Positions 1 through 54,456 of a DNA stretch of 54,456 nucleotides are shown one piece after another (positions within the stretch are counted from its first letter, which is position 1; every line of letters starts with the position of its first letter). The notes beneath the pieces were generated by a model, which was given only the letters and a program-made list of their open reading frames with translations, did no database searches and was not told the origin of the DNA. This stretch comes from Bacteroidetes bacterium MED-G20 (GTDB lineage Bacteria > Bacteroidota > Bacteroidia > Flavobacteriales_D > Parvicellaceae). The stretch is taken from positions 1-54,456 of the forward strand of contig CAJIYZ010000047.1 of the NCBI GenBank assembly GCA_905181675.1, given 5' to 3'. A program made the position numbers and the translations under genes.

Positions 1-609
1 AGACTTAAATACAAAACTTCCAGCAACCAATACATCTGCTCCACAATCTATTAACTTTCTCGCATTGGCAGAAGTTACCCCACCATCAATTTCTATTTTA
101 GTATCTAGTCCAGCTTTTACAATCATAGACTTTAGCTTTTCCACTTTCCGATAAGTACCTTCAATAAAAGCCTGACCACCAAAGCCTGGATTAACAGACA
201 TCATACAAACTAAATCTGTTTCTTCCAAGGTAGGTTCTAATAACTCTACAGCAGTGTGAGGGTTAACAGCCACACCTGCTTTCATGTCTTCTTGCTTTAT
301 CGCCTGAAGGGTTCTATGAAGATGATTAGAGGCTTCTATATGTACAGTTAGTATGTTGGCACCCACGTTTTTAAAGTCTTTTATATAACGCTCTGGTTCA
401 ACTATCATTAAATGCACATCTAATGGTTTTAACGTATGTTTGTTAATGTATTTTATAATGGGAATACCAAAAGAAATATTGGGAACAAAAACACCATCCA
501 TGACATCTAAATGGTACCAATCGGCATCACTTTTGTTAATCATTTCACACTCTCTTTGCAAGTTTGCAAAGTCTGATGCTAGTAAGGAAGGGGCAATTAG
601 ATGGCTCAT
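1..609 (-). CDS. rpe: Ribulose-phosphate 3-epimerase, 3' end truncated by window edge
   Basis: Own reverse-strand translation from ATG at 609: MSHLIAPSLLASDFANLQRECEMINKSDADWYHLDVMDGVFVPNISFG...MSVNPGFGGQAFI...IEIDGGV, classic Rpe motifs; open to position 1. Confidence 0.95.
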   Translation of the reverse strand, partial: MSHLIAPSLLASDFANLQRECEMINKSDADWYHLDVMDGVFVPNISFGIPIIKYINKHTLKPLDVHLMIVEPERYIKDFKNVGANILTVHIEASNHLHRTLQAIKQEDMKAGVAVNPHTAVELLEPTLEETDLVCMMSVNPGFGGQAFIEGTYRKVEKLKSMIVKAGLDTKIEIDGGVTSANARKLIDCGADVLVAGSFVFKS

Positions 610-665
610 AAATTATGAATTTTAATTCACCACAAATAAACAAAAACAAAGTTGGAAACGGAGTA

Positions 666-1532
666 TTATCCTAAGTAAGATTTCAACAATTTACTTCTTG
701 AAGTATGCTTCAATCTTCTAATAGACTTTTCTTTTATCTGACGTACTCTTTCTCTAGTTAAGTCAAACTTCTCACCTATTTCTTCTAGAGTCATAGGATG
801 TTTTCCACTTAAACCAAAATACAGGCGAATTACATCTGCCTCCCTAGGTGTTAAGGTAGATAATGATCTTTCGATTTCTCTTCTTAAAGACTCCTTCATC
901 AACTGCTTATCAGGCTTTGGAGATGAATCTGAGGACATAACTTCGTACATGTTGTTACTGTCTTCAGAATCCTTTAAAGGTGCATCCATTGAAAGGTGTC
1001 TACCATTGTTTTTAATAGACTGCTTAACTTCTTCAATAGTAATATCTAAAGATTCTGCAATTTCTTCTGGCGTAGGTGGTCTACCATACTTTTGCTCTAA
1101 ATCCGAAAATGCACGATTTATTTTATTTATAGAACCAATCTTATTTAGAGGTAACCTTACAATTCTAGATTGCTCAGCAAGTGCTTGCAAAATAGACTGT
1201 CTAATCCACCATACAGCATAAGATATAAACTTAAATCCTCTAGTTTCATCAAATCTTTGTGCAGCTTTAATTAAACCTAGGTTTCCTTCGTTTATTAAAT
1301 CTGGCAGTGTTAAACCCTGGTTTTGGTATTGCTTAGAAACTGAAACTACAAAACGTAAGTTAGCCTTTACCAATCTCTCTAAAGCAGGGTGGTCTCCCTC
1401 CTTTATTCTCTTAGCCAACTCTACTTCTTCCTCCGCAGTAATTAAGTCTACACGACCTATTTCCTGAAGATACTTATCTAAGGAAGCTGTTTCCCTATTG
1501 GTAACCTGTTTTGTTATCTTTAATTGTCTCAT
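666..1532 (-). CDS. rpoD: RNA polymerase primary sigma factor RpoD/SigA (short Bacteroidota form)
   Basis: Regions 1.2/2/3/4 visible ([65 protein letters not shown]). Confidence 0.96.
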
Positions 1533-1625
1533 TTATATATGGGTGGTTTCTAAACGTTAATTAACACATGAGCTATAATAACGTAATGTAACAAACTAAA
1601 GTTACATAATAGTGAAAATAAACAT

Positions 1626-1647
1626 AAAACCCACATTATGTGGGTTT
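1626..1647 (-). terminator. Hairpin terminator downstream of pnp
   Basis: Inverted repeat aaaacccacat/atgtgggtttt between pnp stop (1658) and rpoD start. Confidence 0.6.
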
Positions 1648-1657
1648 TACAAATAAT

Positions 1658-3805
1658 TTAGTCGTTGGATGGCTTTGCTGGTTTTTCCAATAAAGCTTTT
1701 CTAGAAATCTTTAATTTTCCACTTCTTGGGTCCTTTCCAATAACCTTCACATCAAGGACTTGACCAGGTTTTAAATGCTCTTCTGCCTTCTCTACTCTTT
1801 CGTGAGCAATTTCGGAAATATGTAATAAAGCATCTACACCAGGAAGAATTTCTAAAAATGCTCCAAATGCTACAATATTTTTAACTTTACCCTCATAAGT
1901 TTCACCAACTTCTGCAGTAGGTGGATAAGCAATTAAGTTAATTCTTCTCAACGCCTCTTCCATTCCTTCTTTTTCTTCAGCAAAAACTTCAACATTAGCC
2001 ATTCCATCAACCGCATCTCCTATTCCAATAGATGTTTTGGTTTCCGCTTGAATAGTTTGAATAGTTTCTCCTCCTTTTCCAATGATTCCTCCAATTGCAT
2101 CTTCAGGAACAGAAATATTTTCTATTCTTGGAACATGTGCTTTGAAATCTTCTCTTGGCTCAGTCAATGTTTTCATCATTTCACCAAGAATATGCATTCT
2201 ACCATCTTTGGCTTGGTTCAAAGCTTCTTCTAACACCTTATAATCTAAACCGTCTACTTTGATATCCATTTGGCAAGCAGTAATTCCTTTTTCCGTACCA
2301 GTCACTTTAAAATCCATATCGCCTAAATGATCTTCATCACCAAGAATATCAGATAATACTGCATATTTTCCAGCATCGTCCTGAATTAATCCCATTGCAA
2401 TTCCAGAAACAGGTCTTTTCAATTTTATTCCACCATCCATAAGGGCAAGAGTACCTGCACAAACAGTTGCCATTGAAGAAGAACCATTAGATTCTAAAAT
2501 TTCTGACACCAATCTTATAGTATATGGATTCTCTGGCTTTCCAGGAATCATAGGCTTTAATGCTCTTAAAGCTAAATTACCATGGCCAATTTCTCTTCTA
2601 CTTACGTTGAACTTCATTCTAGCTTCTCCAGTTGAAAAAGGTGGAAAATTATAGTGCAACAAGAAATCTAGATCATCGTTAGCCAATGCCCCATCTTTTC
2701 TTTGAACATCTAAAGTACTACCCAATGTTAGAGTAGTCAATGATTGTGTCTCTCCTCGTGTAAATAAGGCAGAACCGTGTACAAATCCTGGCAAATATCC
2801 AGCTTCAGAAGAAATAGGTCTAATTTCAGTAGTCTTTCTTCCGTCTAGTCTGACTTTTTCGTCTAATACCACTCTTCTAATTGCTTCTTTTTGAGCAGCT
2901 TTAAAGTAAGGACCAACCAAAAAACCAAGTTCAGCCATATCTTCTTCAGACATTTGGGATTTAAAATCTTCTTTAATTTCCCCAAAGAGCTCTGCTCTTT
3001 TGTGCTTATCTGCCAGACCTTGCTTTGCTACATCGTAACATCTCTGGTAAGAAAAATCATGAACGCTTTTTCTTAAATCGTCGTTATGAGTTTCGTGTGA
3101 ATATTCTCTCTTTGGATTTGCTTTAGCAACTTTTGCAGCAATATCCAACTGTAACTGACACTGCTCTTTAATTACAACGTGTGCAGCTTTTATTGCTTCC
3201 AGCATTTCACCTTCAGAAACTTCATTCATCTCTCCTTCTACCATAACAATGCTGTCCAATGTTCCAGCAATCATCATATCCATGTCCGCACTTTTCATTT
3301 CCTCAAAAGTTGGATTGATAGAAAACTCTCCGTCAATTCTAGCTATTCTCACTTCAGAAACAGGACCGTTAAAAGGAATATCAGAAACTGCTAAACAAGC
3401 AGAAGCAGCCAAGCAAGCTAATGCATCTGGCATATTTTCCTTATCTGAAGACAATAATTGTAACATTACCTGAGTTTCAGCATGGTAATCATCTGGGAAA
3501 AGTGGTCTTAGTGCTCTATCCACTAATCTCATAGTTAATATTTCTTCATCAGATGGTCTTGCTTCTCTTTTAAGAAATCCACCAGGAAATTTACCTGTTG
3601 AAGCAAATTTTTCTCTGTAATCTACTGTAAGAGGCATGAAATCTACACCATCTCTTACGTCTATATTAGCAACAGCAGTTGCCAATATCATTGTGTCTCC
3701 CATTCTTACCACTACAGATCCGTCAGCTTGTTTAGCTAACTTTCCTGTTTCTATGGAAATCTCTTTTCCATTTGGAAGACTTATTTTTTCGTTTATTATA
3801 TTCAT
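1658..3805 (-). CDS. pnp: Polyribonucleotide nucleotidyltransferase (PNPase) with KH and S1 domains
   Basis: Full-length 715 aa; [13 protein letters not shown] motif, C-terminal S1 domain ([33 protein letters not shown]). Confidence 0.98.
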
Positions 3806-3830
3806 TTTTCTATTTTAATTTTATAAAAAA

Positions 3831-3856
3831 GGACCATCACGCTAGCGCAATAGTCC
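3831..3856 (-). terminator. Hairpin with U-tract in the rpsO-pnp intergenic region (terminator or attenuator)
   Basis: Minus strand GGACTATTGCGCTAGCGTGATGGTCC followed by TTTTTT; stem pairs almost throughout with CTAG loop. Confidence 0.7.
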
Positions 3857-3882
3857 CCTCCAATACGTTTGTAAAAAGCCTA

Positions 3883-4152
3883 TTACCTTCTAATATCCAA
3901 TTTTTTGATAATGACTCTATATCTTTCGATATCTTTGTTTTTCAAGTAATCCAGTTGGTTTCTTCTTTTACCAACTAGCCTTATTAATGATCTTTGGGTG
4001 TTAAAATCTTTTTTGTTAGACTTTAAATGACCAGTTAAATGTTTAATTCTATGAGAGAACAATGCAATTTGTCCTTCTGCAGATCCGGTGTCAGACTCCC
4101 CCTTACCGAATTTCTTAAAAATATCTTTTTTCTTTATTGAATCAATATACAT
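3883..4152 (-). CDS. rpsO: 30S ribosomal protein S15
   Basis: 89 aa; DTGSAEGQIALFSHRIKHLTGHLKSNKKDFNTQRSLIRLVGKRRNQLDYLKNKD. Confidence 0.97.
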   Translation of the reverse strand: MYIDSIKKKDIFKKFGKGESDTGSAEGQIALFSHRIKHLTGHLKSNKKDFNTQRSLIRLVGKRRNQLDYLKNKDIERYRVIIKKLDIRR

Positions 4153-4191
4153 GTCAACACTATTTAAGTTATTGTGATGTTAAATCGGCTG

Positions 4192-4199
4192 CAAATATA
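4192..4199 (-). promoter_or_regulatory. Candidate Bacteroidota -7 element (TATATTTG) upstream of rpsO
   Basis: Minus-strand TATATTTG matches TAnnTTTG, about 40 nt before the rpsO ATG; nearest TTG is only 14 nt away, so the -33 element is weak. Confidence 0.45.
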
Positions 4200-4234
4200 A
4201 ATTAATATCTTAACAAGTTCCTTTAAATGAGTAA

Positions 4235-4939
4235 TTATTTAAATACAAAACCCACTCTTACAACTCCTAACCCTGAAAAAAGCATTTTAGAGTGCGATAT
4301 TTTTGGAATGTTTTCAGTGATATCAGCTGAGGTTACAGAAGCTTCGTTTAAAACCTGATAAGTTCCATTTTTATAGGTAGTTTTTAGCACCAACAAACCA
4401 AACTCAGTGCCAACATAAATATTTGGCTTAACATAATACTCCCCACCGAAGAAAACCCTAAATCCAAGATTTTGTACAGGTCTTTTGTAGTTGTAGTTTA
4501 ATGCAGAAACAAATGAAATTGAGTCTGTTCTTGAACCATACTCGTTGTTTTTCCCAAATCCAAAAACTCCCTCAAATCCAGAATAAACCATCGAATTTAC
4601 CAACCTCTTCTGCTTTTCATAACCGAAAGAGAATTGATAGATAGATTTTATTTTCTCCACTGACCCCACTCCATCACCTCCAGATTCTAGAATCTCCACG
4701 TAGTCAACCAATCTATTAACATCTGCATTAAACCTTAAAGCAGATTTCTTATTAAGATTTAATCTAAACTTAATATTAGGAGTATAAATATCCGAGTTAA
4801 GAGAAGGGTAAATTTGTCCCTCTACAGAAACTATTTTTCTGCTCTTAGCTACGGTGTCTTGGGACAAAAAAGGGTTATTAAAGGACAATAAAAAAAGTGT
4901 TAACAACACTATTGAGAAAATTCTTTTAACACGTACCAT
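4235..4939 (-). CDS. Hypothetical secreted/outer-membrane protein
   Basis: 234 aa; N-terminal hydrophobic signal; alternating beta-strand-like pattern. Confidence 0.6.
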   Translation of the reverse strand: MVRVKRIFSIVLLTLFLLSFNNPFLSQDTVAKSRKIVSVEGQIYPSLNSDIYTPNIKFRLNLNKKSALRFNADVNRLVDYVEILESGGDGVGSVEKIKSIYQFSFGYEKQKRLVNSMVYSGFEGVFGFGKNNEYGSRTDSISFVSALNYNYKRPVQNLGFRVFFGGEYYVKPNIYVGTEFGLLVLKTTYKNGTYQVLNEASVTSADITENIPKISHSKMLFSGLGVVRVGFVFK

Positions 4940-4969
4940 TTATTTATTTTTAATTTAAAATACTAATTA

Positions 4970-5614
4970 CTAGTTGTTTATGTTTTTCAACATTGGAACA
5001 AATTTAAAGTCGCCATATATAGTTTCTTTGTAATCGGTTTCATTCAAACGCTGAATTAACATCATTTGTTGCACATCCCCATCGCCAACGGGAATTACCA
5101 ACCTCCCACCCAACTTAAGTTGATCTTTAAGATCTTTTGGAACATAGGGTGCTCCACAAGTCACAATGATACTATCAAAAGGAGCAAATACTTTTTTTCC
5201 TAAAAACCCATCTCCAAAAAATAATTGTGCTCTATAGTTATTTTGATTTAAAAATAGTTTGGCACTTTGGAAAAGAGACTTATGTCTTTCAATAGAAAAA
5301 ACTTTTGCACCTAATTGGCACAAAACAGCTGTTTGGTAGCCAGAACCTGTTCCAATTTCCAATATCTTATCTCCTCGTTTCACACCAAGTAGTTCCGATT
5401 GAAAAGCTACAGTATAAGGCTGACTAATTGTTTGGTTCTCGCCAATCGGAAAAGCTATATCCTGATAGGCAAATTTATCTCTAAATACTAAATCGAATAA
5501 AAGATGTCTCGGCGTCATACTTATTGCTTTTAACACTTTTGAATCCTGAATACCTTTTTCAACAAGATGGGCAACTAATTTTGCACACAACCCTTTATAC
5601 TTAATATCATTCAT
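4970..5614 (-). CDS. pcm: Protein-L-isoaspartate(D-aspartate) O-methyltransferase
   Basis: QTISQPYTVAFQSELL, ILEIGTGSGYQTAVL, GDG motifs. Confidence 0.93.
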   Translation of the reverse strand: MNDIKYKGLCAKLVAHLVEKGIQDSKVLKAISMTPRHLLFDLVFRDKFAYQDIAFPIGENQTISQPYTVAFQSELLGVKRGDKILEIGTGSGYQTAVLCQLGAKVFSIERHKSLFQSAKLFLNQNNYRAQLFFGDGFLGKKVFAPFDSIIVTCGAPYVPKDLKDQLKLGGRLVIPVGDGDVQQMMLIQRLNETDYKETIYGDFKFVPMLKNINN

Positions 5615-5747
5615 TACTTTACAAAAGAAACTTCTTAATTTATAATAAAAGCAGCATTACCTAAATTTTTGCCAACAATAAATGTTAATAATTAACGTTT
5701 TAAATTAAACAATTTTATTTTGAATTCATTTTTTATAATTTTATGGC

Positions 5748-6719
5748 ATGTTTAAAATTGGAGTTGTAGGCGCAGGTCACCTAGGAAAGATTCATTTAAA
5801 AATTCTTAAAAAGGCTTCTTTTGTTAATCTTATTGGATTCTACGACAGTGATCCATTAGTTAGAAAAAATATAAATTTAGAATTAGGGGTTAAGGCTTTT
5901 GAGACATATCAAGACCTTATAGAAAGTTCAGATATCATAGACATAGTCACTCCAACTCTATCTCATTACACTTGCGCTAAGGAAGCCCTGAAAAGTAATA
6001 AGCATGTATTTATTGAAAAACCCGTAACCAACACCCTAGAAGAAGTTAGAAAGCTGATTAGGATTACCCAAATAACTGGTAAAAAAGTACAAGTAGGGCA
6101 CGTAGAAAGATTTAATCCTGCCTTCACTGAAGCTAGTAAATTAATTCATCAACCTAGATTTATTGAAGTCCACCGATTGGCACAATTTAATTCAAGAGGA
6201 ACTGATGTCTCAGTAGTACATGATCTAATGATTCATGATTTGGATATTGTCCTTCATGTAGTAAAATCGCCAGTAAAATCTATTAACGCTAGTGGAGTTA
6301 GCGTTTTAAGCAGCTCACCAGACATTGCCAATGCAAGAATAGAATTTATTAATGGATGTGTGGCCAACATCACTTCAAGCAGAATGTCACTTAACAATGT
6401 TAGAAAATCAAGATTTTTTCAAAAAAATGCCTACGTTTCTGTAGACTTTTTAAATAGGTCTCACGAATATATAAGATTGGACTCCAACAAAATTCCTAAG
6501 GAAAATATATCGATTCAAAATACCAAAACAATCCCCAAGGAAAGTGTGATGATTAAAACACAAAACAACAGTGGAATTAACCCAATTGAAGAAGAATTGA
6601 AATCATTTATTAACTCTATAACCTCCAATATAAATCCTATTGTAGATTTAGAATCTGCTCAAATGGCTTTAAAGCTAACCATAGATATTATGGAACAAAT
6701 AACAATGGGACAAAATTGA
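5748..6719 (+). CDS. Gfo/Idh/MocA family NAD(P)-dependent oxidoreductase
   Basis: N-terminal Rossmann GVVGAGHLGKIHLK and EKPVTNT motif. Confidence 0.92.
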   Translation: MFKIGVVGAGHLGKIHLKILKKASFVNLIGFYDSDPLVRKNINLELGVKAFETYQDLIESSDIIDIVTPTLSHYTCAKEALKSNKHVFIEKPVTNTLEEVRKLIRITQITGKKVQVGHVERFNPAFTEASKLIHQPRFIEVHRLAQFNSRGTDVSVVHDLMIHDLDIVLHVVKSPVKSINASGVSVLSSSPDIANARIEFINGCVANITSSRMSLNNVRKSRFFQKNAYVSVDFLNRSHEYIRLDSNKIPKENISIQNTKTIPKESVMIKTQNNSGINPIEEELKSFINSITSNINPIVDLESAQMALKLTIDIMEQITMGQN

Positions 6720-6765
6720 TTGGTAATTTTTATAATAATTAATCTTATTTTCGCGTTTTATATTT

Positions 6766-7641
6766 ATGAAACGCTTTTTCATTATTCTTCTTATTTTTAA
6801 TTTTAGTTGTCAAATAATTGACCAACCAGAAAAAGCTCCATCTTTTATTTCAATAGACAATTTTCAATTTTCGATTTCTAACAACAACCAAGGCTCCAAT
6901 AGTGAAAAAATATCCGATGCATGGATATATATAAATGGGAATTTGGAAGGAGTATATGATTTACCTGCGAGAATCCCTCTACACTATGAGGGTGTTCACG
7001 AGTTGTCTATTTACCCTGGGATTAAAAGGAATGGGATTTCTGCAGATAGAAAAAAGTACCCCTTCTATACCCCATTTGACACAACTATTAATTTAATTCC
7101 AGACAGCATACTAACCCTGACACCCAAAACAGAATACGAAGAGCAACTCTATTTTTGGATTGAAAACTTTGAAGACCCCCAGCATAAATTTGAAACACAC
7201 ACCACGTCCCAAGTAGATATTAATATTATCGAATCGCCTCTAAATGAGCTTTTTGAAGGAGATGCTGGAATGATATCCATGGATAGCGCAGATTATTTTT
7301 GTGAAATCAGAACAAATGAATTAGATTTTAATTCTTTTCCAAAAAATTTGAATATTCCTGCTTATATTGAGATGAATTATGCAAATAACTATCCATTTAC
7401 AATTGGCATCTTGCACAAAGACGCAAGTTTACCAAGCTATCAAAAATTTCCGTTAATCACCCTAATTCCAACCTACGAAAATGAAGTTGTTTGGAATAAA
7501 ACTTATTTATTTATACCCGACGCTACCAATTTTTTTACTAGCGCAACAGAATTTGACTTATATATATCTGCAAGGAATGAAAATTTTGAAAATGACATTA
7601 AGATTCTTTTAGACAATTTCAAAGTAATTTTCCGGCAATGA
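6766..7641 (+). CDS. Hypothetical lipoprotein
   Basis: Signal with lipobox-like LIFNFSCQ; stop overlaps the next start (7638-7641). Confidence 0.7.
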   Translation: MKRFFIILLIFNFSCQIIDQPEKAPSFISIDNFQFSISNNNQGSNSEKISDAWIYINGNLEGVYDLPARIPLHYEGVHELSIYPGIKRNGISADRKKYPFYTPFDTTINLIPDSILTLTPKTEYEEQLYFWIENFEDPQHKFETHTTSQVDINIIESPLNELFEGDAGMISMDSADYFCEIRTNELDFNSFPKNLNIPAYIEMNYANNYPFTIGILHKDASLPSYQKFPLITLIPTYENEVVWNKTYLFIPDATNFFTSATEFDLYISARNENFENDIKILLDNFKVIFRQ

Positions 7642-9035
7642 AAAAGAAATACTTTTGGACTTTATATTTCTTTTCAGACTTTCTATCTTCGACTATTAGC
7701 TGGCTAGTATTTAACTACTACAGAAAAACCTACATTGAAAAATACCCATTTGAAATAAATGAAAAACTAGTTATTAGCACTTTATTAATTTCTGCATTTT
7801 GGATAGTAGTTTATGCAGCTTTTGGAAACTATAAAAATGTCTACAAGAAATACCGTATTAAAGAAATCACTCAAACGCTGTCTCAGTCTTTTATAGGTAT
7901 AATATTTATTTTCTTTACTTTTTTATTAGACGACAAAATAAACTCTTACCAAGACTACTATAGTTTGATTACTGTATTAATAGCTCTACATATTTCCCTA
8001 ACTTTTATACCTAGAATTCTATTAACTTCCAGAACCGTAAATAGCATTCACCAGAAAAAAATTGGCTTCAACACCATTATAATTGGCAGTGAAAAAAAAG
8101 CAAAAGATATTTTCAATGAAATAAAAAATTTAAAAAAAGGAAGTGGACAATTTATAATAGGCTACGTGTCCAATGCAAAAAGCAAGGACTTAATTGCTGA
8201 TACTGGTCTTGAAAAATTAGGCGACTATCATCAAATCACTAAAATTATAGAAGATTTAGAAATTGAAGAGGTAATTATAGCTACGGAATCAGATGATTAT
8301 AAGAAAACCAACAACATAATAAATGACTTGGCAAACCTAAAAGTAGAAATAAAAGTAATTGCTGACATGTACAGCATACTTACAGGGTCTGTAAAAATGA
8401 ATTCTATTTTCGGAGCTCTTTTAATCTCTGTAAACCCTGAAATTATGCCCTCTTGGCAAAAAACAGTCAAAAGAATTTTAGATCTTTTAATTTCTACCGT
8501 AGCAATTGTTTTATTGATTCCTGTTTTTATTGTTTTAAGTATTCTAATAAAGATTGGATCTAAAGGAAATATTATTTTCAAACAGCAGCGTATTGGACTA
8601 GGAAATAAACCTTTTAAAATATTCAAGTTTAGATCTATGTTCTTAGAATCCGAAAAAAATGGACCTCAACTATCAAGTCAAAATGATCCGAGAATTACTC
8701 CATTAGGAAGATTTATAAGAAAAACTAGACTAGACGAAACTCCCCAGTTTTTCAATGTAATAAAAGGAGACATGTCGTTGGTTGGACCAAGACCTGAAAG
8801 ACAATTTTTCATTGACGAAATAATAAAAAAAGCACCTCATTACAAACATATTAGTAATGTCAAACCTGGAATAACCAGTTGGGGACAAGTAAAGTATGGA
8901 TATGCAGAAAATGTAGATGAAATGATTGACAGGCTTAAGTTTGACTTACTTTATGTGGAAAACATGTCATTAAGTTTAGATATAAAAATTCTATTTTACA
9001 CCATAATAATAATGTTAAAAGGATCTGGGAAATAA
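7638..9035 (+). CDS. Exopolysaccharide biosynthesis polyprenyl glycosylphosphotransferase (WcaJ-like sugar transferase)
   Basis: N-terminal TM segments, CoA-binding-like domain, C-terminal KRILDLLIS...FKIFKFRSM...DPRITPLGRFIRKTRLDETPQFFNVIKGDMSLVGPRPE. Confidence 0.94.
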   Translation: MKKKYFWTLYFFSDFLSSTISWLVFNYYRKTYIEKYPFEINEKLVISTLLISAFWIVVYAAFGNYKNVYKKYRIKEITQTLSQSFIGIIFIFFTFLLDDKINSYQDYYSLITVLIALHISLTFIPRILLTSRTVNSIHQKKIGFNTIIIGSEKKAKDIFNEIKNLKKGSGQFIIGYVSNAKSKDLIADTGLEKLGDYHQITKIIEDLEIEEVIIATESDDYKKTNNIINDLANLKVEIKVIADMYSILTGSVKMNSIFGALLISVNPEIMPSWQKTVKRILDLLISTVAIVLLIPVFIVLSILIKIGSKGNIIFKQQRIGLGNKPFKIFKFRSMFLESEKNGPQLSSQNDPRITPLGRFIRKTRLDETPQFFNVIKGDMSLVGPRPERQFFIDEIIKKAPHYKHISNVKPGITSWGQVKYGYAENVDEMIDRLKFDLLYVENMSLSLDIKILFYTIIIMLKGSGK

Positions 9036-9069
9036 ACCAATAGTAAGTACATTTAATAAAAATAAAGTC

Positions 9070-9957
9070 ATGAAAAATATTTCTGTAATAGGTGCTGGAA
9101 CAATGGGGAACGGAATAGCCCATGTTTTTGCTCAAAACGGCTACCAAGTTAATCTGATAGATGTTTCTAAGGATGCTCTAGAAAAAGCGATTAAGACAAT
9201 TTCTGGAAATTTAGATAGAATGGTTAACAAAGAGAAAATTTCTATTGAGCAAAAAGAAAGTACTTTAAAAAATTTAACTGCTATTTCAGATATTAAAAGT
9301 GGTGTTAAAAATGCGGATTTAGTTATTGAAGCAGCTACAGAAAACTTGGAAATAAAACTTTCTATTTTTAAAGAAATTGACTTGTACTGCCCTGAAGATT
9401 GCATTTTATCTACCAACACTTCTTCTATTTCTATTACTAAAATCGCAGCAAACACCTCAAGACCAGAAAAGGTAATTGGAATGCATTTCATGAATCCTGT
9501 TCCAATTATGAAATTAATTGAAGTAATCAAAGGTTATTCTACATCAATAAAAACGCTTGAAACAATTATGGAACTTTCGAAAAAAATTGGAAAATCTCCA
9601 GTTGAAGTAAACGATTTTCCAGGATTTGTAGCCAATAAAATTTTAATTCCTATGATTAATGAAGCAATAATCACTCTTCATGAAGGTGTAGCTGGAGTTG
9701 AAGAAATAGATACTGTAATGAAACTTGGCATGGCACACCCAATGGGTCCATTACAATTGGCAGATTTTATTGGTCTAGACGTATGTCTTGCAATACTAAA
9801 AGTTCTTCAGCAGGGGTTTGGAACAGATAAATATGCACCTTGCCCATTGCTTGTTAATATGGTAACAGCGGGAAAGTTAGGCATAAAATCTGGTGAAGGA
9901 TTTTACACATGGAAGCATAAGACAAAAGAACTTTTCGTATCTGAATATTTTAAATAA
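9070..9957 (+). CDS. 3-hydroxybutyryl-CoA dehydrogenase
   Basis: GAGTMGNGIAHVFAQNGY, HFMNPVPIMKLIEVI, DFPGFVANKILIPMINEAI. Confidence 0.95.
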   Translation: MKNISVIGAGTMGNGIAHVFAQNGYQVNLIDVSKDALEKAIKTISGNLDRMVNKEKISIEQKESTLKNLTAISDIKSGVKNADLVIEAATENLEIKLSIFKEIDLYCPEDCILSTNTSSISITKIAANTSRPEKVIGMHFMNPVPIMKLIEVIKGYSTSIKTLETIMELSKKIGKSPVEVNDFPGFVANKILIPMINEAIITLHEGVAGVEEIDTVMKLGMAHPMGPLQLADFIGLDVCLAILKVLQQGFGTDKYAPCPLLVNMVTAGKLGIKSGEGFYTWKHKTKELFVSEYFK

Positions 9958-10101
9958 CTAGTTGTTTACCCAATCAATATTTGTTTTTAAATTATTAGAG
10001 TAACTAGTGTCGAAAGACCTAGCAAAAGAAATTAATTTTGAAATGGTTTCTCTCGAGGGTTCTGTTGTTTTTTTGTTGTAAATAGATTTTGTAGTTTTCA
10101 T
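9958..10101 (-). CDS. Small 47-aa protein of unknown function downstream of ECF sigma factor (not in the supplied ORF track)
   Basis: Own translation: MKTTKSIYNKKTTEPSRETISKLISFARSFDTSYSNNLKTNIDWVNN*; same strand as sigma factor; stop abuts the convergent 3-hydroxybutyryl-CoA dehydrogenase stop. Confidence 0.55.
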   Translation of the reverse strand: MKTTKSIYNKKTTEPSRETISKLISFARSFDTSYSNNLKTNIDWVNN

Positions 10102-10164
10102 ACCATAGGCTTTTCTAAATAAATATAGATTGCTAACGGTACCAAAAAAAAAATATTGTGTAAT

Positions 10165-10761
10165 TTATGAGTTAGTTAAAATTAATTTCTTATTCTCTAT
10201 TAACTTTCTAAGATTAATCAGAGCATATCGCATTCTTCCTAAAGAAGTATTAATACTAACTCCAGTATTTTCTGCTATGTCTTTAAAGCTCATCTGAAGA
10301 AAATATCGCATTCTTACTACTTCCATTTGTTCATCCGGCAATTCATCGACAAGCAACCTTACATCTTCCATTATTTGTTTACTCACCATAATATCTTCAA
10401 TTGAATCTTCTTTGAGATCCAATAAATCAAAAATGTTAAAATCATCTTTAAGATTTGGTGATCGCCCAGCGATAGGCATCTTTGAGTCTTTTCTGAAATG
10501 ATCAATTACTTGATTATGTGCAATTCTTAATATCCAAGATAGAAGCTTGCCTTCGTGGCTGTAATGGTCTTTTTTTAAACTTGTAATAACTTTAATAAAG
10601 ACTTCTTGAAAAATATCGTTGGTCAAATCTTGATCTTTAACCATTTTAAGAATATAGGAAAATATTCTTTGTTTATATCTCAAAAGAATGGCATCAAAAC
10701 ATTGGTTATTACCGGCACGGAACTTATTTACTAAGGATTCATCACTTTGATTTGCATACAT
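10165..10761 (-). CDS. ECF-type RNA polymerase sigma factor
   Basis: Region 2 (LTNDIFQEVFIKVITSL, GKLLSWILRIAHNQVIDHFRKDSK) and region 4 (MSFKDIAENTGVSINTSLGRMRYALINLRK). Confidence 0.94.
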   Translation of the reverse strand: MYANQSDESLVNKFRAGNNQCFDAILLRYKQRIFSYILKMVKDQDLTNDIFQEVFIKVITSLKKDHYSHEGKLLSWILRIAHNQVIDHFRKDSKMPIAGRSPNLKDDFNIFDLLDLKEDSIEDIMVSKQIMEDVRLLVDELPDEQMEVVRMRYFLQMSFKDIAENTGVSINTSLGRMRYALINLRKLIENKKLILTNS

Positions 10762-10907
10762 AATTCTACGTTTAATTGTTAAAAAAATAAATTATTAAAG
10801 TAGAATGGTTATATAGGCAGTGATTTTAAGATTAAAGTTCAAATATAGGAAACAAATTGACTAACTGAAAACTATTCTATTATTTTTGCAAACTGTTTGA
10901 CATATAT

Positions 10908-13691
10908 ATGGGAGTTAAAATTTATAAAAATATTGAGATAATTGGTGCAAGAGTTCACAATCTTAAAAATATTAGTGTCTCAATTCCAAGAAACAAACTA
11001 ACTGTTTTAACAGGTGTATCAGGTTCTGGGAAATCTTCACTAGCATTTGACACGCTCTATGCAGAAGGTCATAGAAGATACATCGAAAGCCTTAGCTCCT
11101 ATGCGAGACTATTTTTGGGGAGAATTGAAAAGCCGGATATAGACGATATTAAAGGTATTTCACCTGCAATTGCCATAGAACAAAAAGTTAATTCTTCTAA
11201 TCCAAGAAGTACTGTTGGTACCACTACAGAGATTCATGACTATTTAAAACTTTTGTATGCTAGAATTGGAAAAACATATTCTCCAATTAGCAACAAAATT
11301 GTCACCAAAGACAATCCTGAAGATGTTTTAAATTATATTCTTTCTCTACCTAAAGATTCTAAACTAATGATTTCATGTCCGTTAAATATTCCAAAAGGAA
11401 GAACAACTGACGAACAAATACAAATATATATCCAACAAGGTTATTCTAAATTATGGAAGAATGGAAAAGCTATTGCAATAGAAAAAGGACATAAGGAGGA
11501 GGATTTAGAGATTATTGTTGATAGAATAAACAACGACGATAGCTCTGAAAACCAATCTAGAATATTGGAATCTCTAGAGCTTGGATTTCATGAAGGGAAA
11601 GGAAAATGCAACGTAATTTCATTTAATGGCTCTGCACCAAAAGTTAAAAAGTTCAATAACCTTTTTCTAAAAGATGAAATTATATTTGAAGAACCTAGTT
11701 TAGATTTTTTCTCCTTTAATAGTCCATTTGGAGCATGTAAGAAATGTGAAGGATTTGGAAAAATTACTGGAATAGATTCTGACTTAGTAATTCCAAATCC
11801 CAACTTAAGTGTTTATGAAGACTCCATAGTTTGTTGGAAAGGTGAAAAAATGAGTGTTTGGAAAACAGAACTCATTAACAACGCCCATTATTTTGATTTT
11901 CCAGTTCATGAACCCATAAGAAATTTATCTGAAGAAAACATTGAATTACTGTGGAATGGGAATAGTTACTTCAAAGGAATTCATGCGTTTTTTAATTATT
12001 TAGAGAAGAATGCCTACAAAATACAATACAGAGTTATGCTCTCTAGGTACAGGGGTAAAACCAAATGTAATTCTTGCAATGGAAGTAGACTAAGAGCAGA
12101 TGCTGATTATGTAAAAATAAATAACCATTCAATTAGTGAGATAAATAGAATGGCTATTAATGATTCCATTCAGTTTTTCAAAGTTCTAAAATTAGATTCC
12201 GAGGATCAAAAAATTGCTAAAAGAATTGTAGATGAAATAAATTCTAGATTAAGTTATTTAAGTGATGTTGGTCTTGGCTACTTAACAATGGAAAGGGCAT
12301 CCAACTCACTTTCGGGAGGAGAATCTCAAAGAATCAATCTAGCAACTTCAATTGGAAGTTCTTTAGTAGGTTCAATGTATATTTTGGATGAACCATCAAT
12401 TGGCTTGCACCCTAGAGATAGCCTTAGATTAATTAAAATCCTAAAAAAATTAAGAGATGTAGGGAATTCTGTAATTGTTGTGGAACACGATGAAGAAATG
12501 ATGAAATCTGCAGATATGATTATTGACATTGGCCCCTATGCAGGAAGACATGGCGGAGAAGTAGTTTTTAAGGGGAATCATAGTGAGCTAATTAAGGCAA
12601 GCAAAAGTTTAACAGCAAAGTATCTTACTGGAGAATACAAGATTGAAGTTCCTAAAGTCAGAAGAAAACCAAAAGACTATATCGTAATTGAACAAGCATA
12701 CCTTCATAATCTTCAAAACATAACAGTTAAAATCCCACTGAATCAAATATGTGTTGTATCTGGAGTTAGCGGTAGTGGTAAGTCTACCTTAATTGGAAAA
12801 ATACTTCATACATTTTTAGAAAGGTATTTCTTAACAGGGTTAGTAAAAGCAAGCCACTGTAGCGATATAAAAATAAATTTTGATCTCGTAAGTGGCGTTG
12901 AATATATAAATCAAAACCCTATTGGAAAAAGTTCAAGATCAAACCCAATAACCTACACTAAGGGTTATGACGATATTCGACAACTTTTCGCAAGCGAAAA
13001 ACATGCAAAAGCTAAAGGGTTTAAACCTGGATATTTTAGTTTCAATGTCGATGGTGGGAGATGTGAAAAGTGTCTGGGCGAAGGACAACTCACAATTTCT
13101 ATGCAATTTATGGCAGATGTTCATCTTAAATGCGATGAGTGCGATGGGAAAAGGTTTAAAGATGAAGTTCTTGAAGTGAAATTTAAAGGAAAAAATATTT
13201 CAGAAGTACTGGAAATGACCGTTGAAGAGAGTCTTGATTTTTTTAATGAAGACAATACCCTTTGTAAAAAGATAAAAGCCAAGATATTTGCACTTTCTGA
13301 GGTTGGACTTGAATATGTACAATTAGGACAAGCTTCCAATACCCTTAGTGGTGGTGAAGCGCAAAGAATAAAACTAGCTTCCTTTCTAAGCCACAGTAAG
13401 TCCAAACAGAAAAAGCTTTTTATTTTTGACGAGCCAACTACAGGACTGCATTTCCATGATGTTAAAAAACTAATAAAAGCAATTCAAGATTTAGTAGAAA
13501 TGGGTCACCATATTATAATTATTGAACACCACATGGACATCATAAAATCTGCAGATTGGATTGTAGATTTAGGGCCTGATGGTGGAGATAAAGGAGGAAC
13601 TTTAGTTTTTCAAGGCAATCCTGAAGATTTTATAAAGAGTAAAGTATTGTCACATACTAAAGATCATCTAAAAGAATATATCCAAATTTAA
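10908..13691 (+). CDS. uvrA: Excinuclease ABC subunit UvrA
   Basis: Two ABC ATPase halves ([32 protein letters not shown]), LSGGESQRI, zinc-finger CxxC motifs, [22 protein letters not shown]. Confidence 0.96.
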
Positions 13692-15481
13692 ATGACTGCA
13701 GTATTTTGATTGATAAACTGATTTTTATAAAGCTCAAAATATTTCCCCTTTTTCTTCAAAAGTTCGCTATGCTTACCCTGTTCTACAATTTGTCCCTGAT
13801 CCATTACAAAAATACAATCTGCATTTTGGATAGTTGACAATCTATGGGCAATAATAATTGAGGTTCTGGACTTTGTAATTTCCTGTGTAGCATTTTGAAT
13901 AAATTCTTCTGATAAAGAATCAATAGAGGATGTTGCCTCATCAAGTATAAGTAATTGAGGTTGATAAACATAAGCCCTTAAAAAAGCAATGATCTGTCTT
14001 TGGCCTGAGGATAAAAGCCCTCCCCTTTCTTTAACCTCAAAATCGTAGCCTTTTGGTAGCTGAATGATAAACTCGTGAACTCCTACTTTTTTTGCAGACT
14101 CAATTACTTCCTCTCTTGAAATATTTGTATTTCCAATAGTAATGTTTTCTAATATGGACGTGTTGTAAAGAAAAACATCTTGCAAAACAACTGCAATTTT
14201 AGATCTTAAGAAATCTAAATCTAGTTTTCTAATATCAAAATTATCTAATTTTATACTGCCATTTTGAAACTCATAATATCTAGAAATTAAATTTATTAAA
14301 GATGTTTTACCAGATCCTGTTGGGCCTACAATTGCTACAGTTTCACCCGCATTTACTTCAAAAGTTAAACCCTTAAATACAGACGTTTTATCATCATAAG
14401 AAAAATGAACATTATTAAACTTTATATTGCCTTTAAAACTTTCAGGTTTTAAATGGTCCTTTTGAAAAATATATTCTTTGGTGTCTAAAAGTTCAAAAAC
14501 TCTAGCAGAACCTACCATTCCCATTTGAAGAGTATTAAACCTATCGGCCAACATTCTAATTGGTCTAAAAAGCATACTTACATAAAGAACAAATGACATC
14601 ATCTCCGTAGTTACAGTACCGTAATCTACACCACCATAAGAAATAGACCAAATGCAGAATAAAACTAGCAAAGCAATGGAGCTTGCACTTAATATTTCTA
14701 CTACTGGAAAAAATATTGAATAAGCCATAATTCCTTTTATATGGGCCTTTTTATGGGCAGAGTTTATCCTACTAAATTTCCCAGCTTCAACTCCTTCCCT
14801 ACTAAATATTTGAACAATATTCATCCCTGTAATATGTTCCTGAACAAAAGAATTAAGAACAGAGATTTGCTTTCTCACTTCTTGAAATGAAGTTTTAATT
14901 GCATTTTTAAAAATCCTCGTACTTATAAGAAGAATTGGAATAGGAATGAGAACAATTAAAGTGAGTTTCCAGTTTATGTAAAACATAAAACAGAGTACTC
15001 CAGTTAACTTGAGTAAATCACCAGCTATTACTAAAATACCCTGGGAAAATATTTCGGCAATTGTTTCCATATCACTAACCGATCTTGTAACCAGCATTCC
15101 AATTGGGTTTTGGTCAAAATATCTAAGTTTAAGCTTGGTAATATGTTTGAATAACTGATCCCTTAAGTCTTTAACTACTCTTTGACCTAAGTCACTTGAG
15201 AGATAAGAAACTGCTATAAGCATTAAGGATTCAACAATTAAAATAGCTACAACAATTAAAGCACCATAAAACAAAGATTTCTCATCGGACAACCTCACAT
15301 ATTCTCCAACTAGTTTACCAATAATATAAGGCCTTAACGGGGAAAGGAAAGCAAGAGAGAAAGTTAATACAAGACCATAAATAAATAGATGAATATGAGG
15401 CTTGGAAACACCTAAAATTCTTCTAAACAATTTAGAATCCCAATTTTTTTTAGGATTATCACTCATTGGAATTGTAATCAA
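13688..15481 (-). CDS. ABC transporter, fused permease/ATP-binding protein (MsbA/MdlB-like)
   Basis: 6-TM exporter domain plus Walker A GPTGSGKTSL, signature LLSSGQRQ, Walker B LLILDEATSSID. Confidence 0.94.
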   Translation of the reverse strand: MITIPMSDNPKKNWDSKLFRRILGVSKPHIHLFIYGLVLTFSLAFLSPLRPYIIGKLVGEYVRLSDEKSLFYGALIVVAILIVESLMLIAVSYLSSDLGQRVVKDLRDQLFKHITKLKLRYFDQNPIGMLVTRSVSDMETIAEIFSQGILVIAGDLLKLTGVLCFMFYINWKLTLIVLIPIPILLISTRIFKNAIKTSFQEVRKQISVLNSFVQEHITGMNIVQIFSREGVEAGKFSRINSAHKKAHIKGIMAYSIFFPVVEILSASSIALLVLFCIWSISYGGVDYGTVTTEMMSFVLYVSMLFRPIRMLADRFNTLQMGMVGSARVFELLDTKEYIFQKDHLKPESFKGNIKFNNVHFSYDDKTSVFKGLTFEVNAGETVAIVGPTGSGKTSLINLISRYYEFQNGSIKLDNFDIRKLDLDFLRSKIAVVLQDVFLYNTSILENITIGNTNISREEVIESAKKVGVHEFIIQLPKGYDFEVKERGGLLSSGQRQIIAFLRAYVYQPQLLILDEATSSIDSLSEEFIQNATQEITKSRTSIIIAHRLSTIQNADCIFVMDQGQIVEQGKHSELLKKKGKYFELYKNQFINQNTAVI

Positions 15482-16205
15482 CTTTGGTTAAAAATAATCC
15501 TTTGGCTTTTACAGAAGGACCAGCAGATGATCTGCTTTTAGATGCAATAATATCACAAAAATCTTGTACAGAAATTTTATTTTTCCCAACAAGTAACATT
15601 GTTCCTACTATGGCTCTAACCATATTTCTTAAAAACCTATTGGCTTTTATTTTGAAAACAAGCTGATGGTGGTTTTTGGTCCAGTAAGCTTCATAAATAT
15701 GACAATTAAAATTGTTGACTTCAGTATGTACTTTGCTAAAAGATGTGAAATCATTAAACCCTATCAATTTTTTACACGACTCGTTCATTAAATCAACATC
15801 TAAATTGTAACTAACATAGTTAAACATTGTATTTAAAAAAGGTTCTTTTTTTTGAGATATTCTATACTCGTATGTTCTGCTTAAAGCACTAAATCTTGCA
15901 TGAAAATCTAGTTTTCTTATTGTGTAATCTTTAATTAAAATATCCGATGGAAGTATAAGATTTAATTTATTTAAAAGCGAATCCAAATCTTCGTCTTTAG
16001 AGATATCCACATGAAAAAAATATTGTTCAGCATGAACTCCTGTATCTGTTCTTCCACAGCCAATAATAGTAACATCTTGTTTAGATTTAAGCAACATAGA
16101 AAAGTTTTTTTCTATTGTCTCTTGAACTGTTAAAGCATTATCTTGCTTTTGCCAACCATGGTATTTGGCACCATTATAGGCTATTTCAAATAGAATTCTT
16201 TCCAA
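15459..16205 (-). CDS. truA: tRNA pseudouridine(38-40) synthase
   Basis: YNGAKYHGWQKQ, GCGRTDTGVHAEQYFFH, FLRNMVRAIVGTMLLVG. Confidence 0.96.
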   Translation of the reverse strand: MERILFEIAYNGAKYHGWQKQDNALTVQETIEKNFSMLLKSKQDVTIIGCGRTDTGVHAEQYFFHVDISKDEDLDSLLNKLNLILPSDILIKDYTIRKLDFHARFSALSRTYEYRISQKKEPFLNTMFNYVSYNLDVDLMNESCKKLIGFNDFTSFSKVHTEVNNFNCHIYEAYWTKNHHQLVFKIKANRFLRNMVRAIVGTMLLVGKNKISVQDFCDIIASKSRSSAGPSVKAKGLFLTKVDYNSNE

Positions 16206-16206
16206 T

Positions 16207-16896
16207 TTATTTACCTAAGTGGTTTTGGATGTGATTTAAAGCAAAATGAAATGTTTCTTCTATACTCATTTCTGTATTATCAATGATTATTGAATTTTCA
16301 GGCTTAATTAATGGACTAACTTTTCTATTTTGATCATTTTCGTCTCTAAAATTAATGTTTTTAGTGACTTCCTGAATGGAAATATTTTTTCCATTCTCCT
16401 TATACTCTAACCATCTTCTATAAGCTCTTTTATCTGCAGAAGCAGTAACCCAAAATTTAATATCAGCATTAGGGAAAACCACAGAACCAATATCTCTACC
16501 GTCCATTACAAGATTGCTTATACTAGAATAAGATTGTTGTATTAAAACCATTTTGGTTCTAATCAATGTGTTTTTACTTACCTCACTTACCAAATTAGAA
16601 ATTTCTATATTTCTTATTCTATCTTCAACTATTTCCCCATTTAATCTTACCCAACTTTCTCCATTTTCATTGGGTTCTGAAAAATCAATATTCACCAAGT
16701 CCAGTGTTTCTTCATAGTGCGAACTTAAAATTCCATTCTTTAGAACTTGATTTGATTCCAAAAAAAATAATGAAATTGCTCTATACATAGCACCAGTATC
16801 TATATACAGGAAATTTAATTCTTTGGCAAGGGATTTAGCTAGTGTACTTTTCCCGCATCCAGAATGCCCATCTAACGTTATTATGGTGTTATTCAT
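16207..16896 (-). CDS. cmk: (d)CMP kinase
   Basis: LDGHSGCGKSTLAKSLA, YIDTGAMYRAI, DGRDIGSVVFPNADIKFWVTA. Confidence 0.95.
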   Translation of the reverse strand: MNNTIITLDGHSGCGKSTLAKSLAKELNFLYIDTGAMYRAISLFFLESNQVLKNGILSSHYEETLDLVNIDFSEPNENGESWVRLNGEIVEDRIRNIEISNLVSEVSKNTLIRTKMVLIQQSYSSISNLVMDGRDIGSVVFPNADIKFWVTASADKRAYRRWLEYKENGKNISIQEVTKNINFRDENDQNRKVSPLIKPENSIIIDNTEMSIEETFHFALNHIQNHLGK

Positions 16897-16906
16897 AAGA
16901 TAAAAA

Positions 16907-16930
16907 AAAAGCTGTCCATAGACAGCTTTA
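16907..16930 (-). terminator. Intrinsic terminator downstream of the SiaB/SiaC-like pair
   Basis: Minus strand AAAGCTGTC-tatg-GACAGC followed by a U-tract (TTTTTTTTT). Confidence 0.75.
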
Positions 16931-16950
16931 ATATTAAATAAATTTAGATG

Positions 16951-17325
16951 CTATATCTCTTCAACTTCAATCATCTCGAAAGGTAAATCAATAATAGCTT
17001 CGTAATCTTCACCTGCCTCGAGCATGTCTTCATCATCTTCCTCATAGTGCCATTTAACAGATATTTCACTACCAGAAACTGATTCTAATTTTTTAAAGAC
17101 ATCCAAAATACATTTCGAAGAACTTGTATTAAAGTATTCTAACTGAACACTTAAAACTGTTGTGCTATTTGGAGATTCAGAATAGGATTCTAGCCATTCA
17201 ATTAAAGGCTTGTAAAACTCAATTGAGTTTTCAGGAATCGATCTACCTTTAAGCAATAATTCACCGTTAGAGTTGAACTCAACTACAGGTGTTTTTGCAG
17301 AACCTTCGTGTTTTAAATCTTCCAT
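16951..17325 (-). CDS. SiaC-like regulatory phosphoprotein (DUF1987 family)
   Basis: 124 aa; TPVVEFNSNGELLLKGRSIPENSIEFYKPLIEWLESY...YFNTSSSKCILDVFKKLE...KWHYEEDDEDMLEAGEDYEAI pattern. Confidence 0.85.
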   Translation of the reverse strand: MEDLKHEGSAKTPVVEFNSNGELLLKGRSIPENSIEFYKPLIEWLESYSESPNSTTVLSVQLEYFNTSSSKCILDVFKKLESVSGSEISVKWHYEEDDEDMLEAGEDYEAIIDLPFEMIEVEEI

Positions 17326-17327
17326 AA

Positions 17328-17894
17328 CTATTTTTTTAAAATTTTAACTATTAACGTAAAAAAAGAATAATCCTTGTCAATCTCCTTGAAACTATATCCT
17401 AATTTGTTTCTAGATTTTTTTGCAATGTCAATTAATCCTAAGCCACCACCACCCTTTTCGCTTAATTTACCATTACCTAAAACTTCTTTGTAATAAGCTT
17501 TTAGCTGGTCTCTATCAAGAGAATTTATATGGGTTATTTTAGAAGTGATTTCGTCAACATTCTTAGGATAAATAAAGTTTCCCGTAACAATGTTGTAATA
17601 ATCTTCGTGTCTACTTATACTAAAAATAGCTGATTTTTTATCACCTGTTGAGGTATCGAAAATTGTATTTTCGTTATCAAAATCATCTATATGATGGTAT
17701 AAGTTTTGCAAACATTCTACCAAAACATTAAAAACTTTCTTTTTGGTAGCTGGGGAATCATTTAAATCTACCATTTTAGATTCCATAATTTGAAAAACTG
17801 AAGACAATAGATCAGAAGTTACTGTCCCTTTAAATGCCAACAGAACGTTATCACGTTCCATTAAATTATATAAATCAAATGTTGTTGTAGCCAT
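17328..17894 (-). CDS. SiaB-like protein kinase
   Basis: MATTTFDLYNLMERDNVLLAFKGTVTSDLLSSVFQIMES...FNVLVECLQNLYHH...GGGGLGLIDIAKKS; ORF-track start at 17936 is probably too far upstream. Confidence 0.82.
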   Translation of the reverse strand: MATTTFDLYNLMERDNVLLAFKGTVTSDLLSSVFQIMESKMVDLNDSPATKKKVFNVLVECLQNLYHHIDDFDNENTIFDTSTGDKKSAIFSISRHEDYYNIVTGNFIYPKNVDEITSKITHINSLDRDQLKAYYKEVLGNGKLSEKGGGGLGLIDIAKKSRNKLGYSFKEIDKDYSFFTLIVKILKK

Positions 17895-17993
17895 ATTCTT
17901 AACCCAAATATAATAAATTGTTGAATGTATAAGCAAAAAAAGCTTTTGAAAATAAATTATATGTTAGATTTACATTTGTAATTAAAGAATTTA

Positions 17994-18740
17994 ATGAGTA
18001 ACAAAGACGATTGGTTTATTGATTGGTTTAATTCCAAGTATTACCACATACTTTATAAATCAAGAAATAAAAATGAAGCAAACGATTTCATTAAAAATAT
18101 TATTTCAAATTTATCTTTAAATTCAAATGAAACTGTTTTGGATCTAGGGTGCGGAAATGGAAGACACTCCATAAGTTTAAGTAAACATTTCAAACTCGTT
18201 GATGGAATAGATATATCATCGGAAAATATTACACTAGCCAAAAAAAACAAAATAGAGAATTTAAAATTTTTCATTTCAGATATGAGAAATTTTGATACCA
18301 AGACTAAGTATGGATACATATTTAATCTATTTACGAGTTTTGGCTATTTTAAAAAAAATGAAGACAACATAAACGTCCTAAAGAAGTGTAACAACCACCT
18401 GAAAAAAGACGGATTACTATTTATTGACTTTTTAAATTCGGAGAAAATAAAAATGACAATTAATGGATTAAAAGAAACAATAAATTTCGACGGTATTGAA
18501 TTTAATATCCATAAAAAAATAGTTGACAATTATGTTGTTAAGACCATTGAAATTGTTGATGGGGATTTGACATTTAACTTCCAAGAAAAGGTGCAGCTTT
18601 TTAAAATTGAAGACTTTAAGGAAATGTTGGGTATTTCAGGGTTTGAGCTTCTTTCTAGTTTTGGAGATTACCAAATGAACCCGTACGATTTAAACAGCAA
18701 TAGGTTAATTCTATGTGCCAAAAAATTAGCCAATGATTGA
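17994..18740 (+). CDS. Class I SAM-dependent methyltransferase
   Basis: VLDLGCGNGRHSISLSKHF motif I. Confidence 0.9.
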   Translation: MSNKDDWFIDWFNSKYYHILYKSRNKNEANDFIKNIISNLSLNSNETVLDLGCGNGRHSISLSKHFKLVDGIDISSENITLAKKNKIENLKFFISDMRNFDTKTKYGYIFNLFTSFGYFKKNEDNINVLKKCNNHLKKDGLLFIDFLNSEKIKMTINGLKETINFDGIEFNIHKKIVDNYVVKTIEIVDGDLTFNFQEKVQLFKIEDFKEMLGISGFELLSSFGDYQMNPYDLNSNRLILCAKKLAND

Positions 18741-19470
18741 AATTTTATTTTTTAGTGTTTTAATTGTAGGAATCTTAACAGAAATTCTCTACAAAAAGAT
18801 TGAAAAATTTAAGCCAGTAATTATATCCTTTAGTGTGGCTTTAGTTTTAACACTTTTATGCACGCATGTTTTGCCAGAATTATTTTCAACCCACAATCAT
18901 CAACTTGGCTATTATTTATTGGCAGGATTTATAATCCAAATTCTTCTGGAACTTCTTTCTAAGGGAATTGAACATGGACATGTTCATTTACATGGAGAAA
19001 TTTCCAATAAAGAACTAATCGTTATTTTCATTGGTTTAGCCATTCACTCATTTATTGAAGGAATGCCCATTAACACTCTTGAAATATCTTCTCATCAACA
19101 CAATTTGACAAATATTGACAGCTCTTTTTCAGAAATATATCTATCAACAATTCTTATTCATAAATTACCAATTGCTGCCGTATTAATTATATTTCTAAAT
19201 AGTATAAACTCGAGCTATTTAAAAAAGGTTATTTTTCTTTTACTATTTGCAGTATCTAGTCCTTTAGGTGGAGTTTTTGGAGAATTTGTAGTTAATATTG
19301 ATTTTTTCAGAGGATTTTCTTTCAATTTATTAGCTGTTTCTTGTGGAATGCTACTGCATATAACTACATTATTAATATTTGAAGACCACCACAACTCAAA
19401 AGGGAAAATTAAAAACATCCTTACAATTTCAGTTGGAATACTTACGGGTATTTTAATTTTCAGTTTTTAA
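18733..19470 (+). CDS. ZIP family metal transporter
   Basis: Multi-TM; His-rich HGHVHLHGE; AIHSFIEGMPI and HKLPIAAVLII signature positions. Confidence 0.88.
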   Translation: MIEILFFSVLIVGILTEILYKKIEKFKPVIISFSVALVLTLLCTHVLPELFSTHNHQLGYYLLAGFIIQILLELLSKGIEHGHVHLHGEISNKELIVIFIGLAIHSFIEGMPINTLEISSHQHNLTNIDSSFSEIYLSTILIHKLPIAAVLIIFLNSINSSYLKKVIFLLLFAVSSPLGGVFGEFVVNIDFFRGFSFNLLAVSCGMLLHITTLLIFEDHHNSKGKIKNILTISVGILTGILIFSF

Positions 19471-19493
19471 AAACAACATCAAATCAAAAAAAA

Positions 19494-20132
19494 ATTAAAA
19501 TAATCTTAAAAATATACTTATTAAATCTTTTTATTCTAGGCTTAGTATTTAATACGTTGGCACAAAAAAATGAAGATTTTATTCAATTCAGTGGAGTGGC
19601 TATTTCAGAAGATAGTTTACAGCCAGTACCCTATTGTAGTATAATAGATAATCAAACAAAACGAGGAACTATTTCTGATTATTTTGGATATTTTTCCTTT
19701 GTAGCAAAAAAAGGTGATACAATTATTTTCAGTAGTATAGGCTATAAAAAATCGAGGTTCACTATCCCTGATACACTTACTACCAATAAATATTCATTAA
19801 TTCATATAATGTATCAGGATACTATAATGTTAAATACAGTCGTTATATATCCGTGGCCATCCAAAGAACAATTTGCAAAAGCCTTTGTTGAAACCGAGAT
19901 ACCCAATGACGATTACAAAAGAGCTATGAACAATCTTTCAAGAGAAAAACTTAATGAAAGAATGCAGTTTACACCAATGGATGGAGCACTTAATTTCAAA
20001 TGGCAACAACAGCAAATTCAAAATAAACTATATTATGCTGGTCAGTATGCACCTATAAGCTTGTTAAACCCCATTGCGTGGGCACAATTTATTCAAGCAT
20101 GGAAAAGAGGGGATTTCAAAAACAATAAATGA
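19494..20132 (+). CDS. Secreted carboxypeptidase-like regulatory-domain protein; proposed AUU start
   Basis: CarboxypepD_reg-like FSGVAISEDSLQPVPYCSIIDNQTKRGTISDYFGYFSF. In-frame sequence upstream of the TTG at 19557 encodes a signal peptide (KIILKIYLLNLFILGLVFNTLAQ) but has no ATG/GTG/TTG. Confidence 0.75.
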   Translation: MKIILKIYLLNLFILGLVFNTLAQKNEDFIQFSGVAISEDSLQPVPYCSIIDNQTKRGTISDYFGYFSFVAKKGDTIIFSSIGYKKSRFTIPDTLTTNKYSLIHIMYQDTIMLNTVVIYPWPSKEQFAKAFVETEIPNDDYKRAMNNLSREKLNERMQFTPMDGALNFKWQQQQIQNKLYYAGQYAPISLLNPIAWAQFIQAWKRGDFKNNK

Positions 20133-22792
20133 TGATATTTAATAAATATAATTTATTGTTTCTTGTGTTATTAATTTCATTCATAGCTATTGGACAGGAA
20201 AAAATTATAGTAAAAGGAAATATCAGAGATATAAATGGAAACCCAATTAGTAATGCAAATATTAAAGCAATTACTAATGAGATAAAGGAAACTACTGGGG
20301 CAGTATCGGATAAAAATGGTTTATTCGATATTTCTATTGAAAGCAATGGAAAAACAACCATTGAAATAACCCATGTGAATTTCAAAAAAATTACTAAAAC
20401 CATAAATCCTGAAAAAAATACAGTTCTAAATCTTAAAATGAGAAACAAAGTTTTAAAAACTTTGGAAGTAGAGTACAAAGACCCCGGGAGTTCACCTACG
20501 GAAATACTTCCCACAATCAATGCCTCTAATATTGCATTGCCAAGTGGCAATATTGAAGGATTGCTTTCTTCAGTTGGGTTTGGAGTAAGGCAGAATAATG
20601 AATTGTCTAGCGGATTTAGTGTTCGAGGTGGAAACTTTGATGAAAATCTAATTTATGTAAATGGTATTGAAGTTTATAGACCTTTCTTAGCTAGATCAGG
20701 ACAACAAGAAGGACTGAGTTTTATAAACCCATCTATGATAGAAAATATAACTTTTTCAGCTGGTGGTTTTGATGCAAAATATGGTGACAAGCTTTCAAGT
20801 GTATTAGACATTTCTTACAAAGAGCCAGTAGATTTTGAAGCAAATTTATCCACTAGTCTTTTAGGAACTCAAATTCAGTTTGGAGATAGGCCAAGTTCAC
20901 TAATAAATTATAATATTGGTTTTCGATATAGGACTAATGCTTACCTATTAGGAGCTCTAGACACCAAAGGCGAATACCAACCAAGATTTATGGATGTCCA
21001 AGGGCTAATCAATTTTAACATCACTGAGAAATTAAAACTTTCCGTATTTGGAACATCTGCTAATAATCTCTTTTCAGTTAAGCCAGAGAATAGACAAACA
21101 AACTTTGGAAATATTAATGAAGCTTTGAGATTTACTGTCTATTACGAAGGCCAAGAAAATACCCAATACAAAACCTATATGGGAGCTGTATCTCTAAAAC
21201 ATCAAAAATCAGAAAATTTATCCTTGAACTATTATATTTCAACATTCAACACCAATGAAACAGAATACTTTGATTTATTAGGAGAATATAGACTTGATGA
21301 ATTGGAGAGAGACTTGGGAAGTGATCAATATGGAGATATTGCATACAACAGAGGAGTTGGAGCATTTCTAAACCACGCAAGGAACGAACTTAAAGCTAAT
21401 GTTATCAACTTCTATCACAAAGGGAATTTCAACCATGAAAACCAAAAAACATCCTGGGGAATAAAAGTACAAAACGAGCAAGTTAAAAATAATATAAAAG
21501 AATGGAATTACCTTGATTCCGCAAGATTCAACACCCCTAGAGCCGAGGATAGTATTGGATACCAAGATCCTAATAATATTCCTTATCAAGAACTTAACTT
21601 AAGTAAGTTTATTAGAGCAAATAATGAAATTGAATCTTCAAGAGTGACTGGATTTGTCCAAAACAGATTTAAATTTAACAAAGAAAAAAATGTTCATTTA
21701 ATATACAATAAAGACAGTCTAAACACTATTGATACAATATTTTCAACACAAGATTATTTTACAGCTACAATTGGTCTTAGAGCAAACTACTGGACTTACA
21801 ATAACCAAACAGTACTATCACCAAGAATAAATTTTAAATGGAGACCTGCTTTTTTCAAATTCGAAAATCAAAAAATTTCAAGAAAAAATATCACTTTTAG
21901 ATTGGCAACTGGTTATTATTACCAACCCCCCTTTTATAGAGCTGCAAGAAACTTAAATGGAGAACTCAATCCTATGATTAGAGCGCAAAAATCAATTCAT
22001 TTAGTAGCGGGAGGAGATTTAGTTTTTAATATGTGGGATAGGAAGTTTAAGCTTGGTTCTGAAATTTATTATAAATTTTTAGAAGATATTATTCCATATG
22101 AAATTGAAAATGTAAGGGTAAATTATTATGGTGAAAATTTAGCTTCCGGATATGCTAGAGGAATAGATTTAAAAATTAACGGAGAGTTTGTTAAGGGTAT
22201 TCAATCTTATGCATCTTTAAGTTGGCTACAAACTAAAGAAGACCTAGTCAATGATTTTTATTACGAATATTTTAACAAAGAAGGGGAGAAAATTATTCCG
22301 GGATATACAATAGATCAAAATATTTCCGATAGTACACGTTTTGAACCTGGACTAATTCCAAGGCCAACCGACCAACGACTTTCATTTTCTATGTTTTTTC
22401 AAGACCAAATGCCAAATGACTGGGACACAGAAAAAGTTAAATGGAGTACAATGAAAGTAAATATTAATGTTTTAGTTGGGTCTAGACTACCTTATGGCCC
22501 ACCAGGGAATCAAAGGTTTTCAGACACTTTAAGATCTAGTTTTTATAAAAGAGTAGATATTGGTTTTTCTAAAGACTTAATTAATAACGAAACAGATAAG
22601 TCAAAATTTAAAAAGAAATCTATATTAAATGGTGTGGAGTCTATGTGGATTGCATTTGAAGTTTTTAACTTACTAGATATATCCAATACTACCAACTATA
22701 CTTGGATTAGAGATGTTAGTGGCAGACAATATTCTATTCCTAGTTTTCTAACATCTAGAAGATTAAATCTTAAATTAGTAGCAAGATTTTAG
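20129..22792 (+). CDS. TonB-dependent receptor with N-terminal carboxypeptidase regulatory-like domain
   Basis: Signal peptide, plug domain (SGFSVRGGNFDENLIYVNGIEVYRP), long beta-barrel ending in LNLKLVARF; ATGA overlap with previous gene. Confidence 0.94.
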   Translation: MMIFNKYNLLFLVLLISFIAIGQEKIIVKGNIRDINGNPISNANIKAITNEIKETTGAVSDKNGLFDISIESNGKTTIEITHVNFKKITKTINPEKNTVLNLKMRNKVLKTLEVEYKDPGSSPTEILPTINASNIALPSGNIEGLLSSVGFGVRQNNELSSGFSVRGGNFDENLIYVNGIEVYRPFLARSGQQEGLSFINPSMIENITFSAGGFDAKYGDKLSSVLDISYKEPVDFEANLSTSLLGTQIQFGDRPSSLINYNIGFRYRTNAYLLGALDTKGEYQPRFMDVQGLINFNITEKLKLSVFGTSANNLFSVKPENRQTNFGNINEALRFTVYYEGQENTQYKTYMGAVSLKHQKSENLSLNYYISTFNTNETEYFDLLGEYRLDELERDLGSDQYGDIAYNRGVGAFLNHARNELKANVINFYHKGNFNHENQKTSWGIKVQNEQVKNNIKEWNYLDSARFNTPRAEDSIGYQDPNNIPYQELNLSKFIRANNEIESSRVTGFVQNRFKFNKEKNVHLIYNKDSLNTIDTIFSTQDYFTATIGLRANYWTYNNQTVLSPRINFKWRPAFFKFENQKISRKNITFRLATGYYYQPPFYRAARNLNGELNPMIRAQKSIHLVAGGDLVFNMWDRKFKLGSEIYYKFLEDIIPYEIENVRVNYYGENLASGYARGIDLKINGEFVKGIQSYASLSWLQTKEDLVNDFYYEYFNKEGEKIIPGYTIDQNISDSTRFEPGLIPRPTDQRLSFSMFFQDQMPNDWDTEKVKWSTMKVNINVLVGSRLPYGPPGNQRFSDTLRSSFYKRVDIGFSKDLINNETDKSKFKKKSILNGVESMWIAFEVFNLLDISNTTNYTWIRDVSGRQYSIPSFLTSRRLNLKLVARF

Positions 22793-22795
22793 TTT

Positions 22796-23302
22796 ATGGA
22801 AAAGTTAAGTTCGTTAATATTAAATGGAGATGATGTAAATAAAAAGCTAGAGAGAATAGCTTTTCAAATTATTGAACAGTACCATGACGAAAAAGAATTA
22901 TTTATTGTTGGAATAAGCAATAATGGATTTTTGTTGGGTAAAAAATTAAAATTATTACTCAGTAAGAATAACTTGTTATCAAAAGTTAAACTTATTGAAC
23001 TTAAAATAAATAAAAAACAACCTTTAGAAACTAAAGTTGTTTTAGACCCAGAAACTTCTTTCAACGACAAAAAAATAATTTTAATTGACGATGTTTTAAA
23101 CTCAGGCAAAACTTTAATGCACGCAGCAGCTTTTTTACTAAGTCAAGACATAAAGAAAATGAATACCGTTGTATTGGTAGATAGAAGGCACAGGCATTTT
23201 CCAATAAAAGCAGATTGGGTTGGATTAACCCTATCCACTACAATACAGGAAAATATCAGAGTAGATATTTCAGAGACGGAAACTTTGGTTTTTTTAGAAT
23301 AA
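22796..23302 (+). CDS. Phosphoribosyltransferase family protein (PyrR-like)
   Basis: KIILIDDVLNSGKTLMHA PRPP-binding motif. Confidence 0.9.
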   Translation: MEKLSSLILNGDDVNKKLERIAFQIIEQYHDEKELFIVGISNNGFLLGKKLKLLLSKNNLLSKVKLIELKINKKQPLETKVVLDPETSFNDKKIILIDDVLNSGKTLMHAAAFLLSQDIKKMNTVVLVDRRHRHFPIKADWVGLTLSTTIQENIRVDISETETLVFLE

Positions 23303-23866
23303 TTAATCTAAAAAATCAACTTTTCCAGAACCTAAATTGTAATAACCAGACTGAATTACCAAACCAGATTGATCTACAGCATTTTTCAAAATCTCACTGT
23401 TTTCCACTAATGTTTTAGCATTGTTACTAGCGTTAATTTTTATTACATCTATTAATTCTTTGCCTTCTCCCATTTTAACAGAATCTGAAATATGACTTAC
23501 CAGATGGTTTAAATTTGGACCATTATCTCCTCCTTGAACTGCGGCAGTAACTGCTCCACAACTTTCGTGACCTAAAACCAAAATCATTTTACAATTTAAG
23601 TGAGCTACAGCATATTCTATACTTGCAATTGAACTACTATTGGCAATATTACCAGCGACTCTAACAACAAATAACTCTCCAATATTACAATCAAAAATCA
23701 TTTCTGGAACAACTCTTGAATCTGCACAACTTAAAATAATTGCAAATGGACTTTGACCATTAGTTAATGTCTCTCTTAGAGAAGAATCACTTGTTAGATT
23801 CTCAGTATCTGCAATATAAGACTGGTTTCCTTTAATTAATCTTTCTTTTATTTCTTGAACATTCAT
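23303..23866 (-). CDS. Beta-class carbonic anhydrase
   Basis: ILSCADSRVVPEMIFD, VVRVAGNI, LVLGHESCGAVTAA zinc ligands. Confidence 0.95.
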   Translation of the reverse strand: MNVQEIKERLIKGNQSYIADTENLTSDSSLRETLTNGQSPFAIILSCADSRVVPEMIFDCNIGELFVVRVAGNIANSSSIASIEYAVAHLNCKMILVLGHESCGAVTAAVQGGDNGPNLNHLVSHISDSVKMGEGKELIDVIKINASNNAKTLVENSEILKNAVDQSGLVIQSGYYNLGSGKVDFLD

Positions 23867-23869
23867 AAT

Positions 23870-24925
23870 TTACTTTTTTATTAAAAAATCGATGGTATCT
23901 ATACCATCAGCATAATCCCAAATATCTGGTTTTTGAGCCATTCCTAATGGAATTCCACCTGCTCCCACCCTGCATTGGATTTCATTTGACAAAACATCTA
24001 ATTCCTTTTCTAATGTTTCTAAGCTGGAGTAATATTCAAAATTTACAACGCTTATTGGAGAGAACAATGATTTATCTTCTTTCAAAATTAAAAATCCATT
24101 GTCAAAAAACAATTTTTTTCCCAATAAAAAAATGGATCTATTGTAATCATAGTTATTCATATACTTATTATGATTTGCCAAATCTTTGTAATTAAAAACA
24201 CAATTATAAATCCTATCAATACTAAAATTTTCAGGGAGATACAGTTTAGTTACCGATCTACATCCTAGTCCATAATATTGTAATATGTCGTGAGAAAGGT
24301 TATTTAATTCTTTATCGGAAACCTTGGAATCAATCACAGCAATAGATGTTCTATTCTTTCTAAAAATATGAGGAATTTTACCAAAATAATATTCGAAATA
24401 CCTATTGCTATTGTTACTTCCTGTAGCAATTACAGAATTGTAATTATGAGGTTTTTCATCACAAATCTTTACTTTATTCTTAATTTCAGAATCAAATAAA
24501 TAAAGAATATTTAAAATTGCAGGTATAAGAATATCGTCATTTTTAGAAAGCTTTACTTGAGTATTTAAATTCAATAAAACACAACAAATAACATCGTGAA
24601 GACCAACCAAAGGTAAATTCCCAGCACAAATTATAAGAACATTTTTATCAATTGTCTTTGAAATTTCATATTTACTTACCCACTTTTCTATATTATCTTG
24701 CGTCAAGTTTTTTGACCAAGACTCAAGGGATAAATGAATCATTTTATGAGAAAACCATGAATTATTTAAGAAAGCTTTATCAACGGAAATTTGAAATTTT
24801 TCAAATTCTGTTTGGTTTACTCCACATTGAAGCCCTGGCCAAGAATTAGATTCTATAAAATTGGAAAGAAATTCACCCAATTGGACTAAAGGTGCTTTTT
24901 TATAAACGTTTTTAGTTTTAATCAT
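23870..24925 (-). CDS. Acyl-CoA reductase (LuxC family)
   Basis: LuxC-like fold; YYGLGCRSVTKLYLP catalytic-Cys motif; start at 24925 or 24931 preferred because the ORF-track start (24964) lies upstream of the inferred -7 element. Confidence 0.88.
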   Translation of the reverse strand: MIKTKNVYKKAPLVQLGEFLSNFIESNSWPGLQCGVNQTEFEKFQISVDKAFLNNSWFSHKMIHLSLESWSKNLTQDNIEKWVSKYEISKTIDKNVLIICAGNLPLVGLHDVICCVLLNLNTQVKLSKNDDILIPAILNILYLFDSEIKNKVKICDEKPHNYNSVIATGSNNSNRYFEYYFGKIPHIFRKNRTSIAVIDSKVSDKELNNLSHDILQYYGLGCRSVTKLYLPENFSIDRIYNCVFNYKDLANHNKYMNNYDYNRSIFLLGKKLFFDNGFLILKEDKSLFSPISVVNFEYYSSLETLEKELDVLSNEIQCRVGAGGIPLGMAQKPDIWDYADGIDTIDFLIKK

Positions 24926-24933
24926 TAACATGT

Positions 24934-24951
24934 TATATTTGTACAAATATA
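24934..24951. promoter_or_regulatory. Perfect 18-bp palindrome carrying two opposed -7 elements (TATATTTG)
   Basis: TATATTTGTACAAATATA is self-complementary; each half matches the Bacteroidota TAnnTTTG -7 element; a minus-strand -33 TTG lies at 24969-24971 (17-nt spacer). Confidence 0.6.
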
Positions 24952-24964
24952 TAACCATTATCAA

Positions 24965-25318
24965 ATGGCAATTAAAATAACAGACGAATGTATAAATTGT
25001 GGTGCTTGTGAACCAGAGTGCCCGAATAATGCTATTTATGAAGGTGGTGCCGAGTGGAAGTTTTCTGATGGCACATCTCTTAAAGGAAAGTATAAAGGTA
25101 AAAATTCTGGAATTGAAGTAGATTCAGATAAAGAAAATGAGCCTGTTGAAATGGATGTTTACTTTATTGTCAATGACAAATGTACAGAATGTGTTGGATT
25201 TCATGATGAACCTCAATGCGCTGCAGTTTGCCCAGTCGATTGTTGTGTACCAGATGAAAATTTTGTCGAACAAGAAAGTTCCTTACTAGAAAAAAAGGAT
25301 AGCCTTCATATTTCTTAG
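24965..25318 (+). CDS. 4Fe-4S dicluster ferredoxin
   Basis: [16 protein letters not shown]...[22 protein letters not shown]. Confidence 0.95.
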
Positions 25319-25345
25319 TACTTACATTTTTGGTAAATTTAGTTT

Positions 25346-26197
25346 ATGTTAAAATGGAAATTTATTTTTTGTTTTTTGTTTGTTCTTGGTTTTTTAAACT
25401 CACAGACTATTCAAGAGTATGAACTAAAACTAATAAATAATCTTGAAGATGTCCATTTCGAAAAAAACCACGACAAAGCAATAGCTCTTAATGAGGACTT
25501 TAAAAATGTTTTAGAAGAAGCAATATCCAAAAGTGAAATCTTCAATTATCCCTTTGACAGCCTTTCACAATTCATGAGCACAGCAATATCACCAGATGGG
25601 AATTTCAGGATTTTCAACTGGAATATTGAATTATCTAATCAAAAACAACATTACGAATGCTGGATTTTAATGAAAAACCTTGAAATCTTGAAATTAACTG
25701 ATTTTAAAAATGATATTCCAGAAATTGAGTACTCTTCTTTGGATGCTAATTCGTGGTTTGGAGCATTGTATTATTCCATAATTCCTAAACAAAGAAAAAA
25801 TAGAACAGTATATACTCTTCTGGGATGGGACGGAAATAATATGTTTTCCAATAAAAAGATTATTGAATCAATGGTAATAAGCAAAAAAAATAAAATACAA
25901 TTTGGAGTACCAATTTTTAAATACCCAGATGGTAAAACTAAAAAAAGAGTCATTTTCCAATACAATAAACAATCTTATATGTCTTTAAAACATAGACACG
26001 CTAGAAAAGAAGATTACCTAATTTTTGACCACCTGATGCCACCATCTCCCCATTTAGAAGATTTTGCAGATTGGTATGTAACAGATTTAAGTTTCGATGC
26101 TTTTCAATGGAACGAAAATGAATGGAATTTTAAAAGAAATTTTGATGCCAAATCTCTTAAAATTCTTAAAAGACCTTTTAACGACCCAAATAAATAA
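25346..26197 (+). CDS. Hypothetical secreted protein
   Basis: 283 aa with N-terminal signal; no domain I can name confidently. Confidence 0.7.
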   Translation: MLKWKFIFCFLFVLGFLNSQTIQEYELKLINNLEDVHFEKNHDKAIALNEDFKNVLEEAISKSEIFNYPFDSLSQFMSTAISPDGNFRIFNWNIELSNQKQHYECWILMKNLEILKLTDFKNDIPEIEYSSLDANSWFGALYYSIIPKQRKNRTVYTLLGWDGNNMFSNKKIIESMVISKKNKIQFGVPIFKYPDGKTKKRVIFQYNKQSYMSLKHRHARKEDYLIFDHLMPPSPHLEDFADWYVTDLSFDAFQWNENEWNFKRNFDAKSLKILKRPFNDPNK

Positions 26198-26309
26198 CTT
26201 ACCAATAAATGGGTTTGTTAATAACAGATTAAAAAAGTTAATAAATTAAGGGTAAACGCTATAATTCACTATCATTAATTTTACAATATTTACTGATTAA
26301 AAATTAATC

Positions 26310-27383
26310 ATGCCAAAAGTCCATAATTTTAGCGCGGGTCCTTGCATTCTTCCAAACGAAGTTTTTGAAAAATCTGCAGAAAGTATTTTAAATTTTAACG
26401 AATCTGGTCTTTCGCTAATTGAAATTTCTCATCGAAGTACTGATTTTGTTGCTGTAATGGAGGAAGCCAGAAAACTAGTTAGAGAAATTTTAAATGTTCC
26501 TGATGAATATGAAGTCTTATTTTTGCAAGGAGGAGCTAGTTTAGGTTTTTTAACAGCTGCATACAATTTAATGGGATCTCATAAAACTGGCGGATATTTA
26601 GTAACTGGTGCCTGGGCTAAAAAAGCAGCAAAAGAGGCTTCATTTATGGGCACTTCAATTACTATAGCTTCCTCTGAAGATAAAAACTTTAATTATATTC
26701 CTAAAGATTATACACTAGAAAATAATATTGACTATTTCCACGTAACTTCTAACAATACAATTTTTGGCACCCAGATTAAAAAATTCTACAAAGGTGATAT
26801 CCCACTAGCTTGCGATATGTCATCTGACATATTTTCTCGAAAAGTAAATATTGAAGACTTTGACTTAATTTATGCTGGTGCCCAAAAAAATATGGGCCCT
26901 GCAGGAACTACTCTTTATATTTGTAAAAAAGAAATATTTGGTAAAAGTAGCGTTCCAATTCCAACGATGTTAGATCTTAAAACACATAGCGATAAAGACT
27001 CAATGTTTAACACTCCTCCAGTATTTCCTATTTATGCGTCCATGCTTAACCTGAGATGGTTAAAGAAAATTGGTGGATTATCTTTCATCGAAAAACAAAA
27101 TGAAAAAAAATCAGATCTTATCTACAAACAAATAGATGACAGTTCTTTGTTCCGTGGAACAGCTAATATTGAAGACAGAAGTTCAATGAATGTAACTTTC
27201 ACTTTAACAAACGATGCATTAAATGAAACATTTAATAAAATGTTAGTAGAAGCAAATATTAATGGACTTAAAGGACATAGATCAGTAGGTGGTTTTAGAG
27301 CATCTATGTACAATGCAATGCCTTATGAAAGTGTAAATATTTTAGTAGAAATCATGAGAGAATTAGAAAATAAAAAAGGTTAA
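26310..27383 (+). CDS. serC: 3-phosphoserine/phosphohydroxythreonine transaminase
   Basis: HNFSAGPCILPNEVFEKS, AGAQKNMGPAGTTL (PLP Lys), GHRSVGGFRASMYNAMP. Confidence 0.97.
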   Translation: MPKVHNFSAGPCILPNEVFEKSAESILNFNESGLSLIEISHRSTDFVAVMEEARKLVREILNVPDEYEVLFLQGGASLGFLTAAYNLMGSHKTGGYLVTGAWAKKAAKEASFMGTSITIASSEDKNFNYIPKDYTLENNIDYFHVTSNNTIFGTQIKKFYKGDIPLACDMSSDIFSRKVNIEDFDLIYAGAQKNMGPAGTTLYICKKEIFGKSSVPIPTMLDLKTHSDKDSMFNTPPVFPIYASMLNLRWLKKIGGLSFIEKQNEKKSDLIYKQIDDSSLFRGTANIEDRSSMNVTFTLTNDALNETFNKMLVEANINGLKGHRSVGGFRASMYNAMPYESVNILVEIMRELENKKG

Positions 27384-27385
27384 TT

Positions 27386-28342
27386 ATGAAAATTTTAGCA
27401 AATGATGGTATTTCAAAATCTGGTATTGACCAATTAGAAAATGCAGGTTTTAGTGTTGAAACAGAACATGTAAATCAGTCTAATTTAGTGAATTACATAA
27501 ATGAAAATGAAATTGAGGTAATCTTAGTAAGAAGTGCAACCGAAGTAAGGAATGATATTATTGATAATTGTGCTTCGATTAAAATTATCGGTAGAGGCGG
27601 CGTCGGAATGGACAATATCAATGTTGAATATGCAAAAGAGAAAGGATTACTAGTTATTAATACACCTGCCGCTTCCTCTCAATCTGTTGCAGAACTTGTA
27701 ATGGCTCACTTATTTAGTATTTCTAGATCTGTTTTTGACTCCAATAGAAATATGCCACAAAATGGAGAAAATGATTTTAAGGTATTAAAAAAGAAATATG
27801 CTAAAGGCATTGAGTTAAGAGGGAAAAATATTGGGATTATAGGTTTTGGAAGGATTGGGCAGAATACTGCAAAATATGCTTTAGGTGCTGGAATGAATGT
27901 CTTGGCTTTTGATCCGTTTATGGAAAAAGCAACTATCGAATTAGATATTGCTAATCAAAAATTAGATGTTACTATAAATATCTCCTCTATGGAAGAGCTA
28001 CTAAATAAATCAGATTTTATTTCATTACATGTGCCAATGCCAAAAGATGGTAATCCAATTATAGGAAGTTTGGAATTTGAAAAAATGAAAAATGGAGTAA
28101 GAATCGTTAATGCCTCAAGAGGAGGTGTGATAGATGAACCAGCATTAATTAATGCACTAAAATCTAATAAAGTAAGTTTTGCTGCTCTAGATGTTTTTGT
28201 AGGTGAGCCAAAGCCATCAAAAGATCTCTTAAGTAATGAAAAAATATCACTAACGCCACATATAGGAGCTGCTACTTTAGAAGCTCAAGACAGAATAGGA
28301 GAAGAATTAGCAGAAAAAATAATTAACTTTTACAAGAAATAA
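27386..28342 (+). CDS. serA: D-3-phosphoglycerate dehydrogenase
   Basis: 2-hydroxyacid DH signature IGIIGFGRIGQNTAKYA, NASRGGVIDE, LTPHIGAAT; no C-terminal ACT domain. Confidence 0.93.
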   Translation: MKILANDGISKSGIDQLENAGFSVETEHVNQSNLVNYINENEIEVILVRSATEVRNDIIDNCASIKIIGRGGVGMDNINVEYAKEKGLLVINTPAASSQSVAELVMAHLFSISRSVFDSNRNMPQNGENDFKVLKKKYAKGIELRGKNIGIIGFGRIGQNTAKYALGAGMNVLAFDPFMEKATIELDIANQKLDVTINISSMEELLNKSDFISLHVPMPKDGNPIIGSLEFEKMKNGVRIVNASRGGVIDEPALINALKSNKVSFAALDVFVGEPKPSKDLLSNEKISLTPHIGAATLEAQDRIGEELAEKIINFYKK

Positions 28343-28346
28343 TTTT

Positions 28347-29561
28347 TTGGCCAAAATAACCCCTTTTACAGCTGTTAGACCTGTTAGAGATAAAACACAT
28401 TTAATTTGCTCTAGACCATTTTACACCTATTCAAAAAGTCAGCTTAAATCAAAATTAGAAAGCAATCCATACTCATTTTTACATGTCATAAATCCAGAAT
28501 TTGACAAAAGCGATAGAACTATACCAAATAGTACAGAAAGATTTCAATCTATCAGAACAAAGTACCAAGATTTTAAAAATAAGAAGTTCTTAGTTACGGA
28601 TGAAAAGTCTATTTTCTATTTATATAGACAGACTACCAGCTATGGGGTTTTCACTGGTATTATCGCAGGAGCCTCTGTAAAAGATTATCAAGAAAATAGG
28701 ATTAAAAAACATGAAAACACAATAGATAAAAGGAAAAAAGTATTTAAAAAATATCTTGACACTTGTAATTTTCATGCAGAACCAGTATTGCTAGCCTATG
28801 AGCCATCCAATAAAATAAACGAAATTATTTTATCTGAAAGTTCCCAAAGACCTGAGTATAAATTTACAACTACTGATAAGAAGAGTCATGAGCTTTGGTT
28901 AATAAATAGTTCTGATAAAATCCAAGAACTTATCCGCGAATTTGAGAATATTAACAATATTTATATTGCAGACGGCCATCACAGAATAGCTTCCTCTTCT
29001 TTATTTCAAAAATCTAATCCAAACCAAGAAAAAGGAAATTATTTTCTTTCTCTATTAATAGACCAAAATGATTTAAAAATTTTTGAATTTAATAGAATAG
29101 TGAAAAATATTGGAGGACTTAGTAAAAATGAATTCCTTGAAAATCTAGAAGATTGTTTTAAAATAGAAAATTTAAAAAATCATCGATCACCCGGTTCAAA
29201 AAGTGAAGTTTGTATCTATATAGAGAACAGCTGGTATTTACTAAAAGTCAAAGATGCTGCTATTAAAAGCGATATAAAAAGTAGCTTAAATAGCCAAATG
29301 GTGTCAGATTTAATATTAAAAAAAGTTTTAAATATTGAAAACTTAAGTTCCAATACCAATATTGAATATGTAAAAGGCAACCAAGCAATAAACTTCCTTA
29401 CAAAAAGAGTAGATCAAAATGTGGGAAGCTTAGGAATTGAGCTTTATCCTCATAATATTGAAGAAATAACATCTATAGCAGATATTGGTGAAAATATGCC
29501 TCCTAAGAGCACGTGGATTGAACCAAAATTAAGAAGTGGTCTAACAATTTACGAGTACTAG
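28347..29561 (+). CDS. DUF1015 family protein (TTG start)
   Basis: MAKITPFTAVRPVRDK..., YIADGHHRIASS motif; starts TTG 4 nt after serA stop. Confidence 0.88.
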   Translation: MAKITPFTAVRPVRDKTHLICSRPFYTYSKSQLKSKLESNPYSFLHVINPEFDKSDRTIPNSTERFQSIRTKYQDFKNKKFLVTDEKSIFYLYRQTTSYGVFTGIIAGASVKDYQENRIKKHENTIDKRKKVFKKYLDTCNFHAEPVLLAYEPSNKINEIILSESSQRPEYKFTTTDKKSHELWLINSSDKIQELIREFENINNIYIADGHHRIASSSLFQKSNPNQEKGNYFLSLLIDQNDLKIFEFNRIVKNIGGLSKNEFLENLEDCFKIENLKNHRSPGSKSEVCIYIENSWYLLKVKDAAIKSDIKSSLNSQMVSDLILKKVLNIENLSSNTNIEYVKGNQAINFLTKRVDQNVGSLGIELYPHNIEEITSIADIGENMPPKSTWIEPKLRSGLTIYEY

Positions 29562-30769
29562 CCTACCAAATCTTTTACCTTTTCAGCAGCTTCTTTTAGA
29601 GTTATTGCAGAGTGAACATTTAATCCAGAATTATCAATTATCTCTTTAGCTTCAACAGCATTTGTTCCTTGAAGTCTAACAATTATAGGAACTGGAATAT
29701 TACCAATACTTTTGTAGGCCTGAACGATTCCGTTAGCTACTCTATCACATCTTACGATTCCTCCAAATATATTTACAAGTATACCTTTCACCTTAGTGTC
29801 TTTAAGAATAATGTTAAATGCTTTTTCAACTCGGTCAGCGTCTGCAGTTCCACCTACATCTAAGAAATTAGCCGGTTCACCACCACTTTGCTTTATGATA
29901 TCCATAGTAGCCATTGCTAAACCAGCTCCATTCACCATACAGCCTATATTTCCATCTAGATTAACAAAGTTTAAGCCAGCCTTATCTGCTTCAACATCAG
30001 TTGGATCCTCTTCAGACAAATCTCTTAATTCAGCATAATCTTTATGTCTAAATAATGAATTATCGTCTAAACTTACTTTGGCATCGACAGCCAAAATTCT
30101 ATCATCACATGTTCTAAGAACTGGATTTATCTCAAATAAGGATGCATCACAACCTACATATGCAGAATACAAAGAGTGAACGAATTTTACCATTTCTTTA
30201 AGTGACTTCCCACTTAAGCCAAGGTTAAAAGCAATTTTTCTACACTGAAAACCAGTGATACCTACTTTAGGGTCTATTTCTTCTTTAAAAATTAAATGAG
30301 GTGTTTTTTCAGCAACTTCTTCAATATTCATCCCACCTTCTGTAGAATACATAATTATATTTCTACTAGTTTCTCTATTTAATAAAACGGACATATAAAA
30401 CTCTGAGGTTTTGTCAAAATCAGGGGCATAAGCATCTTGAGCAATTAGAACTTTATTAACTTTTTTTCCTTTATCAGAGGTCTGAGCAGTTACTAAATGC
30501 CCACCCAAAATACCATTTACTTTATCTTCAAGTTCTCCCAAACCTTTGGCAATCACTACTCCATTTCTACCAGTTTCAATAACTTTTCCTTTACCTCTAC
30601 CACCAGCGTGTATTTGGGCTTTAACAACAAACCATTCTGTACCAGTTTCACTTGCTAATTCTTTGGCAGCATCCATTGCTTCACTTACACTATGTGCAAC
30701 TTTACCCTCCTGAATAGAAACTCCAAAACTTTTTAAAATATTTTTACCCTGATATTCATGTAGATTCAT
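29558..30769 (-). CDS. sucC: Succinate-CoA ligase (ADP-forming) subunit beta
   Basis: MNLHEYQGKNILKSFGV..., QIHAGGRGKGK, GNIGCMVNGAGLAMATMD; start moved inside the ORF-track call (30850). Confidence 0.96.
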   Translation of the reverse strand: MNLHEYQGKNILKSFGVSIQEGKVAHSVSEAMDAAKELASETGTEWFVVKAQIHAGGRGKGKVIETGRNGVVIAKGLGELEDKVNGILGGHLVTAQTSDKGKKVNKVLIAQDAYAPDFDKTSEFYMSVLLNRETSRNIIMYSTEGGMNIEEVAEKTPHLIFKEEIDPKVGITGFQCRKIAFNLGLSGKSLKEMVKFVHSLYSAYVGCDASLFEINPVLRTCDDRILAVDAKVSLDDNSLFRHKDYAELRDLSEEDPTDVEADKAGLNFVNLDGNIGCMVNGAGLAMATMDIIKQSGGEPANFLDVGGTADADRVEKAFNIILKDTKVKGILVNIFGGIVRCDRVANGIVQAYKSIGNIPVPIIVRLQGTNAVEAKEIIDNSGLNVHSAITLKEAAEKVKDLVG

Positions 30770-30892
30770 AAGACTGTAGTTATTTTTAGTAAATGTAAAA
30801 ATTTGTTGTAATGAATAGATTCTAAAAAGGAAAATATTACAATGAAACATGATTTTATTTAATTATAAGTTTAAACTAATTACTTTTATAGG

Positions 30893-31543
30893 ATGATAAA
30901 GGGAATAAAAATTCATAAAAGTATTAATGAAATAAATATTCTAAACGGAATTGACATATCTATTAATGAAGGTGAAATTATATCTATTGTTGGGAAAAGT
31001 GGTGCAGGAAAAACAACTCTTCTTCAAATTCTAGGAACTCTAGAAAAACCAACAAGTGGTAAAGTTTTTTATAATGACAAAGATGTATTTGAATTAAATG
31101 AAAATCAGCTCGCAGAATTTAGAAATCAAAATATAGGATTTGTTTTTCAATCCCATCATTTACTTCCTGAATTTACTGCATTAGAAAATGTTTGTATACC
31201 TGCTTATATTGCTAAGAAGTCTAAAAAAATAGCAAATGAAAAAGCAAAACACCTAATTGATTTAATGGATTTAAGTGATAGGTTTAATCACAAACCATCA
31301 GAACTCTCCGGTGGTGAGCAACAAAGAATTAGCGTAGCAAGAGCACTTATGAATAACCCACAAGTAGTCCTGGCGGATGAACCTAGTGGGAATTTAGATT
31401 CAAAAACTGCGGAAAGTTTACATGAACTTTTTTTTAAACTTAGAGAAGTAAATCAACAAACTTTCATAATTGTTACTCATAATAATAAATTAGCCGATTT
31501 AGCAGATAAAAAGATAACTATTAAAGATGGAAAGATAGATTAA
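30893..31543 (+). CDS. ABC transporter ATP-binding protein (LolD-like)
   Basis: VGKSGAGKTTLLQILGTLEKPTSG, LSGGEQQRISVARALMNNPQVVLADEPSGNLD. Confidence 0.92.
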   Translation: MIKGIKIHKSINEINILNGIDISINEGEIISIVGKSGAGKTTLLQILGTLEKPTSGKVFYNDKDVFELNENQLAEFRNQNIGFVFQSHHLLPEFTALENVCIPAYIAKKSKKIANEKAKHLIDLMDLSDRFNHKPSELSGGEQQRISVARALMNNPQVVLADEPSGNLDSKTAESLHELFFKLREVNQQTFIIVTHNNKLADLADKKITIKDGKID

Positions 31544-32553
31544 AATGCAGGGCAAGACATTGTTCTGAATTTCTTTTTCTTAGGTGCACAATATAATTTT
31601 AAAGCTAAAGATATCTCATGAGAACCTCCAGAATAAGTACCTAATTGAGAAGTGGTCAAATCGTAACTGTATCCCATTCTTAATATTTTAGTATCTAATC
31701 CTAAAGTAATAATAAATGAATCAAGGTCTCTGTACCAAGCGCCAACAACATAGTTTCCTTTTTTATAGTACAATCCTACATTTAATTGCTGGTAGTCCCC
31801 TTGTTTAACAAATAGAACACTTGGTGAAAGTGTTTCATTTTCTTCACTGTAAACAGATTTAGAACCCAAAGTGATTTCAGTACCCATATGGGCTGTATAT
31901 CGTCTATTAAGATATGATTGTGGGGAGGACCCTGGTGAAATCGCTTCGACCAATGAAATTTTAGGTTCAGTTAAATGATGAGTTGCAAATCCAATATAAA
32001 ATCTATCAGAATACCCCAAAATACCTGCAGAAAAGTCAAACAAATTAACAGGAGCTGCTTTAATAACATCTGCAGTAGAAAAAACAAATCCTCTTCTAGG
32101 GTGTATCATATCTCCAAAAGTTAAATTAGACTGGTTTACAGATTTTTGAATATAAGTTCCTTGAAGTGCGAAATTAACGGTGAATTTTCGTGTGATATGT
32201 TGGTGATAAGAATAGGATAAACTTGCTTCGTTGGAATTTAAGGTTTTGGCAATTTGATCACTCATTAGAATTACACCAAATCCACCTTTTAAGGCGTCTA
32301 CGTATTGATCATAGGAAATTGAAGTAGTTATAAAGTCACCAGAAAAGTTTGGCCATTGGTTTCTATAGTTAGAAACAATTCTTGGACAATGATGGGTGCC
32401 AGAAAAAGCAGGATTTAAATATACAGGATTTGAATAAAACTGGGTAAAAATAGGGTCTTGGGCAAATACACTTATGCTATTAATAATAAAGCATAAGAAC
32501 AAAAACAAATTAAGCTTTATAAAATTATTTTTTATTGCAATAAGTATCGACAT
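31540..32553 (-). CDS. PorP/SprF family type IX secretion system membrane protein
   Basis: FAQDPIFTQFYSNPVYLNPAFSGTHHCPRIVSNYRNQWP signature. Confidence 0.93.
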   Translation of the reverse strand: MSILIAIKNNFIKLNLFLFLCFIINSISVFAQDPIFTQFYSNPVYLNPAFSGTHHCPRIVSNYRNQWPNFSGDFITTSISYDQYVDALKGGFGVILMSDQIAKTLNSNEASLSYSYHQHITRKFTVNFALQGTYIQKSVNQSNLTFGDMIHPRRGFVFSTADVIKAAPVNLFDFSAGILGYSDRFYIGFATHHLTEPKISLVEAISPGSSPQSYLNRRYTAHMGTEITLGSKSVYSEENETLSPSVLFVKQGDYQQLNVGLYYKKGNYVVGAWYRDLDSFIITLGLDTKILRMGYSYDLTTSQLGTYSGGSHEISLALKLYCAPKKKKFRTMSCPAF

Positions 32554-32755
32554 AAATTTATTATACTCTAAAAAGAAGATTAGGTTTTAAAATAACAAAA
32601 TAAAATTAACAACATTAGAATAAAATTCACTTAAAAAAAGTTTTTATTATAAAAATAAAAATTTGAAATTCAACTGATAACTACTATATTTATAAAAGTG
32701 TAATCTTTACATTTTTACAAAAAACTATAAATTATTAATTTAAAATTATAATAAA

Positions 32756-34408
32756 ATGAGCAAATTTCCATGGCTTGAAAGTTATCCAGATTTTGTTTCC
32801 CATTCTACAGAAATAAATTATGAAAATATAGTAGAAATTTATGACCAATCCATTAAAAATTTTGGAAACAAAGTTGCTTACAAGAATATGGATGTTGACC
32901 TTACATATGATGAATTAGACAAACACGTAAATGCTTTAATTTACTATTTTCAAAATGAGACAAAACTAATTAAAGGAGATAAAATAGTTTTACAAATGCC
33001 CAATTTATTACAATACCCCGTAGCCATTTTTGCTTGTTTAAAGGCCGGACTAGTTATTGTAAACACCAACCCATTATATACTGCTGATGAAATGTTACAT
33101 CAATACAAGGATTCTGGAGCAAAAGCAGTAATTATTGTGGAGAATTTTGCGCATAACCTAGAGAAAATTATTGCTGAAACCGATATTGAAACTGTAATTA
33201 CTACGACCATAGGTGATTTGCTAGGTGGAATTAAGGGCAGTATAATAAATTTTGTTATTAGAAATGTTAAAAAAATGGTTCCTGCATTTTCAATTCCAGA
33301 AAGTGTCAACCTTAAGAAAATTCTCAAAGACAACAGTGGAAAGAAAGGAAAAACTGTTGGAATAAGTAGTACTGACACAGCTTTCTTACAATATACTGGT
33401 GGAACTACAGGTCTTTCAAAAGGAGCGGAGTTAACCCACAGTAATATTTGTGCCAATGTTTCCCAAGTGGAAGCATGGATAGGAGAAAATGTAGACCATG
33501 GTGAGGAAGTTGTAATTACAGCACTTCCACTCTACCATATCTTTGCTCTTACTGCTAATTGTCTTACTTTTTTCAGGTATGGATCAAAAAATATATTAAT
33601 TACTAATCCTAGAGATATGCCTAAATTTTGTGCAGATCTAAAGAAAAATCCATTTACCGTTATAACAGGTGTCAATACTCTTTTTATAGGCTTAATGAAC
33701 CAAGAAGTATTTAAAAATTTAAACTTTGACAAATTGAAACTAGCTCTTGGTGGAGGTATGGCTGTACAAGATGTAGTAGCAGAACAATGGGAAAAACTTA
33801 CCGGAACTGCAATGTTAGAAGCTTATGGATTGTCTGAGACAAGTCCAGCTGCAACAATCAATCCATGGAATGGAAAACACAGGACTGGATCAATTGGATT
33901 ACCTCTTCCAAATACTGATGTTAAAATTTTTGACGACAACTTAAAAGAAGTTAAAGTAGGAGAACCTGGTGAAATAGCTATTAAGGGTCCTCAAGTAATG
34001 AAAGGTTATTGGAACAGACCGGAAGAAACTTCGAAATGTATGCACGGAGACTATTTTCTAACCGGAGATGTTGGAACCATGGATGAAAAGGGTTTCTTTA
34101 AAATTGTTGACAGAAAAAAAGAAATGATTCTTATTTCAGGGTTTAACGTTTATCCAAATGATGTGGAAAAAGCAATTTCAGAAAACCCTAAAGTTTTAGA
34201 AGTTGGAGTCAGAGGTGAAAAAAACAAAGATGGTACTGAGTTTGTTAGAGCATTTATTGTAAAAAAAGACCCTTCTCTAACAGAAGAAGAATTAATAGAA
34301 TTCTGCAGAACTAAATTAACAAACTATAAAGTCCCAAAGAGTATAAGTTTTAGAGAAGAGCTACCAAAATCTAATGTTGGGAAAATTTTAAGAAGACTTT
34401 TAGAGTAA
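32756..34408 (+). CDS. Long-chain-fatty-acid--CoA ligase (AMP-binding)
   Basis: YTGGTTGLSKGAELTH, AYGLSETSPAATINPW, FLTGDVGTMDEKGFFKIVDRKKEMI. Confidence 0.95.
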   Translation: MSKFPWLESYPDFVSHSTEINYENIVEIYDQSIKNFGNKVAYKNMDVDLTYDELDKHVNALIYYFQNETKLIKGDKIVLQMPNLLQYPVAIFACLKAGLVIVNTNPLYTADEMLHQYKDSGAKAVIIVENFAHNLEKIIAETDIETVITTTIGDLLGGIKGSIINFVIRNVKKMVPAFSIPESVNLKKILKDNSGKKGKTVGISSTDTAFLQYTGGTTGLSKGAELTHSNICANVSQVEAWIGENVDHGEEVVITALPLYHIFALTANCLTFFRYGSKNILITNPRDMPKFCADLKKNPFTVITGVNTLFIGLMNQEVFKNLNFDKLKLALGGGMAVQDVVAEQWEKLTGTAMLEAYGLSETSPAATINPWNGKHRTGSIGLPLPNTDVKIFDDNLKEVKVGEPGEIAIKGPQVMKGYWNRPEETSKCMHGDYFLTGDVGTMDEKGFFKIVDRKKEMILISGFNVYPNDVEKAISENPKVLEVGVRGEKNKDGTEFVRAFIVKKDPSLTEEELIEFCRTKLTNYKVPKSISFREELPKSNVGKILRRLLE

Positions 34409-34421
34409 AACACCAATTAAC

Positions 34422-36065
34422 TTAGGTCTGAATGACTCCAGTTTTATAATCTTCGATATCTGGATTATTATTGGCTGCCTCAATCCCTAACGATATCCAT
34501 TTTCTAGTATCCTTAGGGTCTATTATTGCATCTAACCAAAGTCTTGATGCAGCATAGTAGGGCTTAGTTTGAGAGTCATACTTCTTCTTGATAGAATTAA
34601 ATAATTCCTTTTCTTTTTCTTTAGATATCTTTTCACCTTTAGATTTAAGAGAAGATAATTCAATTTGAAGCAAGACTTTAGCAGCTTGTTCACCCCCCAT
34701 AACTGCAATTTCTGCTGTTGGCCAACCAACTATCAGTCGAGGGTCGTATGCCTTTCCACACATAGCATAGTTTCCAGCACCATAAGAATTTCCCATTACA
34801 ATTGTGAACTTTGGAACTACAGAGTTAGCCATTGCATTAACCATTTTTGCACCGTCTTTTATGATACCTCCGTGCTCAGATCTACTTCCTACCATAAATC
34901 CACTAACATCTTGAAAAAACACCAAGGGAATCTTCTTTTGATTGCAATTCATAATAAATCTAGCTGCTTTACTAGCGCTATCACTATAAATCACCCCACC
35001 AAATTGCATTTCTGATTTACTTGTTTTGACAACTTTTCTTTGATTTGCTACAATCCCTACAGACCAACCGTCAATTCTCGCATAACCGCAGACAATAGTT
35101 TTTCCATAATTCTCTTTATACTCTGTGAAATCGCCATTGTCAATAAAAAAATCAAGAATGTTTTTAACATCGTAATTGGTAGATCTTAAAAAAGGAAAAG
35201 TACCATAAAAATCTTCGATTTTTAATTTGGGTTTTTGGGAACTAGACCTGTTAAGGTTTAAAACTTCTTTTGCTGAAATTTTGTCTAATAAATCTCGTAT
35301 GGTTTTCAAACAGGATTTGTCATTAGGAGATTTGTAATCAACAACACCACTAATTTCAGAATGGGTGGTTGCTCCTCCAAGTGTTTCATTGTCAATTATT
35401 TCTCCAACAGCCGCCTTTACTAAATAAGAACCTGCTAAAAATATTGTACCTGTTTTATCTACTATTAATGACTCATCACTCATAATTGGTAGGTAAGCTC
35501 CACCTGCAACACAACTACCCATAACAGCAGCAATTTGAGTAATTCCCATTGCACTCATCTTTGCATTATTTCTAAAAACCCTACCAAAATGCTCTTTGTC
35601 TGGGAAAATTTCATCTTGAAGAGGCAAGTAAACTCCTGCGCTATCAACAAGATATATTATTGGAATTCTATTTTCCATTGCAATTTCTTGAGCTCTTAAG
35701 TTTTTCTTCCCAGTTATTGGAAACCAAGCGCCAGCTTTAACTGTAGGGTCATTTGCAACTATCATAGACAGCTTTTGATGTATGTATCCCATCACTACAA
35801 TTACCCCACCTGCTGGACAACCTCCATGTTCTTCATACATCTGATAACCAGCTAAGGCTCCAATTTCAATATTTGGTGAATCCTTGTCTAGTAATAGTTC
35901 AATTCTCTCTCTAGCACCTAATTTTCCTTTTAATTTTTGCTTATTGATTTTCTCTTTTCCGCCACCTAAATAGATTTTATCTAGCTTAATATTCAATTTA
36001 GAAATCATCAATTTTATTTGATCTTCATTTTTGTTAAAGGACACATCTTTTTCTGAACTATTCAT
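34422..36065 (-). CDS. Acyl-CoA carboxylase beta (carboxyltransferase) subunit
   Basis: GKLGARERIELLLD, YEEHGGCPAGGVIVVMGYI, AVMGGEQAAKVL; methylcrotonoyl/propionyl-CoA carboxylase-like. Confidence 0.92.
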   Translation of the reverse strand: MNSSEKDVSFNKNEDQIKLMISKLNIKLDKIYLGGGKEKINKQKLKGKLGARERIELLLDKDSPNIEIGALAGYQMYEEHGGCPAGGVIVVMGYIHQKLSMIVANDPTVKAGAWFPITGKKNLRAQEIAMENRIPIIYLVDSAGVYLPLQDEIFPDKEHFGRVFRNNAKMSAMGITQIAAVMGSCVAGGAYLPIMSDESLIVDKTGTIFLAGSYLVKAAVGEIIDNETLGGATTHSEISGVVDYKSPNDKSCLKTIRDLLDKISAKEVLNLNRSSSQKPKLKIEDFYGTFPFLRSTNYDVKNILDFFIDNGDFTEYKENYGKTIVCGYARIDGWSVGIVANQRKVVKTSKSEMQFGGVIYSDSASKAARFIMNCNQKKIPLVFFQDVSGFMVGSRSEHGGIIKDGAKMVNAMANSVVPKFTIVMGNSYGAGNYAMCGKAYDPRLIVGWPTAEIAVMGGEQAAKVLLQIELSSLKSKGEKISKEKEKELFNSIKKKYDSQTKPYYAASRLWLDAIIDPKDTRKWISLGIEAANNNPDIEDYKTGVIQT

Positions 36066-36158
36066 AGATTATGGTATTTCTTGAATTTCCAGCTAATATA
36101 GGTAATTCAACATCTACTAATAAAGCAATTAACCTATATTTGGAACAAAATATATCAG

Positions 36159-37295
36159 ATGAAAATAGGGATTGTATTGTATCCTACTTTTGGGGGAAGT
36201 GGGATTGTAGCAACAGAACTTGGTAAAGCATTGTCCAAAAAAGGGCATGAAATACATTTTATTACTTATAGTGAGCCAGTTAGATTAGGAGAGTTAAGAA
36301 AGAATATATTTTACCATGAGGTGAGAACCTCAGATTATCCTTTATTCAAATTTACGCCCTATGAACAAGTGCTAACTAGTAAACTTGTAGACGTTGTTAA
36401 ATTTGAAAAATTAGACCTTCTCCACGTTCATTATGCAATTCCTCACGCATCAGCAGCATATATGGCACAACAAATATTAAAGGATCAAGGAGTTGAAATT
36501 CCATTTATCACTACTCTTCATGGAACAGATATAACCTTAGTAGGTAAAGACCCTTCTTTTGAACCTGTAATTAATTTTTCAATAAATAAATCCAATAGAG
36601 TAACTGCAGTTTCTGAAAATCTAAAAAATGAAACCTTTAAATTATTTGACATAAAAAATAAGATTGAAGTCATTCCAAATTTTATTTGTCTAAAGGAGTA
36701 TAAATTGGATAATAATGAATATTATAAAAAAAGATTTGCACCAAATAACGAGAAAATAATTTGTCATGTATCCAATTTTAGAAAAGTTAAAAGAATTGAA
36801 GATGTATTAATAATGTTTGAAGGCATATCCAAAGAAATAGATGTGAAACTTATTTTAGTAGGTGATGGACCTGAGAGAGGAAGACTTGAACAAATTGCAA
36901 GAAATTCTAATCATATGAAAAATATTTTCTTTTTGGGAAGTCTAAAGTCCACCAAAGAAGTTCTTAATATTTCTGATCTATTTGTATTACCGTCTTCAAA
37001 AGAAAGCTTTGGTTTATCAGCTCTTGAAGCTATGGCTTGTGAAGTTCCAGTTATAGCTAGTGATACTGGTGGAATTCCTGAGGTTATTATTCATGGAGAA
37101 AGTGGAATGTTAAATTCTGTTGGAGACACTTATCAAATGACAAAAAATGCTCTAAAGCTGTTATCCAATGACTCTCTTCTAGAAAAATTTAAAGCAAATG
37201 CGTATAAACAAGCTATGAAGTTTGATATTGAAGTTATATTACCTAAATATGAAAAACTATATGAGAAATGCGTTGAGGACTATTTAAGTAAATGA
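36159..37295 (+). CDS. bshA: N-acetyl-alpha-D-glucosaminyl L-malate synthase (bacillithiol pathway)
   Basis: [45 protein letters not shown]4 motif [23 protein letters not shown]. Confidence 0.92.
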
Positions 37296-39394
37296 ACCCA
37301 AAACTCATCACGAACAGGATTTGAGGTTCGATTCCCATCTGCATCATAAGTGCTTCCAAAAGTTCCATTCATTATTACCAAATAGGCACCTGGTTTACAC
37401 TCTTTTCCGCTTTCTGAATTTCCATCCCACTGAAAATTAGGATCAAAAGATTTAAAAACTAATTGACCCCATCTATTGTAAATATTTATCTGCATAACAT
37501 CATAACAAGGATCGTTGGTTCCAGCTAATTTGTAGACATCATTGTTTCCGTCACCATTTGGCGTGAAAATATTAGGTATTTCCTTAACATCTCCAGTCGG
37601 AGGGTCCACAGTAACATTAGATGTAGCCGTAACTGTATCAGAGCCACATACTGTAGAGAAAGCTCTGTAGTTTAAATCAAATTCTTTTTGATAAACATAA
37701 TTGCAATCAGTAACCCAACAAAACCTCAATGCTACATTCTGAATCGCAGAAGAAACATTACCAACATGAGAATATCCGATCATTGAAATTGTATTACCAA
37801 TACTATCGTTAAAATCATCGTAATAATATTGACCAGTAGAATTATTGAATTGAGGAGGAACAAATGTAGAATCAAAACTAAAGTTTGCCGAATAAGGTTC
37901 TATGGCCAAGGTATCATCAGCGTTTAAGGTGTCTTGTGCAAATAAATCTATGCAAATAGTGTCATCCAAAGTAACATTTATAGTTGATGGAATATCTAAA
38001 AAAGTTGGTGCAGGAATTTTTTGGACATATATACTTAATTCTTTTTGAACTGGATTAAAACCACTACAATCGATAGAGTAAGAATCCATTGTTACATTAA
38101 AAGTAGAATCAATTCCCTCACAAGGTGCTTCCCAACAATAACGCATGTAAAGGACTCCTGTATTACCAATGTATCCAGCGCTATTAGGAGAATATTGATT
38201 GAAAAAGACAGTATCACCAATATTATTATCCCAATCGTAATATGCCAAATTAGTGCTTCCTGAAATATAATTACTTGCTGGAATAAAAGAGTTCAATAAA
38301 TCAAAATTGGAGGAAGTAAGTTTAAGAAAAACAGAATCAGATGGATCATTGACACCAACTTCTAAATCAAAACAAATGCTATCATTGACATAAACATCTA
38401 CAGAAAAAGTATCAGACAATGGACTTCCAATATCGTCATTGACAGTAATTACTGGCGGATTTGCCAATACGCATGGCAGTGAGGCATATTGTGCATCTCT
38501 TCTAACCTCACCAATTTTCACACCGTTTCTATATTCTTCTACTCTTACTGAAAACTGAAAATATCCTAAAATAGCAGGTGAAGCAGCCATTTCTCCAGTA
38601 ACAGGATTTATAGACATTTGAGGTGTGCCACCAATTACATTAAATTGGTTAAAACCTGGAGCGAAATTACAAGAAGGATAAAAGGGATAAGCACCAGAAC
38701 CGGGAGCAGAATTTCCGTTGTTAGTATTAGTTCCATCATTTAGCGGAGCTACAAGTGAAAAAACCAATGAATCACCATCGGGATCAGTAACAGGCCAAGT
38801 AAAGTATTTAATATTATTTACACAGAAATATGCATCATTTGGATAATCTCCAAAATCAGGTGTTGAATTTTGACCTAAAGATGGATCTGGAATAATTGCA
38901 AAAATTGATATTCCATCACTTGTAGGAGTAGCTAAATTATCTATTAATCCATTTCTACAACAAGTCTCATAATGCAAATAGTAACCCATAGAAAAGTTTG
39001 GCAAACTTACAGACCCTAATCCGTTATAAACCCCTTCTTCGATCCTAACAATTGATGGGTTTGGTGTATAACATGGATCTCCAAGTGGAACTAAAGATCC
39101 TGACCCATTGTCTAAATAAAGAGTTTTAATAGTTTGAAGGTTATTGGTTCCAATTTGATAAATTCCTATAGTAACACTTGCAGGCATGTTGACAGCTCCA
39201 TTAACATCGTCACGATAAAGTCTAAGTTGAATATCGTAAACACTAGAACTAGTCCCATTATTAGTCATTGTCACTTTAAAGTCACCACCAATAATATGGG
39301 TAGCATATGAACTAGTTGAAAAACTTGAAATTAAAAGAAAAGAAAATAAAAATTTAAAGAAAAACTTTTTCATCAGATCAAAAATATTTATCAC
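37280..39394 (-). CDS. Secreted protein with gliding motility-associated C-terminal domain
   Basis: C-terminus IPNIFTPNGDGNNDVYKL...INIYNRWGQLVFKS...WDGNSESGKECKPGAYLVI. Confidence 0.9.
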   Translation of the reverse strand: MINIFDLMKKFFFKFLFSFLLISSFSTSSYATHIIGGDFKVTMTNNGTSSSVYDIQLRLYRDDVNGAVNMPASVTIGIYQIGTNNLQTIKTLYLDNGSGSLVPLGDPCYTPNPSIVRIEEGVYNGLGSVSLPNFSMGYYLHYETCCRNGLIDNLATPTSDGISIFAIIPDPSLGQNSTPDFGDYPNDAYFCVNNIKYFTWPVTDPDGDSLVFSLVAPLNDGTNTNNGNSAPGSGAYPFYPSCNFAPGFNQFNVIGGTPQMSINPVTGEMAASPAILGYFQFSVRVEEYRNGVKIGEVRRDAQYASLPCVLANPPVITVNDDIGSPLSDTFSVDVYVNDSICFDLEVGVNDPSDSVFLKLTSSNFDLLNSFIPASNYISGSTNLAYYDWDNNIGDTVFFNQYSPNSAGYIGNTGVLYMRYCWEAPCEGIDSTFNVTMDSYSIDCSGFNPVQKELSIYVQKIPAPTFLDIPSTINVTLDDTICIDLFAQDTLNADDTLAIEPYSANFSFDSTFVPPQFNNSTGQYYYDDFNDSIGNTISMIGYSHVGNVSSAIQNVALRFCWVTDCNYVYQKEFDLNYRAFSTVCGSDTVTATSNVTVDPPTGDVKEIPNIFTPNGDGNNDVYKLAGTNDPCYDVMQINIYNRWGQLVFKSFDPNFQWDGNSESGKECKPGAYLVIMNGTFGSTYDADGNRTSNPVRDEFWVHLLK

Positions 39395-39588
39395 AAAACT
39401 AACTATTTAATATTAATTAATAAACGCTCATAAAACTACAAAATATTTAAACGATAAAGAACATAATAAATAAGGGGGGTTTCTCAATTAAATTTTTAAT
39501 AAATAAATAGCCAAGTAATTATTTATTAATCTAATAATATTAATAAATTTAACTTCTATTACATAATTTAAATACTACTTTTATTTGT

Positions 39589-41541
39589 ATGAATAAACCT
39601 CAAATAATCAATGCACTGAAAGCTTTATTAGTGCCAAGGTTAATAGAAGAAAAAATGCTAATTCTACTTAGACAAGGGAAAATCTCAAAATGGTTTTCTG
39701 GAATTGGTCAAGAAGCTATTTCTGTTGGGGCAACTTTAGCAATGGAAAAAGATGAGTTTATCTTGCCAATGCATAGAAATTTAGGAGTTTTCACCACGAG
39801 AAAGGTTGATTTATACCAGCTTTTTTGTCAGTTTCAAGGAAAAAAAGAAGGCTTTACCAAGGGGAGAGATAGATCATTTCACTTTGGAAGTATGGATCAT
39901 AAAATTATTGGAATGATATCGCATTTGGGGCCTCAACTTGGGATTGCTTGTGGCATAGCTTTGTCTGAGAAAATTGATAAAACCAATAGGTCAGTTTTAG
40001 TTTTTAGTGGTGATGGTGGAGCTAGCGAAGGAGATTTTCACGAGGCTTTAAATGTCGCTTCAGTGTGGAAACTTCCCGTAATATTTGTAATTGAAAATAA
40101 TCAATGGGGTCTTTCTACACCCTCAAAAGAACAATTTAATTGCAAACAATTTATTGATAAAGGAATTGGATATGGGATGAAAACAGAGCAGGTTGACGGT
40201 AATAATATCCTTGAAGTTTATAAGTGCATCCAAAAAGTAAAAGACTCTCAATCCGAAAAATCTGAACCATTTTTAGTCGAAGCATTAACATTTAGAATGA
40301 GAGGACATGAAGAAGCATCAGGAACAAAATATTATCCAGAAGGATTACAAGATAAATGGAGAAGTAAAGATCCTGTTTTAAAACTTGAAGCGGAAATTTT
40401 GAATAACAATATTCTTAATAGGGATGAGATAGAAGAAACTAAAAAAATTCTTAAAGAACAAATAAATAGTGCTTGGCTAAAAGCTTTTTCCACTCCAGAA
40501 TTAAAAGCAGATTTAAATTCAGAGTTATTAGACATTTACAAAAAACACTCTAACAACGAAATATATTCTACAGAAAATAAAAAAGAAATTAGATTTATAG
40601 ATGCTCTATCTCAAGGTTTATACCAAGGAATGGAGAAATTTGAAAATTCCATAATAATGGGACAAGATATTGCTGAATATGGAGGCGTATTTAAGATCAC
40701 TGAAGGTTTTTTGGAGAAATTTGGTAAAGATAGAGTAAGAAATACCCCACTATGTGAGTCGGCTATAGTAGGAGCAGCTTTGGGTCTTTCTTTAAAAAAC
40801 AAAAAAGCAATAATGGAAATGCAATTTGCAGATTTTGTAACTGTAGGATTTAATCAAATAATAAATAACTTGGCTAAGTTACATTACAGATGGGGACAAA
40901 ATGCAGATGTAGTTATTAGGATGCCAACTGGTGCTGGAGTTGGCGCAGGACCATTTCATTCTCAAAGTAACGAAGCTTGGTTCACCCACACTCCAGGTCT
41001 TAAGGTTGTTTATCCTTCAAATCCAGAAGATGCCAAAGGGTTGATGCTAGCTGCAATAGAAGATCCAAATCCAGTAATGATCTTTGAGCACAAAGCACTT
41101 TATAGAAGCTTAACTGGAATGGTTTCTGAAAATTATTTCACAACTCCAATTGGAAAAGCAAAGTTGGTTAAAGAAGGAAATCAATTGAGTATAATAACCT
41201 ATGGAATGGGAGTTCATTGGGCTCAAAAAGTTATTAATGAAAAGAATATTTCTGCTGATATTTTGGATTTGAGGACGCTTTTACCCCTCGATAAAGATTC
41301 CATTTTTAAAAGTGTTAGGAAAAATAATAGAGTACTTATTGTTCATGAAGATTGTCTAACTGGTGGAATTGGAGGAGAAATATCCTCCTTAATTAATGAG
41401 AATTGTTTTGAAGATTTAGATGCTCCTGTATTAAGATGTGCAAGTTTAGATACACCCGTTCCCTTTGCCAAAGAGCTAGAAGAACAGTTCTTGGCTAATA
41501 AAAATTTGAGTGAGAAAATTGATTACTTGATAAATTACTAA
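39589..41541 (+). CDS. 2-oxo acid dehydrogenase E1 component, fused alpha and beta subunits
   Basis: Alpha part: FSGDGGASEGDFHEALN; beta part: MGQDIAEYGGVFKITEGFLEKFGKDRVRNTPLCESAIVGAALG. Confidence 0.94.
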   Translation: MNKPQIINALKALLVPRLIEEKMLILLRQGKISKWFSGIGQEAISVGATLAMEKDEFILPMHRNLGVFTTRKVDLYQLFCQFQGKKEGFTKGRDRSFHFGSMDHKIIGMISHLGPQLGIACGIALSEKIDKTNRSVLVFSGDGGASEGDFHEALNVASVWKLPVIFVIENNQWGLSTPSKEQFNCKQFIDKGIGYGMKTEQVDGNNILEVYKCIQKVKDSQSEKSEPFLVEALTFRMRGHEEASGTKYYPEGLQDKWRSKDPVLKLEAEILNNNILNRDEIEETKKILKEQINSAWLKAFSTPELKADLNSELLDIYKKHSNNEIYSTENKKEIRFIDALSQGLYQGMEKFENSIIMGQDIAEYGGVFKITEGFLEKFGKDRVRNTPLCESAIVGAALGLSLKNKKAIMEMQFADFVTVGFNQIINNLAKLHYRWGQNADVVIRMPTGAGVGAGPFHSQSNEAWFTHTPGLKVVYPSNPEDAKGLMLAAIEDPNPVMIFEHKALYRSLTGMVSENYFTTPIGKAKLVKEGNQLSIITYGMGVHWAQKVINEKNISADILDLRTLLPLDKDSIFKSVRKNNRVLIVHEDCLTGGIGGEISSLINENCFEDLDAPVLRCASLDTPVPFAKELEEQFLANKNLSEKIDYLINY

Positions 41542-41543
41542 TT

Positions 41544-42362
41544 GTGTGGAGAATTTGTTTTTTTATATTTTGTATGCCATTGGTTGTCTTGGGACAGCAA
41601 AATAGCGAATTGGTTATTGGCATAAATGGTGGTGGATATATTGCTAACAAGAAAACTTCGGTGCAATATAATGGGTTTTATAACAGCTATGGTGTGACAA
41701 ATATTTTTAATAGACCTGAAAATAGAACAATATTTGATCAATTTTTTCAATACCCCTATAGTATTGAAACTTCACCAAATACTATCAAATATTCTCCTGG
41801 AACAGAAATAGGATTTCATATTGGAAAACAAAAAAGGAAATCCAAAATTTATATTGATATTAATTTTGCAGACTTAAAAGTACAAGATGTGGTTACAATA
41901 GCGGTAGATGACCCAAACAATCAATCTGTAGATCCCACTTATATCCCAATAAGTCTAATTGGTAAAGAAAAAAGAAATATGATTAATTTGGGGGTAATTA
42001 AAACTGTTTACGAAGAATCAAATTTTTCACTTTTAAATCCAATATTTATTCAAGTTTTGGAGGTAAGACTAAAAGAGAATTATATTATTGTCGATAACAA
42101 ACAATACAATATAATTCATAATTCAGGAACTCTACTTAATCAGAATCTAGGAAATAGTCCTGGAGGCTACGGATTTGGAATTGGATCTGGACTTGTATTT
42201 AATTATTTCATGAATAAAGATTTATCCTTTGATTTTGGATACCATATTCAATTTTCAAAAACAAATTTTTCTGAAAATCTAAGTCCTTGGGGAATTCAAC
42301 ACTCTCTATTTGCTAGAATAGTAATGAATGGATCTAAATATTTTTCAAGCAATAATGAATAA
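41544..42362 (+). CDS. Hypothetical outer-membrane/secreted protein (GTG start)
   Basis: Signal-like N-terminus ending VVLGQQN; beta-strand-rich. Confidence 0.65.
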   Translation: MWRICFFIFCMPLVVLGQQNSELVIGINGGGYIANKKTSVQYNGFYNSYGVTNIFNRPENRTIFDQFFQYPYSIETSPNTIKYSPGTEIGFHIGKQKRKSKIYIDINFADLKVQDVVTIAVDDPNNQSVDPTYIPISLIGKEKRNMINLGVIKTVYEESNFSLLNPIFIQVLEVRLKENYIIVDNKQYNIIHNSGTLLNQNLGNSPGGYGFGIGSGLVFNYFMNKDLSFDFGYHIQFSKTNFSENLSPWGIQHSLFARIVMNGSKYFSSNNE

Positions 42363-42368
42363 AAAAAT

Positions 42369-43277
42369 ATGAAAACTATAAAAATTAGAATTTTTAATCT
42401 TTTTCTGGTTTTTGTTATTTTGTTATTTCAATCCTATTTATACTCTCAAGAAAACACAATTAAGGATAGTACCAATAAGAAAAACTTAATTTTAAATTCT
42501 ACAGTTCTTGGCACAACAAGTTTAGCATATTACGGACTTTACGATTTATGGTATAAAAAATATCCTCAGACATCTTTTCATTTTTTCAATGATTTAGAAG
42601 AGTGGAACTATATGGACAAAGCAGGACATATTTATTCTTCCTACCAAGTGGCAAGAAAAAGTCATTTATTTTTAGAAAAAAGAAATATTGAAAACTCTAT
42701 TGAAAAAAGTTGCTTCTACAGCTTGTTTTTTATGCTAGGAATTGAAGTTTTAGATGGTTTTTCTACTGAATGGGGGTTTTCAAATTACGATCTTCTTTCA
42801 AATTTCATTGGAACAGGTCTATTCTATGGACAAGAAAAAAAATTTAATCGACAAGTTTTAAAATTAAAATTTTCTTCTCATCCAACAGAAATTGCAAAAT
42901 ACAGACCAAGTCTTTTAGGTGACAACTATCTACAAAGGGTTTTCAAAGATTACAATGGTCAAACCTATTGGATTACTTTAGATTTTAATAGTAAAATTCA
43001 AGAGAAATATAAATTGTTTAAATACTTAAATCTTTCCTTAGGATACTCCATAGATGGATTTACAGGGGCAAGATATAATCCTAATTTAAACTGTTTAGAA
43101 TGTGACAATTTGTCCAGGCAATCTCAGTATATTATAAGTTTTGATTTAGACTTATCTGAAATAAAAACTGAGAATAAATTTTTAAAATTATTCTTAAATA
43201 CTTTCTCTGTAATAAAATTTCCCGCACCAGCAATCTTGATTCAAAACAAAAGTCAATTTAAATGGCTCTATTTTTAG
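42369..43277 (+). CDS. DUF2279 family protein
   Basis: YGLYDLWYKKYPQTSFHFFNDLEEWNYMDKAGHIYSSYQVARKS pattern. Confidence 0.8.
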   Translation: MKTIKIRIFNLFLVFVILLFQSYLYSQENTIKDSTNKKNLILNSTVLGTTSLAYYGLYDLWYKKYPQTSFHFFNDLEEWNYMDKAGHIYSSYQVARKSHLFLEKRNIENSIEKSCFYSLFFMLGIEVLDGFSTEWGFSNYDLLSNFIGTGLFYGQEKKFNRQVLKLKFSSHPTEIAKYRPSLLGDNYLQRVFKDYNGQTYWITLDFNSKIQEKYKLFKYLNLSLGYSIDGFTGARYNPNLNCLECDNLSRQSQYIISFDLDLSEIKTENKFLKLFLNTFSVIKFPAPAILIQNKSQFKWLYF

Positions 43278-43352
43278 TTATTTAAGATCTATTAATAAAA
43301 AACTCATTTTACTATATTCTAAATTATTAGATTTTCCTTTTCTTTGTTAGAT

Positions 43353-44114
43353 ATGGAAATTATAGGAATTATAGGAACTCTTACTATGCTTATAGCATTA
43401 CAAGTTGTGTTAGGCTTTGACAATCTATTATATATAGCGCTAGAATCTAAGAAAGCGCCTATTGAAAAACAGGAAATTGTAAGAAAAATCGGTATTTCAA
43501 TTGCCATAATTTTAAGACTCGCTTTACTGTTTATTCTAGTTAATTTAGTTGAAAAGTTTCAAAACCCATTTTTAAGTAGTGATTCCGAAATCATTTCTTT
43601 TGAAATGAATTTACACAGTTTAATAATCCTATTTGGAGGAGGGTTCATTCTTTATACATCAATTAAAGAAATTTGGCACATGATAATTTTCAATGACCAT
43701 AAAGAACAAAAAACCAAAGCTTCTACAAACAAGGTGATTTTTATGATTGTTTTAATGAACCTTGTCTTCTCATTTGATTCAATTCTTAGTGCAATGGCAC
43801 TAACAGATGATTTTGTAATTATGGCCATTTCAATTGTGGTTGGTGGAATATTAATGATTTTGGCTGCAAATAAGGTATCTGAATTTTTACAAAAAAATAG
43901 AAAATATGAAGTTTTAGGACTTTTTATATTATTTGTAGTTGGAGTAATGCTATTGACTGAAGGAGGTGAGAAAGCTGACCTTAAAATATGGGGAAATTCT
44001 ATTCATGCTATGAATAAAACAACATTTTATTTTATAATAACGATTCTTGCATTTGTAGATATTGTTCAAAGCAAATACCAGAAAAACTTAATTAATAAAA
44101 GTAAATTACAATAA
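43353..44114 (+). CDS. TerC family integral membrane protein
   Basis: ALQVVLGFDNLLYIALESKKAP, MNLVFSFDSILSAMALTDDF; ATG at 43353 preferred over TTG at 43344. Confidence 0.92.
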   Translation: MEIIGIIGTLTMLIALQVVLGFDNLLYIALESKKAPIEKQEIVRKIGISIAIILRLALLFILVNLVEKFQNPFLSSDSEIISFEMNLHSLIILFGGGFILYTSIKEIWHMIIFNDHKEQKTKASTNKVIFMIVLMNLVFSFDSILSAMALTDDFVIMAISIVVGGILMILAANKVSEFLQKNRKYEVLGLFILFVVGVMLLTEGGEKADLKIWGNSIHAMNKTTFYFIITILAFVDIVQSKYQKNLINKSKLQ

Positions 44115-44183
44115 TTTCTTTGAAACAATTAAACAAAATAGCAAACGCTAATATTTGTATATATTTTAGATAAAAAAGTAAAT

Positions 44184-44903
44184 ATGTTTGATGGTGTTGA
44201 CATTAAAAAAGAGCTAATAAAAGTAAAATCTGATATAAATCTTCTTAACTCTGTAAATGAATTATTAGATAATGACATTGTAAAAGAAAGTGTGATAGAA
44301 GAAAATATCACAAAATCTATTTCCAAAAATTATTTTGCAGAAATTAATACTTTAAGCAAAGAGGATATATTTAATATTGAAGCCATTAAAAAAATTGCAA
44401 TCCAACACAGATTAAGATTTTTACCTACTAAATATTTTAAGAACGAAATTCCTAAAGAAGCTATTTTTAAAATTAAAGAAATTGAAAAAGCAAATAACTT
44501 AACTGTTGAGCACTTTTTTATTTTGGCTCCGTCTCAAGCTTTTGATTTAGAAGACTGTAACAAAGACCCTTTGCTATTCATCCCACTTAAAAATAAAAAT
44601 TATTTGCTTGTTCATCAATGGGGGGACGATTTGGGATGGATTAAAAAGGCAATGGCTTTACCACTTCAAACCATAGAGTCTATGTTTGTAACGGTAGGTA
44701 TTACTGCATTTTTAATAGCTGCTTTTACACCAACATGGTTGATTTTAAATGGTGCTGAAGTTGATATGGGATATTTTGGATACCACAGAATAGCATGGTT
44801 TTTATATTCATTTATTATGCTTTGTTCCCTATCCACATTCATGTGTTTTTCTCAAAATATTTATCCTAGCGAATACCAGTGGGATAAAAAAACCTACAAT
44901 TAA
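44184..44903 (+). CDS. Hypothetical protein with two C-terminal TM segments
   Basis: 239 aa ORF; hydrophobic stretches TVGITAFLIAAFTPTWLIL and IAWFLYSFIMLCSLSTFM. Confidence 0.7.
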   Translation: MFDGVDIKKELIKVKSDINLLNSVNELLDNDIVKESVIEENITKSISKNYFAEINTLSKEDIFNIEAIKKIAIQHRLRFLPTKYFKNEIPKEAIFKIKEIEKANNLTVEHFFILAPSQAFDLEDCNKDPLLFIPLKNKNYLLVHQWGDDLGWIKKAMALPLQTIESMFVTVGITAFLIAAFTPTWLILNGAEVDMGYFGYHRIAWFLYSFIMLCSLSTFMCFSQNIYPSEYQWDKKTYN

Positions 44904-46054
44904 ATTAATTTCCCAAGACAAATCTTAAGTCTTATTATTTTTTTAACAGAATTATAAATCTCTTCTTTGAATATCTGATCATTTTCAATAGCTTTTAAAA
45001 TATTTAGCATTACTTTTTCTTCATCTATTGGCATTAATAGTTGATCACACCCTGCTTGAGCAGCTCTTAACCCATTGTTATCTAGATTAGCAACACCACC
45101 CATATTTAGCGCATCTGTAACAATTAAACCTTCAAACCCTAAAGAGTCTTTTAATAGGTTAGTAACAATCTTTCTAGAACAAGTAGATGGCAAACCGAAT
45201 GTATTATATTCTTCATTGTTTTTGACAGCTAAATGAGCTACCATTATTGAAAGAACTCTGTTTTTAATCAAAGGAATATAATTGACAACTTCTTTCATCT
45301 CACCATCGATAAAGATTAATTCTTTATGGGTATCTCCTTTTACATAACCATGTCCAGGAAAATGTTTTGCAGTAGAAATAATATTCTGATTTTGAGTGGT
45401 ATTAATAAACTTATTAGAGAAAGAAATAACGGTATCCATGTTTAGACCGAAACTTCTATTACTAACTACCTTATTTGGAGAAGCATCAATAACCGGAGCA
45501 TAGTTCTGATTGATTCCTATTTCTTTTAGATCTTCTGAGATTATACTGGCAATAATTTCAACACTATCTATTGTATGAATGGTATTGGTATAAGGTACTT
45601 TTTGAGACCCAATAATCTTTCTGTTAACTAATGTGGGTTCTGCATCGGCACTAAAAATAAGTGGAAGATGGCCCTTACTTACCATTACACTATCAAAGTT
45701 TTTAACATCTCTACAGAAGTCTTCAAAAGTTCCGTTCAATAAAAGTATTCCGCCTATCCAGCCTTTTTTAGCCAAATCCAAAACATGATCTCTTGATTTT
45801 CCTAATCTACCAATAGCTGGAACTATCATTTGTCCAATTCTAGTTGTGTCATTTAAATGGTTAAATATAGAATCTACTTTTTTGTCTAAAATAGTATCTG
45901 ATTTATAAAAGTTGTCTAAAGAATAAGATTGGAATTTAGCAACTACTGTTGGAGGAAATTCTCCAGTTTCTTCTAGCTCAGGGAGCAGATTGTGATGCTG
46001 GGTAAAACCTAATAAAATACTAAAAGAAAAAAAAAGAGATAATATAAATTTCAT
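44900..46054 (-). CDS. Glycoside hydrolase family 3 protein (beta-N-acetylhexosaminidase-like)
   Basis: TAKHFPGHGYVKGDTH, GLIVTDALNMGGV. Confidence 0.92.
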   Translation of the reverse strand: MKFILSLFFSFSILLGFTQHHNLLPELEETGEFPPTVVAKFQSYSLDNFYKSDTILDKKVDSIFNHLNDTTRIGQMIVPAIGRLGKSRDHVLDLAKKGWIGGILLLNGTFEDFCRDVKNFDSVMVSKGHLPLIFSADAEPTLVNRKIIGSQKVPYTNTIHTIDSVEIIASIISEDLKEIGINQNYAPVIDASPNKVVSNRSFGLNMDTVISFSNKFINTTQNQNIISTAKHFPGHGYVKGDTHKELIFIDGEMKEVVNYIPLIKNRVLSIMVAHLAVKNNEEYNTFGLPSTCSRKIVTNLLKDSLGFEGLIVTDALNMGGVANLDNNGLRAAQAGCDQLLMPIDEEKVMLNILKAIENDQIFKEEIYNSVKKIIRLKICLGKLI

Positions 46055-46177
46055 AAGTTCAATTTATCAAATATAATACCAGCTTTTTTTAATTAACTAA
46101 TATGTGTGATATATTGTTCAGGTTCAAATGTTGATAGGAAATAATTACATTTGCGCTTATTCCTTTAAAATGAAGTT

Positions 46178-46975
46178 ATGCGCAATATATTTTTAGTTTT
46201 CTTTTTAATTTCTTTTGGCTTTACCATCGCTCAGTCAGTGATATTAAATCAAAATTTCAATACAGGAGATTTTTCTTCATGGAGTTTTATTGATGGGGAT
46301 ATGGCAGCTCCTTACAATGACCCAATGGTTAGTAACCTAAACAGTTCTTTTCATTTGGTGGAAGATTATGATTCTTTAAACATTGGAGACTCAATAATGG
46401 CTGCTAATTCATGGTTTACCGATACTATTTCAGCAAATAATTTTATTATATCACCAGTTTTAAGCTTTGCAAATAATGGCAATTATTTGAATTTTCAAGC
46501 CAAATCTTTAGATGGATCATACCCAGAAGCACTTCAAGTATACTGTTCTGAAGACTTAGATAAGGATAGTATATTAAATAGCAAATTATTATTTGACACA
46601 ACTGCTCTTCCAAACCTTTGGACAAATTTTGAAGTGAAACTGGAAGGTATTCCTTTAAATACACCAATATATATCGCCTTTAGGCATTACTCTAATAATC
46701 GTTACGTAATAGCTTTAGATAATATTAACGTAATAACTAATGATTTAACCAATCAAGAAGAATTAAAACTTTCTACTTTTTCGGTTTATCCAAATCCTTC
46801 CAAGGGCTATGTAAATATTCAAAGCAATAACATACATGAAAATTTATCTATTTATAACAGTATTGGAAAAATAGTTTGGTCAGCATTAGTGGATCAAAAA
46901 GTTTTTATTCACTTGCCAAAGGGTATTTATTTTTTGAAAAACAAAAGCGAAACTATCAAAATAATAATTCAATAA
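46178..46975 (+). CDS. Secreted protein, cleaved-adhesin/choice-of-anchor-J-like domain with T9SS C-terminal sorting domain
   Basis: Signal peptide; FNTGDFSSWSFIDGD; C-terminal FSVYPNPSKGYVNIQ...LPKGIYFLKNKSETIKIIIQ. Confidence 0.9.
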   Translation: MRNIFLVFFLISFGFTIAQSVILNQNFNTGDFSSWSFIDGDMAAPYNDPMVSNLNSSFHLVEDYDSLNIGDSIMAANSWFTDTISANNFIISPVLSFANNGNYLNFQAKSLDGSYPEALQVYCSEDLDKDSILNSKLLFDTTALPNLWTNFEVKLEGIPLNTPIYIAFRHYSNNRYVIALDNINVITNDLTNQEELKLSTFSVYPNPSKGYVNIQSNNIHENLSIYNSIGKIVWSALVDQKVFIHLPKGIYFLKNKSETIKIIIQ

Positions 46976-47135
46976 TCTTATCAAATAATTATTGAGCCCC
47001 TGCTTTTAGATAATATTTAACGTTATGATAATAAAGCTTTGAGAAAAGTACCTGAGTCATTTTAATTTATTGTTTACAGTTAGGCTTTAGAGAAAAATCG
47101 AAAAGCATATTTTTTTATAATTTGTAGTTAGTGTT

Positions 47136-47162
47136 AAAGCGGAATTTATTTCCGCTTTTTTT
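47136..47162 (+). terminator. Intrinsic terminator, about 160 nt from the nearest upstream CDS
   Basis: aaagcggaa-tttat-ttccgctttttttatt. Confidence 0.75.
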
Positions 47163-47246
47163 ATTCTTAACCCAGATATAAGAACATATTTACTTAAAAA
47201 ATGTTAAATTTCAAAACCTACATTATATTATACTTATTTTTAATAA

Positions 47247-48740
47247 ATGTTATTTATGAAAAAAACGTTAGTTATACTTTTAATTTTTTTTACTTGTAAT
47301 ATATATGGTCAACAAAATTTAAGTTTTAAAATAAATGGTTTAAAAGATACTACTGTATTTTTAGCTAGGTATTTTGGAGAGAAGTTATACTATGCAGATA
47401 CTGCAAATTCAAAAAATGAAACCGTTATTTTTAATCAAAAAAAACTTACTGGTGGTATATATGCAGTGGTTTGTCCTAACTCTAAATACTTTGAATTTAT
47501 TGTAGCGGATGAAGATGTAATAATGGAAACTGACATCAATGATTTTAATGGCAAAATGAAAGTCTTAAAATCTGAAAATAATAAAGTTTTCTATGACTAC
47601 ATTAGGTTTTTAGGTTCAATGAAAGAAAAAGCTATGTCTCTTCAAGGTGAAAACAATGAAAAAAAGAGAAATGCTCTAGATCTAGAAGTTAAAAATTACC
47701 AAAAAAACAACATTACTAGTAATAAAAACTTACTTGCTGCAAAAGTACTTGCAATGTCTATTGAACCTGATATTCCGGATGAAATAAAGGATATTGATTC
47801 TCTAAGGTATCGTTATTATCTTGAGCACTATTGGGATAATATTGATGTTACAGATAACAGAATTGTTCATACACCTGTTTTCCATAAGAAGCTAGATTTT
47901 TTCTTTAAAAAAATGATTCCTCAAATCCCTGACACTATATGTAAATACGCACATAATGTAATAGATAAAATGGATTCAGAAAGTGAACTTTTCAAATATA
48001 CTGTTCACCACTTAACCTATAAATATGAGACATCTAATATTATGGGTATGGATGCTGTATTTGTTTGTATGGCGAAGAAATACTATTGTCCTGTAGATGA
48101 TTCTAAGGCATATTGGATAGATTCAACAAAACTTGTTGACTTATGCGAAAAAGCCGATAAAACAGCACCACTTTTAATTGGCAAAAAAGCACCAAGAATA
48201 ATATTAGCAGATACATCAGAGGTTAAATGGATTGATTTTTATAAACTACCTAATAAGTACAATCTGTTAATATTTTGGGACCCTGACTGTGGTCATTGTA
48301 AAAAAGAAATTCCTAAAATGATGGAACTTTACAATGAACTTAAAGAAAAAAATATTGATATTGAATTTATTGCAGTTGGCACTAATCTTGAAAACAAGAA
48401 ATGGACAAAATATGTAAAGGAAAATAAACTTCAATGGATAAATATTTCAGATTTTCCTGATGCTAATGAAAATGCAAAATCTTATATCTATGAAAAAAGA
48501 GTAACTACCCTTGGAAGTTTAAACTTTAGATTGAACTATGACATCTTCAGTACACCACAGGTATATTTACTAGATAATGAAAAAAAGATAATTGGTAAAA
48601 AGTTAAATACGCTTTCTCTTGCTAAAATGCTAGAACATTTAGAAAATATCGATATTGAATACTTAGATATTTTGGAAGAAGAAAATGAAAAAGAGAAAGA
48701 AAGAATAGAGAATTCTAAAAAAAAGAACAATAAAGATTAA
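47247..48740 (+). CDS. Thioredoxin-like domain protein, DUF5106/DUF4369-like
   Basis: LIFWDPDCGHCKKEIPKMMELYNELK; signal-like N-terminus ending NIYGQQN. Confidence 0.87.
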   Translation: MLFMKKTLVILLIFFTCNIYGQQNLSFKINGLKDTTVFLARYFGEKLYYADTANSKNETVIFNQKKLTGGIYAVVCPNSKYFEFIVADEDVIMETDINDFNGKMKVLKSENNKVFYDYIRFLGSMKEKAMSLQGENNEKKRNALDLEVKNYQKNNITSNKNLLAAKVLAMSIEPDIPDEIKDIDSLRYRYYLEHYWDNIDVTDNRIVHTPVFHKKLDFFFKKMIPQIPDTICKYAHNVIDKMDSESELFKYTVHHLTYKYETSNIMGMDAVFVCMAKKYYCPVDDSKAYWIDSTKLVDLCEKADKTAPLLIGKKAPRIILADTSEVKWIDFYKLPNKYNLLIFWDPDCGHCKKEIPKMMELYNELKEKNIDIEFIAVGTNLENKKWTKYVKENKLQWINISDFPDANENAKSYIYEKRVTTLGSLNFRLNYDIFSTPQVYLLDNEKKIIGKKLNTLSLAKMLEHLENIDIEYLDILEEENEKEKERIENSKKKNNKD

Positions 48741-48760
48741 AATGGTCTGGTTTTTGACTG

Positions 48761-48789
48761 TTGTTATTAAACGACATTTTATATATTTG
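48761..48789 (+). promoter_or_regulatory. Bacteroidota-type promoter upstream of DUF1573 gene
   Basis: TTG (48761-48763), N18, TATATTTG (48782-48789). Confidence 0.6.
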
Positions 48790-48813
48790 GTATAATTAAG
48801 ATAAATCAATACA

Positions 48814-49323
48814 ATGAAAAAATCAATTTTACAATTAAGCTTTTTAATAGCAACGTTTTTAACAACTAATTCCTTTGTAGCTCAGCAAGCTATAGCACTA
48901 AATCAGGGTGCAGAGATATCTTTTGACAAGTCAACTCACGATTATGGACAGATTGAAAAAAGTGCGAATGGAGAATGTATATTTGTTTTCACCAACACAG
49001 GTAATCAACCATTAAAAATATCAAACGCGAAGGGTTCTTGTGGATGTACTGTTCCTCAATGGCCAAGAGAAGAAATTGCCCCAGGAGCAACAGGAGAAAT
49101 AAAAGTTAGATACGATACTAAAAGAGTTGGAGTTATTAATAAATCTGTAACTATCCAGTCTAATGCAATGAATTCAGACAATATTACAAGAGCAAAAAAA
49201 GACAGTGATGGTAAAGTAATTGGAGGAAGTTCTACAATTAGAATTAAAGGAGAAGTAAAAGCACCAAAAACTAATGCAACTCCAATGAAACCTGCACAAG
49301 GTCCAGTTAATTCTTCAGAATAA
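48814..49323 (+). CDS. DUF1573 domain-containing secreted protein
   Basis: ISFDKSTHDYGQIEKSANGECIFVFTNTGNQPLKISNAKGSCGCTVPQWPREEIAPGATGEIKVRYDT. Confidence 0.92.
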   Translation: MKKSILQLSFLIATFLTTNSFVAQQAIALNQGAEISFDKSTHDYGQIEKSANGECIFVFTNTGNQPLKISNAKGSCGCTVPQWPREEIAPGATGEIKVRYDTKRVGVINKSVTIQSNAMNSDNITRAKKDSDGKVIGGSSTIRIKGEVKAPKTNATPMKPAQGPVNSSE

Positions 49324-49345
49324 ACTTAAAGAACTAAAGCATAAT

Positions 49346-49372
49346 AAAAAGCAACCCTAGGGTTGCTTTTTT
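49346..49372 (+). terminator. Intrinsic terminator of DUF1573 gene
   Basis: aaaaagcaaccctagggttgctttttt near-perfect inverted repeat with U-tract. Confidence 0.85.
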
Positions 49373-49570
49373 AGTTTTAAGATTAAAGAGATCAAAAGCC
49401 GATAGTTCTAATTTTCTTGAGTACTTGATATTATTTATATTGAAAATAAAATCAAATTAACTGCAATCAACTTATATCATTAATCACCAATTCAGAAATA
49501 TATTATTTCACTTTAACAAAAATCGAGACTATTTGCACAACATTATAGATCATTACTACCTTTGCTTTAA

Positions 49571-50911
49571 ATGACACAAGAACAAGCTCTGGCCTATTTA
49601 AAATCAGGAAAAAATATTTTTTTAACTGGTTCTGCTGGAACAGGTAAAACCTATGTGCTCAATCAATTTATTCAGCAATTAAAAGATGCAAAAGTTAATG
49701 TTGCTGTTACTGCTTCAACAGGCGTAGCCGCTACACATATTAAAGGAGTTACCATACATTCATGGTCTGGCATCGGGGTAAAAGACGAACTTTCGTCAAA
49801 AGATTTATCCAATCTTAAAAAACGAAAATATATTAAAGACCAATTTAAAAAAGCTAAGGTTTTAATTATTGATGAGATTTCAATGTTGCATAAAAAACAG
49901 CTAAATGCCATTGATAAAGTTTTATGTCACTGTTTGGATACCAACGAATCTTTTGGTGGATTACAAATTGTTGTTTGTGGAGATTTCTTTCAGCTTCCGC
50001 CAATCGGAAATAGAGGAGAACGAAGTTCAGATAAGTTTGCGTTTATGTCGACCGCTTGGCAGAATGCAAATTTTAATGTTTGCTATTTGACCGAACAGCA
50101 CAGACAAAATGATAATTCGTTAAATTTAATATTAAACGAAATTAGATCAGGAACAATTTCTCAAAATTCAATTAACTTACTAAAAGAAGCATCTAAAACA
50201 AACTTTCATGAAGATGCTCTGCCAACAAAACTCTATACCCATAATGAGGATGTAGACTTCATAAATAATACTCACCTTGCTGATTTACCTTCAAAAAGTA
50301 GGTTTTTCAAAGCTAAAACCGAAGGCGATAAGAGTTTAATTACAGTACTAAAGAAAACCGTTCTAGCGCAAGATGACATGGCTCTTAGAATTGGAGCTAA
50401 GGTTATGTTTGTTAAAAATAATCCAGACAAAGGATTCATTAACGGAACGCTTGGAGAACTCATTGGCTATTCAAAATTAGGTTTGCCAATTGTAAAAACA
50501 TTAGACAACGAAAAAATAACCGTTACACCAGAATCATGGAGCATAGATGATGAAAAGGGATCCACTCTAGCCTCTTACAAGCAAATACCTTTACGACTGG
50601 CTTGGGCAATTACAGTACATAAAAGCCAAGGAATGACATTGGACGCAGCTGAACTTGACCTTGGCAGGACTTTTGAAAAAGGACAAGGGTATGTAGCACT
50701 TTCTCGACTAAGAGACATAGAGAAATTGAAACTATTAAACTTTAATACTATGTCGTTACAAGTAGATAGTTTAGCTATGAAAGCCGACAAACGTTTTCAA
50801 GAACTTGACAAGGAAAAAATAGAAACAACAGATTTTGATGAACTAAAGCAAGATTCAAAGGAATTTATTAGAAAATCTGGGGGAAGAGTATTGACTAAAA
50901 TTATAAAATAG
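49571..50911 (+). CDS. PIF1-like helicase / AAA family ATPase
   Basis: FLTGSAGTGKTYVLNQF, ASTGVAATHIKGVTIHSWSGIG, LIIDEISML, AWAITVHKSQGMTLD, GQGYVALSRLR. Confidence 0.94.
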   Translation: MTQEQALAYLKSGKNIFLTGSAGTGKTYVLNQFIQQLKDAKVNVAVTASTGVAATHIKGVTIHSWSGIGVKDELSSKDLSNLKKRKYIKDQFKKAKVLIIDEISMLHKKQLNAIDKVLCHCLDTNESFGGLQIVVCGDFFQLPPIGNRGERSSDKFAFMSTAWQNANFNVCYLTEQHRQNDNSLNLILNEIRSGTISQNSINLLKEASKTNFHEDALPTKLYTHNEDVDFINNTHLADLPSKSRFFKAKTEGDKSLITVLKKTVLAQDDMALRIGAKVMFVKNNPDKGFINGTLGELIGYSKLGLPIVKTLDNEKITVTPESWSIDDEKGSTLASYKQIPLRLAWAITVHKSQGMTLDAAELDLGRTFEKGQGYVALSRLRDIEKLKLLNFNTMSLQVDSLAMKADKRFQELDKEKIETTDFDELKQDSKEFIRKSGGRVLTKIIK

Positions 50912-50954
50912 CAATAACCTACACTATTAAAGCAAGTTAAAAATTAGAGGATTA

Positions 50955-51824
50955 TTAAGATAATAATTCAAACATTTTGGTTCCTAAATCTGCAGGAGAG
51001 TCCACTACATGAACACCGCATTCCTTAAGAATTGCTTTTTTTGCAGAAGCTGTATCACTATCTCCACCAACAATAGCACCAGCGTGCCCCATAGTTCTTC
51101 CCTTAGGAGCTGTATCACCCGCAATAAAGGCAACTACCGGCTTTGTTCCATTTTCCTTTATCCACTTTCCAGCTTCAGCCTCCAAATTTCCACCAATCTC
51201 ACCAATCATTATAATTCCATGAGTTTCTTCATCATTCATTAGCAATTCCACAGCATCTTTAATAGTTGTTCCAATAATTGGATCACCGCCAACTCCTATG
51301 GCAGTAGTTTGTCCTAATCCTACTTTGGTAACTTGGTCTACTGCTTCATAGGTTAAAGTTCCTGATTTACTAACAATACCTACATTTCCCTTTTTAAATA
51401 TAAAGCCTGGCATAATTCCTACTTTTGCTTCATCAGCTGAAATAACTCCAGGACAATTTGGACCAACCATTCTGCAGTCTTTATCGCTTAAATATTCTTT
51501 TACTTTGATCATATCTGAAACTGGAATACCTTCAGTTATACAAATAACAACTTTAATTCCTGCTTCTGCTGCTTCCATAACTGCATCAGCAGCAAATGCT
51601 GGAGGAACAAAAATTATAGAAACATTAGCTTCAGTTTTCAACACGGCATCTTGAACAGTATTAAAAACAGGTTTTCCTAAATGTTCTTGACCACCTTTAC
51701 CAGGTGTTACACCACCTACCACATTTGTTCCGTAAGCAAGCATTTGCTCTGAATGAAATGTTCCTTCTCCACCAGTAAAACCTTGAACGATTACTTTTGA
51801 ATTTTTATCTACTAATACACTCAT
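50955..51824 (-). CDS. sucD: Succinate-CoA ligase subunit alpha
   Basis: VQGFTGGEGTFHSEQMLAYGTNVVGGVTPGKGG, GPNCPGVISADEAKVGIMPG, GHAGAIVGG. Confidence 0.96.
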   Translation of the reverse strand: MSVLVDKNSKVIVQGFTGGEGTFHSEQMLAYGTNVVGGVTPGKGGQEHLGKPVFNTVQDAVLKTEANVSIIFVPPAFAADAVMEAAEAGIKVVICITEGIPVSDMIKVKEYLSDKDCRMVGPNCPGVISADEAKVGIMPGFIFKKGNVGIVSKSGTLTYEAVDQVTKVGLGQTTAIGVGGDPIIGTTIKDAVELLMNDEETHGIIMIGEIGGNLEAEAGKWIKENGTKPVVAFIAGDTAPKGRTMGHAGAIVGGDSDTASAKKAILKECGVHVVDSPADLGTKMFELLS

Positions 51825-51880
51825 TATCTAAATTAATTTTAGTTGTTTAAATCAATAATACGAGCTAAATGTAAGCAAAA

Positions 51881-51905
51881 AAAAACCGCTCATTGAGCGG
51901 TTTTT
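51881..51905. terminator. Terminator downstream of rpsA
   Basis: aaaaaccgctca/ttgagcggttttt inverted repeat between rpsA stop (51925) and sucD start; A/T tracts on both sides. Confidence 0.8.
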
Positions 51906-51924
51906 GAAATATAATTATAAAAAA

Positions 51925-54015
51925 TTATTTTCCTTTATCCATTTTGTCTTTAAGAGCAGATAAAGCTTCTAAATCCCCAAGAGTAGTTTTTTCTCTAGAA
52001 TCGTTAATTGTTCTAACAGCTCTACTAGTTTTAGAAGCTGTTGATTTAGCTTTTTTAGCTTCAACCTCTCCCCAAACTTTAGTATGAGAAACTAATATTT
52101 TCTTAGATTCTTTATTGAACTCTAATATTACAAATTGCGTTTTCTCCTCTTCAGATACATAAGAACCATCTTCTTTTTTCATATGCTTTGCAGGACAATA
52201 AGCCTCAACACCGTATTCCATAGATACAATACCAGCTTTGTCTTTAAGCTTTATTACTGTTCCATCATGGCTAGAATTCATTGTAAAGACTGTTTCATAA
52301 ACATCCCAAGGATTTTCTTGAAGTTGCTTATGACCTAAACTTAATCTTCTATTTTCGGCATCTAGTTCTAGAACAACTACATCTAATTCGTCACCTACAT
52401 TACAAAACTCTGATGGATGTTTGAACTTCTTATCCCAAGAAAGATCAGAAATATGAATTAGACCATCAATTCCTTCTTCTAACTCAACAAATACTCCAAA
52501 GTTGGTAAAGTTTCTAACTTTTGATGTATGCTTAGATTCTAATGGATACTTCTTATCAATATTTTCCCAAGGATCTGGAATTAATTGCTTAATTCCTAAA
52601 GACATCTTACGTTCTTCTTTATCAAGGGTTAAAACTACTGCTTCCACCTCGTCTGTTACTTTTAAGAAATCATTTGCGGTTCTTAAATGTTGACTCCAGC
52701 TCATTTCAGAAACATGTACCAGTCCTTCAACACCAGGTGCAATCTCTATAAAAGCACCGTAATCAGCAATTACAACTACATTACCTTTTACTTTGTCGCC
52801 TATTTTTAAATCTTTATTAAGAGAATCCCATGGATGTTCAGACAATTGTTTTAGACCCAATGCAATACGTTTCTTATTATCATCAAAATCCAAAATAACT
52901 ACTTTTATTTTATCATCTAGAGTAACCAATTCTTCTGGATGATTGACTCTTCCCCATGAAAGGTCGGTGATATGGATTAAACCATCTACACCACCTAAAT
53001 CAATAAACACACCGTAAGAAGTGATATTTTTAACAATTCCTTCTAAAACTTGTCCTTTTTCAAGGCCAGACATGATTTGTTTTTTCTGTTCTTCGATCTC
53101 AGCTTCAATGAGTGCTTTATGTGAAACAACAACATTTTTGAATTCTTTATTGATCTTAACCACCTTAAATTCCATGTTTTTACCAACAAACTGATCGTAA
53201 TCTCTAATTGGCTTTACATCTATTTGAGAACCAGGTAAAAATGCTTCAATTCCAAAAACATCTACAATTAATCCACCTTTAGTTCTACACTTAACATATC
53301 CAGTAATAATTTCACCAGTTCCTAAAACCTCATTAACTCTTATCCAAGCCAAATGTGTTCTAGCAGTTTTGTGAGAAACTACTAATTGACCTGTTTTGTC
53401 TTCCATATTTTCTATATATAGGTCAACAGAATCTCCAATAGCTAAATCTTGATTGTATCTAAATTCGTTTTTTTGAACAACACCTTCACTTTTGTAATTG
53501 ATATTAATTACAACTTCTTTTTTTGTTATGGCAATTACTAAACCTTGGATTAATGATTTCTCCTCAATTTGAGTAAGTGTACCATCATACATGTCATTTA
53601 ACTTAGTTCTTTCAGCAGCAGAATATGAATCAGTTTCTTCAGCCTCAAAAGTATCCCAATCAAAAACAGCAGGTACTTTCTTCTCTATCTTTGGAGTAAC
53701 TGATTTTGTTTCTAAACTTTCAGTACTTGAAACAACGTCTTCAATAGTTTTTGAGGTAGCTTTTTCTGTAATTCTTGGTTTTTTTGGAGTAACTGTCTCT
53801 TTCTTGGCAATAGTCGCTGCTTTATTTGGTGCAGCTGTCTCTTTCTTTACAGTAGTCTTTTTAGCAGCAGGTGCTTTCTTTGGAGCGGCTGTCTCTTTCT
53901 TTGCAGTAGTCTTTGCAGTAGTCTTTTTAGTAGTTGCTGCTTTCTTTGGTGCAGTCTTTTTTGGAGATGCTGCAGTTTTTTTGGCAGCTTTTGATTCTTT
54001 TTTATCTTCAGCCAT
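51925..54015 (-). CDS. rpsA: 30S ribosomal protein S1 with Lys/Ala/Thr-rich N-terminal extension
   Basis: Multiple S1 domains (GVFIDLGGVDGLIHITDLSWGR; GAFIEIAPGVEGLVHVSEMSWS; GVFVELEEGIDGLIHISDLSWDK); start MAEDKKESK preferred over ORF-track start 54054. Confidence 0.95.
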   Translation of the reverse strand: MAEDKKESKAAKKTAASPKKTAPKKAATTKKTTAKTTAKKETAAPKKAPAAKKTTVKKETAAPNKAATIAKKETVTPKKPRITEKATSKTIEDVVSSTESLETKSVTPKIEKKVPAVFDWDTFEAEETDSYSAAERTKLNDMYDGTLTQIEEKSLIQGLVIAITKKEVVININYKSEGVVQKNEFRYNQDLAIGDSVDLYIENMEDKTGQLVVSHKTARTHLAWIRVNEVLGTGEIITGYVKCRTKGGLIVDVFGIEAFLPGSQIDVKPIRDYDQFVGKNMEFKVVKINKEFKNVVVSHKALIEAEIEEQKKQIMSGLEKGQVLEGIVKNITSYGVFIDLGGVDGLIHITDLSWGRVNHPEELVTLDDKIKVVILDFDDNKKRIALGLKQLSEHPWDSLNKDLKIGDKVKGNVVVIADYGAFIEIAPGVEGLVHVSEMSWSQHLRTANDFLKVTDEVEAVVLTLDKEERKMSLGIKQLIPDPWENIDKKYPLESKHTSKVRNFTNFGVFVELEEGIDGLIHISDLSWDKKFKHPSEFCNVGDELDVVVLELDAENRRLSLGHKQLQENPWDVYETVFTMNSSHDGTVIKLKDKAGIVSMEYGVEAYCPAKHMKKEDGSYVSEEEKTQFVILEFNKESKKILVSHTKVWGEVEAKKAKSTASKTSRAVRTINDSREKTTLGDLEALSALKDKMDKGK
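53790..53960 (-). repeat. Degenerate in-frame tandem repeats encoding Lys/Ala-rich S1 extension
   Basis: Copies of 'ctgtctctttctt..caRtagtc..' with period near 54 bp at about 53793, 53835 and 53889, plus local 12-bp duplication gcagtagtcttt. Confidence 0.6.
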
Positions 54016-54097
54016 AGGGCGTATATTTTTGTATCTCAGATAATGGTCTATCAAAAGAGTGGTTAATTTACTTGGACCATCAAGTATTTACGGGCGA

Positions 54098-54127
54098 CAA
54101 AAATAGTGAATTATATGTTTTATCCAA
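54098..54127 (-). promoter_or_regulatory. Promoter of rpsA
   Basis: Minus strand TTG (54127-54125), N19, TATTTTTG (54105-54098). Confidence 0.6.
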
Positions 54128-54192
54128 GAACAAATAATAATAATTAACACTAGTATGATTTTACAGTAAGAAATATATATATTTTTATAATC

Positions 54193-54456
54193 TTGAAACA
54201 AGAAAACATATATATGGCAAGATGCCTAGAATTAGGTAAAAAGGGAGCAGGGTTAGTTTCACCAAACCCCATGGTCGGATGTGTAATTGTTTACAATAAT
54301 AAAATTATTGGCGAAGGCTTTCATCAAAAATATGGTGAAAACCATGCTGAAGTAAATGCCATTAATATGGTGAAAAACAAAAATGAACTTCTTGGAGCGA
54401 CCCTATACGTAAACCTAGAACCATGTTCTCATTTCGGTAAAACACCACCTTGTTGT
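54193..54456 (+). CDS. ribD: Bifunctional riboflavin deaminase/reductase RibD, truncated at window edge
   Basis: Own translation from TTG 54193: [59 protein letters not shown]...[17 protein letters not shown]; not in ORF track. Confidence 0.92.

Follow-up and report, generated by a model that had tools for sequence, protein, structure and literature searches.

A conserved AUN codon as the probable start of a secreted-protein gene across a genus of Parvicellaceae, with loss of an upstream antisense gene

Few bacterial genes are known to begin at a codon other than AUG, GUG or UUG, and in most of them a Shine-Dalgarno (SD) sequence gives strong help. In the phylum Bacteroidota the SD is rarely used and generally ignored. 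The pcnB gene of Escherichia coli is not known to lie behind a stop codon, unlike the gene described here. Its AUU start reportedly limits expression, as Binns and Masters are said to have described in 2002. The IF3 gene infC starts at AUU, AUC or AUA and is autoregulatory. In Staphylococcus aureus, cvfC1 (AUU) and ccpN (AUA) have conserved starts of this type with low output and rely on an extended SD; AUU and AUA starts give about 10% of the output of AUG in this species (PMC13009471). At termination-reinitiation junctions, modeled on M13 gene V-VII, the downstream start lies a few nucleotides behind a stop codon. The natural pairs re-initiate at AUG, non-AUG re-initiation is possible given a matched initiator tRNA but is IF3-sensitive, and SD-less re-initiation is weak and IF3-sensitive in E. 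coli (PMC2268962). In Flavobacterium johnsoniae, A at positions -3, -6, -12 and -13 favors initiation (PMC6847099).

We analyzed a stretch of 54,456 nucleotides from Bacteroidetes bacterium MED-G20 (contig CAJIYZ010000047.1), referred to as the window. The gene of interest encodes a CarbopepD_reg_2 protein and is labeled CRP here; ZIP is the gene upstream of it, AUN stands for AUU, AUC or AUA, g1 is the genus of the window and g3 its sister genus. Like infC, whose AUN start is conserved over the genus and beyond, CRP has a conserved AUN codon and appears to follow the logic of a weak start. It differs in encoding a secreted protein and in having neither autoregulation nor the SD-like AGGAGG found before infC in g1 and g3. 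CRP shares with pcnB a putatively limiting AUU start, but the pcnB case was described from a single species, whose ribosome uses an SD. Similarly, CRP resembles cvfC1 and ccpN in its conserved AUN and inferred low output, but it lacks an SD and belongs to a generally non-SD phylum. It resembles the re-initiation junctions in its position behind a stop, but its only candidate start is an AUN. Set beside the known AUN starts of infC, pcnB, cvfC1 and ccpN, CRP lies behind a stop codon, and the third letter of its AUN varies between species. A search of the open literature, with most subscription papers outside it, turned up neither an AUU-type start in Bacteroidota nor a case of natural re-initiation at AUN.

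Table 1. Features of the CRP locus in the window, with related features in other loci named by locus label.
Feature	Position	Strand	Support or remark
SAM-dependent methyltransferase ORF; opens the gene run, overlaps ZIP start	17994..18740	+	methyltransferase families, all below cut-offs
ZIP-type metal transporter ORF; TAA stop 19468-19470	18733..19470	+	PF02535 E=6e-14
In-frame TAA bounding the open CRP frame upstream	19410..19412	+	
ZIP-CRP intercistronic leader, 23 nt, A-rich, without SD or strong structure	19471..19493	+	
A9 tract, whose final A opens the proposed ATT start	19486..19494	+	
Proposed ATT start codon, followed by AAA	19494..19496	+	AUN position in congeners
Signal peptide MKIILKIYLLNLFILGLVFNTLAQ	19494..19565	+	two K, then hydrophobic core; LAQ cleavage region
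CRP gene, 212 codons; stop TGA 20130-20132	19494..20132	+	PF13715 CarbopepD_reg_2 E=2.6e-11
TTG picked by the mechanical ORF track; not accepted as the start	19557..19559	+	unconserved, within signal cleavage region
TonB-dependent receptor with N-terminal CarboxypepD_reg domain	20129..22792	+	downstream of CRP in most loci of the phylum
Antisense T9SS cargo gene	L046 1806-2909; L037 1910-2968; L039 1217-2269	-	
infC loci with SD-like motif	L132, L125, L129, L116, L118-L120, L122-L124, L130, L131, L134, L137		

A preliminary description of the window had proposed that CRP starts at the ATT at 19494, and the letters agree with most of its reading. The frame is open from 19413 to 20129 behind the TAA at 19410, the stretch from the ATT onward encodes a signal peptide, and the TTG at 19557 falls in the signal cleavage region. 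Between 19413 and 19556, ATG and GTG are missing from every frame and TTG from the CRP frame; a single out-of-frame TTG lies at 19433. The ATT is preceded by eight A's rather than the nine described, because the run includes its own first base. Dinucleotide shuffling of this AT-rich stretch reproduced the absence of starts in 45% of shuffles, and 67% lacked an in-frame start, so the absence is not significant in the window sequence alone.

We therefore read N-termini at the DNA level for CRP of the window and of 81 other loci, using comparison genomes that are metagenome-assembled except for a few single-cell ones. Of the 39 family genomes, 34 hold a clear CRP orthologue, and orthologues also occur far outside the family. 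All nine g1 species that hold CRP lack an ATG, GTG or TTG ahead of the signal-peptide cleavage region, and it is this sharing that makes the absence significant. In seven of the nine, an AUN lies exactly 29 codons before a conserved IQFSG core (six ATT, in the window and L003-L007, and one ATA, in L008). The other two species (L009 and L010) have ATC at -32, where it is the first codon after ZIP ends (UAA-C-AUC and UAA-U-AUC). The AUN is followed by AAA in eight of the nine species. In L004 and L006 the sequence reads TAA-AAA-ATT-AAA, so that only one codon separates ATT from an in-frame stop, and several AUN candidates are available in L007, L008 and L010. Outside g1 and g3, the 69 loci that allowed anchoring start at ATG, the codon used by the rest of the family. 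Close relatives have ATT or another AUN, and never ATG, at the position of the proposed start. The conserved position and the lack of a canonical start in congeners support AUU as the start in the window and strongly suggest, at the sequence level, that CRP uses an AUN start across g1. The codon would presumably be read by initiator tRNA as methionine.

These comparisons bear on two simpler accounts. The window comes from a single metagenome-assembled genome with a homopolymer adjoining the codon, and an indel in the A9 tract or a base error could hide an ATG, as the preliminary description had cautioned. Eight other separately assembled species from different projects are also startless, several of them (L007-L010) without an A9 tract, which refutes such an error at the level of the genus and makes it extremely improbable. 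It is also very unlikely that CRP is decaying, or that its product begins at TTG 19557 or an internal ATG and lacks a signal peptide. An automatic ORF caller would pick this TTG, but it is found only in the window (one codon away in L006), and the next canonical codon in the other congeners lies 11-75 codons inside the mature protein. The TTG start without a signal peptide, which had also been raised beforehand, is excluded by the absence of the codon from most relatives. Gene callers that accept only ATG, GTG or TTG would truncate CRP, remove its signal peptide and call the product cytoplasmic, or miss the gene.

Selection on the reading frame argues against decay as well. Across the nine species, the stretch of 29-32 codons that precedes the core contains no stops in the CRP frame versus 43 and 33 in the other two. 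In all nine, this stretch still encodes a signal peptide, its hydrophobic core preceded by one or two K/R. Among the five closest species, the mature protein is under strong purifying selection (dN/dS 0.03) and the signal peptide is relaxed (dN/dS 0.59). By these signatures, CRP is a real, translated gene. Its N-terminus could in principle be supplied by a ZIP-CRP fusion through readthrough, frameshifting or slippage on the A-run, with no separate start, since the two genes share a frame with a single TAA between them in L003, L005 and L007. The relative frame is 0, 1 or 2 depending on the species, however, which excludes readthrough or frameshift fusion as a common mechanism. In L004 and L006 a further stop in the CRP frame follows that of ZIP, no slippery site is conserved, and a cleavable signal peptide in the middle of the protein would make a fusion pointless. 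We regard a fusion as highly improbable.

The CRP protein is a member of PF13715 (43.8 bits against a gathering cut-off of 32.2), and its gene nearly always precedes a TonB-dependent receptor gene across Bacteroidota. A structure model of moderate quality (pLDDT 70, pTM 0.41) places the signal peptide in a helix at residues 2-22 and an N-terminal domain that matches SusC NTE and carboxypeptidase-D-like domains; the C-terminal half was uninformative. The product carries an NTE-like domain and is assigned to the periplasm or outer membrane; it may be a partner of the TonB receptor. Its N-terminal domain is distantly like the CarboxypepD-like domain of BamP from the F. johnsoniae BAM complex (NF053692, PMC12611786; PDB 9n2d chain E), which Foldseek matched to the window protein (19494-20129) with E=3e-5. 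CRP is not BamP: it scored 30.8 bits against a curated cut-off of 230 for NF053692, its C-terminal part differs, and it is encoded beside a TonB receptor.

We then placed the start codons on a tree built from CRP and the TonB receptor. The species with AUN form one clade (100/100), and those with AUN or TTG form one clade (100/99), so that two changes suffice and the AUN state arose once on this tree. In the sister genus g3, all four species (L037, L038, L039 and L040) have TTG at the fixed position -27. This conserved TTG is a possible intermediate between the ATG and AUN states.

The neighborhood of CRP changed as well. In g3, g4 and g5 the gene order is methyltransferase, ZIP, antisense T9SS cargo gene, CRP and TonB receptor, and the methyltransferase ORF keeps its place in every g1, g3, g4 and g5 locus that has enough flank. 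The antisense gene has about 350 codons and a T9SS sorting domain (Por_Secre_tail, PF18962), and is divergent from CRP across a gap of about 30-90 bp. Orthologues are present in g2, g3, g4, g5, g7, g8 and g9. None was found in the 11 g1 genomes, where only the sorting domain gave matches. ZIP and CRP are adjacent in g1, and in all nine species the AUN lies 1-30 nt behind the ZIP stop (23 nt in the window), a conserved spacing of at most a few tens of nucleotides. Neither this proximity nor the loss of the intervening gene together with the AUN state had been part of the preliminary description. Because the antisense gene is absent from g1 and the AUN state has a single origin, a single branch carries the gene loss, the new adjacency to ZIP and the disappearance of the canonical start. 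The deletion itself may have removed the old CRP start; an order in which coupling came first and the start decayed later fits as well.

We consider it highly probable that CRP is translated from its AUN, that its former start was lost with the antisense gene, and that ribosomes finishing ZIP initiate it with reduced efficiency. In this model, the g1 ancestor would have lost the antisense gene between ZIP and CRP, and the leader and canonical start belonging to CRP would have gone with it. CRP would have been left 1-30 nt behind the ZIP stop, where ribosomes or 30S subunits finishing ZIP could put initiator tRNA on the nearest AUN, helped in the subclade of the window by the A-rich unstructured leader. 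The secretory protein would then be initiated at AUN with reduced efficiency. Low output is expected by analogy, because AUU and AUA starts are so weak in S. aureus (PMC13009471). It is plausible that the AUU limits CRP expression relative to the downstream receptor, as had been suggested. The receptor ATG overlaps the CRP stop (ATGATG, window 20127-20132), so the receptor may itself be coupled to CRP and limited by the weak start too.

The proximity of the two genes indicates that re-initiation or coupling after ZIP probably drives the CRP start. A possible though somewhat doubtful alternative is that initiation occurs de novo on the A-rich leader, independently of ZIP translation and with or without a promoter inside ZIP. 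The leader is A-rich and unstructured in the five-species subclade of the window, with A at -3, -6, -12 and -13 relative to ATT in the window itself; A at -3 occurs throughout this subclade and in eight of the nine g1 species. infC also uses AUU or AUC de novo, though with the SD-like AGGAGG in g1 and g3. The basal pair L009 and L010, however, is not A-rich upstream and has its start 1 nt behind the ZIP stop. A promoter scan limited to the sigma-70 consensus gave 10 sites versus 9.4 expected in shuffles, and a terminator scan found none. The ZIP-CRP junctions showed no conserved RNA structure (z -0.6 to 1.7) and no GGAGG-like SD motif, which separates them from the SD-assisted AUN class of cvfC1 and ccpN. 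Returning to coupling with ZIP, we tentatively propose that, across the genus, SD-less re-initiation at whichever AUN follows the upstream stop replaced the start lost by deletion, while the identity of the AUN drifts. If this is true, ribosome delivery by the upstream gene, and not the start codon, defines where CRP begins. CRP offers a natural test of whether coupling can stand in for a start codon. A genus-wide AUN in an SD-less member of Bacteroidota, with an origin dated on a tree and linked to a deletion, is likewise a natural test of SD-less start choice.

We surveyed 251 orthologous gene pairs (about 0.59 Mb of G000/G023 versus 1.6 Mb of G021) for other starts of this kind. An aligned ATG, GTG or TTG start was common to 221 of the 251 pairs. 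Within this survey, only in CRP and infC does a long conserved N-terminus precede the first canonical codon. The loci of both genes were added to the survey deliberately, and infC serves as a positive control of the method rather than an independent discovery. Other flagged pairs were antisense shadow ORFs or had a Met start close behind the upstream stop. A third AUU candidate (G000 contig C10, L171, 2870-4010, minus strand) has a shared ATT in the tail of the upstream gene; a TTG at codon 9 is common to both species, and the AUU start was rejected.

infC starts at AUU or AUC in all 25 readable loci of the family, so AUN codons do serve as starts for its ribosomes. The AUU or AUC of infC is directly preceded in g1 and g3 by an SD-like motif, in most cases AGGAGG; g7 and g8 lack it. 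By analogy, this motif may be a sign of regulation through ribosomes whose anti-SD is free. It resembles the case of rpsU (PMC9976891).
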